Assembly: GCF_010587385.1 (NCBI RefSeq)
Contig: NZ_CP047476.1
Span: 1,488,001-1,552,000, forward strand
DNA length: 64,000 bases
Origin: Vibrio astriarenae
GTDB taxonomy: Bacteria; Pseudomonadota; Gammaproteobacteria; Enterobacterales; Vibrionaceae
Direction of reading: 5' to 3'
The notes below the pieces were generated by a model, which was not told the origin of the DNA, made no database searches, and saw only the letters and a list, made by a program, of their open reading frames with translations. The position numbers and the translations under genes were made by a program. Shown in pieces: positions 1 through 64,000 of the stretch (position 1 is its first letter; every line of letters starts with the position of its first letter).

Positions 1-1
1 T

Positions 2-2818
2 GGTAACGGTAAAGTAAATAACAGTGTCGGTATCATTGGTGAAAATAATAACCAACGTTACTTATTCCTAGCGACGAGTCCGCAAAATATAGCAAGATTC
101 GACTTTGAGGTGAATGACGATTTTTGGTCGTTCTACAGTAATGCCTTTGATTGGCTTATTGGTAAAAGCAGACAAGAAATTCTCGCAGACAAAATAAATG
201 TTGTTATTGCCCATCATGATGAAAGCTATTGGTTTAAAGAAGACAGTAAACTCAAAGAGTGGTTAGTTGAGGAGTTTGGTGAAAGCGTTACTTTTAATGA
301 GGGGGCATTTAGTTGTGATGGGCAAGCACTGAGTTCATGTATTGATGCTGATACAGACTTGCTGATCCTGTCGAGTCACTATAACAGTGAAGATGATTTA
401 GACGCGGTTTACGAGCAGGTAGAAAGAGCCGAAGCTTTGGGTATACCACTGTTGTTTACGAATCACTACAGAGATAAAAATGAGCTAAGCATACCTATTT
501 TTGAACACTATGCTATTCGCTCAGTAAGCAAAAATTATTGGGCAAAAACGGGACTAAATAGCTACGACCCTAGTGCAGATTATGACGTTATCGACACAAG
601 TATTGCTCCCACTTATCAGCTGCTGACACATCTACGAGACAATAGTTTTAGCTTCGATATTGCAGAATGCCAAGGCTCTTGCAGCAGTGATGCTTATCAG
701 GTGGAATTCAAGCAAGGAGTTGACGACATCCGCAGCTGGGTAAATCAATTGGATAGTAATAAAGTCAATATCTTTGAGAGTGATCTACCTGCTTACCAAA
801 GAGAAATCATTCAATTAGCCGATGATTATCGCCAAAGCATCGTCTACCCAATGAGTTATGACACGACCGAAACTTTAGCATTCTTACAGGCTTATTTTGC
901 TGATCATGTGATTCATAATTATCGAACCAATACACCAGCGCAACCTGATCTGGGCAACTTTAGTCGCAGTGACTTTAGTCATATATTCCCAGACAACAAA
1001 GGTGTCGAACTTGTTAATCATGGTGGTTTTAAGTCTACGGGCGCCTATGCCCTTCCTGGCCAGACGGTTACGGTTACACGCCAAGACAGGTCGAGTGATA
1101 TCGAAGCGAAGATTTTTGTCAATACGCAACGCAGCGGCTCAACCAAAGAGTTTGACCAGAACGGTTACAAGCGTCCAAAATTCTTGCGCTCCACAGCCAT
1201 TGCAATTGAACCTGGTGAAACGATCCAATTTACGACTCCTTATGGTGGTCCAATCCAAGTCGAAATGTCGGGAACCAAAGAGGCTCCGATAGCGTTGCTA
1301 TTTTCTAACGTTGGTGAGCACGCACATTACCCGGGTTGGGGAGATAGTCGTTATTTTGAGGAAGCACTCAGTAAAAATGAGTTCGATTGGGCTGAGATTT
1401 CGACCGATCATTTTGAAGTGCATTCAACAGCAATGAAGATGGGCATCACCATGGCGAATCCGGCATTTGATAATGGCAATGAGCTGATTGATGCCATTGA
1501 AACATATACCCACAATTATCCGCACGTGCTGGCAGGTTTCCAAGGTCCAGGTATTGCTGAGGTCCCAGAAATCATCGACTGGGCGAAGTCAAAAGAATTG
1601 GACGTCCGAACGCAGCATTACGCGAAACACATGAATGCTGACCAAGCCACGTGTGGCTCCGGCTGTTCAGGAAACCCTTATGATGCGTTTTGGTCGTTTG
1701 ATCCTGTTGGTCATGGTGATATTCATGAGTTAGGGCATGGGTTAGAAAAGAGTCGACTGCGCTTTACAGGCTTTACCGGGCACAGCGCGACTAACTTTTA
1801 CTCTTATTACAGCAAGTCTATGTTCCGTGCGAACACGGGAAAATCAACTAGTTGCCAAAATTTAAATAGTGATGATTACTTTGCTTATTTGCAAGAGGCA
1901 TTCAATCAAGATGATCCTTCAGCTTATATGGCGAGTTTAAACTTAGGCAGCAACTGGCGCACAGGACCTGCACTTTATTTGCAGATGATGATGCAAGTTG
2001 AAGAGCGGGGGCTGCTGCAAAATGGTTGGCATCTATACCCTCGTCTACACATATTACTTCGTGAGTACGAAGAGGCGATTAAGAACGATGACATTTGGGT
2101 GCAGTATCGTGACAAGATTGGTTTAAGCAGCTTCGCTAGAGAAGAAGCAAAAGCACTGAGTCAAAATGATTGGTTAGCGATAATGATAGCGTATGCATCG
2201 GGCTTGGACTTTACTCCTGTAATGGAGAGCTGGGGCCTGACGGTCACCGAGGCAGCCAAGAATCAAATCGCAACGTTTGGTGTTTCTCAAGCGGATTCTG
2301 ACCAGTACTACCGCTACGAGAATGATCAATACTGTGATTCACTCATGCATGAAACACTGCCTATCGATGGCTCCACACGTTGGAATGGTATGAAAATAGA
2401 GGGATTGAATGTTGCTTTGGGTAAGCCTGTTTCAGCCTCATCAGAACACAGTGACAAACACTCTATGAGTAAGATCAATGATGGGGATGTGGGTACTTAC
2501 TATCATACCAAGTGGGGGTATAGCCATTGGTTAGAAATCGATTTGGAGCAATCAGTTAAAATCGATCAACTACTACTGACCAATCGAAATAAGTATGACT
2601 CAAATACGATCAATGGTGCAACGATTAGCTTGTTAGATAGTGATAGAAACACTGCATGGTCACAAGAGTCTCTTCATTTTGAGTCACTAGGTGAAGCGCA
2701 GTTATTTGAATTTGCCATCGGAGATATGCCTGAGAGTGGTGTTCGGTATATCCGCTTAGAGTTAGATAAGGCGGGAAATATGGCTCTAGGTGAGATTGAA
2801 GCTTTTGTTAATCAATAA
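2..2818 (+). CDS. M60-family (ImpA/AcfD-like) metallopeptidase, 5' end outside window
   Basis: Probable secreted zinc metallopeptidase of the M60/enhancin group that cleaves mucin-type glycoproteins. The frame is open from base 2, so the GTG at 110 is internal and the true start lies upstream. The zinc motif HELGH is at 1724-1738. An ImpA-like helical region precedes it (about 760-960). The C-terminus (about 2400-2818) looks like an F5/8 type C (discoidin) carbohydrate-binding domain, beginning NVALGKPVSASSE. Pseudomonas IMPa and Vibrio AcfD are the family references from memory. A hairpin terminator follows directly. Substrate and secretion route cannot be seen because the N-terminus is missing. 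Confidence 0.85.
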   Translation, partial: GNGKVNNSVGIIGENNNQRYLFLATSPQNIARFDFEVNDDFWSFYSNAFDWLIGKSRQEILADKINVVIAHHDESYWFKEDSKLKEWLVEEFGESVTFNEGAFSCDGQALSSCIDADTDLLILSSHYNSEDDLDAVYEQVERAEALGIPLLFTNHYRDKNELSIPIFEHYAIRSVSKNYWAKTGLNSYDPSADYDVIDTSIAPTYQLLTHLRDNSFSFDIAECQGSCSSDAYQVEFKQGVDDIRSWVNQLDSNKVNIFESDLPAYQREIIQLADDYRQSIVYPMSYDTTETLAFLQAYFADHVIHNYRTNTPAQPDLGNFSRSDFSHIFPDNKGVELVNHGGFKSTGAYALPGQTVTVTRQDRSSDIEAKIFVNTQRSGSTKEFDQNGYKRPKFLRSTAIAIEPGETIQFTTPYGGPIQVEMSGTKEAPIALLFSNVGEHAHYPGWGDSRYFEEALSKNEFDWAEISTDHFEVHSTAMKMGITMANPAFDNGNELIDAIETYTHNYPHVLAGFQGPGIAEVPEIIDWAKSKELDVRTQHYAKHMNADQATCGSGCSGNPYDAFWSFDPVGHGDIHELGHGLEKSRLRFTGFTGHSATNFYSYYSKSMFRANTGKSTSCQNLNSDDYFAYLQEAFNQDDPSAYMASLNLGSNWRTGPALYLQMMMQVEERGLLQNGWHLYPRLHILLREYEEAIKNDDIWVQYRDKIGLSSFAREEAKALSQNDWLAIMIAYASGLDFTPVMESWGLTVTEAAKNQIATFGVSQADSDQYYRYENDQYCDSLMHETLPIDGSTRWNGMKIEGLNVALGKPVSASSEHSDKHSMSKINDGDVGTYYHTKWGYSHWLEIDLEQSVKIDQLLLTNRNKYDSNTINGATISLLDSDRNTAWSQESLHFESLGEAQLFEFAIGDMPESGVRYIRLELDKAGNMALGEIEAFVNQ

Positions 2819-2838
2819 TTGACCGAACTCTAATAAGA

Positions 2839-2870
2839 AGCCCTAAGGCTGGGGACCTTAGGGCTCTTTT
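2839..2870 (+). terminator. Rho-independent terminator after the M60 gene
   Basis: Perfect 10-bp stem AGCCCTAAGG / CCTTAGGGCT with a 7-nt loop, followed by a T run. It lies between two convergent genes. Confidence 0.85.
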
Positions 2871-2884
2871 TATTGCTAGGTTAC

Positions 2885-4195
2885 TTACTTGTTCTCTTCT
2901 GCAGGAACAAAGTGAACCTCTTCTTCTTTTTCGCCCGCTAGCGGGTCATTGAAGCGCTCTTTATCCAGCGCGCCTTCAGAGTTAGCAACAATAACCGATG
3001 CTGCACTATCACCCGTGATGTTTACAGCGGTGCGGATCATATCCAGCAGACGGTCAACACCCATGATTAGGGCAATACCTTCTAGAGGCAGACCTACTTG
3101 GTTAAGTACCATTGCCAGCATGATTAGACCAACACCTGGGACACCTGCAGTACCCACCGATGCTAGGGTAGCGGTTAGGATAACAGCAAGGTAGTCACCC
3201 ATCGTTAGGTCAATATTGAATGCTTGAGCGATAAACGCCGTCGCGACACCTTGCATGATAGCTGTGCCATCCATGTTCACAGTTGCACCTAGAGGAACAG
3301 TGAATGAAGCGACGCGGTTTTTAACACCTAAGCGGTTTTTCACTGTTTCTAGTGTGACTGGAATCGTCGCATTTGAAGATGCTGTCGAGAATGCGAACAT
3401 GATCGCGTCTTCCATCTTGCGTAGGAAGATCACTGGGTTTAGACCAGTAAGACCTTTCAATAGTACGCCATAGGTGACGAAACCGTGCAGTAACAATGTA
3501 CCTGTCAACACTAGGAAGTAGCCACCAAGGCTCCAAATAGCGCCTAGGCCTAGACCTGAGAACAGCTTCGCCATCAAGAAGAACACGCCGAACGGTGCGA
3601 TGTTCATCAATAGCGCAACCAGCTTCATGATCACTTCATTGAGGTCAGAGAATACGTTCGCGATGCGTTTACCTGCTTCTCCAGCAGCACTAATAGCAAT
3701 ACCGAATAAAATGGCGAATACAATAATTTGCAGAGTATTGCCTTGTGCCATTGAAGCGATCGGGTTCTTAGGGAACATATTGATGATCACTTGGCCAAGA
3801 GAGGGTGCTTCAGCTGATTGGAAGCTAGCTGCTGCTGTTAGGTCAGCACCTGCTCCAGGTTGGAACAAGGTTCCCATTGTCAAAGCTAGAGTAATGGCGA
3901 CTGCGGTTGTGACTAAGTAGAAGCCAAGCGTTTTACCACCCATACGGCCAAGGGTAGTAATATCTTGTAGAGAGCTTGTACCGCAAACAAGAGAAACGAA
4001 AATCAGTGGCACAACCAGCATTTGTAAGCTGGAGATAAAGATTTGACCACCTACTTCAAATAGGCCATTCACTAAGTATTCGTGAACGAAGCTGACATCA
4101 GCCAGAAAAGATTGAATAAAAAATCCAGTAAGAATACCGGTAACCATCCCCAGGATTACACGGCCAGTAAGCGACATTGGTTGCTTGGTATTCAT
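2885..4195 (-). CDS. Dicarboxylate/amino acid:cation symporter (DAACS/SLC1 family)
   Basis: Inner-membrane sodium- or proton-coupled carrier for glutamate/aspartate or C4-dicarboxylates. About 436 aa with many hydrophobic segments. Family signatures are visible: the serine-rich re-entrant loop region (AFSTASSNATIP), the NMDGTA substrate motif, and the late DRLLDMIRTAVNITGD segment. The upstream GTG at 4204 is rejected because AAGGAG would abut it. The ATG at 4195 sits 8 nt from that Shine-Dalgarno sequence. Monocistronic and convergent with the M60 gene. Exact substrate is not decidable from sequence. Confidence 0.9.
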   Translation of the reverse strand: MNTKQPMSLTGRVILGMVTGILTGFFIQSFLADVSFVHEYLVNGLFEVGGQIFISSLQMLVVPLIFVSLVCGTSSLQDITTLGRMGGKTLGFYLVTTAVAITLALTMGTLFQPGAGADLTAAASFQSAEAPSLGQVIINMFPKNPIASMAQGNTLQIIVFAILFGIAISAAGEAGKRIANVFSDLNEVIMKLVALLMNIAPFGVFFLMAKLFSGLGLGAIWSLGGYFLVLTGTLLLHGFVTYGVLLKGLTGLNPVIFLRKMEDAIMFAFSTASSNATIPVTLETVKNRLGVKNRVASFTVPLGATVNMDGTAIMQGVATAFIAQAFNIDLTMGDYLAVILTATLASVGTAGVPGVGLIMLAMVLNQVGLPLEGIALIMGVDRLLDMIRTAVNITGDSAASVIVANSEGALDKERFNDPLAGEKEEEVHFVPAEENK

Positions 4196-4538
4196 CGAGA
4201 ACACTCCTTATAGTTATCACCTTGATTCATTCAAAGTGCGCCCGAGGTTAGCAGCAGTTAATCTCAAAGAGGGTTACGAAAAAAAAAGATGTGACCTAAG
4301 TCATGCAAAAAAGTGGGTATTTTACGGCGTACAAACGAGTCATTAAAGGTGATGTAACTTTTATCACGCTCCGGTCACTGGATTTAAAATGTGCATTACA
4401 TTTCTTTTTTTGATTTCAGCCTTAGCCTCAGCTTTTCAGTCAAAATTCAGGCCATAGTCAAAGAAATATAGGGATATGCTTAGTTCAAAAGTTGATTATA
4501 GATCGCTTAAGTATTGAGAGAGTGAATAGGGAATAAAC
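4196..4538. other. Intergenic region, no gene seen
   Basis: AT-rich spacer holding the promoter region of the minus-strand symporter. I saw no convincing ORF, repeat or RNA structure before the small acyltransferase-like remnant at 4539. Confidence 0.5.
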
Positions 4539-4652
4539 ATGCAGGGAAAACCGATAGATTATCGGGCAGGTGTTGATGGTTTGCGCACAGTTGCTGTTTT
4601 GGTGACTATAACTGCTTATCACATCAAGGCTAGTTGCTCATTGTTAAAGTAA
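4539..4652 (+). pseudogene. N-terminal remnant of an acyltransferase-3 (OafA-like) gene
   Basis: A 37-codon ORF starting at ATG 4539 reads MQGKPIDYRAGVDGLRTVAV and ends at TAA 4652. The stretch YRAGVDGLRTVAVLVTITAYH matches the conserved start of acyltransferase-3 family membrane O-acyltransferases (pattern YRxxIDGLRAxAVLxVxxYH). The normal protein is over 350 aa, so only the beginning of the first transmembrane helix remains; the rest is deleted. The sequence immediately downstream is the terminator of the chemoreceptor gene on the other strand. Confidence 0.65.
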
Positions 4653-4655
4653 AAA

Positions 4656-4686
4656 AGAGGACCCCAAATTTGGAGTCCTCTTTTTG
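4656..4686 (-). terminator. Terminator of the chemoreceptor gene (probably bidirectional)
   Basis: Stem AGAGGAC / GTCCTCT with CCAAATTTGG-like inner pairing. It is flanked by A-rich and T-rich runs, so it can act on both strands. It lies just past the chemoreceptor stop codon. Confidence 0.75.
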
Positions 4687-4714
4687 TGGGTCTTTTTAAG
4701 TTGCTCGTTCTGAT

Positions 4715-6577
4715 TTAAACAACGAACTTGTTAAGTGATGCAGATTGCTGTTCCACTAGGCGTGTTTGCTCATCAACTAGGCTAGATGTTTCTTGTGAAC
4801 GTTCAGAGACCTGACTAGAAAGGTCTTTGATATTCACAGTGTTGCCATTGATCTCTTCCGCAACGAGACTTTGCTCTTCAGCGGCTGAAGCGATCTGGAT
4901 GTTCATCTCCGTGATTTGCGAAATCGCTTCTTTAATGCTCACTAGTGACTGGTTCGCCGCATGCGCTTGCTCCACTGTTTCGATTGCTAGGTTGTGGCTT
5001 TGTGACATCGCAGACGCCGCTGTATTCGCACCGGCTTGCACATGCTCAATCATGTTGCGAATTTCAGTGGTCGACTCTGTTGTACGCTGCGCCAGTGTAC
5101 GAACCTCATCAGCAACAACAGCAAATCCGCGCCCGGACTCACCTGCGCGAGCGGCTTCGATCGCCGCGTTCAATGCCAATAAGTTGGTTTGATCAGCAAT
5201 ACCATTGATGACGCCAACAATTGATTCGATGTTCTCGGTTGATGATTCTAGCTGGCGCACGGTATTCGAGGCTTGTTCCATTTGATGCGCTAACGTTTGA
5301 ATCGAATCAGAGGTTGTTGAAACGATATTCGTACCTTCTTCTGAAGAAGCATCTGCCGCTTGGGCCGCTTGCGCTGCGTTTTGCGCATTTTCCGCAACCA
5401 GTGAACAGGTCGTCGACATTTCATTCATCGCTGTTGCCAGTTGCTCAACCTCTTGTACTTGGGTGTTTAGTAGCTGTCGAGAGTCATTGGCAGCAACATG
5501 AGTTGCCTCTGATACAGAGGTAACGTTTTTCGCCGTCTCTTGGCTCTCTTTGATCAGGTTTTGAATTGCCGCTACAAAGCTATTAAAGTTCTTAGCAAGT
5601 AAGCTGAACTCTTCATCGGTGTTGGTATCAAGGCGTTTTGTTAGATCGCCGTCACCACTTGCCACGCTTTTCATCGCTTCACTCAACTCGTTAATTGGGC
5701 GAAGCAGTAAGGTGGTCACGTACAAAAAGATACTTAAAGAGAGGGTAACCAGAATGACTGCTGTCATGATCGAGCTATTACGCATCTCTACTAAAGGCAT
5801 GTTGGTTTTGTCGTAATCGATAAGCATACCAACGTACCAGTTAGTGTTAGGTACAACGTCAAAATCTAGGTAGTAACTGCTGCCATTCATATCGATGGTG
5901 GTGAGCTCTGTGCTGATCTCTGCATTCGCAATATAGCTATTTAGAGGTTGTCCTTTTAGGCGCTCATTTGGGTGGCCAATAATGGTGCCTTTGTCATCTA
6001 CAATAAACAGCGTGCTGTGAGGGATATCCGCTTCATTTACGATGTCAGACAAACTTGATAGATCAACATCATAAAAAGTGACACCATACATCGAGCCTGA
6101 GCGGTACACTGGCTGAGAAATAGAAACTAAGATATTGCCGGTGCCTTCGTCGACATAAGGATCTGTAATTGCACGTTGGCGGAGTGTTTTGGCATCGATA
6201 TACCAAGGACGAGTTCTTGAGTCCCAAGAGCTTGGTGGTGTCCAGCTCGAATCATTGTGAACAATCGCACCATCTCCTTCATAGCCAATACCTGCGGTAA
6301 CGAAGACATCACGTAGGGAGGCCTGGTTAAAAATGTTGTACGCTTCGTCACGAGTGGATGTTGCGGCGAGTTCAGTTAGGTAATTCGAGATGGCAAACTT
6401 ACCTTCCATACTAGTGCTCAACGTATCGGCAACTTGCTCAAGTGACACGTCGATAATGGTCGAGTTCGCTTGCTCAACTTCTTCTTTTAGTGAGCTGTAG
6501 CTGATGGATGAAAGCAGAGTAAGCGACAGCGCGCTAACAACGGAAGCAGCAGCGATGACTTTGGTACGAAACTTCAT
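4715..6577 (-). CDS. Methyl-accepting chemotaxis protein with dCache sensor
   Basis: Transmembrane chemoreceptor of 620 aa. Order: N-terminal membrane segment (about 7-30); periplasmic double-Cache domain (about 35-270) with the signature [12 protein letters not shown] and ITDPYVD, typical of amino-acid or organic-acid binding; second membrane segment (about 273-293); HAMP domain (about 295-350); cytoplasmic signalling helices. The conserved hairpin tip reads [20 protein letters not shown] followed by [24 protein letters not shown] lies 4 nt before the ATG. No CheR-docking pentapeptide is seen at the C-terminus. Ligand unknown. Confidence 0.93.
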
Positions 6578-6703
6578 GGAACCTCAATTGGCTGTATTGT
6601 TGACTAGTTCATCGGCTTGAGTGCTTACTGTCTTCGCAGTTTTAGCGTGTAGAGTGATAGAAAGCCGAAACTTAAATTGGTGCGAAATTTTAGAGCAGCT
6701 TAT

Positions 6704-6744
6704 TATTCCATATGGAATATTCATTATTCCATATGCGGTATTCC
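6704..6744. promoter_or_regulatory. Operator-like TATTCC/GGAATA cluster between chemoreceptor and HlyD operon
   Basis: A perfect 16-bp palindrome, TATTCCATATGGAATA (6704-6719), is followed by two further TATTCC copies at 6725 and 6739. The same hexamer recurs at 6906-6922 and at 9511-9537, next to the LysR gene. Regulator assignment is inference. Confidence 0.5.
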
Positions 6745-6905
6745 CATCAAGTAAAATAAGCCTGCTTCTTATAAGGCTAATTCAAATCACAATTGATAAG
6801 TGCATGATTATTAGGTCAAAGCTCAATTGCCAACGTGTTGGTGTGACTGGTGCATATTCTTGGCGTGAATGCGATTGCGGATAAATATAAAGAGAAAGCG
6901 TATTT

Positions 6906-6946
6906 GGAATATTTATTATTCCATTTTTACTTACCCATATGGGTAA
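6906..6946. promoter_or_regulatory. Paired palindromes directly upstream of the membrane-protein/HlyD operon
   Basis: GGAATA-N5-TATTCC occupies 6906-6922. It is followed by the perfect 16-bp palindrome TTACCCATATGGGTAA at 6931-6946. The start codon is 36 bp further on, so both lie in promoter position. Confidence 0.5.
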
Positions 6947-6982
6947 TATTATTCAGTATTAATTAATAAGGTGAAACGCATC

Positions 6983-7516
6983 ATGTCTGAAAATAGAAAA
7001 GGCGAATCTTCAGGGGATGAAGGTAAGTTCAGTTTTCTAGGGATGATTAAGTCAATCATTCTGTTTATTGTTAAAGCAGTGGTCGTGATTGGTACATTGG
7101 TTGGCTCATCTTTGCTGCTTGCGAAGTTGGGTAAGATTCACGGTAAAGACCTACCGGCAGAGTATTTCTCAAATGGTTACCCAACGATTCTTCGTCTTTT
7201 AGACTCAGAAATCTTTATGGGTTTTGTGTTCTTCGTCACCGTTGCCATTGTGGTTTATATTGTTTACCTACTCTGGCAGTTGCATGAAGTCGCGGTACAC
7301 AAAGCTCACGAAATGTCATCTGCACATACTCAAATTGTTTTCGCCCTCTCTTTGTGTGGTTTGTTTATCAATAAAGCGTGGTGGGTTCTGGCTATCATCA
7401 TTGCGTTTGCACGCTGGGATGTGCTCGCAGATAGCATCTCCAACATTATTCGTAAGGGGGTAAACCCAGAGAGTAATGATACCAAGTCGACAACAAAAAC
7501 AGTAACAGAGGAGTAA
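6983..7516 (+). CDS. Inner-membrane protein paired with an HlyD-type fusion protein
   Basis: Unrecognised integral membrane protein of 177 aa. It has a charged N-terminus, then about four hydrophobic segments (near residues 22-47, 70-100, 113-128, 130-145) and a charged tail. The ATG at 6983 lies 9 nt after AAGGTG; the GTG at 6971 is part of that ribosome site and is rejected. Its stop is 4 nt before the next gene, so the two are co-transcribed. The pairing resembles E. coli yiaW-yiaV and yibI-yibH, where a small membrane protein precedes an HlyD-like protein, but I cannot show homology by eye. Confidence 0.8.
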   Translation: MSENRKGESSGDEGKFSFLGMIKSIILFIVKAVVVIGTLVGSSLLLAKLGKIHGKDLPAEYFSNGYPTILRLLDSEIFMGFVFFVTVAIVVYIVYLLWQLHEVAVHKAHEMSSAHTQIVFALSLCGLFINKAWWVLAIIIAFARWDVLADSISNIIRKGVNPESNDTKSTTKTVTEE

Positions 7517-7520
7517 TCAC

Positions 7521-8552
7521 ATGAAAGAGATTATGCTGCCATATATCCTAATTTGCTGGTTACTGGTTAAGTCAGGCCTTGTTCGTTGGACGTTAAAAAA
7601 CGCCACAATTATGATTGGTTCTGGTTTCTTCCTTGCCTTTATGCTGTTTACGGCGCACCGTTTCTGGTCTCCTGCTGATTTGACCGACAGCACAACAGTC
7701 AAGGCGCCACACGCGGTACTGAGTCCTTTACTTGGTCAAGAAGTTGACCGCGTCTATGTGACTCATAACCAACAGGTGAAAAAGGGTGACTTGATCTACA
7801 CGCTGAAAGATGTAGACACCGATTCGCAAATCCGTGGTTTAGAGGCGCAGCGTGCTGCGGCGGAAGCCGAAATTTTAGCGGTGAACCACCAAATCTCAAA
7901 TGACAAAAAGACGCTGAGTCGTCTCGAGCGTTTGAACGATTACGCGCAAGAGCAAGAGCGTGACGATATTCGTACTCGCATTGATTCACACATCGCTAAA
8001 ATTGCTTCGGCTAACGCGCAAATCAAATCCATTGAAGCACAAATAGCAACGGCAAACTGGCAAAACGAGCGCCGTGAAATCCGCGCACCATTTGATGGGC
8101 AGATGTCGATTGCGAATATTACAGACGGAACGCGTGTAGGTAACATGCATCTGTATGATACGAGCAAGAAGTTTGTTGAAATGCGTATCGCTGACCAAAG
8201 CTACAAAGGCATCAAAGTCGGTCAATTTGCTGAGTTTTATGTTGACGCATACCCGGGGGAGATTTTCCGTGGCCGCGTTCACAGTGTGACAGCGGGTACT
8301 GGTGAAGCTCGAGTCTCTGTGATGAATGGTACCCAGCATGTGCGTCAACATGTTGGTAATAACATGGGGTCACACGGCCGTACTGTGATCATCGAATTCG
8401 AAGAGCCAGAGGACTATATCGTACCTATCGGTGCAACAGGCTCTGGTTGGGTTTCAGCCGCTAAACCTCATCCAGCACTGGGCTTTATGGATATTATCGG
8501 TGGCGCAACCGTTCGATTGAAATCTTACAAAGCATATCTATCAGCGCTTTAA
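7521..8552 (+). CDS. HlyD/EmrA-type membrane fusion protein
   Basis: Periplasmic adaptor of 343 aa, anchored by an N-terminal membrane segment (about 25-46). A lipoyl/barrel-sandwich half follows (VKAPHAVLSPLLGQEVDRVY, then QQVKKGDLIYTL). Next is a coiled-coil hairpin (about 110-185) and the return half (REIRAPFDGQMSIANI) with a beta-barrel region. This order is typical of fusion proteins of tripartite exporters. GGAG precedes the ATG and the upstream membrane-protein gene is 4 nt away. No ABC, MFS or TolC gene adjoins it, so the export partner and substrate are unknown. Confidence 0.88.
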   Translation: MKEIMLPYILICWLLVKSGLVRWTLKNATIMIGSGFFLAFMLFTAHRFWSPADLTDSTTVKAPHAVLSPLLGQEVDRVYVTHNQQVKKGDLIYTLKDVDTDSQIRGLEAQRAAAEAEILAVNHQISNDKKTLSRLERLNDYAQEQERDDIRTRIDSHIAKIASANAQIKSIEAQIATANWQNERREIRAPFDGQMSIANITDGTRVGNMHLYDTSKKFVEMRIADQSYKGIKVGQFAEFYVDAYPGEIFRGRVHSVTAGTGEARVSVMNGTQHVRQHVGNNMGSHGRTVIIEFEEPEDYIVPIGATGSGWVSAAKPHPALGFMDIIGGATVRLKSYKAYLSAL

Positions 8553-8570
8553 CAGTGTGATTTATAAAAA

Positions 8571-8595
8571 AGAGAAGCCTAGGCTTCTCTTTTTT
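8571..8595. terminator. Bidirectional terminator between HlyD operon and LysR gene
   Basis: Perfect 20-bp self-complementary AGAGAAGCCTAGGCTTCTCT followed by T5. A-rich sequence on the left gives a T run on the minus strand as well, serving the convergent LysR gene. Confidence 0.85.
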
Positions 8596-8607
8596 AGTTC
8601 TGGTTTT

Positions 8608-9441
8608 TTAGTTTTCTGGAACCGGTGGATAAAGCGGCTTTTTCGACTCCAGAAAATCATCAACGAGCTCTGTAATCAGCTTTGAAATCCACTGAATTTT
8701 ATGGGAATAGCGACGAGTCGATTTGGTGATTAACGCAGCATCAATGTTGATCTTGAATCTAGGATCTGGCTCTTCCATGGGGTAATAGGAGAGAGTGCAG
8801 TAGTTATCCATTAACTGCTCCATCAGTGCGTGATTATCAATAATGATATTTGCTTCTGTATCTGGAAGTAAGTGGTGGTAGAAATTTTTATACTCATTGA
8901 CCCCAGCAACAATGAATTTTACATATTCACCGTCACTGTTGCCTCTCAAATAGCCTGCACTTGAGTGCAATTTCTTCTGATAAAAGTCTTGTGGCTTGTC
9001 ACTGAGGATATGCAGGCCGATGTCGACATCTTCGTCAAGAAGTAACTGCTCACTGTTTCTTGTCCAGTGCCTAAGGATAATCATCGCATCTGTTTCTTGG
9101 CGAATTCTATCGATGAGCTTCTTACCAATGTGAACAATGTAAGGCTCGACCATATGGATGCATATGCGCTCGATATTGCGAGGGTTGAAGTCTTCCGGCT
9201 CAAGCGAAATCGAAACCTGTTCGAGAGCGCCTCGTAGTTTGCGTTCGATGGATGAGGCATAACTCGTCGGGATAAGGCCATTTCTACTGCGAATAAACAG
9301 TGGATCGGCAAGCTCTTCTCGTAATTGGGCCAGTGTTTTTGATACATAAGACTGAGAGCGACCAAGCTTTTTCGCTGCTTTTTGCGTAGATTTTGTGTCG
9401 AATAGCGCGACAAACACATGGAGAGCATTGAGATCTTGCAT
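8608..9441 (-). CDS. LysR-family transcriptional regulator
   Basis: DNA-binding regulator of 277 aa. The N-terminal winged helix-turn-helix (about 1-60) shows the LysR pattern: LNALHVFVALFDTKSTQKAA, then LGRSQSYVSKTLAQLREEL and DPLFIRSRNGLIPT. The remainder is a divergent LysR substrate-binding domain. It is convergent with the membrane-protein/HlyD operon and divergent from the outer-membrane barrel gene, 219 bp away. GGAATA motifs lie in its own upstream region and before the HlyD operon, suggesting it controls both; that is inference. Effector unknown. Confidence 0.88.
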   Translation of the reverse strand: MQDLNALHVFVALFDTKSTQKAAKKLGRSQSYVSKTLAQLREELADPLFIRSRNGLIPTSYASSIERKLRGALEQVSISLEPEDFNPRNIERICIHMVEPYIVHIGKKLIDRIRQETDAMIILRHWTRNSEQLLLDEDVDIGLHILSDKPQDFYQKKLHSSAGYLRGNSDGEYVKFIVAGVNEYKNFYHHLLPDTEANIIIDNHALMEQLMDNYCTLSYYPMEEPDPRFKINIDAALITKSTRRYSHKIQWISKLITELVDDFLESKKPLYPPVPEN

Positions 9442-9510
9442 ATATACCTATCAAACATGTAACGAAATGAATATGTCAAATCGTTCTGGTGATCTTTTAA
9501 TCTGCTATAT

Positions 9511-9537
9511 GGAATAACGAATATTCTAACTGGAATA
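9511..9537. promoter_or_regulatory. GGAATA motif cluster upstream of the LysR gene
   Basis: GGAATA-N5-TATTC (9511-9526) followed by GGAATA at 9532. The arrangement resembles the GGAATA-N5-TATTCC site at 6906-6922. It lies between the divergent LysR and outer-membrane barrel genes. Confidence 0.45.
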
Positions 9538-9660
9538 GTCAAATTTGATAAGCTTGGGTTGCGAAAATGTGGTTACGAGATGGATTTTATTTTCAATTGT
9601 CACAATAAGCTAACGTGTCGAGCGGAGTGATTCATTGGCTAAATAACAGAATGTTTTCGT

Positions 9661-10371
9661 ATGACACTTAATTTACAAAAAAGCACCATCTTAATTTCTC
9701 TCATCTCCTTGCTGGCGCCAGCGTCTGTGTTTTCAGAGGAGAAACACCATGAAGACCCAACCAAAATTGTAACTAAGGCTGGCGTCAGTTATTCGGATGA
9801 TGCTTGGCGAGTATCTGGCTCTATTGGTCTCGATGATGCGCGTATGATCAACGGCCGAGTAAGCACTGATGGCGATGAGTGGCGTGTTGGTGGCTCTTGG
9901 CTACTTCCTCTTGGTATCGTTAACTTCAACTTTAGTCGCAACGACTATGATGACGGTGCTTATCGAAACAATTACAGCATCGGCACCTTTGTTCCACTGA
10001 GTCACTTTGATATTGAACCGTTCGGTATTCAGCTCTTTCCCATGGCGGGCTACAGCTACAATGACGGTGAGTTTTTTGAGTATCAAGAGAGCGGTGACGA
10101 TCTTCTTGAGGACTATGTACTAGCGCCAAAAACGTCTCATGGTGGATATCTTGGCATGTTTGGCCTTCGCCCATTAAGCGATAAATGGTCAATGATGGGT
10201 TTTGGTGGAGCGAACAAAGGCTCAGACGACTATAGTGGCTACTGGTTAGGTGGTGGCGTAAGTTACAAAATCTCAGACAATCAATCATTGAATACCTTTG
10301 GGGTGTATAGCGATGATGATTTTGGTAAGCGTGATTTTGTCGGCTTTTCTTACACTTATGAGTTTAAGTAG
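9661..10371 (+). CDS. Small outer-membrane beta-barrel protein, function unknown
   Basis: 236 aa. A signal peptide (about residues 1-25, TILISLISLLAPASVFS) is followed by alternating amphipathic strands rich in Gly, Tyr, Asp and Ser (for example AGVSYSDDAWRVSGSIGLDD and GGGVSYKISDNQSLNTFG). It ends in YTYEFK, i.e. an aromatic residue near the terminus as in outer-membrane barrels. Eight to ten strands are plausible from length. No clear Shine-Dalgarno sequence precedes the ATG. Divergent from the LysR gene and sharing its motif-rich upstream region, so co-regulation is likely. I do not recognise a named family. Confidence 0.8.
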   Translation: MTLNLQKSTILISLISLLAPASVFSEEKHHEDPTKIVTKAGVSYSDDAWRVSGSIGLDDARMINGRVSTDGDEWRVGGSWLLPLGIVNFNFSRNDYDDGAYRNNYSIGTFVPLSHFDIEPFGIQLFPMAGYSYNDGEFFEYQESGDDLLEDYVLAPKTSHGGYLGMFGLRPLSDKWSMMGFGGANKGSDDYSGYWLGGGVSYKISDNQSLNTFGVYSDDDFGKRDFVGFSYTYEFK

Positions 10372-10386
10372 AAGGTTGAAAGGAAA

Positions 10387-10420
10387 AGGTTGAAGGACAT
10401 CTGCGTTCAACCTCTTTTTT
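10387..10420 (+). terminator. Terminator after the barrel gene
   Basis: Stem AGGTTGAA / TTCAACCT (10387-10394 and 10406-10413) followed by CTTTTTT. Confidence 0.8.
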
Positions 10421-10421
10421 A

Positions 10422-11081
10422 TCAAGCGACTTTCTTTTGTAGGTGAATGAGTACGTCATTCATTGTCGGTAATATGGCGTGGCCTAACTCGATGACGTCA
10501 CTCGAAGGTTGAACTAAGTCAGGGATCTGAAAGGTTTCCATACCCGCAGCGACAGCAGCTTTTACCCCATTGTTAGAGTCTTCAAACGCAAGGCAATCAT
10601 GTGGGTGGATATCGAGACGTTGCGCAGCAAGTTCATAGATTTCAGGTGCTGGCTTACTGTTGGTGACTTCGCATCCCGTTGTGATGTTGTCAAAGTAGTG
10701 ATCAAGCCCCGCCAGTTTGAGCTTCACTTGCGCCACATCTTTTTGAGTCGAAGTGGCAACAGCGCATGGAATTTTGTGGTACTTCAACCAATCCAGCATA
10801 TCAATGACACCATGACGAACAGGAATGGCTTCATGCAAAACAACTGCATTGTAGCGTTTGCGCCACTCGTTATGAATGATCTGATAATCCATATACGGCG
10901 CATAGCCGTCGGTTAGAATTTGGTTTATACGCTGGGCGTTGCAGCCAATAATCGATAAATACGTGTCTTTTAAGAATGGTGCGCCTACGGTGTCGCAGGC
11001 TTGCTCAAATATTTTCATACAGACCTGCTCTGTATCGAGCAATAGCCCATCCATATCAAAAATGGCTGCTTTAAACTTCAT
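10422..11081 (-). CDS. HAD-superfamily sugar-phosphatase/beta-phosphoglucomutase-like hydrolase
   Basis: 219-aa subclass IA HAD enzyme. Motif I FDMDGLLLDTE near the N-terminus carries the nucleophile and acid/base aspartates. Motif II is the Thr/Ser of VATSTQ, motif III a Lys in NSKPAPEIY, and motif IV FEDSNNGVKAA. A helical cap lies between about 15 and 85. Such proteins hydrolyse sugar phosphates or related metabolites; the exact substrate cannot be read. Several in-frame start codons occur (GTG 11090, ATG 11087, 11084, 11081). The last is best placed, 8 nt after TAGG. Confidence 0.88.
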   Translation of the reverse strand: MKFKAAIFDMDGLLLDTEQVCMKIFEQACDTVGAPFLKDTYLSIIGCNAQRINQILTDGYAPYMDYQIIHNEWRKRYNAVVLHEAIPVRHGVIDMLDWLKYHKIPCAVATSTQKDVAQVKLKLAGLDHYFDNITTGCEVTNSKPAPEIYELAAQRLDIHPHDCLAFEDSNNGVKAAVAAGMETFQIPDLVQPSSDVIELGHAILPTMNDVLIHLQKKVA

Positions 11082-11142
11082 CATCATCACCTAAGTCAAT
11101 ACCGTGATGATTGTCTCATAATCATGCTGGACTCACCAAGGA

Positions 11143-12867
11143 CTAAAACTCGGCATCCACTTGAAATTGTAACGTTTCATTTGTGTATGGATGCTTGAAA
11201 CACAAGCTTTCAGCATGCAGATAGAGTCGCTTCTCAGGCTCACCATAGAGAGTGTCTCCAATAATTGGGCTATCTAAACCCTCGTGATGAGCACAATGCA
11301 CTCGCAGTTGATGTGTTCTGCCAGTGTGCGGGTGTAAGTACAGTGTCGTGCCAGACTCATCTTGTGTTTTGACCTGCCAAGTTGTAAGTGCACTTTTTCC
11401 GTGCTCATGACACACCAACTGTCTTGGGCGATCGTAGGGATCTCCGCGCATTGGTAGGTCAATCTTACCAGTGGCTGCGATGTCTTTGCGCGCCAGTTTT
11501 GCTACATAGCGCTTTTTGACACTTCGCGAAATAAACTGTTTTTGTAGGCTCTTATTCGCTCTGCGTGTAAGAGCAAACACTAAGATGCCAGAGGTCGCCA
11601 TATCGAGTCGATGTATAACAAAAGGCCCCTCGCAATCAGGAAAATCGGCTTCAAGGCGAGTCAATGCTGAGTCTTTGATATGGCGTCCAGGCACAGATAA
11701 GAAATTGGCCGGCTTGTTGACCACAACAATGGCATCATCTTGGTATAAGAGCTCTAGTGGTTTATTTTGTGCCGGGTTGATGAGTAGAGGATTTTCATCC
11801 ACGCTCAAGCCTTGTAGCATGTGGCCTAGGATCGGTTGGCACTTACTCTGACACGCTGGATAGTATTGCTTATGCTTACGTATTTCAGACTTCGGAGATA
11901 TCCCCCACCAGAACTCCGCTAATGCGATAGGCTGTAATTGGTTTGCATAGGCATATTGCAGTAGCTTAGGTGCTGCGCACTCTCCTGAACCTGCCGGTGG
12001 GACAGGTGAGGTCGTGTTTGCAAATATCTCGATCAGATCCTTCGACTCGCGATTGGCATTTAGAAAGCGGTAACTTTTGAATAGCTTATGTTGAAGTTGA
12101 TGGGAGAGGTTGGCGCGTAATTGTTTTAAGCGTTCAACCTCATTGAGTTTGGCGTCTAAAAGTTGCTGCACTGACTCTATTTGCGATTGCCAATGGTTTT
12201 TTAAGTGCTTGAGCTGGTTTTTATCAGCCACACTCTCAGTACCGAGTATCTCGAGCTCTTTCTCTCGCTCAACCGTGGGCAACTGGTTGGCTTCTTCTCG
12301 GCGAGATTTGCGGTCGGCTCTTCGTTTCACCGTCTCAAGTCTCAGTGTTTCTACTTCTTGCTGAGCGTGTTGTTGTAACTGCTGAAGCTGCTGAGACAGC
12401 TCGGGTATCGCAATATCGCTTTGGGCTACTTTGAGATCACTGCTTACGGTGTTAATTCGCTCCATTTCACTGCGAAAGTAGCCATCATTCTTCAACATAT
12501 CAAAAACAGGCGGGACGAAACCTTGGTGGTGGTTGCTGTCATTAATCTTGCCAGAGAAGGCTTTCAAGTAGCCAAGCTGACCACTGGCGTCCTTAACAAC
12601 GAGCACTCCAAACATTTTGCCGCTACCTTGCTTAGCTTCAAAGGTGTGATCGTGTTGCTGGCTTGTGTTTGATGCACAATTTACCTGAGGTGGATAGCTA
12701 ACTTGAAAAGAATCGCCGATATGCTCCAACTGGTTCATTACTTCTTTTGCTGCCATCACTGCAATTTCATGCGGCTGATAGAAAAAAGGAAAGGTAAACC
12801 TTTCAGGGAGAGTGATGTGGTCCGCCGGCTGGTTAAAGGCGTGAAAGCAAGAGGTTGTGGAGTACAT
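11143..12867 (-). CDS. RluA-family pseudouridine synthase with N-terminal coiled-coil extension
   Basis: RNA-modifying enzyme of 574 aa. The C-terminal third is the catalytic domain. It contains VNKPANFLSVPG, then HRLDMATSGILVFA with the catalytic aspartate, then KRYVAKL and PHTGRTHQLRVHCAH. This matches RluA/RluC/RluD-type synthases acting on rRNA or tRNA. The N-terminal 300 residues are unusual: a region with KAFSGKINDSNH followed by a long Gln/Glu/Lys-rich coiled coil (about 175-275). The ATG at 12867 (MYSTTSCFHAF) is chosen over an upstream in-frame codon at 12927, whose extra 20 residues look non-coding. Target nucleotide unknown. Confidence 0.88.
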   Translation of the reverse strand: MYSTTSCFHAFNQPADHITLPERFTFPFFYQPHEIAVMAAKEVMNQLEHIGDSFQVSYPPQVNCASNTSQQHDHTFEAKQGSGKMFGVLVVKDASGQLGYLKAFSGKINDSNHHQGFVPPVFDMLKNDGYFRSEMERINTVSSDLKVAQSDIAIPELSQQLQQLQQHAQQEVETLRLETVKRRADRKSRREEANQLPTVEREKELEILGTESVADKNQLKHLKNHWQSQIESVQQLLDAKLNEVERLKQLRANLSHQLQHKLFKSYRFLNANRESKDLIEIFANTTSPVPPAGSGECAAPKLLQYAYANQLQPIALAEFWWGISPKSEIRKHKQYYPACQSKCQPILGHMLQGLSVDENPLLINPAQNKPLELLYQDDAIVVVNKPANFLSVPGRHIKDSALTRLEADFPDCEGPFVIHRLDMATSGILVFALTRRANKSLQKQFISRSVKKRYVAKLARKDIAATGKIDLPMRGDPYDRPRQLVCHEHGKSALTTWQVKTQDESGTTLYLHPHTGRTHQLRVHCAHHEGLDSPIIGDTLYGEPEKRLYLHAESLCFKHPYTNETLQFQVDAEF

Positions 12868-13070
12868 AACAGTAAAATGATGAGCTTTGGTGAGGGTAAG
12901 TCTAAACGAAATCACCGTTAGGCCCAAGCCAAAGACAGGAACTAAAACAGATGGGTGGTATGACGATTATGGAGCGCAAGCATGCTTAGGGTTATAAGCT
13001 CATCAGGCATGGCTAAAGCTTGTTGCGAATTGGGTGAAAAAAGTTGTCTAGCGAGACCCAGGTGTAATGA

Positions 13071-13102
13071 AGCCCGCTTCTGATTTCTAGTTAGAAGCAG
13101 GC
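13071..13102. other. Hairpin downstream of nadE
   Basis: Inverted repeat AGCCCGCTTCT / AGAAGCAGGCT with one mismatch and a 10-nt loop. No T run follows, so it is a weak terminator or 3' stabilising hairpin. It lies in the 282-bp spacer between the start of the RluA-type gene and the nadE stop. Confidence 0.5.
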
Positions 13103-13149
13103 TTAAAGAACGCATTAAATGGTTAAATTAATGCATAGCATCTAGCGAC

Positions 13150-13980
13150 CTAGTCGTAGATCGTCGGAATAGGCTGGCGTTTATGCTGGGTAACTTGGTA
13201 GATACGAATCAATGCCGCTTTTGCCTCTTCATCAACAGGCTTGCCTTCAAGGAAGTCATCGATCTGGTCGTAGCTTAGGTTCAGTGCATCTTCATCCGCT
13301 TTTTGGGGTGCTAGCTCTTCTAAGTCAGCGGTTGGTGTCTTCTTGACGAGCAGTTCTGGTGCGCCCAGCTTGGCGGCAAGTTGACGCACTTGACGTTTGC
13401 TCAGGCCAAATAGCGGTGCAAGATCACAGGCACCATCACCAAACTTAGTGTAGAAACCCGTAATGTTTTCCGCCGAGTGATCAGTACCCAAAACTAATCC
13501 ACCCACGTAGCCAGCGATTTCATACTGCGCCACCATGCGAGCACGAGCCTTTACATTGCCTTTTACAAAGTCAATTTTCGCAGGGTCTTGAGGAACAAGG
13601 CCTGTTCCCTCTAGCGCTGTGTTGGTTGCAGCGTGAATGCCATCGACACCTTGTTTGATGTTGACTGATACTGAGTGAGTCGGCTGAATAAAGCTCAGTG
13701 CAAGCTGTGCTTCGTCTTCGTCTTTTTGTTCACCGTAAGGTAGGCGTACGGCAATGAATTGGTAAGCATCCGTTGCTTGTTCTTGGTTTAACTCATTGAC
13801 AGCAAGTTGAGCAAGACGACCACATGTCGTTGAGTCAACGCCACCACTGATACCCAAGACAACGGCTTTACAGCCTGACTCAGTCAGTTTGCTTTTAATA
13901 AAGTTAACGCGGCGTGTGATCTCAAAATCAACATCAATTTCAGGCAAAACACGCATTTCATCGCGAATCTGTTGTTCCAT
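13150..13980 (-). CDS. nadE: Ammonia-dependent NAD+ synthetase
   Basis: Cytosolic enzyme converting nicotinic acid adenine dinucleotide, ATP and ammonia to NAD+. 276 aa, the usual length for the single-domain NH3-dependent form (E. coli NadE 275). The PP-loop reads [15 protein letters not shown]. Further conserved parts include [44 protein letters not shown] and [17 protein letters not shown]. The ATG at 13980 follows GGGAAGAACC; the longer frame to 14091 is rejected. Divergent from a NadD-like gene 227 bp away, so the locus carries two adjacent NAD-biosynthesis activities. Confidence 0.95.
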
Positions 13981-14207
13981 GGTTCTTCCCTTGATTCTTG
14001 CAAGCAGATAACCCTTGAACACCCGGTTGAGGGTCTTCTCTGGGTAAATAGTATTGCCACTATGATAAGCGATGTTGCTATCGCAAGTCACCTAGCGATA
14101 GGGGCAAGCGCCTACGTGTGAACATCATATCAGTGGATTGTTGCCGTATAAGATGCAAAAATCTGTCCATAAGGTGAGAACGGACTAAATAAGTGAACAA
14201 TCCTCTA

Positions 14208-14720
14208 ATGAATAAGAAAGTGGCTATCTTCGGCAGTGCATTTAACCCGCCAAGTCTGGGGCACAAAAGTGTTATCGACTCACTGACTCATTTTGATGAG
14301 GTCTGGCTGCTACCCAGTATTGCACATGCTTGGGGCAAGTCGATGCTCGCTTATGACCAACGTTGTGCATTAGTTGATGCTTTTATTGCGGATTTGGGGC
14401 ACGCACAGGTGATACGCTCACGAATTGAGGAGCAACTGCATAAGCCAGGTGAAAGTGTCACTACCTATGCCGTATTGGAGGCACTTTCTCAACGTTTTCC
14501 AGATTATGAATTTACCTTTGTGCTGGGCCCGGATAACTTGTTTAATTTTGCCAAGTTCTATAAAGCCGAGGAGATTGTTTCTCGTTGGTCGGTGCTTGCT
14601 TGTCCAGAGAAGGTAAAAGTTCGCAGCACTGATATACGTAATAATCTCCAGAAAAATCTGGATGTTAGCCATCTTACTACGCCAAAAGTGACAAAATTAT
14701 TAAAGAATGTCACTTTTTAG
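14208..14720 (+). CDS. NadD-like nicotinate-nucleotide adenylyltransferase family protein
   Basis: 170-aa nucleotidyltransferase of the HIGH-like superfamily. Position 8 onward reads GSAFNPPSLGHKS, which corresponds to the GxFxPxHxGH motif but with Ser where the first His is normal. The C-terminal VRSTDIRNNL corresponds to the ISSTxIR ATP-binding motif, and VLGPDNLFNFAKFY to the usual D-containing middle motif. It probably adenylylates nicotinate or nicotinamide mononucleotide, which fits its position divergent from nadE. The ATG at 14208 is preferred to a GTG at 14193, though neither has a good ribosome site. Activity is uncertain because of the altered motif. Confidence 0.8.
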   Translation: MNKKVAIFGSAFNPPSLGHKSVIDSLTHFDEVWLLPSIAHAWGKSMLAYDQRCALVDAFIADLGHAQVIRSRIEEQLHKPGESVTTYAVLEALSQRFPDYEFTFVLGPDNLFNFAKFYKAEEIVSRWSVLACPEKVKVRSTDIRNNLQKNLDVSHLTTPKVTKLLKNVTF

Positions 14721-14847
14721 TCGATATATTACTATAGTATCAATAATATTTTGCGATATTTGTTAAGTTAATCAGCGTCTGTCTGATTTAGACTGGAATT
14801 TCTGTCTTTTGAGCCATCAAGATAGATGGCCTGATTTTGGGGTTGGT

Positions 14848-15372
14848 ATGTCAGCTGGAAAAGCTGTTTTTTGGATAGTGCTAGGTTTTAGCTCGCTCGG
14901 TCTTTCTGCGCGCGCTTGTGATCTATTTGAAAGCCCTAAATATAACTCGTCAACAAATGGTAGCCTCGACTCTTTGGTCGTTAATCACAGTGGCCTGTGT
15001 TTTTCTGTGCAGGACAGTATCGACTATGTATCGACGACGTTCGCTGAACTCATGTCATTAGAGAGCAGCAGCAATTTAGACATGGTGGATACCGCGTATT
15101 GGGATCAGTGGCTCATTAAGGGCCAATCAGAGCCTTTTTTAACCCAGCGACTGGCGAATAACTATTTTGGATTAGGTGTTTGGATGCCTTCTGAGTTAGA
15201 AGATGAGGTCGACCAGATGTCTTACGATGAGTGGTTATTGAGTCATGGGCTTCAGTTCAGCTTTGGCGTGGGTGACAAAAGTGCAGGCGAGCCTCGTTTG
15301 CGCTTTGATTATCGTTGGCATGAAAAGCATCAAGGCGACTTCTTCATGCAGTTTGAGATACCGATAAAATAG
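14848..15372 (+). CDS. Secreted or periplasmic protein of unknown function
   Basis: 174 aa starting at ATG 14848 (GGGG about 5 nt upstream). A clear signal peptide is visible (KAVFWIVLGFSSLGLSARA, cleavage near residue 23). The mature part starts CDLFESPKYN and contains two cysteines and an acidic middle. The end is FDYRWHEKHQGDFFMQFEIP, with strand-like alternation that could be a barrel or beta-sandwich edge. An in-frame TTG at 14809 would add 13 residues before the signal peptide and is rejected. I recognise no family. Confidence 0.7.
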   Translation: MSAGKAVFWIVLGFSSLGLSARACDLFESPKYNSSTNGSLDSLVVNHSGLCFSVQDSIDYVSTTFAELMSLESSSNLDMVDTAYWDQWLIKGQSEPFLTQRLANNYFGLGVWMPSELEDEVDQMSYDEWLLSHGLQFSFGVGDKSAGEPRLRFDYRWHEKHQGDFFMQFEIPIK

Positions 15373-15420
15373 GGCTCTAACTGCAATAACGCTCTCAAGG
15401 CATCACACTTAAACGACAAA

Positions 15421-15460
15421 AAAGCCGCAGCTTGAATCCTCAGGCTGCGGCTTTGTTTAT
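15421..15460. terminator. Bidirectional terminator between convergent genes
   Basis: Stem AAAGCCGCAGC / GCTGCGGCTTT (15421-15431 and 15444-15454). T runs occur on both strands; the run is longer on the minus strand, behind codA. Confidence 0.85.
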
Positions 15461-15472
15461 TTTGAAATAGGA

Positions 15473-16750
15473 CTAACGACGAAAGTCGATGGTTTTCTCG
15501 GAGTCTAAGTGGATTTGAGTTGTTGCAGGCTGTGTCTGTGCAATGACCTTACCGGTACGAATTGAATAGCGCACGGGAACTTGACGACGAATGGCATCAA
15601 AGCCATTTTCAGCAGGCAAAATCAACAAGTTGCCAGGTTTACCGACGTCGATACCGTGCTTTTCTTGCAGATTCATCGCTTTTGCAGAGTTATCACTGAT
15701 GAGCGCAAGGCTTTGGTTAATTTGGTCATAGCCCATCACTTGAGTCACGTGCAGACCCATATGCAACACTTGCAGCATATTCGCAGTGCCTAGCGGATAC
15801 CAAGGATCAAAGACATCATCGTGACCAAAGCAGACGTTAATGTTGGCCGCTAGCATCTCTTTTACTCGTGTGATGCCGCGACGTTTCGGGTAGTCATCGA
15901 AACGGCCTTGCAAGTGAGTGTTCACCAAAGGGTTAGCTACAAAACTGATACCAGACATTTTCAGCAAGCGGAACAAACGAGAGGCGTATGCTCCGTTGTA
16001 AGAGCCCATTGCTGTTGTGTGGCTCGCAGTGACTTTATCACCCATCTCGTACTTATGCGCGAGTGCGGCAAGTGTCTCAACAAAGCGTGATTGTTCATCA
16101 TCAATTTCATCACAGTGAACGTCGATCAAGCAGTCATACTTGCGTGCGATATCGAAAGCAATATGCAAAGATTCAACGCCATATTCGCGTGTAAATTCAA
16201 AGTGTGGAATAGCGCCGACCACATCAGCACCAAGCTTCACCGCTTCTTCCAATAGAGCTTTACCATTTGGGTAAGAGAGAATACCTTCTTGTGGGAAAGC
16301 CACGATTTGAATATCCACCCACTCTTTCATCTCTTCACGCACTTCCACCATTGCTTTGAGTGCGGTGAGAGTGGGGTCAGAAACATCGACATGAGTACGA
16401 ACGTGCTGGATACCATTTGCAATCTGCCACTCTAGCGTCTGCTTAGCCCGTTGCTTAACATCTTCGATAGAGAGCAATGCTTTGCGTTCTGCCCAACGTT
16501 CAATACCTTCGAACAGTGTTCCAGAGATATTCCAGTTCGGCTCGCCAGCAGTTTGGGTGGTATCGAGGTGAATATGAGGCTCACAAAACGGTGCAACAGC
16601 TAAGCCACCTTCAGCATCAATAACCTCGATTTGAGAGTCAATGGCATGGTCATTATCGCGAATTTGGCTGAACTTACCGTGCTCTATCACAACTTGGTGC
16701 AAGCCTTCACGGTCTTGAAGGCGTGCGTTTTGAATAATCATCGATGACAT
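15473..16750 (-). CDS. codA: Cytosine deaminase
   Basis: Metal-dependent amidohydrolase converting cytosine to uracil and ammonia. 425 aa, close to E. coli CodA (427). Ligand and active-site motifs are present: EPHIHLDTT (paired metal histidines), [38 protein letters not shown] and the late [14 protein letters not shown] with the metal aspartate. AAGGC precedes the ATG. It follows codB by 12 bp, forming a codBA operon for cytosine uptake and salvage. A PurR-like box lies upstream of codB. Confidence 0.96.
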
Positions 16751-16762
16751 TAATTTGCCTTA

Positions 16763-18001
16763 CTACGCAGTCTGAGTTTCAGCCGCATTTTTATTTAGTA
16801 GTGGATTAAGCACAAGGTAAACTACAGCGCCGCCAAGTACTGCATTGAGAGGCACGATGCCTGGTAAGAAGTGACCTGCTGCTACACCAAGTGCTACCGC
16901 AATAATAGCAGCCCAGTTAACAGTCTTAAATTGTGCCGCTTCAAAATTCGCATAACGTTTTCGGTTCATGAAGAAATCAGCGATGATCACACCACCAATT
17001 GGCGGAATAGCGAGAGAAAGGAACGTCAGCCAGCCAACAAAGTTGTTATAAAGCCACAGGGCGCAAAGTGTGCCAACTAAACCATTAACCATGGACAGAT
17101 ATTTACTAGGTAGCCCTGTGATATTGGAGAAGCCAAGACCTGAAGCGTAAAGTGCGTTGTCGTTGGTCGTCCAAATGTTGAGGCCCAACACGATAATTGC
17201 TGGGATTAGAAGGCCTTGGGCAATCATCACTTGTGAAATATCAGATTCACCCGTCACGGCTGCGCCAGCCGCACCGAAGATGAACATTAAAGAGTTACCA
17301 ACGAAGAAAGCAATCATGGTGACGGCTACAGCAGAAGCCGGCTTTTTACCAAATCGAACAAAATCAGCGGTTAATGTACCCGCTGATACAAATGAACCTA
17401 CAACCATAGCTAACGCAATTGAGAAGTCGAGCGGCTCTTGTGGCTCAATCGCTTTCAGTGCGTCAATGCCACCTACACTATCTACCGCTTGCAATACAGA
17501 GAAGCCACCCAATGTGGCAATCGCAGGAACGGCGATGGCCGATAGGATCATCAGTGCGGCAATACCGAAGTAAACGGTTGCCGTCATTAGCAATCCAGAT
17601 ACGATGATTAAGATGTTGGTATCGATACCTGTCGCATGATGAACTGGGATCGCAAACATGGCAACGCCCACACCAAACCAGCCGACTTGAGTACCACCAA
17701 GCAAAGCAGAAGGAAGCCAAGAGCCTTTTGAACCAAAAGAGAAGCGAGCAAGAAGGTGAGTTGAGAGGCCAGTTGAAGCGCCGATGTAGCCAAGAAAAGA
17801 AGTGTAGATACCGAGAAGAAGGTTACCGATGAGTACGGCTAAGAAGAAATCGTTGAAGCTAAGTCCTGCACCGAGTGAACCACCCGTCCACATGCTTGCT
17901 GAGAAGAACGTCAACCCCAACATCACCATGGTGAGCGATGCGACACCTTTACGTGCGGATGAGGGAACGGGACCCAAACTGTAGTTGTTGTCAGAAGCCA
18001 A
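16763..18001 (-). CDS. codB: Cytosine permease
   Basis: Inner-membrane cytosine importer of the NCS1 family, 412 aa with about 12 hydrophobic segments. Near the N-terminus it reads DNNYSLGPVPSSARKGVASL, then LGLTFFSASMWTGG, closely following E. coli CodB as I remember it. I place the start at a TTG codon (18001-17999), giving MASDNNYS. GGAG sits 6 nt before it and the alignment begins there. The in-frame ATG at 18079 would add 26 residues with no counterpart and no ribosome site. First gene of the codBA operon. Confidence 0.94.
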   Translation of the reverse strand: MASDNNYSLGPVPSSARKGVASLTMVMLGLTFFSASMWTGGSLGAGLSFNDFFLAVLIGNLLLGIYTSFLGYIGASTGLSTHLLARFSFGSKGSWLPSALLGGTQVGWFGVGVAMFAIPVHHATGIDTNILIIVSGLLMTATVYFGIAALMILSAIAVPAIATLGGFSVLQAVDSVGGIDALKAIEPQEPLDFSIALAMVVGSFVSAGTLTADFVRFGKKPASAVAVTMIAFFVGNSLMFIFGAAGAAVTGESDISQVMIAQGLLIPAIIVLGLNIWTTNDNALYASGLGFSNITGLPSKYLSMVNGLVGTLCALWLYNNFVGWLTFLSLAIPPIGGVIIADFFMNRKRYANFEAAQFKTVNWAAIIAVALGVAAGHFLPGIVPLNAVLGGAVVYLVLNPLLNKNAAETQTA

Positions 18002-18109
18002 AATACACTCCAAAATAGATTCGTTTACTTGATGAAAAGTTCGCCTGAAAGACAGATAAACGGGCGGTATTATGGTCAAATATAAATCAGAGTCAATGCA
18101 AAAATGTGA

Positions 18110-18125
18110 AGTAAAACGATTGCTT
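18110..18125 (-). promoter_or_regulatory. Candidate PurR operator upstream of codBA
   Basis: AGTAAAACGATTGCTT matches the PurR consensus ACGCAAACGTTTKCKT at 12 of 16 positions, including the central ACG. It lies about 110 bp before the codB start. E. coli codBA is PurR-repressed through a similar AAAACGATTGC box (from memory). Binding is inference. Confidence 0.5.
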
Positions 18126-18244
18126 TGCAGTTAACTGATAATATTGTTATTTAATACAGTGAATTATCAATTCATAGTTAAATAAAAAAGTTGTACCTTG
18201 AGAACAGTTTCAGATGGGCTGAGTGACGAATAAGGATAGTTAGG

Positions 18245-18859
18245 ATGACATTTTCAGTTTGGTTGTCATTATTTACAGTTTGCTTGCTTGGTGCGATGTC
18301 ACCAGGGCCAAGCTTGGCCATGGTGGCCAAGCACAGTTTAGCGGGAGGGCGAGCCAATGGCTTAGCGACCGCTTGGGCACATGCCTTAGGTATTGGCTTT
18401 TATGCCTTTATCACTATTACAGGCTTGAGTGTTCTGCTTGTCCAAGCACCAGCCGTGTTTAAAGGTATTACTTTGCTGGGTGCTTTGTACCTCGCCTACT
18501 TGGGTTGGAACTCCTTACGCTCAAAAGGAGGTGTGGTTGAAAAGTTAGAGAAGGGCGAGCAAGCCTCTCTGAAACAAGCGGCGAAAGAAGGTTTGATGAT
18601 TTCGCTGCTCAGTCCCAAGATTATGGTGTTCTTCACCGCGCTGTTTAGCCAATTTGTTGCCATGGCAGATTCACTGTCTAATCAAGTTGTGATTGTGACT
18701 ACACCTCTGATTGTTGATGGTTTATGGTACAGCTTGATTACACTTTTACTTTCTAGTCCGCTCTTTATTGAGAAAATTCGCGCTAGGGCTCTGTTGATTG
18801 ATCGCCTTACGGGCATTGTATTGATAGGATTGGCGGTTCGAGTATTAGTGACGCTCTAA
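18245..18859 (+). CDS. LysE/RhtB-family exporter
   Basis: Inner-membrane amino-acid or metabolite exporter of 204 aa with about six hydrophobic segments. The family signature near the N-terminus is visible: GAMSPGPSLAMVAKHSLAGG, then NGLATAWAHALGIGFYAF. Mid-protein LLGALYLAYLGWNSLRS and LSPKIMVFFTALFSQFV are also typical. Start at ATG 18245 after TTAGG. It is 12 bp upstream of the Gfo/Idh oxidoreductase gene and probably starts a four-gene transcription unit running to 20622. Substrate not determinable. Confidence 0.9.
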   Translation: MTFSVWLSLFTVCLLGAMSPGPSLAMVAKHSLAGGRANGLATAWAHALGIGFYAFITITGLSVLLVQAPAVFKGITLLGALYLAYLGWNSLRSKGGVVEKLEKGEQASLKQAAKEGLMISLLSPKIMVFFTALFSQFVAMADSLSNQVVIVTTPLIVDGLWYSLITLLLSSPLFIEKIRARALLIDRLTGIVLIGLAVRVLVTL

Positions 18860-18871
18860 AAAGGACAAGAG

Positions 18872-19852
18872 ATGATTCGTTTAGCGGTAATAGGGACCAA
18901 CTGGATTACAGATCAATTTGTTGCGGCAGCTTTAAAGACAGGAGAGTATGCCCTTACAGCAGTATACTCACGCGATCTTTCAAATGCTCAAGCGTTTGGC
19001 GAAAAGTATCAAGTCGAGCACTACTTTGATGATCTATCGAGTCTAGCCACGAGTGATGTTATGGACGCGGTGTATATCGCCAGTCCGAACTCTCTGCATG
19101 GCCCACAAGCGATTCAGATGATGCAAGCGGGAAAACATGTCATTGTTGAAAAACCAATGGCGTCTAACTATGCGCTCGCCAAGAAAATGTATGAGGTGGC
19201 AAAGGATAACAGTGTTGTGCTGTTTGAAGCCTTTATGTCGCCACATACACCAAACTTCAAAGTGGTACAACAGGCCATCAAGGAGATTGGTGCGATTCGA
19301 TTGGCCCACATAAGCTATTGCCAATACTCATCACGTTATCAAAAATATCTCGATGGCGAGCAGCCAAACACGTTTAATCCGGCTTTTTCAAACGGCTCAA
19401 TCATGGATATTGGTTTTTACTGCGTCGGCGCAGCAGTGGAATTATTTGGCGCACCTGTTAGTATTCAGGCCAGCGCACACAAGCTGGGCTCTGGCGTCGA
19501 TAGTAGCGGAAACGTAATTTTGTCCTATCCTGACTTTAACGTGACTCTTTCCCATTCAAAAACCAGCAACAGTGCTCTGCCCAGTGAGATTCAGGGCGAA
19601 GCGGGTAGCGTGCTAGTGGAGATGATCTCGTATGGCGAGAGCGTGACAAGAATCAATCGTGATGGGAAGCGTGAAGATTTAACCGTAGAGCAGGATAAAA
19701 ATCCGATGCTTTACGAAGCCATCCAGTTTGCAAGGCAAGTGAATGAGCAGTTTATTGACGAGCACTGCCAAACCCGTTCACTGGAAGTGGCAAGAGTAAT
19801 TACCGAAATTCGCCAGCAGACGGGAATAGTGTTCCCTGCTGATGTCGAATAG
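18872..19852 (+). CDS. Gfo/Idh/MocA-family NAD(P)-dependent oxidoreductase
   Basis: 326-aa cytosolic dehydrogenase of sugars or related polyols. The N-terminal Rossmann domain (about 1-120) starts IRLAVIGTNWITDQFV. It contains AVYIASPNSLHGPQAIQMMQ and the signature EKPMASNY, with Lys of EKP as the conserved catalytic residue. The C-terminal alpha/beta domain includes SNGSIMDIGFYCVGA. AAAGGACAAGAG precedes the ATG. The next gene is 12 bp downstream. Substrate unknown. Confidence 0.92.
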   Translation: MIRLAVIGTNWITDQFVAAALKTGEYALTAVYSRDLSNAQAFGEKYQVEHYFDDLSSLATSDVMDAVYIASPNSLHGPQAIQMMQAGKHVIVEKPMASNYALAKKMYEVAKDNSVVLFEAFMSPHTPNFKVVQQAIKEIGAIRLAHISYCQYSSRYQKYLDGEQPNTFNPAFSNGSIMDIGFYCVGAAVELFGAPVSIQASAHKLGSGVDSSGNVILSYPDFNVTLSHSKTSNSALPSEIQGEAGSVLVEMISYGESVTRINRDGKREDLTVEQDKNPMLYEAIQFARQVNEQFIDEHCQTRSLEVARVITEIRQQTGIVFPADVE

Positions 19853-19864
19853 CAAAGAGAAACA

Positions 19865-20269
19865 ATGATGCAAGCAGAAGTAAAGTGGATCGAGGAGTTC
19901 AAGTTCCTTGGTCATTCGCAGTCTGGTCACTCAGTTGTGATGGACGGCAATGGCGGTGCGACAGCACCAAGCCCAATGGAAATGGTATTGATGGCGGCAG
20001 GCGGATGTAGCTCCGTTGATGTGGTTGATGGCCTGAAAACGGCAAAGCAAGCAGTGACTGAGTGTGTCGCAAGCCTAAGCACAGAGCGCCGTGAAACAGC
20101 GCCACGTATTTTCACCAAAGTAAACATTCACTTTGCGGTAAAGGGCGACAACCTAGATCCCGCTATTGTTGCAAAAGTAGCAGCAGATTCGCTAGAGAAA
20201 TACTGCTCTGTTTGTTTGATGCTAGGGGAAGGCGTCGAAATGACCCACTCGTGGGAAATTCTGGAGTAG
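19865..20269 (+). CDS. OsmC-family protein
   Basis: 134-aa member of the OsmC/Ohr fold, small thiol proteins that reduce organic or fatty-acid hydroperoxides. The two expected cysteines are present: in LMAAGGCSSVDVVDGL (helix start) and in LEKYCSVCLMLGEGVEM. It resembles E. coli YhfA more than Ohr in the GATAPSPMEM start. ATG at 19865 or 19868 are both possible after AAAGAG. It overlaps no gene and is 2 bp from the following small ORF. Confidence 0.88.
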   Translation: MMQAEVKWIEEFKFLGHSQSGHSVVMDGNGGATAPSPMEMVLMAAGGCSSVDVVDGLKTAKQAVTECVASLSTERRETAPRIFTKVNIHFAVKGDNLDPAIVAKVAADSLEKYCSVCLMLGEGVEMTHSWEILE

Positions 20270-20271
20270 TT

Positions 20272-20622
20272 ATGCAGCACAACGAATTTGAAGCACTGAT
20301 CAAACATCTTTGCACACTAGCCGATCTTCCAGCTGCACTCGCTGCGCTTAAAGAGACAGAAGATGACGATATTTCATCGGCTGCACAGGCATTAACTGGC
20401 CAATTTGCACTGGCTGAAGTGGAAGGTGAGAAGCGTATTTACCATGTGACCATGCAAGAAAATGCAGAGGGCAATGAAGAAGAGTTTGTCGAGCATGTGA
20501 TGAACGAAGGCGAGGATATCGTTCGCTTCGTTGCGTGGTTCTTTGAAAGCCACTTCGATATAAAAACCAAAGATATCTATCAGCTCGCCGGCAAAACTTA
20601 CCGTCAGCCGAAGCGTAGCTAA
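20272..20622 (+). CDS. Conserved-looking small acidic protein, unknown function
   Basis: 116 aa from ATG 20272, with GGAG about 6 nt upstream, starting 2 bp after the OsmC stop. The frame opens further at 20212 inside the OsmC gene, but that part is a shadow. The protein is acidic in the middle (ETEDDDISSA, AEGNEEEFVEHVMNEGED) and ends in a basic tail (TYRQPKRS). It has no signal peptide or membrane segment. Last gene of the LysE-Gfo/Idh-OsmC group; no function can be inferred. Confidence 0.75.
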   Translation: MQHNEFEALIKHLCTLADLPAALAALKETEDDDISSAAQALTGQFALAEVEGEKRIYHVTMQENAEGNEEEFVEHVMNEGEDIVRFVAWFFESHFDIKTKDIYQLAGKTYRQPKRS

Positions 20623-20650
20623 CGATAATACAAATTATTGTACTTAAATT

Positions 20651-20676
20651 AGAAGGCATGTTTGCCTTCTTTTTTA
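20651..20676 (+). terminator. Terminator of the LysE-OsmC operon
   Basis: Stem AGAAGGCA / TGCCTTCT with a 4-nt loop followed by T6. Confidence 0.85.
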
Positions 20677-20878
20677 TAACTAAAACATACGCTTACGCTG
20701 GAATGCCTGTTCTCTACGGTTGATGGTTGTGAAAATTAATTACACAATGTGTGAAATGCAGAAGTGAGAATGAAATAAAGCCGATAAAAGTGTGATTTAA
20801 GTCTTGTTTTTGTCCGTGAGTAGGTTATTATAATCACAGTTTTGAAAGTTAATTACATTTTTGCGAGAGGGCACTGCC

Positions 20879-21019
20879 ATGATGGGTCACAACGATTTAG
20901 GTTCAGCATACTTGGGTCAACTAGTTGCAAAACAGATGATGGAAGACGCGATGACGGGTAAAGTCAAAGCGAAGAAAGCATCATTTCTGAAGCGCATGAT
21001 CAAAAAAGTTGCTAAGTAA
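20879..21019 (+). CDS. 46-aa basic small protein
   Basis: Short ORF beginning MMGHNDLGSAYLGQLVAKQM and ending ASFLKRMIKKVAK. The Lys/Arg-rich C-terminus could form an amphipathic helix. GAGAGG sits about 8 nt before the first ATG. The gene stands alone, with more than 230 bp of AT-rich upstream sequence and hairpins downstream, so it looks like a self-contained transcription unit. No signal peptide. Function unknown; a membrane-associated or nucleic-acid-binding peptide are both possible. Confidence 0.6.
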   Translation: MMGHNDLGSAYLGQLVAKQMMEDAMTGKVKAKKASFLKRMIKKVAK

Positions 21020-21094
21020 TTGATAGCAAATTGAAAGAAAGTAACGAAAAGCGGACGGTATCGCTGACTTTTCTTTCAAAATGAAAAGGATTCT

Positions 21095-21134
21095 AACCCC
21101 GAGCTCCGAAAGGTGCTTGGGGTTTTCTTTTTTT
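21095..21134 (+). terminator. Terminator downstream of the 46-aa ORF
   Basis: Stem AACCCCGAGC / GCTTGGGGTT (21095-21104 and 21115-21124) followed by a T-rich run. A second imperfect inverted repeat (TTGAAAGAAA / TTTCTTTCAA) lies just before it, at about 21029-21080. Confidence 0.8.
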
Positions 21135-22521
21135 AGCTGATGACAATTGAACTCAATCGGTTCTCTTGTGGGGTTGGCTCTGTTTCTAAACCTCGGTAGC
21201 GATGGTATTCGCCCAGCAACTCCTCGGTTTCTTCATCAAACATGTTGCGTTTCGCTATTTCATCGGCCACTTTTTCAGCAAACCAAGCTTCTTGGTAGAA
21301 GTGTAAGTGAAAGAAAGATTCAATTAAGAGGCAAGTAGGGATGGTGGCGACGTCATCAATGTAAGGCAGCACTGTCTTGATGAGGATGAGTTTTGCTTCT
21401 CTGTGTCGTTGTTGCTCTTTTCTCACTCCGATTAAAAAGAGTTGTTTATAGAGATCCATCGAGCGACATTGGCTGCTTGACAGACGTTGGTAGGTGATAT
21501 CAAAGATTTCTTGTATCGAGAGGACAAAGCCATCGCGCTTTGACGCGGCCAGTATTTTCGTAAGCGCTCTTTGCAAACACTTGCCATAAACCAACATAGA
21601 GCTGATCCAGGTGACATCAGCAACAGAAAGCGAGCTCGCATAGGCGCGCCCAATTTCTAGTAGCTTATCCCATTTATGCAGTTCGGTCGCCAAACGGGCG
21701 GCAGTGATGGCTCTTGCACTGATACTGGGCGTTTTTCTAAACGCGAGATGAGCGTAATGAAAGGCCTCGTGATTGTTATCGGCTTCAATATAGAACTGTG
21801 TGGCTAAATCCATTGCGTGGATCGCTAAAGGGTTATCCCGAATGTAGTCCTCTACAGCATGCAATGCGCGATCTTTGTCGCCCTGTTGTGCTTGTAAGTG
21901 TGCTTGTGCAATCAGTTTTTGCACATGGACAGGTGTAGGAGAGTGGGATAACCACTGTTTAAGACAGTCCCAACGTTTTTGTCTGACGAGAGTTTGCAAA
22001 ACGTAGGATTCTGCGAGAATGGCTGTCGGTGCTTTTGTGACGATATGAACTAAGCCTCGTTCATCAAAGCTCTCGATTAAAGAGAGTTTGTCCTCGAGTT
22101 TACGCAATGCGGATTGGTCCAAATACACTTGTACTAAACGTTTGGCTAAATCACTTGCCTGAAATGGCTTCTTCATAAAGTGCGGCACATGACCAGAAAG
22201 ACCCGTTAATACCGCTTCTTGACTTGTGTCACCAGAGACCAACAATAAGCCAGTGCTACGACTAATCAACTTACGCCGATAAAATAGGCTTGCGAGTTGG
22301 CTCCCCGTAACCGTTCTATCGAGATGATAGTCGAGAATGATGACATCGTAGCGATGTGCGCCCACTGACTGCAGCGCGTCTTGATAGTTTGTCACTACAT
22401 TAACCTTAGCGACACCGATCTGTTTGAGTTGTTGTTTGAACAGCAATAGTGTTGTGCTGCAGTCATCCACGACCAAGACAGATAGGCTCTCTAAGGATTG
22501 GTTTTTGTTATTATTTTTCAC
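21133..22521 (-). CDS. Response regulator with REC domain and TPR-like helical C-terminus
   Basis: Cytosolic signalling protein of about 462 aa. The receiver domain (about 13-135) reads SVLVVDDCSTTLLLFKQQL. The acidic pocket is VDD, the phospho-aspartate is in VIILDYHL, the conserved Ser/Thr is in LLLVSGD, and the Lys is in FMKKPF. The remaining 320 residues are alpha-helical, with TPR-like spacing (LIAQAHLQAQQGDKDRALHA, AMDLATQFYIEADNNHEAFH), a protein-interaction output rather than a DNA-binding or enzymatic one. The start is GTG 22521 (AAGG 5 nt before) or an adjacent TTG at 22524. No histidine kinase adjoins it. Confidence 0.85.
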   Translation of the reverse strand: MKNNNKNQSLESLSVLVVDDCSTTLLLFKQQLKQIGVAKVNVVTNYQDALQSVGAHRYDVIILDYHLDRTVTGSQLASLFYRRKLISRSTGLLLVSGDTSQEAVLTGLSGHVPHFMKKPFQASDLAKRLVQVYLDQSALRKLEDKLSLIESFDERGLVHIVTKAPTAILAESYVLQTLVRQKRWDCLKQWLSHSPTPVHVQKLIAQAHLQAQQGDKDRALHAVEDYIRDNPLAIHAMDLATQFYIEADNNHEAFHYAHLAFRKTPSISARAITAARLATELHKWDKLLEIGRAYASSLSVADVTWISSMLVYGKCLQRALTKILAASKRDGFVLSIQEIFDITYQRLSSSQCRSMDLYKQLFLIGVRKEQQRHREAKLILIKTVLPYIDDVATIPTCLLIESFFHLHFYQEAWFAEKVADEIAKRNMFDEETEELLGEYHRYRGLETEPTPQENRLSSIVIS

Positions 22522-22593
22522 CAATACCTTGCCTCAATAAGTCCCTTTAAGCTCAGTATAGGACACCAAATTTGATATTTATCTCAACAATCA

Positions 22594-22623
22594 GCAAAAA
22601 AAATACCCGATTGCTCAGGTATT
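22594..22623 (-). terminator. Terminator of the glutaredoxin-like gene
   Basis: On the minus strand AATACC / GGTATT encloses a 10-nt loop and is followed by eight T residues. Confidence 0.65.
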
Positions 22624-22651
22624 GTGATCTTGGATGTCAGGCTTTTGATTA

Positions 22652-23266
22652 TTAGCTGGCTCTTGAATCAAGGCTGACAATGTTATCTCGAGGCGTTTGG
22701 CTTTGATGTGACTCTAAGTACTTTTCCAAATTATCAAATCCCCCTACATATTGGCCATCCAGCCAAATTTGAGGGACGGTGACGGGCGTTTTCTCACCGA
22801 TAATTGCTTTTACTTCAGGAATCATCCGGAACAAGGCAGCACTGTCTTTCACCACATCGTGATAGGTGTAGTCAATTCCGGCCTCATCGAGCGCTTTTTT
22901 CGCTTTGACACAGTAAGGGCAAGTCGCTTTACCGAACACCACATTACCTTTAATCTCATCACGTTTTGTCCATTCTGTTATCACGGATTGCACCAACACA
23001 CCACGGTTTAGTGCTTCACCTTGGCTGATAATTTTTCCTTCCACCATGATAATTGGCGCATGCCAGCCACCCGCTTTTAGCGGCTCCCACCAATGAGATA
23101 ACCAATCTTTTGTCTCTAGCTCGACAGGGATACCCTCTAGCTCTGTTGCGAAAGTATCTTGCAGAATGTCTTTGGTTAAAGTGCACTCACCACATGGGAT
23201 ATTGACCTTGAATGGTCCCCAGCTTCCTGCCCAGCGATAAAGAGTGATTTTGATTGGCTGTGTCAT
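22652..23266 (-). CDS. Glutaredoxin-domain protein with a second N-terminal CxxC domain
   Basis: 204-aa redox protein. The C-terminal half (about 107-190) is a glutaredoxin: VVFGKATCPYCVKAKKAL with the CPYC active site, the cis-proline in PVTVPQIWLDG, and GGFDNLEKYL. The N-terminal half looks like a second thioredoxin-like fold with its own pair, NIPCGECTLTKDIL, and a cis-Pro-like HAPIIMVEGK. Two CxxC centres in one chain suggest an electron relay or a fused reductase; this is inference. No signal peptide, so cytosolic. Confidence 0.82.
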   Translation of the reverse strand: MTQPIKITLYRWAGSWGPFKVNIPCGECTLTKDILQDTFATELEGIPVELETKDWLSHWWEPLKAGGWHAPIIMVEGKIISQGEALNRGVLVQSVITEWTKRDEIKGNVVFGKATCPYCVKAKKALDEAGIDYTYHDVVKDSAALFRMIPEVKAIIGEKTPVTVPQIWLDGQYVGGFDNLEKYLESHQSQTPRDNIVSLDSRAS

Positions 23267-23359
23267 GGTGACGTCCCTTTTTGAATGAGTTAGTTAGAGT
23301 ATAGGAAAGAGGGGCGGGAGTTTTTCTTTCAAATATTTAGAAAAAGGTAAAAGGGGAGT

Positions 23360-23391
23360 AAAGAAAAAAGGTCGAGTTGAGCTCGACCTTT
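23360..23391 (-). terminator. Terminator of the minus-strand porin gene
   Basis: Stem AAAGGTCGAG / CTCGACCTTT (23367-23376 and 23382-23391). Read on the minus strand it is followed by a T-rich run. Confidence 0.8.
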
Positions 23392-23428
23392 GAATGGGAT
23401 AATTAGTTATGTTGTGTGTTAGGACTGA

Positions 23429-24343
23429 TTAGAAGTCGTAACGTACACCTAGGCGAACAACATCGTCTTCATCTTTAAGTTGTTGAGCTAGGTATGATAC
23501 GTAAGTGCGGAAGTTGCTGTTGAACTTGTAGTAGCCAGCTACTTCGAACTGGTCAACAGTATCTGTTTTACCAGCGCCTTTCTCATCTTCTTCTGCGTAG
23601 CCGTAGTTAAGTGCAACTGAGAACTCAGAAGTTAGCTTGTACGCAGCAGAAAGTTCGTATGCTGTGAATTCAGTGTTGTTGTCAACGTCACCTACAGAGA
23701 ACGTACCAGCAACGTATAGGTTTTCGAATGTGTAGCCAAGACCACCAAGGAATTGAGTCTCGTCACCAGCGTCTGCTGAGTAAGAAAGTGCTACATCTAG
23801 ACCGAATGGTGCAGAGTACATACCTGCGATAGAGTATAGATCTTCATCCTTACCTTCGGCTGCAGAGTAAGTCGCTTCAACTTGTACTGCATCGAATGAA
23901 CCACGGTAAGCAAATACACTGTTAGTTTTATCAGAAGAAGCGTCTGTGTATTGTTGTAGGCCAGAGAACTCAGTGATATCTGTCATGTCAGATACGATAA
24001 CTGCTGCCATATCTTGGCGACCTGCTGAGAAAGCACCGACTTCAGTGTCAAGACCAGCATATAGGTAGCGGTTTGAGAATTGCTTATCACCAGTTTTGTG
24101 CTCAGCTTCGTAGAAAGCGAATGCAGTTAAACCTGAAGTGATTTCGCTTGAACCTTTAACATTTAGGCGAGCACGAGAGTTATCTTCCATCGAACCCTCT
24201 ACTGCGTCCGTGAAGTCACCACGGAATTCAGCACGACCTCCGATAGATAGCTCAGTACCATCGTTGCTGTATACCGTTGCCGCTACTGTAGAAGTAGAAG
24301 CTAGTGCTAGTAGTAGTGCGCTTGCCACTGCTGAAGTTTTCAT
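23429..24343 (-). CDS. Gram-negative porin
   Basis: Outer-membrane diffusion channel of 304 aa. Signal peptide MKTSAVASALLLALASTSTV ends near Ala-22/Ala-23. The mature protein begins TVYSNDGTELSIGGRAEFRG, the usual start of Vibrio general porins, has 14-16 predicted strands, and ends VRLGVRYDF with the C-terminal Phe assembly signal. The inner ATG at 24343 is chosen because AAGGT lies 8 nt upstream; the ATG at 24349 is too close. Strongly biased codon use (few rare codons) suggests high expression. It is divergent from a second porin gene. Which named Omp it is cannot be settled. Confidence 0.9.
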   Translation of the reverse strand: MKTSAVASALLLALASTSTVAATVYSNDGTELSIGGRAEFRGDFTDAVEGSMEDNSRARLNVKGSSEITSGLTAFAFYEAEHKTGDKQFSNRYLYAGLDTEVGAFSAGRQDMAAVIVSDMTDITEFSGLQQYTDASSDKTNSVFAYRGSFDAVQVEATYSAAEGKDEDLYSIAGMYSAPFGLDVALSYSADAGDETQFLGGLGYTFENLYVAGTFSVGDVDNNTEFTAYELSAAYKLTSEFSVALNYGYAEEDEKGAGKTDTVDQFEVAGYYKFNSNFRTYVSYLAQQLKDEDDVVRLGVRYDF

Positions 24344-24988
24344 TGTCATTTACCTTTTTTAAATGTGAGCTTGCTTGCTCGAACTAACTTAAGTGTTTGA
24401 AATTTGACCCGACCGCAATAATGACGATTAGTTCAAACTTGTTTCTGCTGTTGGGGCATAAGTTAGAGGTGGCGCATGACAGTTTCATGGCTAGTTTGTG
24501 ACACTTTGGTGGCACTTATATTTTTTTAAATGAATAACTTATCAACACTTTCTGCCTGCTAAATAGGCAGTGACGGGTTCTTCTGTGGTCGGATTTGTTG
24601 GAAAGAAAAGAGATCAGGCTCGAGAATGAATCTAAAAGTGTGATCTTAGTCCCGCGCACTTTGTGCGCCAGGTCAACTGACTTCTAAATTATCCAAGAGA
24701 ACAAAGTTTTTATCTTTATTTAAGTCATTGTCTTTGTTGGGTTTATATTTTTTATATTTTCTTTTTGCTTCTTTTTGATCGTTTTATGGAACTTTTATGA
24801 AGTTACTGTGTAGAGTCGAGCTCACTGGTTAAATACCAACAACACTTTGTGCTAGTCACTTGATGGAATCTTGTGTAATTCAATGTGTTAGGTATTTATC
24901 ATTTCGCGAACTGACAGGAAGTGAAGGCGCTTTGCTCTCCTTTTGTAGCGGACTGTCAGGGACCAAGTATTAAGATATGGACTTTAAA
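24344..24988. other. Long divergent promoter region between two porin genes
   Basis: 645 bp, AT-rich, with no supported ORF. A small hairpin GCGCACTTTGTGCGC lies near 24654. The length suggests complex control or long 5' leaders for both porins, but I identify no specific operator or sRNA. Confidence 0.5.
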
Positions 24989-25987
24989 ATGAACAAAAAT
25001 ATCCTTGCTATTGCAATCGCAGCTGCAACATTCGGCACACAAGCTGTTGCTGTTGAACTATACAACAACGACGGCACTACTTTCTCTATGGGCGGTCACG
25101 TTACTGCAGCTCTAGCTGGCGGTGAAGAGCGTGATACAACTGTTGAAGCAGTTTCTCCACGTATCAACGTAACTGCTACTCAAGACATGGGCAACGGTTT
25201 CACAATTGATGCACGTGGTGAGTGGTCTCTTAACTTCCTAGAGAACGGCGGCAACTCTTTCTCTACTCGTTTGGGTTACATTGGTCTTACTCACGAAGAA
25301 ATGGGTCGTGGTGTAATTGGTACACAGTGGGCACCGTTCTACGATGTTGCTAGCCTGACAGATATGCCTATCGCGTTTGCCAATGACTTCCTATACGATG
25401 GCATGTACGGTGGTGATTTTGCTCTAAGTGGTCAAACTCGTGCTGACCAAATGATTTCTTACCGCAATGGTTTTGATTTCGGTGACGCTGGTGCTCTTGA
25501 CTTTGGTCTAGGCTGGCAAGGTAAGAACGACGGTGATTTCGCTGACTACAATGACCGCGTTCAAATTGCTCTTTCTTACTCAATCATGGGTGCTAAAGTA
25601 GGTTACGCATACAGCACTGGTGATGTAACTGAGTCTAACAACAAGCGTTCTCTAGACTTCCACGCGGTATCTGCTGCATACGGTTCATACGGTAACGGTC
25701 TATACCTAGCGGCTCTATACCAAATGACTGAAGACGAGAATGTTACAGATATCGATGCTTACGAATTGATCGCTGCATACGCTCTTGCAAACAGCTTGAA
25801 CCTAAGCATCAACTACGAAACAGTTGAGTCTCAAGATAAGAACGCTTCTAAAGAAACGGATCGTGAAGAGATGGCTCTACAAGCTGAGTACAACTTCACT
25901 TCAAACGTAGTTGGTTTCGGTGGCTACCAGTTTGACCTTGAAGGCGACGACGATCGCTTCATGATCGGTGCACGTGTTTACCTATAA
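24989..25987 (+). CDS. Gram-negative porin
   Basis: Outer-membrane porin of 332 aa. Signal peptide MNKNILAIAIAAATFGTQAV, with cleavage before VELYNNDGTTFSMGGH. Alternating strands continue to a C-terminal FMIGARVYL, so the last residue is Leu rather than the usual Phe. The ATG at 24989 gives a normal signal peptide; the in-frame ATG at 24977 adds four residues (MDFK). Neither has a strong ribosome site. It is about the same size as the divergent porin at 23429 but clearly different in sequence. Highly biased codon use again suggests abundance. Confidence 0.9.
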   Translation: MNKNILAIAIAAATFGTQAVAVELYNNDGTTFSMGGHVTAALAGGEERDTTVEAVSPRINVTATQDMGNGFTIDARGEWSLNFLENGGNSFSTRLGYIGLTHEEMGRGVIGTQWAPFYDVASLTDMPIAFANDFLYDGMYGGDFALSGQTRADQMISYRNGFDFGDAGALDFGLGWQGKNDGDFADYNDRVQIALSYSIMGAKVGYAYSTGDVTESNNKRSLDFHAVSAAYGSYGNGLYLAALYQMTEDENVTDIDAYELIAAYALANSLNLSINYETVESQDKNASKETDREEMALQAEYNFTSNVVGFGGYQFDLEGDDDRFMIGARVYL

Positions 25988-26012
25988 TAGGTAGCATTTA
26001 GCAAGATCACTA

Positions 26013-26045
26013 AAAAACGGAGTGGGGAAACCTGCTCCGTTTTTG
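26013..26045 (+). terminator. Terminator of the plus-strand porin gene
   Basis: Stem AAAAACGGAG / CTCCGTTTTT with a 12-nt loop and a T-rich end. Confidence 0.85.
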
Positions 26046-26074
26046 TTGGTGTTGGAAGTAAGTAACATTAAAGT

Positions 26075-26168
26075 GCGTCATGCTGAATTTATTTCAGCAT
26101 CTAGTTTGAGTGTGTGGTTTGGGTTTAACGTGCGTGGTTAGTAGATCCTGAAATGAATTCAGGATGAC
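26075..26168. repeat. Solitary two-hairpin interspersed repeat
   Basis: Two inverted repeats, ATGCTGAA..TTCAGCAT and ATCCTGAA..TTCAGGAT, lie about 60 bp apart. The same two-hairpin plan and near-identical arms occur in the tandem array at 27152-27670, so this looks like a single dispersed copy of that element. Confidence 0.7.
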
Positions 26169-26207
26169 TTGTTTATTGTATTGACATCGAGTTCAATGTA
26201 CCCAAAG

Positions 26208-26319
26208 CTTTCCACTTTCCACTTTCCACTTTCCACTTTCCACTTTCCACTTTCCACTTTCCACTTTCCACTTTCCACTTTCCACTTTCCACTTTCCACT
26301 TTCCACTTTCCACTTTCCA
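26208..26319. repeat. Heptanucleotide tandem repeat, 16 perfect copies of CTTTCCA
   Basis: 112 bp of uninterrupted 7-bp units. On the minus strand the unit TGGAAAG, read in groups of three, encodes a repeating KWKVESG peptide in a spurious ORF. It lies between a porin and an FAH-family gene, within neither. Such arrays vary in copy number between strains. Confidence 0.95.
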
Positions 26320-26482
26320 TTTTTAAGCGCCGTGCCCACGACTAAACGTGCTTTAACCTTAAATAAAATTCCCCTAAAACATTTCCCATTTCTGCCCACA
26401 ACTTCACTGAAACGTCACTAATTTTCATTAAAATACACATTCTAGTATTCCACCCTAAACTCACTTCAAGGTAACCAAGGAA

Positions 26483-27097
26483 ATGACTTCAGTACGCTAT
26501 GGAGAGCAGCAGTTGTACCCAAGCAAAGTTGTGTGCGTTGGACGTAACTATGTAGAACACATCCATGAGCTAGGAAATGCTATCCCTGACGAAATGGTCG
26601 TGTTTAATAAACCAAGTACGTCGATTGCTTCACAACTCAACGCTTTTTCTCAAGAGCCGCTGCACTATGAGGCTGAGATCTGCTTCTTAGTACAGAACAA
26701 TCGGCTTTCCGCTGTCGCTACCGGTTTAGACTTAACTAAGCGTGGTCTACAAAGTGAGCTCAAATCGAAGGGCCTACCTTGGGAGCGTGCCAAAGCATTC
26801 GATGGTTCTGCGGTTTTTAGTCGTTTTCTCTCATTGGATTCGATGGATGTAAATAACCTACAAATCGAGCTTTTCATCAACTGTGTGCGAGTGCAATGTG
26901 GTCACGTAAGCCAAATGCTCTATCCGCCTTTGACTATTTTGTCAGAGCTGCAGACGTATACTACCTTGCAAGACAACGACATCATCATGACAGGTACACC
27001 GAGCGGTGTGGGTGTGGTGCATTCGGGTGATGTATTTCTATTGAGGCTAAAGGAAGGGGAGAAGACTTTGATCGAGACAGAGTGGGTGGCTGTGTAG
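26483..27097 (+). CDS. Fumarylacetoacetate hydrolase (FAH) family protein
   Basis: 204-aa metal-dependent enzyme of the FAH fold (hydrolases, decarboxylases and isomerases of beta-keto acids). Family signatures: KVVCVGRNYVEHIHELGN, then FNKPSTSIA; the metal-binding EAEICFLV; the Lys-containing RAKAFDGSAVFSRF; and DIIMTGTPSGVGVV near the end. It resembles E. coli YcgM (an acylpyruvase-like protein) in size and layout. AAGG precedes the ATG. Monocistronic, bordered on both sides by repeats. Substrate not assigned. Confidence 0.9.
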   Translation: MTSVRYGEQQLYPSKVVCVGRNYVEHIHELGNAIPDEMVVFNKPSTSIASQLNAFSQEPLHYEAEICFLVQNNRLSAVATGLDLTKRGLQSELKSKGLPWERAKAFDGSAVFSRFLSLDSMDVNNLQIELFINCVRVQCGHVSQMLYPPLTILSELQTYTTLQDNDIIMTGTPSGVGVVHSGDVFLLRLKEGEKTLIETEWVAV

Positions 27098-27151
27098 TTA
27101 TTCTGTTTGAGGTGCTTGGTCGTGTGTCAAAGGATGCCTCAGGCCGATAAT

Positions 27152-27670
27152 ATCGTCATTCTGAACTTGATTCAGAATTGACTCCAAATGTGTACCGGTC
27201 CCCTCGGCTAGATGCTGAAATAAATTCAGCATGACGCGAAAGGGGGAGCATCGTCATTCTGAACTTGTTTCAGAATCTACTCAAAACGTGTACTGGTCCC
27301 TTCGTCTAGATGCTGAAATAAACTCAGCATGACGCGGAAGGGGGAGTATCGTCATTCTGAACTTGTTTCAGAATCTACTCAAAACGTGTATTAGTCCCTT
27401 CGGCTAGATGCTGAAATAAATTCAGCATGACGCGAAAGGGGGAGCATCGTCATTCTGAACTTGATTCAGAATCTACTCAAAACGTGTATCAGCCGCTTCG
27501 GCTAGATGCTGAAATAAATTCAGCATGACGTGAAAGCGGGTAGGATCGTCATTCTAAACTTGTTTCAGAATCTACTCAAAACGTGTACAGGTCCCTTCGT
27601 CTAGATGCTGAAACAAATTCAGCATGACGCGAAAGGGGGTAGGATCGTCATTTTGAACTTCGTGATTCCC
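27152..27670. repeat. Tandem array of about 98-bp double-hairpin repeats
   Basis: The sequence ATCGTCATTCTGAACTT or a close variant begins at 27152, 27250, 27348, 27446, 27545 and 27644, giving five full units of 98-99 bp and a truncated sixth. Each unit has two hairpins: ATTCTGAA/TTCAGAAT-like and ATGCTGAA/TTCAGCAT. Units differ by scattered substitutions. There is no ORF in the array. It lies 240 bp before the cytochrome oxidase operon. Confidence 0.92.
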
Positions 27671-27906
27671 TCGACATCTGAGTCATTCCTCTTCTCCATT
27701 TTTGACCCATCCCCTTGCGCAATTCCGTATCTTTAACTAGCGTTTATTAACATAAAAATAACATCTTGTTTTGGCAATGATGTTGCTGTCATTGAGGTTT
27801 TGCTTTCGATGCTGTTAGGGACGTAGGGATAGATTGAGTAAGCATTGAATCCTCATTGGCCTTTTCCGATCGGAATGATTGGTGGGAATGCTAAGGAGCT
27901 AAATGG

Positions 27907-29118
27907 ATGCGATTGCGTATGCGTGGCGCTGGTTTAATGGATAGACTGGCTGCACTAAATCTTTTTGCTTTAGGGGGAGGCTTGTCCTTCGGTGCAAGGG
28001 CGAGCGAAGAAACACCCTCTTCAAGTCAATACAACCTCACACAAGGCGTGACCGAGATCAGTGGGCAGGTGTATGAGCTACACATGCTTATTTTCTATAT
28101 CTGCTGCGCGATTGCCTTTATTGTCTTTGGCATCATGTTCTACTCCATTATTAAGCACAGAAAGTCCAAAGGTGCCGTGGCTGCTCACTTTCACGAAAGC
28201 ACCAAAGTAGAGATTATCTGGACAGTGATCCCCGTTCTGATTTTGATTGGTATGGCGATTCCTGCCACCACGACGTTACTAGCGATGGAAGACACGTCCC
28301 AATCTGATATTACTATCAAGGTCACCGGCTCTCAGTGGAAGTGGCATTACGATTACCTTGATGAAGGTGTCCAGTTCTTCAGCCTACTCGCGACAGACCA
28401 AAAGCAAATTGATGGTCTAGAAGAGAAGGGAGCCCATTACCTTCTCGAAGTCGATAACGCGTTAGTGGTCCCTATTGCCAAGAAGATTCGCTTCTTACTG
28501 ACTTCCGACGATGTGATCCACTCATGGTGGGTGCCAGACTTTGCGGTCAAAAAAGACACCATTCCAGGCTTTATCAATGAGGCATGGACCAAAATCGATA
28601 AGCCCGGAGTCTATCGCGGCCAATGTGCAGAGTTGTGTGGTAAGGCCCATGGCTTTATGCCAATTGTGGTTCAAGCGATGGAGCAAGATGACTACGATCA
28701 ATGGCTAGCAGACAAAAAAGCGGAGATAGCACTTGCTGAGCAAGAGGCGGCTGCTGCGTTGACCAGTGAGTTAGGAATGGATGAGCTGATGACACAGGGG
28801 GAATCTGTGTATGTCGCGCGCTGCGCTGTTTGTCACCAAGCCAACGGTGAGGGCGTGACCGGTGCCTTTCCCGCCATCAAAGGGAGTGCGATTGCGCTGG
28901 GTGATATTGATCCGCACATCGATATTATCGTCAATGGTCGTTCTGGCACTGCAATGCAGGCATTCGCTAATCAGCTAACAGAACAAGAGATTGCTGCCGT
29001 CATTACCTATCAACGCAACGCATGGGGTAATGATACGGGTGATGTAATACAGGCATCTGACATCAATCAGTTTAAGGAAAATGCCCAGTCGGCATCAGAC
29101 ATGGAGGCCGCACAATGA
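27907..29118 (+). CDS. coxB: Cytochrome c oxidase subunit II with fused cytochrome c domain
   Basis: 403-aa membrane-anchored electron-entry subunit of a heme-copper oxidase. Signal-like N-terminus, then two transmembrane segments (about 60-80 and 100-120). The cupredoxin CuA domain has its ligands in [13 protein letters not shown] and [17 protein letters not shown] (His, Cys, Glu, Cys, His, Met). The C-terminal extension (about 295-375) carries [11 protein letters not shown], a c-type heme motif, so the enzyme is caa3-type. AAGGAG lies 8 nt before ATG 27907. First gene of the operon; overlaps coxA by 4 bp. Confidence 0.96.
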
Positions 29119-30746
29119 GCCAGCCTATCGATAAGCCAACCAAAAATGCCGCCTCAGAGGAAGTTCTGGGTGGCGGGCACATCCACGATGATCACGATAG
29201 TCATGGGCCTGCTAAGGGTATAGCGCGTTGGATATACTCAACCAGCCATAAAGACATTGGCACGCTCTATTTGTGGTTCAGTTTTATTATGTTCCTAACC
29301 GGCGGTGCCATGGCCATGGTGATCCGCGCTGAGCTGTTCCAGCCGGGTCTGCAGTTAATAGAGCCTCATTTCTTCAATCAGATGACCACGGTTCATGGTT
29401 TAATCATGGTGTTTGGTGCCGTTATGCCTGCGTTTACGGGCCTTGCGAACTGGATGATTCCAATGATGATAGGTGCGCCGGATATGGCGCTGCCACGAAT
29501 GAACAATCTCAGTTTCTGGATTTTACCTTTTGCCTTTGCGATTTTATTAGCTTCTCTATTCATGCCAGGAGGCGGTCCTGATTTTGGCTGGACGTTCTAC
29601 GCACCGCTCTCAACAACCTACGGACCTGACAGTACCGCGCTGTTTGTCTTCTCTGTACACATTATGGGTATTAGCTCCATCATGGGAGCGATCAACGTTA
29701 TTGTCACGATCGTGAATATGCGTGCACCGGGTATGACTTGGTTTAAGATGCCGCTGTTTGTATGGACATGGCTGATTACTGCTTTCTTGCTCATCGCAGT
29801 TATGCCTGTGTTAGCGGGTGCAGTGACGATGGTACTCACCGACAAGTATTTTGGCACGAGCTTCTTTGATGCTGCGGGTGGGGGCGATCCGGTGATGTTC
29901 CAACACATTTTCTGGTTCTTTGGTCACCCTGAGGTGTACATCATGATATTGCCATCGTTTGGCATTATCTCAGCGATTATCCCTGCGTTTAGCGGCAAAA
30001 AACTGTTTGGCTATCACTCAATGGTATACGCCACTTGCTCAATCGCGCTGCTGTCTTTCCTAGTGTGGGCACACCACATGTTCACAACCGGTATGCCGGT
30101 TTTTGCCGAGCTCTTCTTTATGTACTGTACGATGTTGATCGCAGTGCCCACTGGCGTGAAGGTGTTCAACTGGGTGGCAACCATGTGGCGAGGGGCGATG
30201 ACCTTTGAGACGCCGATGCTGTTTGCGATTGCCTTTATAGTGCTGTTCACCATTGGTGGCTTGTCGGGTTTGATGCTGGCGATTGTGCCTGCGGATTTTC
30301 AATATCATGATACCTACTTTGTGGTGGCTCATTTCCACTATGTACTAGTATCGGGCGCGGTATTCTCAATTATGGCCGCGGCTTACTACTGGCTTCCTAA
30401 ATGGACAGGGCATATGTATGACCACAAGTTGAGTTTGTGGCATTTCTGGTGCTCGGTTATCTCCGTCAATATTTTGTTCTTCCCTATGCACTTCTTGGGT
30501 TTAGCGGGGATGCCGAGACGCATTCCTGACTATGCGATTCAGTTTGCCGATGTGAATCAAATTGTGTCGATTGGCGGTTTTGCCTTCGGAGTATCTCAGC
30601 TGATTTTCTTGTGGGTTGTGATTAAGTGTATTCGCGGTGGTGAGAAAGCCGTGGCGAAACCATGGGATCGCGCGGAGGGACTTGAGTGGACGGTGCCAAG
30701 CCCTGCCCCTCATCATACATTCGAAACGCCCCCTAAGGTTGATTAG
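29115..30746 (+). CDS. coxA: Cytochrome c oxidase subunit I
   Basis: 543-aa catalytic subunit with twelve transmembrane helices. It carries the low-spin heme and the heme-CuB oxygen-reduction site and pumps protons. Visible signatures: [13 protein letters not shown] (heme ligand His), [14 protein letters not shown] (CuB His and cross-linked Tyr), [16 protein letters not shown] (two CuB His) and [14 protein letters not shown] (heme ligands). A His/Asp-rich N-terminal tail ([11 protein letters not shown]) precedes the first helix. ATG overlaps the coxB stop by 4 bp. Confidence 0.97.
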
Positions 30747-30760
30747 AGGGAGGTTCTGCG

Positions 30761-31369
30761 ATGGATAACCGAGATAAAAACCGCAAACTGACGATAAAGC
30801 TGCTGGGCGCGGTCGTGGCGATGTTCGGTTTTGGCTTTGCGCTTGTGCCCCTTTATGACGTGATGTGCGACGTGCTTGGCATCAACGGGAAAACCAACGC
30901 CAGTTCAGTGTCGGCACCCGTGGGGATGCAGGTCGACATTACCCGTACGGTTAAAGTGGAATTTATGTCGCATATTACTCCCAACATGCCTTGGGCATTT
31001 ACGCCGCAGGTGACCTCAATGGAAGTTCACCCCGGAGAAGTGATTCAAACGGCGTATTATGCTGAGAACCACTCAAGCTCGGATATGGTGGGTCAAGCGG
31101 TACCATCGGTATCTCCGGGGCTTGGTGCAAGTTATTTTAATAAGATGGAGTGCTTTTGCTTTAATCAGCAGCCTCTCTCTGCCAAGGCTTCCACTGAAAT
31201 GGGGCTGATTTTCTATATCGAGCCTGATATACCTGACTCCATACACACTCTCACCTTGTCTTATACGCTTTATGACATCTCTGACCGCGCTAGCAATCAA
31301 GCTGATGCTGAGACAGCTGCGGTACAACCACAGGTTAACGCCGAATCGTCACAAGGAGTGACCTTATGA
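30761..31369 (+). CDS. ctaG: Cytochrome c oxidase copper-assembly protein CtaG/Cox11
   Basis: 202-aa inner-membrane copper chaperone that delivers CuB to subunit I. One N-terminal transmembrane helix (about 10-32) ends VPLYDVMCDVLGINGKT, a Cox11 signature. The periplasmic domain contains the copper-binding FNKMECFCFNQQPL (CFCF) motif. GGGAGG precedes the ATG. It overlaps coxC (subunit III) by 4 bp. The C-terminus is extended by an Ala/Gln-rich tail. Confidence 0.95.
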   Translation: MDNRDKNRKLTIKLLGAVVAMFGFGFALVPLYDVMCDVLGINGKTNASSVSAPVGMQVDITRTVKVEFMSHITPNMPWAFTPQVTSMEVHPGEVIQTAYYAENHSSSDMVGQAVPSVSPGLGASYFNKMECFCFNQQPLSAKASTEMGLIFYIEPDIPDSIHTLTLSYTLYDISDRASNQADAETAAVQPQVNAESSQGVTL

Positions 31370-32304
31370 ACACAGAGCCTCATTCGCCAAACGTAGACTC
31401 AAAATCCGCTTATTCAAAAACTGAAAGCAAGGTTAGCACGTACTACGTGCCTGCACAGAGCCACTGGCCAATTGTCGGTGCCGTGTCGTTGTTCTTAGTG
31501 GCAGTAGGAGCAGGGCTTACTATTCAAAACATGGGTAGTGATGGGCCTGGCGGCGTGTTTGGCAAGGCGGTGTTATTTATCGGTTTTGGTGTATTGCTCT
31601 ATATGCTTGCTGGCTGGTTTGGCAATGTGATTACCGAGTCGTTATCCGGGCTCTACTCTGAGCAAATGTCTCGATCATTTCGACAAGGCATGAGCTGGTT
31701 TATTTTCTCAGAACTGATGTTTTTTGGGGCGTTCTTTGGTGCTCTGTTCTACGCGCGTATGATCTCAGTGCCTTGGCTTGGTGGGGCGAGCAACAATGCA
31801 ATGACGCATGAGCTGCTGTGGCCAAGCTTTGAGGCGTTGTGGCCACTGCTTACTACACCTGCGGGCGATACCACCCAGGCCATGCCGTGGCAAGGCTTAC
31901 CACTCAAAAATACCATTATATTGCTGCTTTCTTCGATCACGTTGCATATGGCTCACATTAGCTTGGAGCGTAATCAACGTACGGCTTTGATTGTTTGGCT
32001 GGAGATAACCATCGTTTTAGCGGTGTTTTTCCTTTATTACCAAGCAGAAGAGTACATCCATGCCTATCAGGAAATGGGTTTGACACTTCAGTCTGGTGTG
32101 TATGGCAACACATTTTTTATGCTGACAGGGTTTCACGGGCTGCATGTCTGTCTTGGTACTCTGTTTTTGATTGTTTTGCTGGCACGGATAGCGAAAGACC
32201 ACTTTACGCCTAAGAATCACTTTGCCTTTCAGGCAGGCAGTTGGTATTGGCATTTTGTCGATGTGGTCTGGTTGTGCCTGTTTGTGTTTGTTTATGTTCT
32301 CTAG
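31366..32304 (+). CDS. coxC: Cytochrome c oxidase subunit III
   Basis: 312-aa membrane subunit that stabilises the oxidase and supports proton uptake. About seven hydrophobic segments. Conserved parts are FRQGMSWFIFSELMFFGAFF, FFMLTGFHGLHVCLGTLF with the conserved His-Gly-x-His pair, and the C-terminal FQAGSWYWHFVDVVWLCLF. The start overlaps the ctaG stop. After it comes an 80-bp gap and the antisense DUF2909 gene. Confidence 0.95.
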   Translation: MNTEPHSPNVDSKSAYSKTESKVSTYYVPAQSHWPIVGAVSLFLVAVGAGLTIQNMGSDGPGGVFGKAVLFIGFGVLLYMLAGWFGNVITESLSGLYSEQMSRSFRQGMSWFIFSELMFFGAFFGALFYARMISVPWLGGASNNAMTHELLWPSFEALWPLLTTPAGDTTQAMPWQGLPLKNTIILLLSSITLHMAHISLERNQRTALIVWLEITIVLAVFFLYYQAEEYIHAYQEMGLTLQSGVYGNTFFMLTGFHGLHVCLGTLFLIVLLARIAKDHFTPKNHFAFQAGSWYWHFVDVVWLCLFVFVYVL

Positions 32305-32386
32305 TGCTGCTCAACCCAAAGCAAAATGTGTGAGATAGACAAATGTTGGGCGCATCTCACTGAATAGACTAGGCTTTAAAGAGGAG

Positions 32387-32611
32387 CTAATGAGGTGTGG
32401 GGTTGGGTTCGATCAGCCCACTGGTTAATGCAAGGATGAGCAGTATGACCACCATCGCTGAGTACATGACTCGGCGTCCGAGATAGTGGCTCATCGGTTT
32501 TTGTTGTTCAGTGTCTTCACTTTGTCGAACGAGCTGGACCAAAGCAAACGCCAAATTAAGGATGATGAAGAGCAGTAGTATGACTAAAGCCGTTTTAAAC
32601 AAAAATTCCAT
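32387..32611 (-). CDS. DUF2909-like two-helix membrane protein, antisense within the cox operon
   Basis: 74 aa: an N-terminal hydrophobic segment (about 5-28), a short polar loop (RQSEDTEQQKPMSHYLGRR), a second hydrophobic segment (about 50-65) and a short tail. Genes of this type (twin transmembrane, DUF2909) accompany cox operons in other proteobacteria, from memory. GGAG lies 8 nt before the ATG. It is transcribed opposite to the cox genes and its 5' end overlaps the possible start region of the SURF1 gene. Role unknown; oxidase assembly is the natural guess. Confidence 0.75.
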   Translation of the reverse strand: MEFLFKTALVILLLFIILNLAFALVQLVRQSEDTEQQKPMSHYLGRRVMYSAMVVILLILALTSGLIEPNPTPH

Positions 32612-33356
32612 ATCAAAGACTCCTGCATTGCTGAGACCTAGACTCAGTCCGCTTCAAATATTGTCACTCAGTGTTATTACTGTGGTTGTCTTTTCCATTT
32701 TGTTCAAATTAGGTTTATGGCAATTAGATCGTGGTTATCAAAAAGAGCGCCTTGAGCATAGCTTGGTAGAGCGTGCCACGCTGCCTGCGGTACCGTTAAT
32801 TGAAACACTCACGACGTCTGATCCTACGGGTTTATCCGTGATCGTTTCAGGAAGAGCGATTCCAGAGGGCTACTTGTTATTGGACAATCAAGTGCACAAA
32901 GGAAAAGTAGGATACTTGGCTTATCAGTTGATTGAGTCGCAAGAGCGTTATTGGTTGTTGGAAAGAGGGTTTGTTGCAGCCCCTGCTTCGCGCTCTGTTT
33001 TACCTAAAGTAAATTGGGTACATGGTGATTTTGTCTATCGAGGTCGCGTTTATCAACGCTCTGAGAACCCACTGAGTAATGATATTGATCCAGAATTTAT
33101 TGCCCCTTATCGGATTCAAAACCTGAACATCGAACAAATCTCTCAGCTGTATGGGATTGAGATTCAGCCTGTGGTGATTCAACCCCAAGTTCAAGATTGG
33201 CCCTACCCGCAACCGTGGGTCCCCGTCCCCTTGTCCTCAACCAAGCATTTCGGCTATGCGACTCAATGGTTCATGTTGGCCGCTGTTTTTCTTGGACTCA
33301 TGTTGTGGGTAACGGTGAAAGCGTTCAATAAACATCGCAAACAGCGAGGTGTATAA
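32580..33356 (+). CDS. SURF1-family cytochrome oxidase assembly protein
   Basis: About 258 aa. Membrane protein with one helix near each end and a periplasmic domain between, involved in heme A insertion into subunit I. Family signatures: LFKLGLWQLDRGYQKE after the first helix, then GYLLLDNQVHKGKVGYL, RYWLLERGFV, and FGYATQWFMLAAVFLGLML at the C-terminal helix. The start is uncertain: ATG 32580 lies inside the antisense DUF2909 gene, and a TTG near 32628 would give a more typical length. Neither has a clear ribosome site. Confidence 0.88.
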   Translation: MTKAVLNKNSISKTPALLRPRLSPLQILSLSVITVVVFSILFKLGLWQLDRGYQKERLEHSLVERATLPAVPLIETLTTSDPTGLSVIVSGRAIPEGYLLLDNQVHKGKVGYLAYQLIESQERYWLLERGFVAAPASRSVLPKVNWVHGDFVYRGRVYQRSENPLSNDIDPEFIAPYRIQNLNIEQISQLYGIEIQPVVIQPQVQDWPYPQPWVPVPLSSTKHFGYATQWFMLAAVFLGLMLWVTVKAFNKHRKQRGV

Positions 33357-33357
33357 A

Positions 33358-33921
33358 ATGGCGGCATTGACTCACAACCCAGTTTGGAAGGGGCGTTTAA
33401 CACTGATCGCGTTGGTGTTGTTCTTTGCGATTCCAGCGATTGCCGCTTACGTGATTCTTTACAATCAATGGTATCAACCCGGCGTGACCAATCAGGGAAC
33501 CTTGATTGAACCCCGGCTCACCTATCAGAACCTTGGTGTTGATTATCAACCAGAAAAACCGATGTGGCAGCTCGCGTTTATCGTGCCCAAGCACTGCGAG
33601 GCTGCTTGCCAAGAGCGGGTTACGCTGCTCAGACAAAGTTACTTGGCCTTAGGAAAATATACAGAACGTGTTGAACCTATTCTCATCATGCAGAGCAACA
33701 GTGACACATCTATGACTCAGCGTTTTGATATTCCCATTCAAGCGGTTAAATCGTTGCCCGATAGTGTTGCCGATGGTGAGGACGTGATCATTATCGACCC
33801 TCTTGGTCAGTGGGTAATGCGTTATTCCTTTGAGCTTGTTCCATCATCCGCACAACCGCAATTAATGAAGGGTATGCTGCGCGATTTCAAAAAGCTGTTG
33901 AAGCTATCGCGTGTTGGATAG
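33358..33921 (+). CDS. Membrane-anchored thioredoxin-like protein of the cox operon
   Basis: 187 aa with one N-terminal membrane helix (about 16-38) and a periplasmic domain. It contains a pair of cysteines in VPKHCEAACQERV, spaced CxxxC as in SCO/SenC copper proteins, and an end resembling the fold's last strand (IIIDPLGQWVMRYSFE). That suggests a divergent SCO-like protein. Proteins at the same operon position occur in Pseudomonas cox loci (from memory) without a defined function. GAGGTG lies 7 nt before ATG 33358; the GTG at 33349 overlaps the SURF1 stop and is rejected. Confidence 0.8.
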   Translation: MAALTHNPVWKGRLTLIALVLFFAIPAIAAYVILYNQWYQPGVTNQGTLIEPRLTYQNLGVDYQPEKPMWQLAFIVPKHCEAACQERVTLLRQSYLALGKYTERVEPILIMQSNSDTSMTQRFDIPIQAVKSLPDSVADGEDVIIIDPLGQWVMRYSFELVPSSAQPQLMKGMLRDFKKLLKLSRVG

Positions 33922-33943
33922 AGCCCAAGGGCAAGGAGGCTTC

Positions 33944-34942
33944 ATGAGTACCACTAATTTGGTTCGATTTACTCTTTATCTCGCTGTTGTTGTGATTGCG
34001 CTAGGGGCGTATACGCGTCTGTCTGATGCGGGATTGGGGTGTCCCGACTGGCCCGGATGCTATGGAAAGATCCTAGTGCCGCAATCACAAGAGGATATAG
34101 CAGTCGCGAATCAAGCCTATCCAGAGAGGGCGGTTGAACCGTATAAGGCATGGCTTGAAATGATCCATCGCTATGTTGCAGGGTCTCTGGGGGTTTTAAT
34201 TGCTTGGATCACGGTACGATGCTGGAAAGAGCGCACCGTGAGTCGAGTATTGCCGACTTTTATTGCCGGACTCGTGATTTTTCAAGCTCTGCTTGGGATG
34301 TGGACAGTGACCCTCAAACTGTTGCCTGTGATAGTGATGGCTCACCTATTGGGTGGGTTCACCTTATTAGCCAGTTTATTCCTACTTTATTGGAAGCTCT
34401 CTCACCCACCTGTGCCACATGGTCTCCAAAGGTTGACCGGTGAGAGCAATCATGGACTGAAATCCATTGCGGCCATCGCCTTGGTGATCGTTATTCTTCA
34501 GGTCATGTTAGGTGGATGGACATCCTCTAACTACGCTGCATTAGTCTGTACTCGCTTACCTATTTGCGAGGGACAGTGGTGGACGATGCTTGATTTCTCT
34601 GGCGCCTTTGATTGGTTACAAGCTGGACATGACAATTATGAATTTGGGGTTCTGGGCTATGAGTCGCGCATGACGATTCATGTTGTTCATCGCATTGGCG
34701 CGATGGTCACAACGCTATGTTTAGTTTTGTTGATTGCCAAATGTTGGCGCTGGTCGAGTTTGAAGTCCGAGGCCATGCTGGTGGCTTTGGTTTTAACACT
34801 GCAGTTGTGTTTGGGTATTGCCAATGTGGTGTTTCATCTACCACTGTGGGTAGCGGTCGCCCACAACTTAGGCGCGGCGAGCTTGCTGGTTGCTGTGCTT
34901 TATACCAATTATCGAATTTGGACTACAGCCGTTCGAGATTAA
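33944..34942 (+). CDS. ctaA: Heme A synthase (COX15/CtaA)
   Basis: 332-aa inner-membrane enzyme that oxidises heme O to heme A for the caa3 oxidase. About eight transmembrane segments in two similar halves. Signatures: TRLSDAGLGCPDWPGCYG with the paired cysteines, then LEMIHRYVAGSLG; the second half has GGWTSSNYAALVCTRLPICE and VVHRIGAMVTTLCLVLL. AAGGAGG lies 4 nt before ATG 33944; the frame extension to 33911 is rejected. Followed by ctaB after 57 bp. Confidence 0.94.
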   Translation: MSTTNLVRFTLYLAVVVIALGAYTRLSDAGLGCPDWPGCYGKILVPQSQEDIAVANQAYPERAVEPYKAWLEMIHRYVAGSLGVLIAWITVRCWKERTVSRVLPTFIAGLVIFQALLGMWTVTLKLLPVIVMAHLLGGFTLLASLFLLYWKLSHPPVPHGLQRLTGESNHGLKSIAAIALVIVILQVMLGGWTSSNYAALVCTRLPICEGQWWTMLDFSGAFDWLQAGHDNYEFGVLGYESRMTIHVVHRIGAMVTTLCLVLLIAKCWRWSSLKSEAMLVALVLTLQLCLGIANVVFHLPLWVAVAHNLGAASLLVAVLYTNYRIWTTAVRD

Positions 34943-34999
34943 CTATCCATTCATTATCTAAAATCAGTTGGGCAGTAAGGGCATATAAGGGAGTCATAC

Positions 35000-35902
35000 A
35001 TGAGTAAAACACTAGTTGTACAGCCAAGCAGTAAAGCTGCCGTTCAGTGGCGGGTGTATTGGACACTGACTAAGCCGAAAGTGGTTCTGTTAATGTTGCT
35101 GACTGCGATTGTGGGTATGTGCCTTGCTGTTGAGGGGGCGCTGCCCTTACAGGAAACGGTTCTTGGATTGATGGGTATTGGCTTTATGGCAGGCTCTGCT
35201 GCAGCCTTCAATCACCTTATCGATCGACGCATTGATGCGATAATGGCTCGCACTCATAAACGTCCTCTGCCGCAAGGGGATGTTTCGGCTTTTCGTGTTG
35301 GCCTATTTGCGACGTTAGTTGGTGTCGTTGGTTTTGCTTTGCTGTGGTTTGGCGTGAATACGTTAACTGCTTGGTTAACCTTCTTAAGTCTGCTGGGTTA
35401 TGCCGTTGTTTATACGCTGTATTTAAAGCGTGCAACACCACAGAACATAGTGATAGCGGGTATTGCTGGGGCGATGCCTCCGTTACTTGGCTGGACCTCT
35501 GTAACTGGCGAGTTAAGCGCTAATGCTTGGCTATTGGTGATGATTATCTTTGTCTGGACCCCACCTCATTTCTGGGCTCTGGCTATTCATAGGAAAGAGG
35601 ATTACGCCAATGCTGATATCCCGATGCTCCCAGTGACTCATGGTGTTGAATACACCAAAACCTCTATTGTTCTTTACACTGTTTTATTAGCCTTGGTTGT
35701 CTTGATGCCCGTTTTGGTCGGTATGAGTGGTTCGCTCTACCTCGCAGTATCGACGGTCCTGAGTGCTGGGTTTATCTATTACGCATTGCAACTTAAGTAT
35801 TTTAGCCATGATAAATCGGCGATTGAGACCTTTAAGTTCTCCATTTATCACCTGATGGGACTATTTATCGCCTTGTTGCTCGACCACTATTTAGTAATGT
35901 GA
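35000..35902 (+). CDS. ctaB: Protoheme IX farnesyltransferase (heme O synthase)
   Basis: 300-aa UbiA-superfamily prenyltransferase with about nine membrane helices. It adds farnesyl to protoheme to give heme O, the substrate of CtaA. Visible motifs: [38 protein letters not shown] (aspartate-rich prenyl-diphosphate site) and [20 protein letters not shown] (second site). GGGAG lies 6 nt before the ATG. Last recognisable gene of the cox operon. Some vibrios call it cyoE. Confidence 0.94.
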
Positions 35903-36136
35903 TTAAACTATCAATGAGTAAGATTAATGGTGTACAAAATGTGCGCTTAATAGAGTATTTATGCATTAATTGTTTCATGGTTGGGAAATCGCAGTAGATT
36001 ACTTCAATATAAAAACAGAATGTGATGTGGCTTCCAGTATTCATGTCACTAATAGAATCACAACCGGTTGGCTAGGTTTTCATCCCCTTAAATTCGAATA
36101 CATCATAATAACGGAATGAAGGTAGGGTGAAATACA

Positions 36137-39100
36137 GTGACTCTTATCGCTTGCAAACAACACATGAAAACTATAAATCACTGTAATACACATCGCCCCA
36201 CGGTGGGGGTGATTATGCCACTGCTCAGTGGCTTCTACATGGGAGAGTTATGTATCGCACTGCGCCAAGTGGCAAAGCAGCAAGATATAAACCTCGTCTT
36301 TATTCGTTCCGGTGAGAGCCGCAACTACGAGTTGCCCATCGGCTTTGACAGCTTTGATGCGCTGCTTGTGGTGCTGCATAGTGCGGCTCATAAACTCATT
36401 GCTAAAGCGATTGATCGCAACATTCCTGTTATTTCGCTTGGGGCAAGTTATCGTCCTCTTCCTGTCGAGCAGTTTTATAGTGACCAGAACCAAGGGGTCG
36501 CCTTGCTCTACGATTGGCTGTGTGATTTAGGTCACGAGCGGATTGGGTTTTGCGGAGACTTAAGTGTCAACGACATACGCTTGCGATTTAAATCATTTCA
36601 ACAGAAAGTGCGGCAGCATCACGGTGAGTTTATCTCAGGTGATTTCTTCTCGGTCAGTGACTGCTCCTTTGCAGGAGGACGCGAAGCGGGTAAAGCTTTT
36701 GTTGAGAAGCAAAGCGAATGCTCTGCGGTGATTTGTGCCGCCGACCAAAATGCCATCGGTATGATTCAGCAACTAAAATCTCAAGGGCTGTCTTTGCCTG
36801 ATGATGTTGCTGTTGTCGGTATTGATAATATCTTTTTGGGCGAAAAAGCTTCAGTATCGCTCACTACGATCGATCAAAACCTCGAAGAGCTTGGGCGTAG
36901 CTCACTTCTGCGAGCAGTTGAGCGTATTCGCGGTGCCGCTTATAGTGCTGATACGGTAATGATCCCACAGCGTCTGGTGGTACGAAACTCATGTGGTAGC
37001 GGCGACATGAAGCCGAGCCATGAGGTGAGAAAAAGTGTTCGACAGCAAATGATGTCAGCAGATTCGCAATCACCGGCCGAGTTGTTTGAAAGCTTCTATT
37101 CTCAAGCAAAAGATGGCTTCGACTCTATCCTTGATGCGCAAAACTGCTTTGGCTACCATTTTGATGAGGCAGTGTTGGCTCACTGTCAATCTCAGCATTA
37201 TCAAGTAGAACAAACCCTTTATGCTAATGGCACAAGAGCAAAGCCCCTATCGACGGATAACAAGATAGCCTTTAGCGTCGACCAATTTCCCACCGCAATG
37301 CCGAGTCAGCACTATGTGTCCACGGTTGTTCCGGTAAAAACAGGCTTCGATGGTCACTGGAAACTGCTTTGTATTAATGATTCTCAGTCTATCGATCAGG
37401 GGGTGGGCTCATACTCAATGTTCTCTAACTACCTTGATATGCTCGCGCTGTTCATTGAGCGCGATGCTCTGCTTGAGACGGCGAACACAAGGCAAAAGAG
37501 CCTGCAACAGATCCTTCAGCAGCTTAAAGTTGTGTCTAATACCTCCAATGATGGCATCTGGGATTGGGATTTAATTACCAATAAGTTGACTTGGAATAGC
37601 CGACTCATTGATATGCTTGGTGTGACCGATATTGTCCGAGACTCCATAGACTGTAGTGATTTGTTTTCTTATATCCATCATGAGGATATTTCGTCGATTG
37701 AAGACAAGATCCATGAGCATCTGATCAATGATGCTCCTTTTAAGACCGAATTTCGTATGCGCACCGCATCGGGTGATTACTTGTGGGTTCAAGCCAACGG
37801 TGCTGCAGTGCAAAATAGCCATGGTCGTCCTATCCGTTTTATTGGCTCACTGACTGACATCACGCAACAAAGAGAAAGCGCCGAAAAAATCCATCATATG
37901 GCGTATTTTGATGCGCTAACAGGCATCGCTAACCGTCGTAAAATTATGCAGGACATTAATTTGTTCATTGGCGCTCATCAAGAAAAGCGACGCGCTGTGA
38001 TGTTGATGGACCTGAATCGGTTTAAAATGGTGAATGATACCTTTGGCCACCATACTGGGGATGCGTTGTTGCGACACGTATCAAAGCAGCTGTGTGAACT
38101 GCTGGGTGATCGCCAACAAATTGCCCGTCTAGGCGGAGATGAATTTTTGTTTTTCTGCGATGTGCAAAACCACGATCAGGTCAATGAACTCACCAGCCAG
38201 ATATTACGCCGGATTGCTCGACCTTTGGTGTTCGATGATATTGAGTTGGAAGCTCAGGGGAGTATCGGCGTCGCGTTTTATCCTCTAGACGGCAGCACGG
38301 CGGATGAGCTGATTAAAAAGGCTGATGTTGCAATGTATAAAGCCAAGCAAGCGGGTGGTGGGCGTGCAGTTGTCTACTCTTCAGAGATGGACTCTTCTAC
38401 TCAGAATTTGGTCACGATGGAGCATCACCTTAAAGGCGCGCTTAAACGAGACGAAATAGGTGTCCATTATCAACCTCAAGTTAGGGCTGATGATAACACC
38501 GTGGTGGGGGTTGAGGCGCTGGCGCGCTGGCGCTCGCCTGTATTAGGCGATGTCCCACCTTATCAGTTTATTCAAGTGGCAGAAGAGAGCGGTTTGATGA
38601 CCTCCTTTGGTGAGTACATCTTAAATCAAGTCTGCCGTGACTTATCTTCATCCGAATGGTTGAGGGGGCTCAACCGTATTTCAATTAACGTGAGTGCGAA
38701 GGAGCTGGTTAACCATCACTTTGCATCCTCTGCAATACAAACCATTCTTAACCATAAGCTGCCTCTGTCCCTATTCTGTTTTGAGATTACAGAAACAGCG
38801 GCTATCTCTGACTATGAGCAGTGTAGCCAGGTGCTGTTGCAACTTCACTCAGCTGGCATTGCTCTCTCTCTCGATGATTTTGGTACTGGCTTCTCTTCGT
38901 TATCACTTCTCAAGCGATTGCCATTAAATGAAGTAAAGATTGATCGATCGTTTATTCGCGACATCGTTGATGGCCAAGCGAACTTAGATTTTGTGGCCAC
39001 CATGATTCTCATGGGTAAAAGCCTAGGCTATCAAGTCGTTGCTGAAGGTGTTGAAACTGAAGCGCACTCAATGGCTCTAAAGAGCACCGGAATCGACATC

Positions 39101-39199
39101 TTGCAAGGTTACTCCTACAGTAAACCTAAACCGCTACATGAGTTAGAAGCTATTTATTGCAAGGCGCAAGCTCTTGGAGTGAACACTCTCGACGTCTAG
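36137..39199 (+). CDS. LacI-type sensor / PAS / GGDEF / EAL protein
   Basis: 1020-aa cytosolic cyclic-di-GMP enzyme. Order: LacI/GalR-type periplasmic-binding fold (about 20-290; VGVIMPLLSGFYMGEL, LGHERIGFCGD, LPDDVAVVGIDN) without any helix-turn-helix; a linker region (about 300-450); PAS domain (about 460-590; DGIWDWDLITNKLTWN, WVQANGAAVQNSHGRPIRFI); GGDEF domain with intact LGGDEFLFF; EAL domain with GVEALARWRSP and DDFGTGFSSLSLLKRLPLNE. Both catalytic motifs look functional. No membrane helix. The start is GTG 36137 or ATG 36164, both with weak ribosome sites. The sugar-like ligand is unknown. Confidence 0.92.
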   Translation: MTLIACKQHMKTINHCNTHRPTVGVIMPLLSGFYMGELCIALRQVAKQQDINLVFIRSGESRNYELPIGFDSFDALLVVLHSAAHKLIAKAIDRNIPVISLGASYRPLPVEQFYSDQNQGVALLYDWLCDLGHERIGFCGDLSVNDIRLRFKSFQQKVRQHHGEFISGDFFSVSDCSFAGGREAGKAFVEKQSECSAVICAADQNAIGMIQQLKSQGLSLPDDVAVVGIDNIFLGEKASVSLTTIDQNLEELGRSSLLRAVERIRGAAYSADTVMIPQRLVVRNSCGSGDMKPSHEVRKSVRQQMMSADSQSPAELFESFYSQAKDGFDSILDAQNCFGYHFDEAVLAHCQSQHYQVEQTLYANGTRAKPLSTDNKIAFSVDQFPTAMPSQHYVSTVVPVKTGFDGHWKLLCINDSQSIDQGVGSYSMFSNYLDMLALFIERDALLETANTRQKSLQQILQQLKVVSNTSNDGIWDWDLITNKLTWNSRLIDMLGVTDIVRDSIDCSDLFSYIHHEDISSIEDKIHEHLINDAPFKTEFRMRTASGDYLWVQANGAAVQNSHGRPIRFIGSLTDITQQRESAEKIHHMAYFDALTGIANRRKIMQDINLFIGAHQEKRRAVMLMDLNRFKMVNDTFGHHTGDALLRHVSKQLCELLGDRQQIARLGGDEFLFFCDVQNHDQVNELTSQILRRIARPLVFDDIELEAQGSIGVAFYPLDGSTADELIKKADVAMYKAKQAGGGRAVVYSSEMDSSTQNLVTMEHHLKGALKRDEIGVHYQPQVRADDNTVVGVEALARWRSPVLGDVPPYQFIQVAEESGLMTSFGEYILNQVCRDLSSSEWLRGLNRISINVSAKELVNHHFASSAIQTILNHKLPLSLFCFEITETAAISDYEQCSQVLLQLHSAGIALSLDDFGTGFSSLSLLKRLPLNEVKIDRSFIRDIVDGQANLDFVATMILMGKSLGYQVVAEGVETEAHSMALKSTGIDILQGYSYSKPKPLHELEAIYCKAQALGVNTLDV

Positions 39200-39215
39200 C
39201 ATCATCAATGTGTGT

Positions 39216-39257
39216 AAGGATATTTTTACGGCTCAATATTTTTGTAAAAATATCCTT
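39216..39257. other. Long perfect hairpin between the GGDEF-EAL gene and aroG
   Basis: AAGGATATTTTTAC (39216-39229) pairs perfectly with GTAAAAATATCCTT (39244-39257) across a 14-nt loop. No T run follows. It may terminate the upstream gene weakly or act as an operator. Confidence 0.6.
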
Positions 39258-39404
39258 AATATTGCCTTTTGTTTAAAAAAGTGATTGAAGTTCGCTTTTT
39301 GAATGGTTAACTTACCCCTAAATCAAAACATAATTGAAAAAAGTTTCAGTATTTGAGCTGAGTATAATTTTTAAAAGCTTAAAGATTTAAGGATGAGGTA
39401 AGCG

Positions 39405-40457
39405 ATGTTCCAGACCGATGATGTAAGAATTAGCAAAGTAAAAGAGCTTTTGCCACCAGTGGCTGTTTTAGAGAAGTTTCCTGCGACGGAAGTTTCCGCA
39501 GCAACCACGTTCAATAGCCGTCAAAGTATCTCTAACATGCTAAAAGGTGAAGACGATCGCTTGTTGGTGATTATTGGTCCGTGTTCAATCCACGATCCAG
39601 AAGCTGCGCTTGAGTATGGTAAGCGCTTAAAGGAGCTTCGTGATGAACTGGGTGACAAGCTTGAGGTTGTGATGCGTGTGTATTTTGAAAAGCCACGCAC
39701 CACAGTGGGCTGGAAAGGCTTGATCAATGACCCGTATCTCAATGACACGTTTAAGATCAATGATGGTCTGCGCATGGGACGCAAACTTCTGCTTGAGTTG
39801 ACAGACATGGGCATGCCAACGGCGAGTGAGTTCCTAGATATGATCTCTCCACAGTATGTGGGTGACTTGATCAGTTGGGGCGCGATTGGTGCGCGCACAA
39901 CAGAGTCTCAGGTTCACCGTGAACTTGCATCTGGTATCTCTTGCCCTGTTGGCTTTAAGAATGGTACAGACGGTAACATTAAGATTGCATCAGATGCGAT
40001 TCGCTCTGCGAGTGCTTCTCACCACTTCTTGTCAGTGACAAAATACGGTCATTCAGCGATCATTGAGACAGCAGGTAACGAAGATTGTCATCTGATCCTA
40101 CGTGGTGGCAAAGAGCCAAACTACAGCGCAGAGCATGTTGCTACGATCAAGAATGAGCTTGAGGCGTCAGGCTTACCACAGAAAGTCATGATTGATTTTA
40201 GCCACGCGAACAGCTCTAAGCAGTATCAGCGTCAAATGCTGGTGGCTGAGGATGTATGTGGTCAAATTGCAGGTGGTGAACAAGCTATCTTCGGTGTGAT
40301 GATTGAATCTCATCTTGTCGAAGGTCGCCAGGACCTAGTCGATGGTTGCGCACCAACGTACGGTCAGTCGATTACCGATGCGTGCATTGGTTGGGATGAT
40401 ACAGAAAAAGTACTACGTCAGTTAGCGGCAGCGGTTGAAGCGCGTCGCAACGCTTAA
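39405..40457 (+). CDS. aroG: 3-deoxy-7-phosphoheptulonate (DAHP) synthase, AroG type
   Basis: First enzyme of the shikimate pathway, condensing phosphoenolpyruvate and erythrose 4-phosphate. 350 aa, the same length as E. coli AroG and matching it closely from the start (DDVRISKVKELLPPVAVLEK). Conserved active-site stretches: IIGPCSIHDPEAA (metal Cys), YFEKPRTTVGWKGLINDP, GARTTESQVHRE, CPVGFKNGTDG, FSHANSS (metal His), ESHLVEG (metal Glu) and ITDACIGWDDTE (metal Asp). A TATAAT box lies at 39363. AAGG precedes the ATG. AroG-like features suggest phenylalanine feedback; that is inference. Confidence 0.96.
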   Translation: MFQTDDVRISKVKELLPPVAVLEKFPATEVSAATTFNSRQSISNMLKGEDDRLLVIIGPCSIHDPEAALEYGKRLKELRDELGDKLEVVMRVYFEKPRTTVGWKGLINDPYLNDTFKINDGLRMGRKLLLELTDMGMPTASEFLDMISPQYVGDLISWGAIGARTTESQVHRELASGISCPVGFKNGTDGNIKIASDAIRSASASHHFLSVTKYGHSAIIETAGNEDCHLILRGGKEPNYSAEHVATIKNELEASGLPQKVMIDFSHANSSKQYQRQMLVAEDVCGQIAGGEQAIFGVMIESHLVEGRQDLVDGCAPTYGQSITDACIGWDDTEKVLRQLAAAVEARRNA

Positions 40458-40479
40458 GTCATTTATTTAAGATGATTGG

Positions 40480-40515
40480 AAACGGCTTCCGTGTCACTAC
40501 GGAAGCCGTTTTGCG
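40480..40515. terminator. Terminator between convergent aroG and mscS-type genes
   Basis: Perfect 13-bp stem AAACGGCTTCCGT / ACGGAAGCCGTTT with a 6-nt loop. T-richness is modest on both sides. Confidence 0.8.
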
Positions 40516-40518
40516 TTA

Positions 40519-41592
40519 TTAATGGGGTGACTCTTGTCGGTCGTTGATAACATTGAGTGTTTGGGTTGGGTAAGCGATGTCTGCGCCATGCTCATGTATG
40601 ATATTGAGAATTTTGAGTAGCACGTCCTGCTTTACCTCATGGAAGAAAACCCAGTTGACGGTCTTGGTAAAGGTATACACCATCAAATCAAGTGATGAGG
40701 CGCCATAGCCATTAAAGTTGACGATTAGGGTTTGTGTGGTGTCGATCTCAGGGTGGTTTTGTAACATGGCTTTCACCGCGTTGACGATGTTTTCAAGCTG
40801 CGCAGCATCTTGGTAACGAACGCCGATGTTTTCTGAGATACGGCGATTATGCATACGTGATGGGTTTTCAACCACGATATTACTGAATACCGAGTTCGGA
40901 ATGTAGAGTGGGCGTTTGTCAAAGGTGCGGATTACCGTCATTCGCCAACCAATGCGCTCGACAGTCCCTTCTATTTGTCTATCTGGACTGCGAACCCAGT
41001 CGCCGATTTTGAACGGACGATCGAAATAGATCATCATGCCGCCAAAGAAGTTGGATAGTAGATCTTTTGCTGCAAGACCCACAACCAGACCACCGACACC
41101 ACCAAAGGTGAGAAGACCGGTTAAGCTAACTCCAAGGCTTTGGATGATGGTGAGTAGCCCGATAACAAAGAAAAATAGTCGAGCGACTTTACCGATAGCC
41201 TCAATCGTGGACGGATCATGTTTTTCTGACTTCAGTGTATGTTGCTCAACCTCGCCGACCAAACGAGTACAGAACCAGATAAAGATAAGGATCAGCAAAA
41301 TGTGTTTGATGGTGGCTAACCATTCATGAGGCGTATCTGAGAAGTAGTCGAGAATCACACCCATTGAAAGCGTTGCTGGCCAGAACCAAATGAGCAAACT
41401 GACAGGTGACTTTGCAGCAAGGAGTAGGCTGTCATCCCAACTAAATCGAGTACTCTGGGTTATGGTTTCAAGTCTTTGGTATAGAACCCGCCAAAGCCCC
41501 CATATGATTAAACTTCCGATAGTGATGGCAAGGACACTCTGTTGCCAATCCCCCAATAGAACGGTCGCTTCAGTGACGATTTCTTCTAACAT
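40519..41592 (-). CDS. MscS-family mechanosensitive channel
   Basis: 357-aa inner-membrane channel that releases solutes on hypo-osmotic shock. About four to five N-terminal membrane helices precede the pore helix and beta domain: LTFGGVGGLVVGLAAKDLLS, then NFFGGMMIYFDRPFKIGDWV, GTVERIGWRMTVIRTFDKRP and YIPNSVFSNIVVENPSR. These are standard MscS signatures. The C-terminal alpha/beta domain is present. AAAGAG precedes the ATG. Convergent with aroG, divergent from ppnP. Confidence 0.93.
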   Translation of the reverse strand: MLEEIVTEATVLLGDWQQSVLAITIGSLIIWGLWRVLYQRLETITQSTRFSWDDSLLLAAKSPVSLLIWFWPATLSMGVILDYFSDTPHEWLATIKHILLILIFIWFCTRLVGEVEQHTLKSEKHDPSTIEAIGKVARLFFFVIGLLTIIQSLGVSLTGLLTFGGVGGLVVGLAAKDLLSNFFGGMMIYFDRPFKIGDWVRSPDRQIEGTVERIGWRMTVIRTFDKRPLYIPNSVFSNIVVENPSRMHNRRISENIGVRYQDAAQLENIVNAVKAMLQNHPEIDTTQTLIVNFNGYGASSLDLMVYTFTKTVNWVFFHEVKQDVLLKILNIIHEHGADIAYPTQTLNVINDRQESPH

Positions 41593-41706
41593 GCGTGCTC
41601 TTTTTCTTTGTGAATCTCTCTCGATTATAACTTGGTTTACAAATCGTTAAACATCTGAAATTATGCAATATCTTAATATTTTGATAGTAAACACAAGGAA
41701 AGAGTG

Positions 41707-41988
41707 ATGATTAAAGAAAACACCTATTTTGACGGGGGCGTAAAGTCGCTAGGTTTTTCTCAACAAGGAGCGGACAGCAGTGTTGGTGTGATGGCTCCGG
41801 GTGAATATACCTTTGGTACGGTTGCGGCAGAACGTATGACGGTAGTGAAGGGGGCTTTAACCATCAAACGCCTCAACGATGAAGAGTGGGTCACATTCAA
41901 CTCTGGTGAAGCGTTTGAAGTGGCTGCTGAGTCCTCGTTTGACCTTAAAGTCGAAGTTTCAACAGCGTATTTATGTGAGTATTTATAA
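41707..41988 (+). CDS. ppnP: Pyrimidine/purine nucleoside phosphorylase PpnP (YaiE/DUF1255)
   Basis: 93-aa cupin-fold enzyme, cytosolic, that phosphorolyses nucleosides to base and ribose 1-phosphate. The length equals the family norm (E. coli YaiE 94). Characteristic stretches are NTYFDGGVKSLGF, SVGVMAPGEYTFGT, ERMTVVKGALTIKR and FNSGEAFEVAAESSFDLKV ending in YLCEYL. The ATG at 41707 is preferred over a GTG at 41704; AAGGAA lies upstream. It stands alone next to the GH16 pseudogene. Confidence 0.94.
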   Translation: MIKENTYFDGGVKSLGFSQQGADSSVGVMAPGEYTFGTVAAERMTVVKGALTIKRLNDEEWVTFNSGEAFEVAAESSFDLKVEVSTAYLCEYL

Positions 41989-41991
41989 CGC

Positions 41992-42333
41992 CTACAACTC
42001 AGATGGCTTTTGATAAACGCGTACATAATCAATAGCGAAAGTGGCTGGAAATGAGCCTTAGCCTGGTTCTCCAGCCCATGCACCGCCGACCGCGAGGTTC
42101 ATAATTAGGTAGTGTGGTTTGTGAAATGGATTGAGTTCTTTGTCAACCACATTGATGTCGAATTCATGATGTCGCTTCTCGTCAACATAGAATCGGATAC
42201 TCTCCGGTGTCCACTCCACTACATGAATATGAAGTTCATCCCCAAACGTCAGTGTTATCAATGCTTGGTCTGTAATTGATTTGTTTCGGCAATACATTGA
42301 AACAATTGAGTGAAGTGAACACACCACGAACAC
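41992..42333 (-). pseudogene. C-terminal remnant of a GH16 (laminarinase-like) glycoside hydrolase
   Basis: The readable part includes ELHIHVVEWTPESIRFYVDE, NPFHKPHYLIMNLAVGGAWA and GEPG, typical of the C-terminal half of family-16 beta-glucanases. At 42058-42060 an in-frame TAA interrupts it, but the same frame continues with GSFPATFAIDYVRVYQKPSE, the expected last strand of the family, to a TAG at 41992. The catalytic ExDxxE region and signal peptide are absent, and the first about 25 residues of the open frame do not look like GH16. So this is 5'-truncated with a nonsense codon. Confidence 0.8.
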
Positions 42334-42386
42334 TAATATACTTACTAAACTATTAGTAAGTAGTCAGGGAAGCGTGGAGGTGTGTT

Positions 42387-42695
42387 ATGGCAGTTGTACC
42401 AAGACATACAGGCAATAAGCCAGTGCGAGATCAATATCGTGGAGATATGACCCTTGAACAATGGCATCGCTTCACTAGGGTGGCCAATGCTGCAGATGAC
42501 AGTCGCTCCCAGGCACAATCTTTCGACGACGACCTTACAGTAAAATCGAATCATGCCAAAGATGACATTGTAAAGGAAGTCGCCCTCATGTCTGTCGTTC
42601 GTTCAAAAAAACACAAATCTGAAAACATTCGTTATGCCATCTGGATTAGTGTTGCCGGACTCTTTTTCTTGTGGGTCATGTACATGCTTGGGTGA
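42387..42695 (+). CDS. Small C-terminally anchored membrane protein, unknown
   Basis: 102 aa starting after GGAGGTG. The first 75 residues are polar (GNKPVRDQYRGDMTLEQWHR, then Asp/Lys-rich). One hydrophobic segment near the C-terminus (IRYAIWISVAGLFFLWVMYM) suggests a tail-anchored or single-span inner-membrane protein. No family recognised. It lies between the GH16 remnant and the convergent DUF3541 gene. Confidence 0.75.
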   Translation: MAVVPRHTGNKPVRDQYRGDMTLEQWHRFTRVANAADDSRSQAQSFDDDLTVKSNHAKDDIVKEVALMSVVRSKKHKSENIRYAIWISVAGLFFLWVMYMLG

Positions 42696-42725
42696 AACTA
42701 GATCGGCTTACACTCTATTTGACCA

Positions 42726-43835
42726 TTATTTTGCAACCAGACCATTGGGAAGATTGATAAATACCTCTGGGTGATGGTCGATCGTCGGCCCGACCCTCGG
42801 TGGTTGCCAGTCTAGCAGCATTATTGCTAGTACATTACGGTGTTCTCCATAAGCGAAATCAAAACTGCCTGTTTCGGAGGGCACCATTCCCTGCTGAAGG
42901 TCGACGGATTGCCTGATTGCTTCTCTTGCTTGTGCAACGAAAGGGTCTTCTTCGAGACCAGCAAGCAAAAAGCAGATGCCCACTTCGGCAATCACATCTT
43001 CTTTGGTGGCGCTTAGGATTTGATCCTGGTTGTCGCGAAAATAGTCAAATATCCATTGATGGTCAGATTCTTCCACTGGGCGTTGATAATACTCCGAATC
43101 AGCCAAAATGATGTGTGTCATACCGTAGAGTTTGTTCATGAACTGCTGTTTCGTCAGTTCTTGGTCTTTGTTGTCGGGATAGACCTCTTTAAAGCGTTGC
43201 ACAAACAGTTGTGTGTAGTCTTCTTCGCCAAGTTGTTTGAGCCAATAGACTTGGTTTGCCAACTGCGCCGCCCAGGCTTCAATCATGTCGCGATCCGTGA
43301 CGAAAAAGCGAAAGTCGTATTGTTTGAGGATTTTCCTTAGCTTTTCGTCCTGCTTGTGCTTAAGTCCATACTCGTTTGCTCTTGCCATTGACCCAAGTAG
43401 GTCAACCCCAAGATAAAGATACTCTGGTGTCCACTGTGTTGCGTGATAGCGTCTGCGACTTCTTTCATCGTAATCATCTAAATAGCCGAGCAACCGTTTG
43501 AGTGAGTATTGGGCAATTTCCTCGTCAGTGTCGATAGTATTGGCGAACAGGTTTAGTCGAGTAGCAATCCTAGTTAAGTCACTCTCGATCGCTGAAATGT
43601 ATCTTGGGTCATGAGTTTGGCGGTAAAGGCGAAGACCATAATGCCCCTTTTTAAATTGCGGCAGTTCATCTAGGCGAGTTTCGTAAGTCAGTTTGATTAA
43701 CTCAGCAGTATCTGCCTCACTAAGGCCGCTGTCTGCGAGCACTAAGGGTGTGGTAAGTAAGGTAGAGAGTAGGATTGAGAGAAACCAGTTTGTGCGAGTC
43801 GCAAACTGAGTCAATGTGGCCGTTTGCAGAGGCAT
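42726..43835 (-). CDS. DUF3541-like secreted protein
   Basis: 369 aa. ATG 43835 follows AAGGAAATTTCA, and the chosen N-terminus gives a signal peptide (TNWFLSILLSTLLTTPLVLA, cleavage before DSG). The longer frame to 43982 is rejected. The mature part is helical and rich in charged and aromatic residues (KKGHYGLRLYRQTHDPRYIS, QWTPEYLYLGVDLLGS, GSFDFAYGEHRNVLAIMLLDW). From memory this matches the DUF3541 family found in Vibrio; no biochemical function is known to me. Possibly periplasmic. Confidence 0.75.
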   Translation of the reverse strand: MPLQTATLTQFATRTNWFLSILLSTLLTTPLVLADSGLSEADTAELIKLTYETRLDELPQFKKGHYGLRLYRQTHDPRYISAIESDLTRIATRLNLFANTIDTDEEIAQYSLKRLLGYLDDYDERSRRRYHATQWTPEYLYLGVDLLGSMARANEYGLKHKQDEKLRKILKQYDFRFFVTDRDMIEAWAAQLANQVYWLKQLGEEDYTQLFVQRFKEVYPDNKDQELTKQQFMNKLYGMTHIILADSEYYQRPVEESDHQWIFDYFRDNQDQILSATKEDVIAEVGICFLLAGLEEDPFVAQAREAIRQSVDLQQGMVPSETGSFDFAYGEHRNVLAIMLLDWQPPRVGPTIDHHPEVFINLPNGLVAK

Positions 43836-44030
43836 TGAAATTTCCTTTTTATATTGAACCCTATTTGCTTCGGTTAGGGATACCGGAAACAAGGACAAAA
43901 TATGACCGAGCAAAACGTTGCTTCCGTTGATCAAATATAGCATCACCGGATTGAGCCTTGTAAGTAGATTGTCAAAACTCATATTGATAGGTTATTGGTT
44001 GCATCTTAGGTATTGCGAAAGTGAATTTTG

Positions 44031-44080
44031 TTGCAAAATGCAATCGAAAATATTTGCATTAAGCAAATGCGTGCAATTTG
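44031..44080. promoter_or_regulatory. LuxO-type activator boxes upstream of the qrr sRNA
   Basis: TTGCAAAATGCAA (44031-44043) is an exact TTGCA-N3-TGCAA dyad, the known LuxO binding pattern. A second, looser site follows: TTGCATTAAGCAA at 44054-44066, with further TGCAA at 44072. They sit about 85-130 bp before the sigma-54 promoter, as expected for an enhancer. Confidence 0.82.
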
Positions 44081-44161
44081 TGAGGTTCACTTATGCACAG
44101 AGTTGGTCTTAAAGTGGTCGAATAGTCACCAAAAAAGGTGTTTTCGACCGTTTTTAAAAGT

Positions 44162-44177
44162 TGGCACACAGAATGCA
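44162..44177 (+). promoter_or_regulatory. Sigma-54 promoter of the qrr sRNA
   Basis: TGGCACACAGAATGCA: the -24 GG (44163-44164) and the -12 GC (44175-44176) are separated by 10 nt, the canonical sigma-54 spacing. Transcription would begin near 44187, the start of the first Qrr hairpin. Confidence 0.88.
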
Positions 44178-44186
44178 TTAATGACA

Positions 44187-44299
44187 GTGACCCTTATTAA
44201 GCCGAGGGTCACCTAGCCAACTGACGTTGTTAGTGAACCTTTATTGTTCACAAAAAATATAGCGCCAATCACTCTTACTTTGTGATTGGCTTTTTTTTT
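44187..44299 (+). ncRNA. qrr: Qrr quorum-regulatory small RNA
   Basis: Hfq-dependent sRNA of about 112 nt made at low cell density under phospho-LuxO and sigma-54. Three stem-loops are visible. GTGACCCT/AGGGTCAC lies at 44187-44213. The conserved Qrr pairing core, including AGCCAACTGACGTTGTTAGT, follows at 44212-44236. GTGAAC/GTTCAC is at 44233-44251. The terminator GCCAATCAC/GTGATTGGC with T9 is at 44264-44299. In vibrios Qrr RNAs control luxR/hapR/opaR, luxO and aphA mRNAs (family knowledge). Which of the Qrr1-5 paralogues this is cannot be assigned. It lies between the DUF3541 and XRE-regulator genes. Confidence 0.93.
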
Positions 44300-44314
44300 G
44301 CCTAAAATTCGCTA

Positions 44315-45847
44315 TCACGGCTTTTCTACCACTGATATTGGGTCCCCATAACAACTTGGTTCTCGTGGACATGCGGCACCGCGCGCACAAATAACGCGAG
44401 CTGGGCCATTCAAACCACGTTCAATCCAATTGATGTTGAGTATCTTTGCGATAGTGGTGAGGTCTTTACGGATTGTCAAAGGAATCTGGGCGCTGCCTCC
44501 AGATTGGACACACACTTTTTTCAACTGCTCTGCCATACTCACAGCATCGCCCCCTTGTGCTTCTATAGCAGGATTAAGGTCTATTCCGGCACAAAGCACC
44601 CGATTATTGCCTGCTAAATCCATCATGTTTGCAGACTCACAGCAATAGATCCGTGGTTCATCACCAACATGTAAAATAGAGATTTGAGCCGAACTGCCAG
44701 ACTGGGGTTCGGATAAGCGTCTGAAGACCGCCCAATGCTGACAGGGGTCGTTAACCTGACGCATATTTCCCCACGGAAGCGGAATACCATTTCCTCTATA
44801 TACCGCTTTTAGCTTGTTCTGCCCGTAAGCGTCGAAGTAGTGCCAGTGGGGGTAGGGAGAGACCACGGTCATCCGACGCATTGCAACAGAGGGAGAAACG
44901 CCGGCTTTTTGATGAACACTGATTTCATACCCATTACGATCAAGGAGTTGTCTGTAGGGTACTTTCGGACACAAAAGTGCTCCAGCGAAGAAACTCGACT
45001 CAAAATCGCGCCATGCTTGAAGGATATCTTGTGAGTTCAACTCGACGTGAGCGCTCTGATGGATGTTGTCCTCCCATGTGTTCGCGCTGCCTACGAGAAG
45101 AACGTTTTTTAGGCTGTCTCGGTTATGTAGAACGCAATGACCGATATAGACACTTAAATCGTACTTCAATCGGGTTGGGTAGTCCTTTAGGACCTCATTA
45201 AGGTATATCGTACTCGGTGGCTCAAAGAAGGAGCTAATTACCTGTTTACTGCTCACCCCTAGCTCATCCACCACGTCTTGGGGAGTACGCTGTATCCATC
45301 GGATAGTGACTCCCAACGATTTTGCAATATCGATTAAATCTTCAACGCTCATGTTGAGTCGCTTTAAACCGACCTCTTCCGCGGCTCTCTCAAGGTCAGG
45401 GAAATGGTTTTGATTGCTTTCTTGATGGGCGCGAATCAACAAATGAGCAAACTGGCGACCTGTAATTCCTGCCTGAGAGAGCATTTCAGGGATGGCTATC
45501 TGTAAAATGTCATTAGAAAACAGAAAGCTAGGCTCTAGAGCCATGCCACTAATCCCCCCTCTACGCCCTTTGTCTGGGGTTATTGCCTCTTGTTCTGGCT
45601 CATCATCTAGGAACCAGGCGGGGTCTTTTTGAAAAACTTGGGCAATCACCGATAGCATATCCACGCTAGGGACTCGTTTACCTCTTTCTATCATGGAAAG
45701 ATAAGACACAGAGGGGGCATAGTCGGGGTCGATACGTATGCAGCGAGCAGACAAATCTTCCATCGTAAGGTGATTGCGCTTACGAAGGTTGCGTATTTTG
45801 GTCCCAAGAAAGTGGGACTGGCGGACTAAACTTTTTGACAGGCTCAT
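44315..45847 (-). CDS. XRE-family regulator of the RamB/ScfR (DUF2083/DUF3612) type
   Basis: 510-aa transcription factor. The N-terminal helix-turn-helix (about 12-75) reads LGTKIRNLRKRNHLTMEDLS, then APSVSYLSMIERGKRVPSVD. The long C-terminal region has an IrrE-like middle and ends with a cysteine cluster (VICARGAACPREPSCYG), as in short-chain fatty-acyl responsive regulators such as RamB, which control glyoxylate-cycle genes. It is divergent from a malate-synthase-G-like gene, consistent with that role by analogy. Repeated TTGTAAAATT motifs lie at its start. Its 3' end is 15 bp from the qrr terminator, convergent. Confidence 0.82.
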   Translation of the reverse strand: MSLSKSLVRQSHFLGTKIRNLRKRNHLTMEDLSARCIRIDPDYAPSVSYLSMIERGKRVPSVDMLSVIAQVFQKDPAWFLDDEPEQEAITPDKGRRGGISGMALEPSFLFSNDILQIAIPEMLSQAGITGRQFAHLLIRAHQESNQNHFPDLERAAEEVGLKRLNMSVEDLIDIAKSLGVTIRWIQRTPQDVVDELGVSSKQVISSFFEPPSTIYLNEVLKDYPTRLKYDLSVYIGHCVLHNRDSLKNVLLVGSANTWEDNIHQSAHVELNSQDILQAWRDFESSFFAGALLCPKVPYRQLLDRNGYEISVHQKAGVSPSVAMRRMTVVSPYPHWHYFDAYGQNKLKAVYRGNGIPLPWGNMRQVNDPCQHWAVFRRLSEPQSGSSAQISILHVGDEPRIYCCESANMMDLAGNNRVLCAGIDLNPAIEAQGGDAVSMAEQLKKVCVQSGGSAQIPLTIRKDLTTIAKILNINWIERGLNGPARVICARGAACPREPSCYGDPISVVEKP

Positions 45848-45876
45848 TTTGTAAAATTCACATTGTAAAATTTTTG
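45847..45876. promoter_or_regulatory. Direct repeat of TTGTAAAATT at the XRE regulator start
   Basis: TTTTGTAAAATT (45847-45858) and ATTGTAAAATTTTTG (45862-45876) repeat the core TTGTAAAATT with a 14-bp period, immediately upstream of the regulator start. Autoregulation is an inference. Confidence 0.4.
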
Positions 45877-46006
45877 TTGTGAAATTGTAGTTAGTTTTCG
45901 GCTAATCTACCAAGTAAGCGACATCACAAATTTAACCGAAACTTAAACGTGTGTTTGAAATATTCGCTGTACAACAAAATGACGAGTGCTGTGTGAGGGA
46001 ATGACC

Positions 46007-46579
46007 ATGAATATGCTAACGATGAATACAACAACATTTGAGAACAAGAAAAAGCCATTTATCGCTGAAGCTGTTGTCGCGGTCGAAACGCTCGCTGCAG
46101 AAGCAACAGACCAAAAAAGCTGCCAGAGTAAACAAATCTTAGATGAGCTGTTTCCTTTAGAGTCTGGCTCACATCAAGACGTGACGGCTTATATGATTGA
46201 TTATCGCCACTTGGTTGCTTACTTCAAAGATGGCACACATTCAGGTTTACGTCATCCAAAGCACTTTGTGGCCTATAACGGTGAGAAAGAGACGCCGTGT
46301 TCAATATTGTTGCGTGACGGGCAAGGTAGCCATGTTGAAGTGATGATGGGATGCCATCGTGGAACAGGTTGCGTAGAGCTCACCCGTATTGACGATATTC
46401 AAATAGAGTGCTGCTCGACCCTATCGCAACAAAATCAACCGTGTGAAGTAGGTATGCGCCACTGGATTAGTTTGATTAAGAGTGATCGTAAAGGCAAACC
46501 TGCGGCGCGCAGTGAAGATAAAGAGTTTACTGCCAAGGATGGCAATGACTACACGCTTGAAACGTCATATCAGCTTTAA
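46007..46579 (+). CDS. Short malate synthase G-like protein lacking the catalytic barrel
   Basis: 190 aa from ATG 46007, with GAGGGA 6 nt upstream. DELFPLESGSHQDVTAYMID, DGTHSGLRHPKHFVAYNGEK and SILLRDGQGSHVEVMMG follow the inserted domain of malate synthase G, and MRHWISLIKSDRKGKPAARS and EFTAKDGNDYTLETS match the segment after it. The TIM-barrel with the catalytic Arg, Glu and Asp residues is missing, so malate synthase activity is not expected. The gene ends at a normal stop with a terminator behind it. Next to a RamB-like regulator, it may be a relic or a regulated accessory domain. Confidence 0.65.
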   Translation: MNMLTMNTTTFENKKKPFIAEAVVAVETLAAEATDQKSCQSKQILDELFPLESGSHQDVTAYMIDYRHLVAYFKDGTHSGLRHPKHFVAYNGEKETPCSILLRDGQGSHVEVMMGCHRGTGCVELTRIDDIQIECCSTLSQQNQPCEVGMRHWISLIKSDRKGKPAARSEDKEFTAKDGNDYTLETSYQL

Positions 46580-46602
46580 TCAACCCCGCAGCCTAGAAAC
46601 AA

Positions 46603-46634
46603 AAACGACCAGCTTTTGCTGGTCGTTTGTCTAT
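46603..46634. terminator. Bidirectional terminator between MSG-like gene and malK
   Basis: Perfect 11-bp stem AAACGACCAGC / GCTGGTCGTTT with a 4-nt loop. A short T run is present on the minus strand behind malK. Confidence 0.8.
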
Positions 46635-46648
46635 TTATTGAACTTTGA

Positions 46649-47782
46649 TTAAGCGACTTCTAGCTCTTCAAAGTTTACGCCACGCTCTTTGTAAAGGCGG
46701 CGACATGCACGGCCATCGCTATGGAATAGGTGACAGCGGTGTGCAGGAATACCGATGCTCAATGAATCGCCTACTTCAACTTCTAGAGTGTCTGGCTGGC
46801 GGAAGATAACATCTGAATCAGAGCCTTTTAGGTTTAGATAAGCTTGAGTTTCGTTACCTAGCTTCTCTACAATCATCACTGCGCCTTCGATCGTTGCATC
46901 GCCTTCACCTGCTTTTAGCAAGTGCTCTGGGCGAACACCCATAGACATACGCTCACCGCGAGTCACAGTCGTACCGTCAACAGGAATCCAGAAAGAAGTG
47001 CCGTTAGAAAGTTGAACTTTCACGCGCTCTTTTTCAGCTTCTTCAATGAATACACTCATGAAGTTCATTTTTGGAGAGCCGATGAAACCAGCAACGAAGC
47101 GGTTTTGCGGGTAGTGGTAAAGCTCTAGAGGACGACCAACTTGCGAAACGTAACCACCGTCAAGAACGACGATCTTGTCAGCCATTGTCATTGCTTCAAC
47201 CTGATCGTGCGTTACGTAAATCATCGTACAGCCAAGCTTACGCTGAAGCTTCGTGATTTCAGAACGCATCTGTACACGCAGCGCCGCATCAAGGTTTGAT
47301 AGAGGCTCATCGAGTAAGAAAAGATTCGGTTGAGAAACCAGAGTACGACCGATAGCAACACGTTGACGCTGACCACCTGAAAGTGCCTTAGGTTGACGCT
47401 CAAGTAGATGACTAAGTTGTAGAATTTCAGCGGCATGCTCAACACGCTTATCGATTTCAGCTTTGTCTGCTTTCGCAAGCTTTAGACCAAAAGACATGTT
47501 GTCGTAAAGGTTTAGGTGAGGGTATAGAGCGTAGGATTGGAATACCATGCCGACACCACGTTTTGATGGCTCAACATCGTTCATGCGCTCTTCGCCGATG
47601 TATAGGTCACCTGAAGTGATGTCTTCAAGACCTGCAATACAACGCAATAGCGTTGATTTACCACAACCTGATGGGCCAACGAAGACGACAAACTCGCCTT
47701 CTTTAATGTCTAAGTCAACATTCTTAGAAATCAGTACGTCGCCGTACGCTTTACATACGTTTTTTAACGTGACACTCGCCAT
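46649..47782 (-). CDS. malK: Maltose/maltodextrin ABC transporter ATPase
   Basis: 377-aa cytoplasmic ATPase that energises MalFG (E. coli MalK 371 aa). Walker [13 protein letters not shown]-loop [13 protein letters not shown], signature [15 protein letters not shown], Walker [13 protein letters not shown] and the switch His in VTHDQVEAM are all intact. The C-terminal regulatory beta domain (about 240-370) contains MGVRPEHLL. It is divergent from malEFG across a 756-bp control region with MalT-type boxes, the usual enterobacterial/Vibrio layout. A MalT-inhibiting role is possible by homology. Confidence 0.96.
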
Positions 47783-48060
47783 CTTAGCTCGTCCTCGATC
47801 AATATTTTTATCATAGTTACTGCTTTAACTGTTTTAGCAACCAGGCAGTAAAAGTAGGAATTTTAGTAAGGTGTTATACCTAAGTAACCTCGAAAAGTGT
47901 GCGCCTTTCTACATTTCACTATATTGGATTGTACTAAGGTATCCATAGATATGAAGTTACTTGGGTATAATTTTTCGTAAGAACTTAAAGAAAAAGGGTG
48001 ATGAACACATATGGGAAGTCCTGTGTTCCATCACCCACCAAAGCCAAAGGGCTAGTTTGC

Positions 48061-48092
48061 CTCCCCCGTATAGCGAAGACGTCTCCCCCGTA
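48061..48092 (-). promoter_or_regulatory. MalT-type boxes on the malK side
   Basis: Read on the minus strand, TACGGGGGAG occurs twice (near 48061-48070 and 48083-48092), resembling the MalT box GGGGAKGAGG. Confidence 0.45.
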
Positions 48093-48228
48093 AGTAACAA
48101 CTATTACCACGAACGTCTTTGCTATAACAGCAAACTAACTCGGCAATGCAAGCCAGTTACAAGCAACTGGAAAGGGTTCTTACCATCCACTCTTGGATAG
48201 CTGTAGTTTCCCGATTTCTGTCAAGAGT

Positions 48229-48293
48229 CACATCCTCCTAGGTAAACTTTTTGTAGGGGGAGTAGGAGGGGATGAGCAAGGAGGGGGATGAGG
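48229..48293 (+). promoter_or_regulatory. MalT box cluster upstream of malE
   Basis: GGGGATGAG (48268-48276) and GGGGATGAGG (48284-48293) match the MalT consensus GGGGAKGAGG in direct orientation. An inverted GGAGGATG lies near 48230. The 16-bp offset between the two direct copies suggests cooperative MalT binding. Confidence 0.75.
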
Positions 48294-48334
48294 TGGCGTA
48301 GAGAGATCGAGTTCAAAAAAATTGTTGCCATACA

Positions 48335-48351
48335 GGTGAATCCGATCACAT
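48335..48351. promoter_or_regulatory. CRP-like site in the malK-malE control region
   Basis: GGTGAATCCGATCACAT fits the TGTGA-N6-TCACA pattern with one mismatch. Catabolite control is expected for maltose genes. Confidence 0.6.
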
Positions 48352-48538
48352 TTGATTGCAGTTTTGTGATCGCCGTCGCCAACGTCTAAGGATGTGGATC
48401 ACGGATTTACGCCATACTACAAAGGGCGTAGAAACTAGGATGATGAGGTTATTGTCATTTTGCCAGATTATAGCTGAGGATTAGGCGAAACCTCTCTGTG
48501 GTCGAGCCCTACAACACAAGTATAAAAAGGATATGAAC

Positions 48539-49720
48539 ATGAAAAATGCCCTAAGCACAGTAGCACTAAGTACTCTTGTTGCTCTTGGCTCGTTTGGCGC
48601 AAATGCTGCTATCGAAGAAGGACAACTTACTATCTGGATCAACGGTGACAAAGGTTACAACGGTCTAGCAGAAGTTGGTAAGAAGTTTGAAGCAGAAACT
48701 GGTATTAAAGTCTCTGTTGCTCACCCTGATGGTCTAGAAAACCGTTTCCCACAAGTAGCAGCGACTGGTGATGGTCCTGATATCGTGTTCTGGGCGCACG
48801 ACCGTTTTGGTGGTTACGCTGAAGCAGGTCTTCTAGCTGAAATCAAACCTTCTAAAGAAATCAAAGAAGGCATCGTTGACTTCGCATGGGATGCAGTAAC
48901 GTTCGATGGTAAATTCATCGGTTACCCAGTAGCAGTAGAATCTCTATCTCTAATCTACAACAAAGACCTAGTGCCAAACCCACCTAAGAACTGGGAAGAA
49001 GTTGAAGCTCTAGACAAAGAACTTCAAAAAGATGGCAAGAAAGCGATCATGTGGAACCTAAAAGAACCGTACTTCACATGGCCACTAATGGCAGCTGACG
49101 GCGGTTACGCATTCAAATACACTTCAGCTGGCTACGATGTTAAAGACGCAGGTATCGCAAACCAAGGCGTTAAAGACTCTATGAACTTCGTTAAAGGTCT
49201 TGTAGACAAAGGCGTAATCTCTCCAGATATGGACTACTCAGTATCTGAAGCTGAATTCAGCCAAGGTAACGTAGCAATGACAATCAACGGCCCATGGTCT
49301 TGGGGTAACATCGAAACTGCTGGTGTTAACTACGGCGTAACTACGCTTCCTAAGTTCCAAGGTCAAGCTTCTAAGCCATTCGTTGGCGTTCTAACAGCGG
49401 GTATCAGCACTGCGTCTCCTAACAAAGACCTAGCGGTTGAGTTCCTAGAGAACTACCTACTAACTAACGATGGTCTACGCATGGTTAACGACGACAAGCC
49501 ACTAGGTGCGGTTGCTCTTAACTCGTTCCAACGTGAACTTGACGCAGATGCACGTATCGCTGCGACAATGGACAACGCAATGAACGGTGAAATCATGCCA
49601 AACATCCCTCAGATGAACGCATTCTGGGGCAGCGCTAAGAGCGCAATCATCAACGTTGTTGATGGTCGTCAATCTGTAGATGCAGCACTTGCAGATGCAG
49701 AAGCACAAATGACTAAGTAA
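48539..49720 (+). CDS. malE: Maltose/maltodextrin-binding periplasmic protein
   Basis: 393-aa solute receptor of the maltose ABC transporter. Signal peptide [20 protein letters not shown], with cleavage after ANA. The mature part follows E. coli Mal[21 protein letters not shown], then [20 protein letters not shown] and [20 protein letters not shown], ending with a [11 protein letters not shown] region. The ATG at 48539 lies 8 nt after AAGG; the ATG at 48533 is too close to it. Extremely biased codon use suggests very high expression. A strong intergenic hairpin follows. Confidence 0.96.
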
Positions 49721-49733
49721 GTTCTACCTTTTT

Positions 49734-49755
49734 AAGGAGGGGGTAACCCCTCCTT
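49734..49755 (+). terminator. Hairpin between malE and malF
   Basis: AAGGAGGGG / CCCCTCCTT with a 4-nt loop, then CATTTT. It probably lowers read-through into malFG or protects the malE mRNA end, so that the receptor exceeds the permease in amount. Confidence 0.75.
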
Positions 49756-49798
49756 CATTTTCTCTATTTTTTATTTTATTTCGCTAGCAGGTTTCTCT

Positions 49799-51373
49799 AT
49801 GCAGTCAGTTCAAAGTACAGATGCTATGACATCTCCAGCAACGAGCATGCCGTCAAGTAAAACTGTCTTTATTAAGTGGGCATTACTCGGTTCCGTTGGT
49901 CTGGTTAATGGTTACGCGACGATTCTAATGTACTCGCGTGGTGAGTTGGCTTTTGCACTGCTGACCGTTATCTTAACGGCGCTTGCCCTTTACGTGTTTG
50001 GTAGTAAGAAAACATACGCACACCGCTACATTTACCCTGGTATTGCGGGGATGATTCTTTTCATCCTATTCCCTCTTGCTTACACCGTTGGTCTTGCCTT
50101 CACTAACTACAGTGCAAAGAACCAACTCTCTTTTGAGCGTGCGCAAAGCGTACTTCTCGACAGAACATTTCAAAGTGGTGACAGTTATTCGTTTAACCTT
50201 TACCACGTTGATGATGGCCATCAGATCGTTATTAACAAAGACGGTGAGCTGCTCGCTTCTCCAGTCTTTACAGAATCTGAATTGGCTGACCAAGACTTTG
50301 ACCTAACGCCTGTATCGGCAGAGCAAGGTGAAAAAGCAGCGATTAAAGATATCATTGCACTGCGTTCGAAGCTGTCTGGTATCGACCTAATTTTCCCATC
50401 AGGTGACGCGGTCCGCATGAGTGGCTTGCGTAAGTTTGCTGCGGTTGAACCTCTATACACAGTTCAAGCAGACGGTGAGAGTCTACTTGATAACCGTACT
50501 GGCGATTTATTACGTCCAAACATGGAACTTGGTTTCTTCCAACCAGTCGACGAAAACGGTGAGTTCATTGGTAACACAGTGGCACCTGGCTTTATCGTTG
50601 GTATCGGTACACACAACTTTGAGCGTGTGTGGAAAGACGATGGTATCAAGCAACCTTTCATCAGCATCTTTATCTGGACAATGCTCTTCTCTGCGTTAAG
50701 TGTTGCTTTGACTATGATCATCGGTCTTGTCTTGGCAAGCGTTGTGCAGTGGGAAGCGCTAAAAGGTCGCGCAATCTACCGCGTACTTCTGATTCTTCCA
50801 TACGCTGTACCCGCCTTTATCTCGATTCTAATCTTTAAAGGTCTCTTCAACCAAAGCTTTGGTGAAGTGAACATGGTGCTTGAGAACATCTTCGGTATTA
50901 GCCCAGCTTGGTTCTCTGACCCGTTCATGGCCAAACTGATGATTGTTATCGTGAACACGTGGCTAGGTTTCCCTTACATGATGATTCTATGTATGGGTCT
51001 ACTAAAAGCGATTCCTGATGACCTATATGAAGCATCGGCTATCGATGGCTCGAACTTCATCTCGAACTTTACGACCATTACGTTGCCATTGATGATTAAA
51101 CCGCTAACTCCGCTGCTAATTGCAAGTTTCGCGTTTAACTTCAACAACTTCGTACTAATTCAGCTTCTAACAGGTGGCGGTCCAAACATGATTGGTACGT
51201 CGGAACCTGCTGGCTACACTGACCTACTTGTAAACTACACGTACCGTATCGCATTCGAGGGTTCTGGTGGTCAAGACTTCGGTCTAGCAAGTGCAATCGC
51301 TACGCTTATCTTCCTACTTGTAGGTGCTCTAGCGTTGCTTAACCTACGCGTAACTAAAGTAGCTCAGGACTAA
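49799..51373 (+). CDS. malF: Maltose ABC transporter permease MalF
   Basis: 524-aa inner-membrane permease subunit (E. coli MalF 514). Three N-terminal hydrophobic segments, then the large periplasmic P2 loop (about residues 95-270) characteristic of MalF, then the conserved transport helices. The EAA motif is readable: [20 protein letters not shown], preceded by [18 protein letters not shown]. The [13 protein letters not shown] loop is also typical. It precedes malG by 11 bp. Confidence 0.96.
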
Positions 51374-51384
51374 GGAGGCTCAAA

Positions 51385-52275
51385 ATGGCAATGGTTCAAG
51401 GTAAATCACTTAAATACCGCGTTTGGGCTACTCACATTGCAATGTGGGCATTCCTATCGCTGATTATCTTCCCACTACTGATGATTATCGCTATCTCGTT
51501 CCGTGAGGGTAACTTCGCAACGGGTAGCCTAATCCCAGATAATCCATCATTGGAGCACTGGAAATTAGCTCTGGGCTTCTCGGTTGAGAAAGCAGACGGC
51601 ACCATCGTACCGCCTCCATTCCCAGTACTAACTTGGTTATGGAACTCGATCAAAGTTGCGGGTATTTCATCTATCCTGATTGTATGTCTGTCTACCACTT
51701 CTGCGTACGCGTTTGCTCGTATGAAGTTCAAAGGCAAGAATACAATCCTAAAAGCGATGATGATCTTCCAAATGTTCCCAGCGGTACTGGCTCTGGTTGC
51801 ACTGTACGCATTGTTTGACAAGCTAGGTCAATACATCCCATTCCTAGGTTTGAACACACACGGTGGTCTAATCTTCGCTTACTTGGGTGGTATTGCACTG
51901 CACGTATGGACAATCAAAGGTTACTTCGAAACGATTGATGGCTCGCTTGAAGAAGCGGCAGCACTAGATGGCGCGACACCATGGCAAGCATTCCGTTTGG
52001 TTCTACTGCCACTGTCAGTGCCAATACTAGCGGTTGTATTCATCCTGTCGTTCATCATGGTGGTGGGTGAAGTACCGGTAGCATCACTACTACTTTCTGA
52101 TGTAAACTCGTACACACTAGCAGTTGGTATGCAGCAGTACCTGCACCCACAAAACTACCTATGGGGTGATTTTGCGGCGGCGGCAGTATTGTCAGCATTC
52201 CCGATTACTATCGTATTCTTACTTGCACAGCGTTGGCTGGTTGGTGGTCTAACCGCCGGCGGTGTTAAAGGATAA
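51385..52275 (+). CDS. malG: Maltose ABC transporter permease MalG
   Basis: 296-aa inner-membrane permease (E. coli MalG 296), six helices. The EAA loop reads [20 protein letters not shown], followed by [19 protein letters not shown], and the C-terminus ends [10 protein letters not shown], matching MalG. AAGGAGG lies 6 nt before the ATG. Last gene of malEFG, with a GC-rich hairpin and then a probable sRNA downstream. Confidence 0.96.
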
Positions 52276-52284
52276 TAACGATAA

Positions 52285-52304
52285 GGGCGACCGCAAGGTC
52301 GCCC
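52285..52304 (+). terminator. Hairpin after malG
   Basis: Perfect 8-bp stem GGGCGACC / GGTCGCCC with GCAA loop, followed by AGTTGTTTT. Weak T run, so it may attenuate rather than stop transcription. Confidence 0.65.
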
Positions 52305-52309
52305 AGTTG

Positions 52310-52497
52310 TTTTGACTGACTCTTCTCGGCTTATGTGGAATAGGGATGAGAAGAAACTTTGGTTTGGCCGCCGACATGTTAGTCAAATGCAACAGTTTGG
52401 TGTTACGCATAGCTGGCTGTCGAAGTATTCCTTACTATATGCGTGCTACGACAGTAAATTTGTAACGAAAGCCCGATGAACATTCGGGCTTTTTTTA
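52310..52497 (+). ncRNA. Candidate MicX-type sRNA downstream of malG
   Basis: About 190 nt of non-coding sequence after malG, ending in a strong terminator: AGCCCGA/TCGGGCT (52470-52476 and 52484-52490) with T7. In V. cholerae the sRNA MicX, a porin-mRNA regulator, lies at this position beside the maltose permease gene (from memory). Internal complementarity (CTTCTC..GAGAAG near 52322-52354) supports a structured RNA. The 5' end is not defined, and homology has not been computed. Confidence 0.55.
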
Positions 52498-52635
52498 TGC
52501 CTGTTTCAAACAGCAGTCTAATGCGCTTTTGATTGTAAGATGATGTTTTTACTTAGTAAAAAGTAGATAGGTTGCATTGCGATAAGGTAAGTGGTTTTTA
52601 TTGCAAGCTAAGAAAAGTGCACAAAAAAAGGAGAC

Positions 52636-52896
52636 TTACATCTCCTTGTTTGATGGTGCACAGCCTAGGTGCTGCAACAGAATATAGAGACTCTCTTGAT
52701 TGAGTGCGACACGCCTGAATAGGTCTGCAAACAGGTCATCTCCCCCAAAGCAAGTCTGAATATAGTGGTTAATTTCAGTTTCGTTATACCCCTCAACATA
52801 CATGGTACGCACCCATTGATACTCAACAGATTGGAGGTTGCTTAGTGTCTGTTCGCTAAGAGTTGTATTCGCCAACGGTGACTCCGTATACATCAT
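52636..52896 (-). CDS. Small soluble protein of unknown function
   Basis: 86 aa, mixed charge with several aromatic residues (LQSVEYQWVRTMYVEGYNET, DLFADLFRRVALNQESLYIL) and a cysteine pair separated by a long spacer. No signal peptide or membrane helix. The start is ATG 52896 or 52893, with a weak ribosome site. The inverted repeat ATCCGTT-N2-AACGGAT lies just upstream. No family recognised. Confidence 0.65.
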   Translation of the reverse strand: MMYTESPLANTTLSEQTLSNLQSVEYQWVRTMYVEGYNETEINHYIQTCFGGDDLFADLFRRVALNQESLYILLQHLGCAPSNKEM

Positions 52897-52899
52897 TAC

Positions 52900-52915
52900 A
52901 TCCGTTCAAACGGAT
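52900..52915. promoter_or_regulatory. Inverted repeat at the start of the 86-aa gene
   Basis: ATCCGTTCAAACGGAT: 7-bp arms with a 2-bp centre, ending 4 bp before the start codon. An operator or translational control element is possible. Confidence 0.35.
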
Positions 52916-53018
52916 TTATCTTAATATCTGAGGAATTAGAACAGAGTTAGATGAAACAAAGATGACAGTTATTGCGTGAGTGAATGTGTCGGCGAGGAAG
53001 TATGACTATTTGAGGGGT

Positions 53019-53045
53019 AAAAAAGCCCAAGCGAGAGCTTAGGCT
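53019..53045 (-). terminator. Terminator of the dCMP deaminase gene
   Basis: On the minus strand AGCC-AAGC / GCTT-GGCT stem with a 4-nt loop followed by T6. Confidence 0.75.
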
Positions 53046-53073
53046 AATATCGAATTCTAGACTTGGCTTAACG

Positions 53074-53526
53074 TTAGTCTTTAGGTGATAACTGGTCGAT
53101 AGGTAACCAGTTCACTTTAACGCCTGCTTGCAAGAACATATCTTGGCTAACTTTGATTTTGTCTCCCCAGCGTGAGAGGAAATCTTCACTCTGTTCTGGG
53201 CAGTGTACAGCGGAAATACCTGTCTGAATGATCTTCGCTGCACAATTCGGGCAAGGGAAGTGAGTCACCCAAATTTCACAGCTGTCTAAGTCGCGTTTGG
53301 CAAAAAGAATCGCGTTCTCTTCTGCATGGAGCGTTTTAAGGTATTTCATGTCTCGATCGTCAGTATCAGCACTATCTGAGATACCATGCGGGTAACCATT
53401 GAAGCCGACCGATACGATACGGTTATTTTTGGTGATGACAGCGCCAACCTGTGTGGACGGGTCTTTACTCCAAGAGCCGACCAGCTCTGCCATCTGATAA
53501 AAGCGTTGTGCCCATTTCGTGATCAT
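53074..53526 (-). CDS. Deoxycytidylate (dCMP) deaminase family protein
   Basis: 150-aa zinc enzyme converting dCMP to dUMP for thymidylate supply. Catalytic motif LHAEENAILFA (zinc His and general-base Glu) and THFPCPNCAAKIIQTGI (two zinc cysteines). The start SWSKDPSTQVGAVITKNN and GFNGYPHGISD are typical of ComEB/dCMP deaminases. Monocistronic. Allosteric dCTP/dTTP control is family knowledge, not visible here. Confidence 0.92.
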   Translation of the reverse strand: MITKWAQRFYQMAELVGSWSKDPSTQVGAVITKNNRIVSVGFNGYPHGISDSADTDDRDMKYLKTLHAEENAILFAKRDLDSCEIWVTHFPCPNCAAKIIQTGISAVHCPEQSEDFLSRWGDKIKVSQDMFLQAGVKVNWLPIDQLSPKD

Positions 53527-53836
53527 AGTGTGCCTTCGCGCAGTTTTTTACTGGAATACGGCACTTAATAGCCGGAATTTTAAGCAAATTCAAGGCTTTT
53601 CATACTTTGAAACTATTCTTTGGCTTTATATCAAGCAAGTGAAAACGACTATACTTACCGGTGTCGGTGTTTAGCGTATACCAATAAAATAGTGTTTTAT
53701 TGGTAAGTCATTGAAAATTAAAGGTTAATTGGCGTTCGGTTTACACGTGTTCGCAACAAACCTTTTGCACCTGGCGGTTAACTGAGTAAAATTGTGGTCT
53801 GTCCAGTTTTCTGGCATGGATTTTTTCGAGGTTTTT
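53527..53836. other. Intergenic region with a perfect hairpin
   Basis: 310 bp with no gene. TACCAATAAAA (53679-53689) and TTTTATTGGTA (53695-53705) form an 11-bp stem with a 5-nt loop and no T run. It lies about 130 bp before the MaoC gene. Nothing else recognised. Confidence 0.55.
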
Positions 53837-54571
53837 ATGAAAGTTGTAGACATCTTTAAACATCGCAGTGAAGCGGTCTCTAAATACCAAGAGGAGCTGA
53901 TGCAAAAGGTTTCTCCGAGTGTTCGTGAATATTGGCAAGGAATCCGTCACAAGGCAAATAATCGCGCCTTCTTTACTTGGTTGAAGGAGGTGAATGATCA
54001 GGTGGTCAATGAGCCATCCATTGAGCCAATAGAAAAGAGAACTGAACAGGAACAAACAGAATCCGTTGAGGTTAAGCCTGCAGCTCCTGCTATCGAGATG
54101 AAGCCAGAAGCTGAACAGTTGTATCATGAGCTACAAGCACAGCTTGGTGAAGTGATGCATACGGGTGACTGGATTATGGTTGATCAGCAACGAATCAATC
54201 AATTTGGTGTAGTGACAGAGGACGAACAGTGGATCCATACCGATCCAGAGCGAGCAGAGCAAGAGTCTCCATTTAAGACGACAATTGCACACGGCTTTCT
54301 GACGCTCGCACTTTTACCTCGTCTTACCGATTCGGTTGACCCAGAAAGCAACCTGTTCCCCACCGCAAAAATGGTGGTGAATATTGGGCTGAACTCGGTT
54401 CGCTTCCCATACCCAGTAAAATCGGGCAATCAAGTTCGAGCGGTGAGTACCTTGACCAAAGTTACGCCAATCAAAAAAGGTTTGGAGATTGAGCGTGAAA
54501 TCAAAGTGCAAATCGAAGGGGTACGACGCCCTGGTGCGGTAGTGACTTCGGTTATCCAGTTGCACTTTTAA
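53837..54571 (+). CDS. MaoC-like (R)-specific enoyl-CoA hydratase with helical N-terminus
   Basis: 244 aa. The C-terminal half (about 105-244) is a hot-dog hydratase: INQFGVVTEDEQWIHTDPER with the catalytic Asp and His, then PFKTTIAHGFLTLALLPRL and a final GAVVTSVIQLHF strand. Such enzymes hydrate trans-2-enoyl-CoA to (R)-3-hydroxyacyl-CoA. The first about 95 residues form a separate helical, Glu-rich segment not usual in single-domain MaoC proteins. GAGG precedes ATG 53837; the extension to 53792 is rejected. No phaC, phaA or phaB neighbour is seen. Confidence 0.9.
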   Translation: MKVVDIFKHRSEAVSKYQEELMQKVSPSVREYWQGIRHKANNRAFFTWLKEVNDQVVNEPSIEPIEKRTEQEQTESVEVKPAAPAIEMKPEAEQLYHELQAQLGEVMHTGDWIMVDQQRINQFGVVTEDEQWIHTDPERAEQESPFKTTIAHGFLTLALLPRLTDSVDPESNLFPTAKMVVNIGLNSVRFPYPVKSGNQVRAVSTLTKVTPIKKGLEIEREIKVQIEGVRRPGAVVTSVIQLHF

Positions 54572-54591
54572 ACAGCCGCCATTCAGATACA

Positions 54592-54626
54592 ACAACGCCG
54601 AGCATTTGCTCGGCGTTGTGCTTTTT
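54592..54626. terminator. Terminator between convergent MaoC and PstS-like genes
   Basis: Perfect 12-bp stem ACAACGCCGAGC / GCTCGGCGTTGT with a 4-nt loop, followed by GCTTTTT. Confidence 0.85.
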
Positions 54627-54637
54627 AGAACGAAGCC

Positions 54638-55462
54638 TTACTTCTCGGATGGGAGCGGTGTATAGCCATACTCCTCGATCAGCACTTGTGCTTGGTTGCT
54701 TGTCAGAAACTTAAGAAATGCCTTAGCATCATTGGTCAGCTTTTCTGGGTTGTAAACCAACAAAAATGGACGCGATAAAGCGTACTGTCCTTTGGCAATG
54801 GTGTCATTGTCACCAACCACGCCTTCAAACGTCACTGCTTTGACTGAACGGTCAACAGAGCCTGTTGAAATAAAACCGATCGCCTGCTTGTTGTGATTAA
54901 CTAACGTCTTAACCATGCTGTTGCTGTTCACCACCAGATTGTTTGGATTGATGTCAGAAACCGAGCGGTCATTAATCACTTTAGTCAGACCAATAAGGCT
55001 TTCAAAGCTATAGCGTGTGCCTGATGATGCTTCACGAGTGACGACCGCAATCGTTTGGTCTTGTCCACCTAGCTCTTTCCAGTTGGTAATTTGACCCTTG
55101 TAAATTTTGTACAGTTGTTCACGGGTGAGGTCATCGACTGGGTTTGCTGGGTTAACCACGACGGTCAAACCATCAAATGCGAGTTGAGCAACAGTATAGT
55201 TTTCGCTTTGCTCTCTCTCAGTGAGGTAACGTGAAGTCATCGCTACATCAATCACGCCTTTTTGCACCAGGGTTAAGCCTGCAGTTGAGCCAATTCCTTG
55301 TACGGCTATATAGGATTCAGGGTGGGTTTGGTTGTAGTCTTCAGCGAGCACATCCATGATGCGTGAAACGGAAGTAGAACCCGACACGTTTACTTCATTT
55401 GCCATGGTATGGCTTGCGAGCAAGCCGGTTGATAGCATCAAAGTCATTAAGACTCGAAACAT
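54638..55462 (-). CDS. PstS-like phosphate-binding periplasmic protein
   Basis: 274-aa high-affinity phosphate receptor. A signal peptide (RVLMTLMLSTGLLASHTMA) is followed by NEVNVSGSTSVSRIMDVLAE and GIGSTAGLTLVQKGVIDVAM, with the phosphate-loop serines and threonines, and TREASSGTRYSFESL. GGAG precedes the ATG. No pstC, pstA, pstB or phoU genes adjoin it, so it is an orphan receptor or serves a transporter elsewhere. A Pho-box-like sequence lies 58-75 bp upstream. Confidence 0.88.
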   Translation of the reverse strand: MFRVLMTLMLSTGLLASHTMANEVNVSGSTSVSRIMDVLAEDYNQTHPESYIAVQGIGSTAGLTLVQKGVIDVAMTSRYLTEREQSENYTVAQLAFDGLTVVVNPANPVDDLTREQLYKIYKGQITNWKELGGQDQTIAVVTREASSGTRYSFESLIGLTKVINDRSVSDINPNNLVVNSNSMVKTLVNHNKQAIGFISTGSVDRSVKAVTFEGVVGDNDTIAKGQYALSRPFLLVYNPEKLTNDAKAFLKFLTSNQAQVLIEEYGYTPLPSEK

Positions 55463-55519
55463 AATTAACTCCGTTGTTTATCCATATAAGGGAAGCGTTG
55501 GTTACTATATTTCTTTCTT

Positions 55520-55537
55520 ATGACATTTTTGTGAACT
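55520..55537 (-). promoter_or_regulatory. Candidate Pho box upstream of the PstS-like gene
   Basis: Minus-strand sequence GTTCACAAAAATGTCAT matches the PhoB consensus CTGTCATAWAWCTGTCAY at about 13 of 18 positions; the second half-site is nearly perfect. Confidence 0.5.
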
Positions 55538-55727
55538 AGAAACGATAGCTGTCTGAATTTGAGGCATTTATTGACCTAGACCTTAACGTTGTTCAGGAAG
55601 ACGTGGCAAGCTAGTTTGCAGGACTTGATGAAAGTTATATCAATAGTCACTACGTAGTCTAAAATTGGATAAAGATTAATCATCGCCAGAGGGTGGATGG
55701 TCAAAGAAGTTATCGCAGGGAGTCGAT

Positions 55728-56084
55728 ATGAGTTTGGTGAACTTGTTACAGAGGCAAGTAGAGACGCGGGCAAGCTCGGCCTGTCATAACCGCAACCGGA
55801 ACTTGCCTGTAGACTTAGGTGTGTCTTGTTTTGAAACGATTCCAGATGGTGTCGAGTTCATTAAGAAACACTACTTGCTGGATTCAAAATACAGTGACTA
55901 CTCTGTTGGTGTTGCGCGTATCACCTGGAACCATGACACGCGTTTGTGGGAGTTGCGCGTTCCCAATGAGCAATCTACTCAAGAGCTACTTAAGTGGATT
56001 TTATACCCCTATCTATCAAGCAGTAGCGATCTCACTGCCTTGATTCGAGAAGTCGAGAAAGACCCCAAGGACTACTTTTGGTAA
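55728..56084 (+). CDS. DUF3024-family protein
   Basis: 118 aa, soluble, no signal peptide. VGVARITWNHDTRLWELRVP matches the DUF3024 core (ARITWxxxxxxWxLYW-like), followed by an acidic helical tail ending KDPKDYFW. GGAG lies 5 nt before the ATG. Function of the family is unknown to me. Confidence 0.75.
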   Translation: MSLVNLLQRQVETRASSACHNRNRNLPVDLGVSCFETIPDGVEFIKKHYLLDSKYSDYSVGVARITWNHDTRLWELRVPNEQSTQELLKWILYPYLSSSSDLTALIREVEKDPKDYFW

Positions 56085-56125
56085 GCATTATCCTTGGTCA
56101 CTATGATTGCACGTCTTTGTGAGTG

Positions 56126-56719
56126 CTACGGCTGATATCTACCCGGTTTGTGGTTCATCGCTATGATGAGATTAGTAATGATGGCTGCGCCGATGGACAA
56201 ACCAATGACCCATAGATTCATGATGAAAAACGACATGGCGACGATAGTACAATCGAGTGCCATTTGAACCTTGCCTGCTCGAATGTTGAAACGCTCTTGC
56301 AGAAATAGCGCTAAAATATTGAAGCCACCTAAGCTCATTTTATGGCGGAATATCACCAGCATCCCGACACCAATTAAACCGCCGCCAATCGCCGCACCAT
56401 AGATCTCATTCACCACGGCAAAGTCTAATACGTGGTGTAGGTTGTCTACCATGAATGAAACTAGAGAGACGGCAATAAAAGTATTAAGCGTAAAGCGCCA
56501 ACCCATTCGAGTAATGGATAGCCAGTAAAAGGGCAGGTTGATGGCAAAGAATATTTGACCAAAGGTGAAGTCAGAGACTTTCGTGATAAACAGCGCCAAT
56601 CCGGCAGTGCCACCGGTTAAGAGTCCAACCTGATTAAAGAAGTGTACGCCAAGTGACACCAGCGCGCAGCCTAGCACTAAAGCAAAGAGGTTTTCCGTTA
56701 AAGAATGTTCAGTATCCAT
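56126..56719 (-). CDS. YitT-family (DUF161) membrane protein
   Basis: 197-aa inner-membrane protein with five to six hydrophobic segments. Typical family parts: GVHFFNQVGLLTGGTAGLAL, FFAINLPFYWLSITRMGWRF, YGAAIGGGLIGVGMLVIFRH and SLGGFNILALFLQERF. ATG 56719 follows GGAAA at 9 nt. The frame continues to 56770 with an ATG that lacks a ribosome site. Function unknown. Convergent with DUF3024; rnb lies upstream on the same strand, separated by a terminator. Confidence 0.88.
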   Translation of the reverse strand: MDTEHSLTENLFALVLGCALVSLGVHFFNQVGLLTGGTAGLALFITKVSDFTFGQIFFAINLPFYWLSITRMGWRFTLNTFIAVSLVSFMVDNLHHVLDFAVVNEIYGAAIGGGLIGVGMLVIFRHKMSLGGFNILALFLQERFNIRAGKVQMALDCTIVAMSFFIMNLWVIGLSIGAAIITNLIIAMNHKPGRYQP

Positions 56720-56875
56720 TTTGAGTGTTTCCAAATCCGTTTGTTCATAGGATAGTGATCGCGCTTTCATTGTCTATTCAGGCACAGAGATTGATGTCCC
56801 ACAGGAGTGTAAAGCAATCTTTGCATCCAAGTTCACTCTTGGTGCAAAAGCTAACGAACAACCGACTCGAGCCCA

Positions 56876-56906
56876 CAAAAAAAGCCAGACTTGAATGTCC
56901 GGCTTT
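56876..56906 (-). terminator. Terminator of rnb
   Basis: AAAGCC-GAC / GTC-GGCTTT stem; read on the minus strand it is followed by a T7 run. Confidence 0.8.
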
Positions 56907-56930
56907 GAAAGGTGCATGTTCGCGAGATAT

Positions 56931-58925
56931 CTATGAAGCAGTTGCTTCTGGTGCTGGCTTGTCAGCAAATACTTCAGCAGGTTTTGCCACCAAGCTACGA
57001 TTCTCTTGATTCACTTCAATCAGAGTCACTTTAAGCTGGTCACCAAGGCGGTATACCACCTCTTTGTCGATAGACAGTAGCCCTTGCTCACTGTCACAAG
57101 CCAAACGTTCTTTGTTATCCATGACAACGGAGCCAGGAATAAAGGCACCTGCGCCGTTTTCAAGGAGACGCACTCGCATGCCTGCGCGATTGATATCGAA
57201 GATCTCCGCTGTGAATACCGTTTGCTTGGTTGGCTCTTCAGTGAGTGTACGAGCATAGAGCCAATCACCCACCGTGCGTTCTGCAATATTGTGATGCTTG
57301 CGGTGTAGTGCTAGCTCTTCACCTACGGTTTCATCAGGGCGCTGCACTGGCTCTTTGTTGAGGATATGCGCTTTCAACATGCGGTGGTTAATCATGTCGC
57401 CATATTTACGAATCGGCGATGTCCAAGTCGCATAGACATCAAGACCCATCGCATAGTGAGGAAGCGGCGCGTTGCCCACTTCGCTGTACGCTTGCATCTT
57501 GCGGATACGGTTATCTAAGTACGAAGTCTCTTGTCCTGCTAACCAGCGACGAAGTTCTGCAAAGCCCTCTAGCGTGGCAATAGACTCTACGGTAAATGGC
57601 AGGGCTTGTTCTGGGTTAACGAGCTTAACCACATCTTCAAGCTTTTCAGTTTTGATGCCAGCATGAGTGTTGAATACGCCAGCGTTAAAGTGGTTTTGCA
57701 GCGTCTTACCAGCACAGATATTCGCAGTGATCATCGCTTCTTCAACGAGACGATTTGCGCTGCGGCGCATGTCGGCATGAATAGCCACAACATCATTATC
57801 TTCGCTAAGTTCAAAGCGGTAGTCTGGACGGTCGGGGAAAACAACCGCATTTTTCTCACGCCAATCAGCACGTGCAAGTGAAAAGTCATAAAGGTCACGT
57901 ACAACCTGTGCAATCTCTTCGCTTGGTGACCATTTATCACTTGAGCCTGTTTCTAGCCAATCAGAAACGTGGTCATAGGCCAAACGAGCATGCGATTGAA
58001 TGTTCGCAGCGAAGAACTGGATATCTTCGCCAATCACACCGTCTTTCGATACAGTCACGCTACAGCAAAGCGCTGGACGAAGTTCACCTTCAATCAAAGA
58101 GCAAAGCTCATCAGCGAGGTCGCGTGGCAACATAGGGATGTTGCGGCCTGGTAGGTAGATGGTATAGCCGCGCTCGCGTGCTACCTTATCCATCTCGTCA
58201 TCTGGCGTGATGTAAGCGGTTGGATCTGCAATTGCAATCGTGAGTTCAAAGTCACCGTTGGCAGTTTTCTTCGCGTACAGGGCATCGTCCATATCTTTGG
58301 TTGATTCGCCGTCGATAGTCACGAAAGGCACTGCTGTCATATCGATGCGCTCAAGATCCGCATCGTCTTTGATTTCCCAATGTTCAATGCCCGCAGGCTC
58401 AGTCTTTGGAAGATCGTTTTGTGCCAGTGTTACCCACCATGGCGCAATTTTGTCATTGGCATCAGTGATTTTTTCTGAGATCTCAACAAAGAAATCGTTG
58501 TCGCCCTTGAGTGGGTGACGAATCAAGTGCGCAACAACCCAGTCGCCCTCGGCAAACTCATCTTGTTTAAGACCTTTACGAGTTTTGGCCTTCAGTGACA
58601 GCTTTTTCAGTTGTGGGTGATCTGGCACAACGTTGAGCTTACCTTTGAACAGTTTTACGCGACCGATGAAACGTTCGATACCTTGTTCCAGCAACTCCTG
58701 TGGCTCGGCCACTTCTTTCTCTTTTTCAGTGCGGATGATCGCACTCACTCTGTCACCATGCATACATTTTTTCATGTATGGTGGCGGAATGAAGAAGCTG
58801 GTTTTGTTGTCCACTTCTAGGAAGCCAAAGCCACGGTCGGTCGCTTTAATCGTGCCTTCCTTTTTTGGAAGTGTTTCTTGAATCTGCTGCTTGAGCTGGG
58901 CCAGTAATGGGTTGTCTTGGAACAT
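56931..58925 (-). CDS. rnb: Exoribonuclease II
   Basis: 664-aa 3'-5' processive RNA hydrolase. Starts [16 protein letters not shown], as E. coli RNase II does, so ATG 58925 is chosen over the open frame to 58982. Order: cold-shock domains (about 20-170; [20 protein letters not shown]), then RNB catalytic domain. The active site is in [17 protein letters not shown], with the four conserved acidic residues, and [14 protein letters not shown] and [18 protein letters not shown] follow. The C-terminal S1 domain ends in a short Pro/Ala tail. Divergent from deaD, another RNA-turnover gene. Confidence 0.96.
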
Positions 58926-59342
58926 GGTCTCTTTACAATAAATTGCGAAATCTCGGCACACTATAATGATTGAACGTGACAATATCTATACTAAACGCGT
59001 TAATCTTGAGTGTTAGTCAACCTCAACACTGAAAGTCATTGATATTGAAATATCATTCAATTTGGTGCTTCTATGCAGGCCACATTGATGTGATCAACCT
59101 ATAAATCCGATGAATAGACGTCCCAATTCATAGAAATGTAAAGAAAATTTGTGACCTAACTCAATTTTTTCTAGCTTTTTTTGTGCATTTAGGGAATAAT
59201 CCCGCCCCTTGATGACGTCCCTAGTGCTTGATGCGATTTAAAACTTGTCCGCATCTGAACGGAATCAGCTCTTTATTTGGATTGGTATTGGATTTGGTAG
59301 AGCTCGTGGGACCTTTTGTTTTATTAATTTATGGGATCCCCA
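58926..59342. other. Divergent promoter region between rnb and deaD
   Basis: 417 bp with no ORF. T-rich tracts near 59160-59190 and a likely -10 (AATAAT) near 59195. deaD probably has a long untranslated leader, as cold-shock genes often do. No specific structure assigned. Confidence 0.5.
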
Positions 59343-61268
59343 ATGCAAGATTCTGAAATCAAATTTAGCGACCTGTCGCTGAATGATTCTATCCTTTCTG
59401 CTCTTAACGAAATGGGCTTTGTTTCACCGACTCCTATCCAGGCAGCTGCAATTCCTCACCTAATGAAAGGTGCTGATGCGCTAGGTAAAGCTCAAACCGG
59501 TACTGGTAAAACAGCCGCTTTCTCTCTACCACTTCTAAACAAACTAGACCTTGCACAGCGTAAGCCTCAAGCTATCGTTCTTGCACCGACGCGTGAACTT
59601 GCTATCCAAGTTGCTGCTGAAGTGAAAAACCTAGGTCGCAACATCTCTGGTCTGAAAGTACTTGAGATCTACGGTGGTACATCTATCGTTGACCAAATGC
59701 GTGCTCTTAAAAATGGCGCACACATTGTTGTAGGTACTCCTGGTCGTGTTCAAGACCTTATTAACCGTGACCGTCTGCACCTAGATGAAGTATCAACATT
59801 CGTTCTTGATGAAGCGGATGAGATGCTGAACATGGGTTTTGTTGACGATGTAACTGCAATCATGGAGCACGCTCCTGAATCTGCACAACGTGTACTCTTC
59901 TCTGCGACTATGCCTCCAATGCTGAAAAACATTGTTGAGCGCTTCCTGCGTGATCCTGAAACTGTTGACGTTGCGGGTAAAAACCACACAGTTGATAAAG
60001 TAGAGCAGCAGTTCTGGGTTGTTAAAGGTGTAGAGAAAGATGAAGCAATGTCTCGTCTTCTCGAAACTGAAGAAACAGACGCGTCTATCGTATTCGTACG
60101 TACTCGCCAAGATACTGAACGTCTATCTGATTGGCTAACTGCTCGCGGTTTCCGTTCAGCAGCACTTCACGGTGACATTCCTCAGTCTCAACGAGAGCGT
60201 ACCGTAGACAACATCAAACAAGGCGTTATCGACATCCTTGTTGCGACTGACGTTGTTGCTCGTGGTCTTGACGTTCCACGTATCACACACGTATTTAACT
60301 ACGACATCCCATTCGATGTTGAATCATACATCCACCGTATCGGTCGTACTGGCCGTGCTGGACGTAAAGGTAAAGCGATTCTTCTAGTTCGCACTAACCA
60401 AATGCGCATGCTTCGCACTATCGAGCGTGTAACTAAGTCTTCAATGGAAGAGATTCAACTTCCAATGCGTGACAAAGTGGCAGAAGCACGTCTAGTTAAA
60501 CTAGGTGCTGAGCTTGAAGCTGAGAAAGAGCACAAGTCACTAGAGAAGTTCTCTGAGCTAGTTGAGAAACTGCAAGAGTCTCTAGAGATCGACGCAACAA
60601 CACTGGCTGCGATTCTTCTTAAGCGTCAGCAAGGTAAGCGTCCTCTATTCTACATTGGCGAAGACCCAATGATCGCTGCAATCGAGCGCGACAAACAGCG
60701 TCGTCGTGATCGCCGTGATGGCGGTCGTGATGGTGGCCGTGGTGAGCGCGGTGGCCGTGACTTCAGCAACCAAGATTGGGATACTTACCAGCTTCAAGTT
60801 GGCCGTGAGCAAGGCGTTCAGGTGAAAGACATCGTTGGCGCACTAGCAAACGAGCTTGGCCTAACGAAAGGTTCTATCGGTGCAATCAAGCTAGACCGTG
60901 GCGAAACTTACGTTCAGCTACCAAAAGCAATGCCTTCTGACGTTGCAGGTAAGCTAAGCAAGCTACGCATTCGTCAAAAAGAAGCGGGTGCTGTTGTTGT
61001 TGACTTCAATGACTTCCGTGAACCTCGTGGTCGTCGTGATGGCGGTCGTGATGGTAACCGTGGTGGATACCGCGGCAACCGCGACGGTAATCGTGAAGGT
61101 GGTCGTGATGGCAACCGCGGCGGATACCGTGGCAATCGCGATGGTAACCGTGAAGGTGGTCGTGGCCGTCGTGATGGCGAGCGTCGTTTTGACCGCAACC
61201 GTGGTGGCGACAACCGTGGTAACTACCGTGGCGAACGTGGCCATGGCCGTCGTGACAACCAAGAGTAA
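59343..61268 (+). CDS. deaD: DEAD-box RNA helicase DeaD/CsdA
   Basis: 641-aa ATP-dependent RNA helicase for cold-shock ribosome assembly and mRNA decay. Q motif and Walker A (PTPIQAAAIP, AQTGTGKTAAF), PTRELA, the VLDEADEML DEAD box, FSATMPPML and the C-terminal HRIGRTGRAGRKG motif are present. An RNA-binding domain (DbpA-like) follows at about 480-560. The Arg/Gly-rich tail contains a precise 19-residue tandem duplication. ATG 59343 aligns with E. coli DeaD; ATG 59331 adds MGSP. Confidence 0.95.
   Translation: MQDSEIKFSDLSLNDSILSALNEMGFVSPTPIQAAAIPHLMKGADALGKAQTGTGKTAAFSLPLLNKLDLAQRKPQAIVLAPTRELAIQVAAEVKNLGRNISGLKVLEIYGGTSIVDQMRALKNGAHIVVGTPGRVQDLINRDRLHLDEVSTFVLDEADEMLNMGFVDDVTAIMEHAPESAQRVLFSATMPPMLKNIVERFLRDPETVDVAGKNHTVDKVEQQFWVVKGVEKDEAMSRLLETEETDASIVFVRTRQDTERLSDWLTARGFRSAALHGDIPQSQRERTVDNIKQGVIDILVATDVVARGLDVPRITHVFNYDIPFDVESYIHRIGRTGRAGRKGKAILLVRTNQMRMLRTIERVTKSSMEEIQLPMRDKVAEARLVKLGAELEAEKEHKSLEKFSELVEKLQESLEIDATTLAAILLKRQQGKRPLFYIGEDPMIAAIERDKQRRRDRRDGGRDGGRGERGGRDFSNQDWDTYQLQVGREQGVQVKDIVGALANELGLTKGSIGAIKLDRGETYVQLPKAMPSDVAGKLSKLRIRQKEAGAVVVDFNDFREPRGRRDGGRDGNRGGYRGNRDGNREGGRDGNRGGYRGNRDGNREGGRGRRDGERRFDRNRGGDNRGNYRGERGHGRRDNQE
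61041..61154 (+). repeat. 57-bp coding tandem duplication in the deaD tail
   Basis: Two adjacent copies encode GGRDGNRGGYRGNRDGNRE (61041-61097 and 61098-61154), with silent differences between the copies. Confidence 0.9.
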
Positions 61269-61294
61269 TTGATACTCAATGTTGAATACTAAAG

Positions 61295-61321
61295 AAGGAG
61301 AGCGAAATGCTCTCCTTTTTG
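61295..61321 (+). terminator. Terminator of deaD
   Basis: AAGGAGAGC / GCTCTCCTT with a 5-nt loop and T5. Confidence 0.85.
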
Positions 61322-61389
61322 CTATCTGTCGCTAGCTTGGTGTAACTCGTCTAGACTCTGTTCATGTGGCGAGTCAATATGGAGTTTCG

Positions 61390-61923
61390 ATGGGCAGACG
61401 TTATATCTCAATCCCCCCTCCTTGGGTTCTTGTTCTTGCTGGCCTAATTCTCAATATTTTAGCGATACTAATATCGAGTTTGGTGGTGGATTCTTACAAC
61501 CAAAAAATCTCAAACCTCAGTGCCCGAGAGGCTCAAAATCAGTATTCGATACAGTTGGATTGGAATAGTGTCGAAACGCTGGAGCGTAAGCGTGAAGCAC
61601 TTTTACAGCACATGCATCTTAGTACATTGGTTTCTGTACCAAGTGAAGTAGAGGTCGCTCTAATGGAGCAGCTGCGCTTATGGACGGCGGTTGAAGTCAC
61701 GGATCTTTCGCAAAGGAGCCTTGAAACGGTTCTTGATGCTGTCGATAAAGCTCAGTTTAGATACAGAGAGCGGATAGATGATCATTACTTAAATAACCTT
61801 GAAATTGCTGAGCGAATAACCTCTATTCAAGACAAGGTTGCCCACTATCGTAATATTGCCCTGTTTCTTCAGATCTTTGGGTTAGCGTTAATTATTGCTC
61901 GAGATTTAGCCAGGAAGCCATGA
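61390..61923 (+). CDS. Membrane protein with two terminal helices, unknown
   Basis: 177 aa. N-terminal helix (about 10-32, PPPWVLVLAGLILNILAILI), a long polar helical middle rich in Glu, Arg and Leu (about 45-150), and a C-terminal helix (about 153-172, IALFLQIFGLALIIARDLAR). GGAG lies 5 nt before ATG 61390; the GTG frame from 61366 is rejected. The middle could be a coiled coil between two membrane anchors. No family recognised. Confidence 0.75.
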   Translation: MGRRYISIPPPWVLVLAGLILNILAILISSLVVDSYNQKISNLSAREAQNQYSIQLDWNSVETLERKREALLQHMHLSTLVSVPSEVEVALMEQLRLWTAVEVTDLSQRSLETVLDAVDKAQFRYRERIDDHYLNNLEIAERITSIQDKVAHYRNIALFLQIFGLALIIARDLARKP

Positions 61924-62401
61924 TTTTTACATTGAAATCAGTTGTATAATGACAACTTTTGTCACAAATTTTGAATGAATATTGATCGATTGATTTTTGT
62001 TGTAGGTATCTGATAGTAAATACTAAAGTTTAACTCACCCCTTGCTTGGTAAGGGTTTCGCTCTGTCAGGAGCGAGTAAAATTACGATCTTGTGGTTTTA
62101 TTGATAGATCAAATAATATACTATTCATGCGCTGGTAAAACAGCGGAGAGTATCGATTTGCTTTTAACAAAAAGCGATCAATTAATTAACCTACTTAAGT
62201 GGTTGTGAGTTTCATTTTTTATTATTAATTAAAATTTGAGCTCATATTTATGTAGATAATTAATTATGTGTTGAGTGTCCTACCAATAGGTTTGGTGAGG
62301 TCTGCTTGACGTTATCCTATCAAAAGGAACTTGAGGGATTATATATTTAATTAAGTATATAAATTTATTCACTTTTTATTGCCATATTAGTTTTACTGAC
62401 A
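61924..62401. other. AT-rich intergenic region, nothing assigned
   Basis: 478 bp. Two small hairpin-like stretches (CCCCTTGC..AAGGG near 62038 and CGCTC..GAGCG near 62070) but no T run and no riboswitch signature I recognise. It probably holds the promoter and leader of the L,D-transpeptidase-like gene. Confidence 0.45.
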
Positions 62402-63046
62402 ATGAAAAAATTTGTACATATTTTGGTATGGGCTGTGCTTGCCATGCCACTGGCTGTCTTCGCCAGTACATCAAACAAGCAAACGGAACAACAAGCAACA
62501 ACAGAAAGCTTGATTAAGGAAACTTACAACAAGGTTGGATTGAAAGGACAGTTGGATTTTGAAGTCTATCGAGATGCTTACATTGCATACGATAGCGCTA
62601 AGGACAGACGAAAATCACTATTAACCATTATTGATTACAGCAGACCGTCTACAGAAAAACGCTTCTTTGTTATCGATCTCGATAAGCAAGAATTATTGTA
62701 TAACACCTACGTTTCACATGGCGTGAACAGTGGTGGCAAGACGGCAACCAAGTTCTCTAACGTAGTAAATTCTCGTAAAACCTCTTTGGGCACTTTTTTG
62801 ACCGATGATACATACTACGGTGGCAATGGCTACTCTTTGCGTCTAGATGGTTTGAGCAAAGGGCAGAATGACAAAGCGCGTGAGCGTTATATTGTGGTTC
62901 ACGGAGCCGATTATGCTACGGAGTCTTTTATTAGGCAAAATGGCTATCTTGGACGAAGCTGGGGTTGTCCAGCACTACCTCCTGAGTTGGCTCGAGACAT
63001 TATTGATCTAATTAAAGATGGTAGTGTGATTTACGCAACGGCTTAG
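62402..63046 (+). CDS. Periplasmic L,D-transpeptidase-catalytic (YkuD_2) family protein
   Basis: 214 aa. A signal peptide (KKFVHILVWAVLAMPLAVFA) is followed by the catalytic fold. RYIVVHGADYATESF carries the conserved His and RSWGCPALPPELARDIIDLI the catalytic cysteine. TYVSHGVNSGGKTATKFSN matches the murein L,D-transpeptidase catalytic family usually near 200 aa. It may crosslink or trim peptidoglycan. The ATG has no strong ribosome site. Confidence 0.87.
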   Translation: MKKFVHILVWAVLAMPLAVFASTSNKQTEQQATTESLIKETYNKVGLKGQLDFEVYRDAYIAYDSAKDRRKSLLTIIDYSRPSTEKRFFVIDLDKQELLYNTYVSHGVNSGGKTATKFSNVVNSRKTSLGTFLTDDTYYGGNGYSLRLDGLSKGQNDKARERYIVVHGADYATESFIRQNGYLGRSWGCPALPPELARDIIDLIKDGSVIYATA

Positions 63047-63066
63047 ATTACCAAATATATCTTAGG

Positions 63067-63099
63067 AAAAGCGCTTAACGTAATGTTAAGCGCTTTTTT
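63067..63099. terminator. Bidirectional terminator between LDT-like gene and phnX
   Basis: Perfect 13-bp stem AAAAGCGCTTAAC / GTTAAGCGCTTTT with a 5-nt loop, then more T residues. Confidence 0.85.
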
Positions 63100-63102
63100 G
63101 GT

Positions 63103-63921
63103 TTATGGGCGCTCACCAGCCGCTAAGCGGCGTTCAATATCTTCGATAACTTGAGGAAGGTCGGAGATGGTGTCGATTAGGTAGTGTGGTGTGGCTTTCT
63201 GCATCACTTTGCGTGCTTTTTCACGAGCGACTGACAATGTGGTTTCGTCGGCTGCTTGATACTCTTCAAACGTCAAGCCAGCCTCGTTACCTGAGAGTAG
63301 CAGACCAACGGTCCACATACCTGCATTATGACCTTCATCAATGCCAGGGACCGCATCATCTACCTTGATACACGCTGCTACGTTGGTGACGCCAAGTTCG
63401 ATGACGTTTTTCAGCGCCATAAATGGCGCAGGACGTCCACCTTGCGGCAGATCATCTGTCGCCACAATACAATCAGGCTTGTAGCCATAGTCCGCCGCGA
63501 CAGGGATCAAAACATCCATGACTTCTCGTGGATAACCAGAACAAGAGCCGATTTTTATGCCTTTATCTTTCAGTGCGTCGACGACGTCAATCGCGTTTAG
63601 AATCGGTTCTGCATGGTCAGAGACTTTGGCCTTTTGAAGTGGCATAAACATCTCATAGATACGGTCGACATCGTCATCATTCATCGAACGACCAAAACAT
63701 TGATTCCAGCGTTGATCAACCGAGTCGAGTTTCCCGACGGCTTTAATGTGGTCCCACTTTCCTAGCCCCATCGGCACGCGCGCTTCCTCAAGCGAGATGG
63801 AAAAATCAAACCCTTGTTTAAAAGCTTCCACAAAAATAGAAGTCGGGGCGAAAGAGCCAAAGTCGACGATGGTACCAGCCCAATCGAAAATAACGGCTTG
63901 AATTTGAGGTGCATTGTTCAT
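63103..63921 (-). CDS. phnX: Phosphonoacetaldehyde hydrolase (phosphonatase)
   Basis: 272-aa HAD-superfamily enzyme splitting phosphonoacetaldehyde to acetaldehyde and phosphate, the last step of 2-aminoethylphosphonate use. Motif [19 protein letters not shown] and cap-domain [13 protein letters not shown], whose Lys forms the Schiff base, are diagnostic. [12 protein letters not shown] and [10 protein letters not shown] also fit. AGGAT lies 7 nt before the ATG. Its usual partner phnW (aminotransferase) would be outside the window, upstream on the right. Confidence 0.95.
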
Positions 63922-64000
63922 GTGTTTATCCTGTCAGATTTGATTGAGATAGTGACTTAATCGTTAATTGCATAACCAAAAGTTTGGCTTACTTGTTTAA

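Follow-up and report, generated by a model that had tools for sequence, protein, structure and literature searches.

Does the intergenic DNA at positions 44031–44299 of a Vibrio astriarenae chromosome stretch hold a working quorum-sensing RNA gene, and, if so, which gene is it and what would control it? The stretch analysed, hereafter the window, comprises 64,000 nucleotides (nt) and lies on the smaller of the two contigs of the genome (3.12 and 1.68 Mb). A sequence-only reading of the window had proposed, at this place, a Qrr small RNA with LuxO boxes and a sigma-54 promoter, placing the region under the control of phospho-LuxO, and had raised possible interference from a convergent regulator gene.

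The Qrr4 RNA and its sigma-54 promoter

The features of the locus, in window coordinates, are as follows:
42726–43982, − strand: gene for a DUF3541 protein, divergent, 5′ of qrr4 (Pfam PF12060, 497 bits)
44031–44043, + strand: LuxO box 1, TTGCAAAATGCAA, an exact TTGCA-N3-TGCAA dyad
44054–44066, + strand: LuxO box 2, TTGCATTAAGCAA, with one mismatch to the dyad
44091–44117, + strand: conserved element TTATGCACAGAGTTGGTCTTAAAGTGG, with TATG-N6-GTT at 44092–44104, between the LuxO boxes and the promoter
44116–44149, + strand: terminator-like hairpin, GGTCGAA...TTCGACC then GTTTTT, read from the sequence and with no counterpart at this position in a related genome, G007
44161–44178, + strand: sigma-54 promoter (−24/−12), TTGGCACACAGAATGCAT, with 0 mismatches and its place kept in relatives
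44188–44299, + strand: Qrr4 small RNA, from the Rfam RF00378 match and the fold
44212–44229, + strand: Qrr core, CCTAGCCAACTGACGTTG, from the sequence and the Rfam match
44264–44299, + strand: Qrr4 intrinsic terminator, with a 9-bp stem and T9
44315–45847, − strand: gene for a convergent XRE/DUF3612 regulator, syntenic marker of qrr4 (Pfam PF12268, 334 bits; HTH_3, 46.6 bits)

A search with the Rfam Qrr model, the check on which the sequence-only reading had staked its proposal, gives a full-length match at 44188–44299 on the + strand (RF00378; 116.1 bits, cut-off 50; E 8e-22; model positions 1–108 of 108), which bears the proposal out. No other Rfam family matches 43850–44400 at E up to 1. 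The predicted RNA is 112 nt long, ends at the T9 terminator, and has the features by which the family is recognised: a conserved core with CCAACTGACG and a terminal stem-loop with a T run. The earlier reading had placed both the core and the T9 terminator correctly. The core is the target-pairing region, a role established for Qrr RNAs. The minimum-energy fold (−34.3 kcal/mol) comprises four stem-loops, in place of the three first proposed, and lies 5.3 standard deviations below shuffles. Together, the Rfam E value and the fold indicate that the RNA is not a product of chance; the feature is an ordinary, well-conserved qrr4 copy, belonging to a known RNA family through which Vibrio cells respond to crowding.

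From the sigma-54 promoter, the +1 position is predicted at 44188, where the Rfam match also begins. TTGGCACACAGAATGCAT is the only match to the sigma-54 motif in the 64-kb window (0 mismatches); with up to 1 mismatch, 0.93 matches are expected and 60 of 100 window shuffles hold at least one, so that the motif alone is not significant. The LuxO box consensus is quoted, in the available text of PMC11443567, as TTGCAW3TGCAA; sites with up to 1 mismatch number five in the window against 5.1 expected in shuffles, and the boxes alone are therefore no more than chance would give. The support that these single-window counts do not give comes from the recurrence of boxes and promoter, in place, across relatives, for which named genomes were scanned with the convergent XRE protein and the best 80 of 404 loci were taken. 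In particular, 76 of 78 relatives from the best 80 of 404 have at least one LuxO box (up to 1 mismatch) no more than 230 bases 5′ of the Qrr core, and the two that have none (L063 and L086) have their upstream DNA cut by contig ends; the −24/−12 element is in place by script in 76 of 77 qrr4 promoters (the window plus 76 loci from the same 80 of 404), with the −24 GG at −24 to −26, and in the 77th (L082) by eye. Both the LuxO boxes, one exact and one near-exact, and the canonical −24/−12 promoter of the earlier reading are thus borne out. In G007, TTGCAAATTGCAA stands at the place of LuxO box 1, and LuxO box 2 is not kept. The broader proposal that phospho-LuxO controls this region of the chromosome narrows to a predicted control of one RNA gene.

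The qrr4 locus across Vibrio and its neighbours

The Qrr core word occurs past the XRE stop codon, on the opposite strand, in 78 of the best 80 of 404 loci; those with a Qrr core convergent to the DUF3612 gene include V. harveyi, V. anguillarum, V. mimicus, and V. furnissii. The suggestion that no protein marks the RNA does not quite hold: the DUF3612 XRE gene marks qrr4 in all of these 78. In the remaining two (L069, Vibrio sp. Isolate32; L110, V. maerlii), the 9.5 kb of each stretch, which holds no masked bases, contains no Qrr core word and no Rfam Qrr match. According to the available parts of PMC3323551, V. parahaemolyticus qrr4 sits between VPA0199 and VPA0200. The qrr4 primer given in the same partial source fits the Qrr found here in V. 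harveyi and V. diabolicus with 0 mismatches, and the other four Qrr loci of either genome with 2–7; among seven loci of that group, it has 0 mismatches in four, 1 in L103, 2 in L099, and 7 in L104. Since the window RNA lies at the locus whose Qrr this primer matches, it is, judged by locus and primer match, the orthologue of V. harveyi and V. parahaemolyticus qrr4. In G007, the body of the Qrr4 RNA is almost identical to that of the window and the flanks have diverged. The fixed locus, convergent to the DUF3612 regulator gene, makes qrr4 trackable through the genus.

The qrr4 locus of V. thalassae (L084) has two full Qrr matches, at 5572–5681 and 6465–6574 (101.6 and 101.9 bits), 893 bp apart and with an identical LuxO box word at both, reflecting a local duplication or an assembly effect.

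The convergent gene does end as close to the terminator as first reported, 15 bp away: its stop codon reaches 44315, against 44299 for the last base of the Qrr. This proximity, and the convergence of the two genes in 78 of the best 80 of 404 loci, would fit a reading in which the XRE/DUF3612 gene and qrr4 impede each other's transcription, with expression of the regulator tuning qrr4. The tight gap is, however, the usual arrangement. Among the 78 loci from the best 80 of 404, the distance from the XRE stop to the first T-run of the Qrr has a median of 21 bp; it does not exceed 30 bp in 50 loci or 50 bp in 65, and is slightly negative in five, where T-run and stop overlap (the outlier, 918 in L084, is measured to the farther of the two Qrrs). 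A short gap being the common state, the convergent layout appears to be widely tolerated. Moreover, T-rich DNA lies 3′ of the Qrr terminator stem on the opposite strand as well, so that the terminator may stop both transcripts. We therefore consider mutual interference very unlikely, and the earlier suggestion of it finds no support.

On the other side of qrr4, the start codon of the DUF3541 gene is uncertain (a later start, by eye, would give a signal peptide), and some 0.2 kb separates the start of the gene from qrr4. Among the named loci, 27 have both DUF3541 and a Qrr, and there the DUF3541 match begins 1.0–3.2 kb from the Qrr core, at least 1.9 kb in 25 of the 27; the short distance in the window reflects a local loss or a rearrangement. 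Other features of the window include, adjoining the DUF3612 gene, a 197-residue protein with a malate synthase G insertion domain (45986–46579; PF20658; NF006511, 269 bits); one 1020-residue protein with a LacI-type sugar-binding domain, PAS, GGDEF, and EAL (36137–39199); and the MicX small RNA (52272–52497; RF01808, 93.7 bits, cut-off 75), which, by eye, lies beyond maltose-transport-like genes.

Elements upstream of the promoter

Between the LuxO boxes and the promoter, the pattern TATG-N6-GTT is present in 46 of 77 qrr4 promoters (the window included; loci from the best 80 of 404), at 67–70 bp before the −24 element in 42 of those 46; in 200 rounds of dinucleotide shuffling, the number averages 1.3 and never exceeds 6. 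These counts are to be read with the origin of the pattern in mind: the initial fit of the motif started from a seed taken out of the listed promoters themselves, a step that is circular by design, and the motif was then reduced to TATG-N6-GTT, a pattern chosen after the data had been seen, in loci related by descent. The fitted motif also scores outside recognised qrr4 loci, at 21.0 in L189 (G007 contig 1) and 20.7 in L018 against 22.1 in the window, in a scan in which recognition of qrr4 loci by the script was incomplete. As an AphA box, the conserved element TTATGCACAGAGTTGGTCTTAAAGTGG is rejected, scoring 4.9 at its best register.

In the partial texts of PMC2680268, PMC3323551, and PMC3440409, the published qrr4 promoters of V. 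harveyi and V. parahaemolyticus carry a LuxR/OpaR box and an AphA box, the latter predicted, in the available part of PMC3440409, only for five Clade I species. In the window promoter, we found no LuxR/OpaR box (best score 4.3; the published sites underlying the matrix score 10.7–18.2) and no convincing AphA box (best 9.7, compared with 12.3–23.4 for the matrix sites; 13 places in the window score as well as 9.7). With an OpaR matrix built without qrr4 sites and a threshold set at the top 0.05 percent of the window, 30 of 76 qrr4 promoters (from the best 80 of 404 loci; the 77th, L066, was dropped for its short upstream DNA) have a LuxR/OpaR box. The box, which serves direct feedback in V. harveyi and V. 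parahaemolyticus, varies between clades and does not define Qrr4 RNA.

The raw counts suggest mutual exclusion of the two elements: among these loci from the best 80 of 404, an OpaR box is present in 5 of 46 promoters with the TATG element versus 25 of 30 without it, and an AphA score of at least 12 in 0 of 46 and 2 of 30, respectively. Striking as these counts are, exclusion was rejected. A quick XRE protein tree of 82 rows requires no fewer than 6 changes of the TATG element and 10 of the OpaR box. An independent-pairs test of element against OpaR box, for which well-supported branches provided 3 pairs, shows no significance (median p 1). Given the at least 6 changes of the element and the median p of 1, we claim no association beyond shared descent, and the contrast may be plain shared descent.

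As to what binds the TATG-N6-GTT element, a search of the literature, within the parts of sources available and with the V. cholerae Fis/HapR-feedback papers cited by PMC2680268 set aside, found no mention of it. The available text of PMC2680268 describes, in V. cholerae, both indirect action of HapR on the qrr genes, via an unknown factor, and binding of Fis between the LuxO site and the qrr promoter; that of PMC8630636 describes Fis as binding each of the five qrr promoters in V. parahaemolyticus. The candidate binders are Fis and the factor that mediates the action of HapR. A bolder reading, which we hold to be improbable, is that qrr4 promoters come in two architectures: one with a LuxR/HapR box 5′ of the LuxO boxes, in V. 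harveyi- and V. splendidus-related loci, for direct feedback, and one with a TATG-N6-GTT-N4-TGAAA-like element between LuxO boxes and promoter, in most others, including the window and V. mimicus, that would be the docking site of the factor for indirect activation by HapR in V. cholerae-type vibrios, or of Fis. The element occurs in vibrios of the kind for which the accessible part of PMC2680268 describes indirect HapR feedback on qrr (V. cholerae), and it offers a concrete handle on the mediator.

The hairpin at 44116–44149 could be read as the end of a second short transcript, such that the promoter region itself makes RNA, a possibility that we rate below interference by the XRE gene. The GGTCGAA/TTCGACC stem followed by GTTTTT would suit such a terminator, and a few relatives (L042, L044) have other stems near this place. 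The hairpin is, however, absent in G007, Qrr is alone in Rfam here at E up to 1, and a scan of 43850–44400 gave no sigma-70-like promoter 5′ of the hairpin and no terminator there, the terminator scan having allowed loops of 3–8 only and having missed the Qrr terminator too. As a conserved terminator or a second RNA, the hairpin was rejected on its absence in G007 and the Rfam result; it is probably incidental.

Other Qrr copies, the predicted circuit, and known systems

The genome has five Qrr matches (RF00378), one of them under the cut-off, and the window copy scores best. On the contig of the window, contig 2, two further copies lie on one strand 167 bp apart, at 611985–612092 and 612260–612362 (L141 8986–9363). 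One is altered in its core, which reads CCAATTGACG, and also has TGGTATATGTCATGC and a weakened −24 element; the other, located upstream of it, is altered in its 5′ stem. A search allowing up to 2 mismatches, run from 600 bp upstream across both copies, yielded no LuxO box; the altered-core copy does have a LuxR-box-like site (11.0), located in the gap between the two. Two of 227 genomes of the genus contain the altered core word: this one and G126, in which it sits at a Qrr. At the corresponding place, G007 has a single Qrr with an intact core, a LuxO box (one mismatch) at −166, and TGGCACACTACGTGC. The contig 2 locus looks like one copy degraded beside an extra copy, and the comparison with G007 shows one Qrr locus altered and doubled between two related genomes.

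The copy under the cut-off is a divergent Qrr on contig 1, at 1766886–1766983 (L005 1501–1598; 44.5 bits), between genes for a DUF1349 protein and a cation-efflux transporter. It has an exact LuxO box, a −12 element that reads TTGT, and a LuxR-box-like site (10.8) that is not kept in G007 (2.0). Its counterpart in G007 scores 53.8 bits; 60 nt are identical in both genomes, and the flanks differ. Among 226 genomes of the genus, the word CCAACTGACGTTGTTTAAGAACC, allowing up to 1 mismatch, is found in 2, namely this one and G007. Neither the contig 2 pair nor the contig 1 copy could be accepted as an orthologue of other Qrr loci in the genomes compared, there being only weak, paralogue-like flank matches in the stretches compared.

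Across the genus, a Qrr match (E up to 0.001, and so including some under the cut-off) is present in 140 of 148 genomes, with 1 match in 11 genomes, 2 in 14, 3 in 18, 4 in 75, 5 in 16, 7 in 2, 8 in 3, and 9 in 1. The commonest number, 4, accords with the 4 or 5 qrr genes given as most common in the available text of PMC8043402, which suggests that qrr1 is ancestral. Seven to nine matches occur in G131, G067, G084, G110, G072, and G111, with 8, 8, 8, 8, 5, and 6 above the cut-off, respectively; some lie 1.4–3.5 kb apart, such as those on G067 contig 2 at 264179, 265588, and 268135.

That the window Qrr is itself a silent relic, the genome relying on its other copies, is the least probable reading of all: the degraded look of the contig 2 locus (altered core, weakened −24 element, no LuxO box) and the two of the best 80 of 404 relatives with no Qrr around the XRE gene (L069, L110) would be in keeping with it, but the window copy outscores the other four, has its core, promoter, and terminator intact, and has an RNA body nearly identical in G007 while the flanks diverged.

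The feature is almost certainly qrr4, one of the five Qrr matches of the genome, predicted to be driven by phospho-LuxO and sigma-54 at low cell density and to act with Hfq on the hapR/luxR homologue. The dependence on phospho-LuxO, the action with Hfq, and the targets we infer from the known Qrr pathway. The genome encodes Hfq and RpoN, a LuxO beside Qrr1 (783.9 bits against a whole-protein cut-off of 800, the piece being cut by the end of the locus), a HapR-type regulator (350.3 bits, cut-off 350), and a PadR-family gene that we take to be AphA-like. At low cell density, phosphorylated LuxO would bind the boxes and, by DNA looping, drive sigma-54 RNA polymerase at 44161–44178; the polymerase would make the 112-nt RNA, ending at the T9 terminator; and the RNA, with Hfq, would pair through CCTAGCCAACTGACGTTG with target mRNAs and repress the hapR/luxR homologue. 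At high cell density, LuxO would be unphosphorylated and Qrr4 RNA off. In the available part of PMC8043402, Qrrs with a full stem act on aphA and Qrr1 does not; Qrr4 is of the Qrr2–5 type, with a full first stem-loop, and should therefore activate aphA.

The pairing energy computed for the Qrr core and the hapR leader of the same genome, −21.6 kcal/mol, is only weakly better than chance: 23 of 1000 leaders after shuffling, and 83 of 1000 pieces drawn at random from the window, attain it. Duplexes of the whole window RNA with the hapR, aphA, and luxO leaders are unremarkable (35, 34, and 93 of 200 shuffles as good, respectively). Among 15 comparisons of whole Qrrs with leaders, there is one outlier, the degraded-looking contig 2 copy at 611985, whose duplex with the hapR leader is equalled by 1 of 200 shuffles.

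Within its own genome, the window Qrr4 differs from Qrr1, beside luxO, which has a shorter first stem-loop; from the contig 1 variant, which is under the cut-off; and from the contig 2 pair, which is without LuxO boxes and altered in core or 5′ stem. The window promoter differs from those of V. harveyi and V. parahaemolyticus in the LuxR/OpaR and AphA boxes, which are published for the latter, in the partial texts cited above, and were found in neither case in the window; and it has the TATG-N6-GTT element, which the qrr4 loci of V. harveyi (L101) and V. diabolicus (L095) are without. The convergent DUF3612 neighbour is shared with both of these loci. The qrr4 loci of V. mimicus (L089), V. anguillarum (L055), and V. 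furnissii (L078) have the same neighbour, core, promoter, and TATG-N6-GTT element as the window, with LuxO boxes that differ in sequence and place. The locus is an expected part of Vibrio quorum sensing, and its use is comparative. The RNA family, the core, and the sigma-54/LuxO plan of the promoter are all shared between the window Qrr4 and the Qrr4 of V. harveyi and V. parahaemolyticus.
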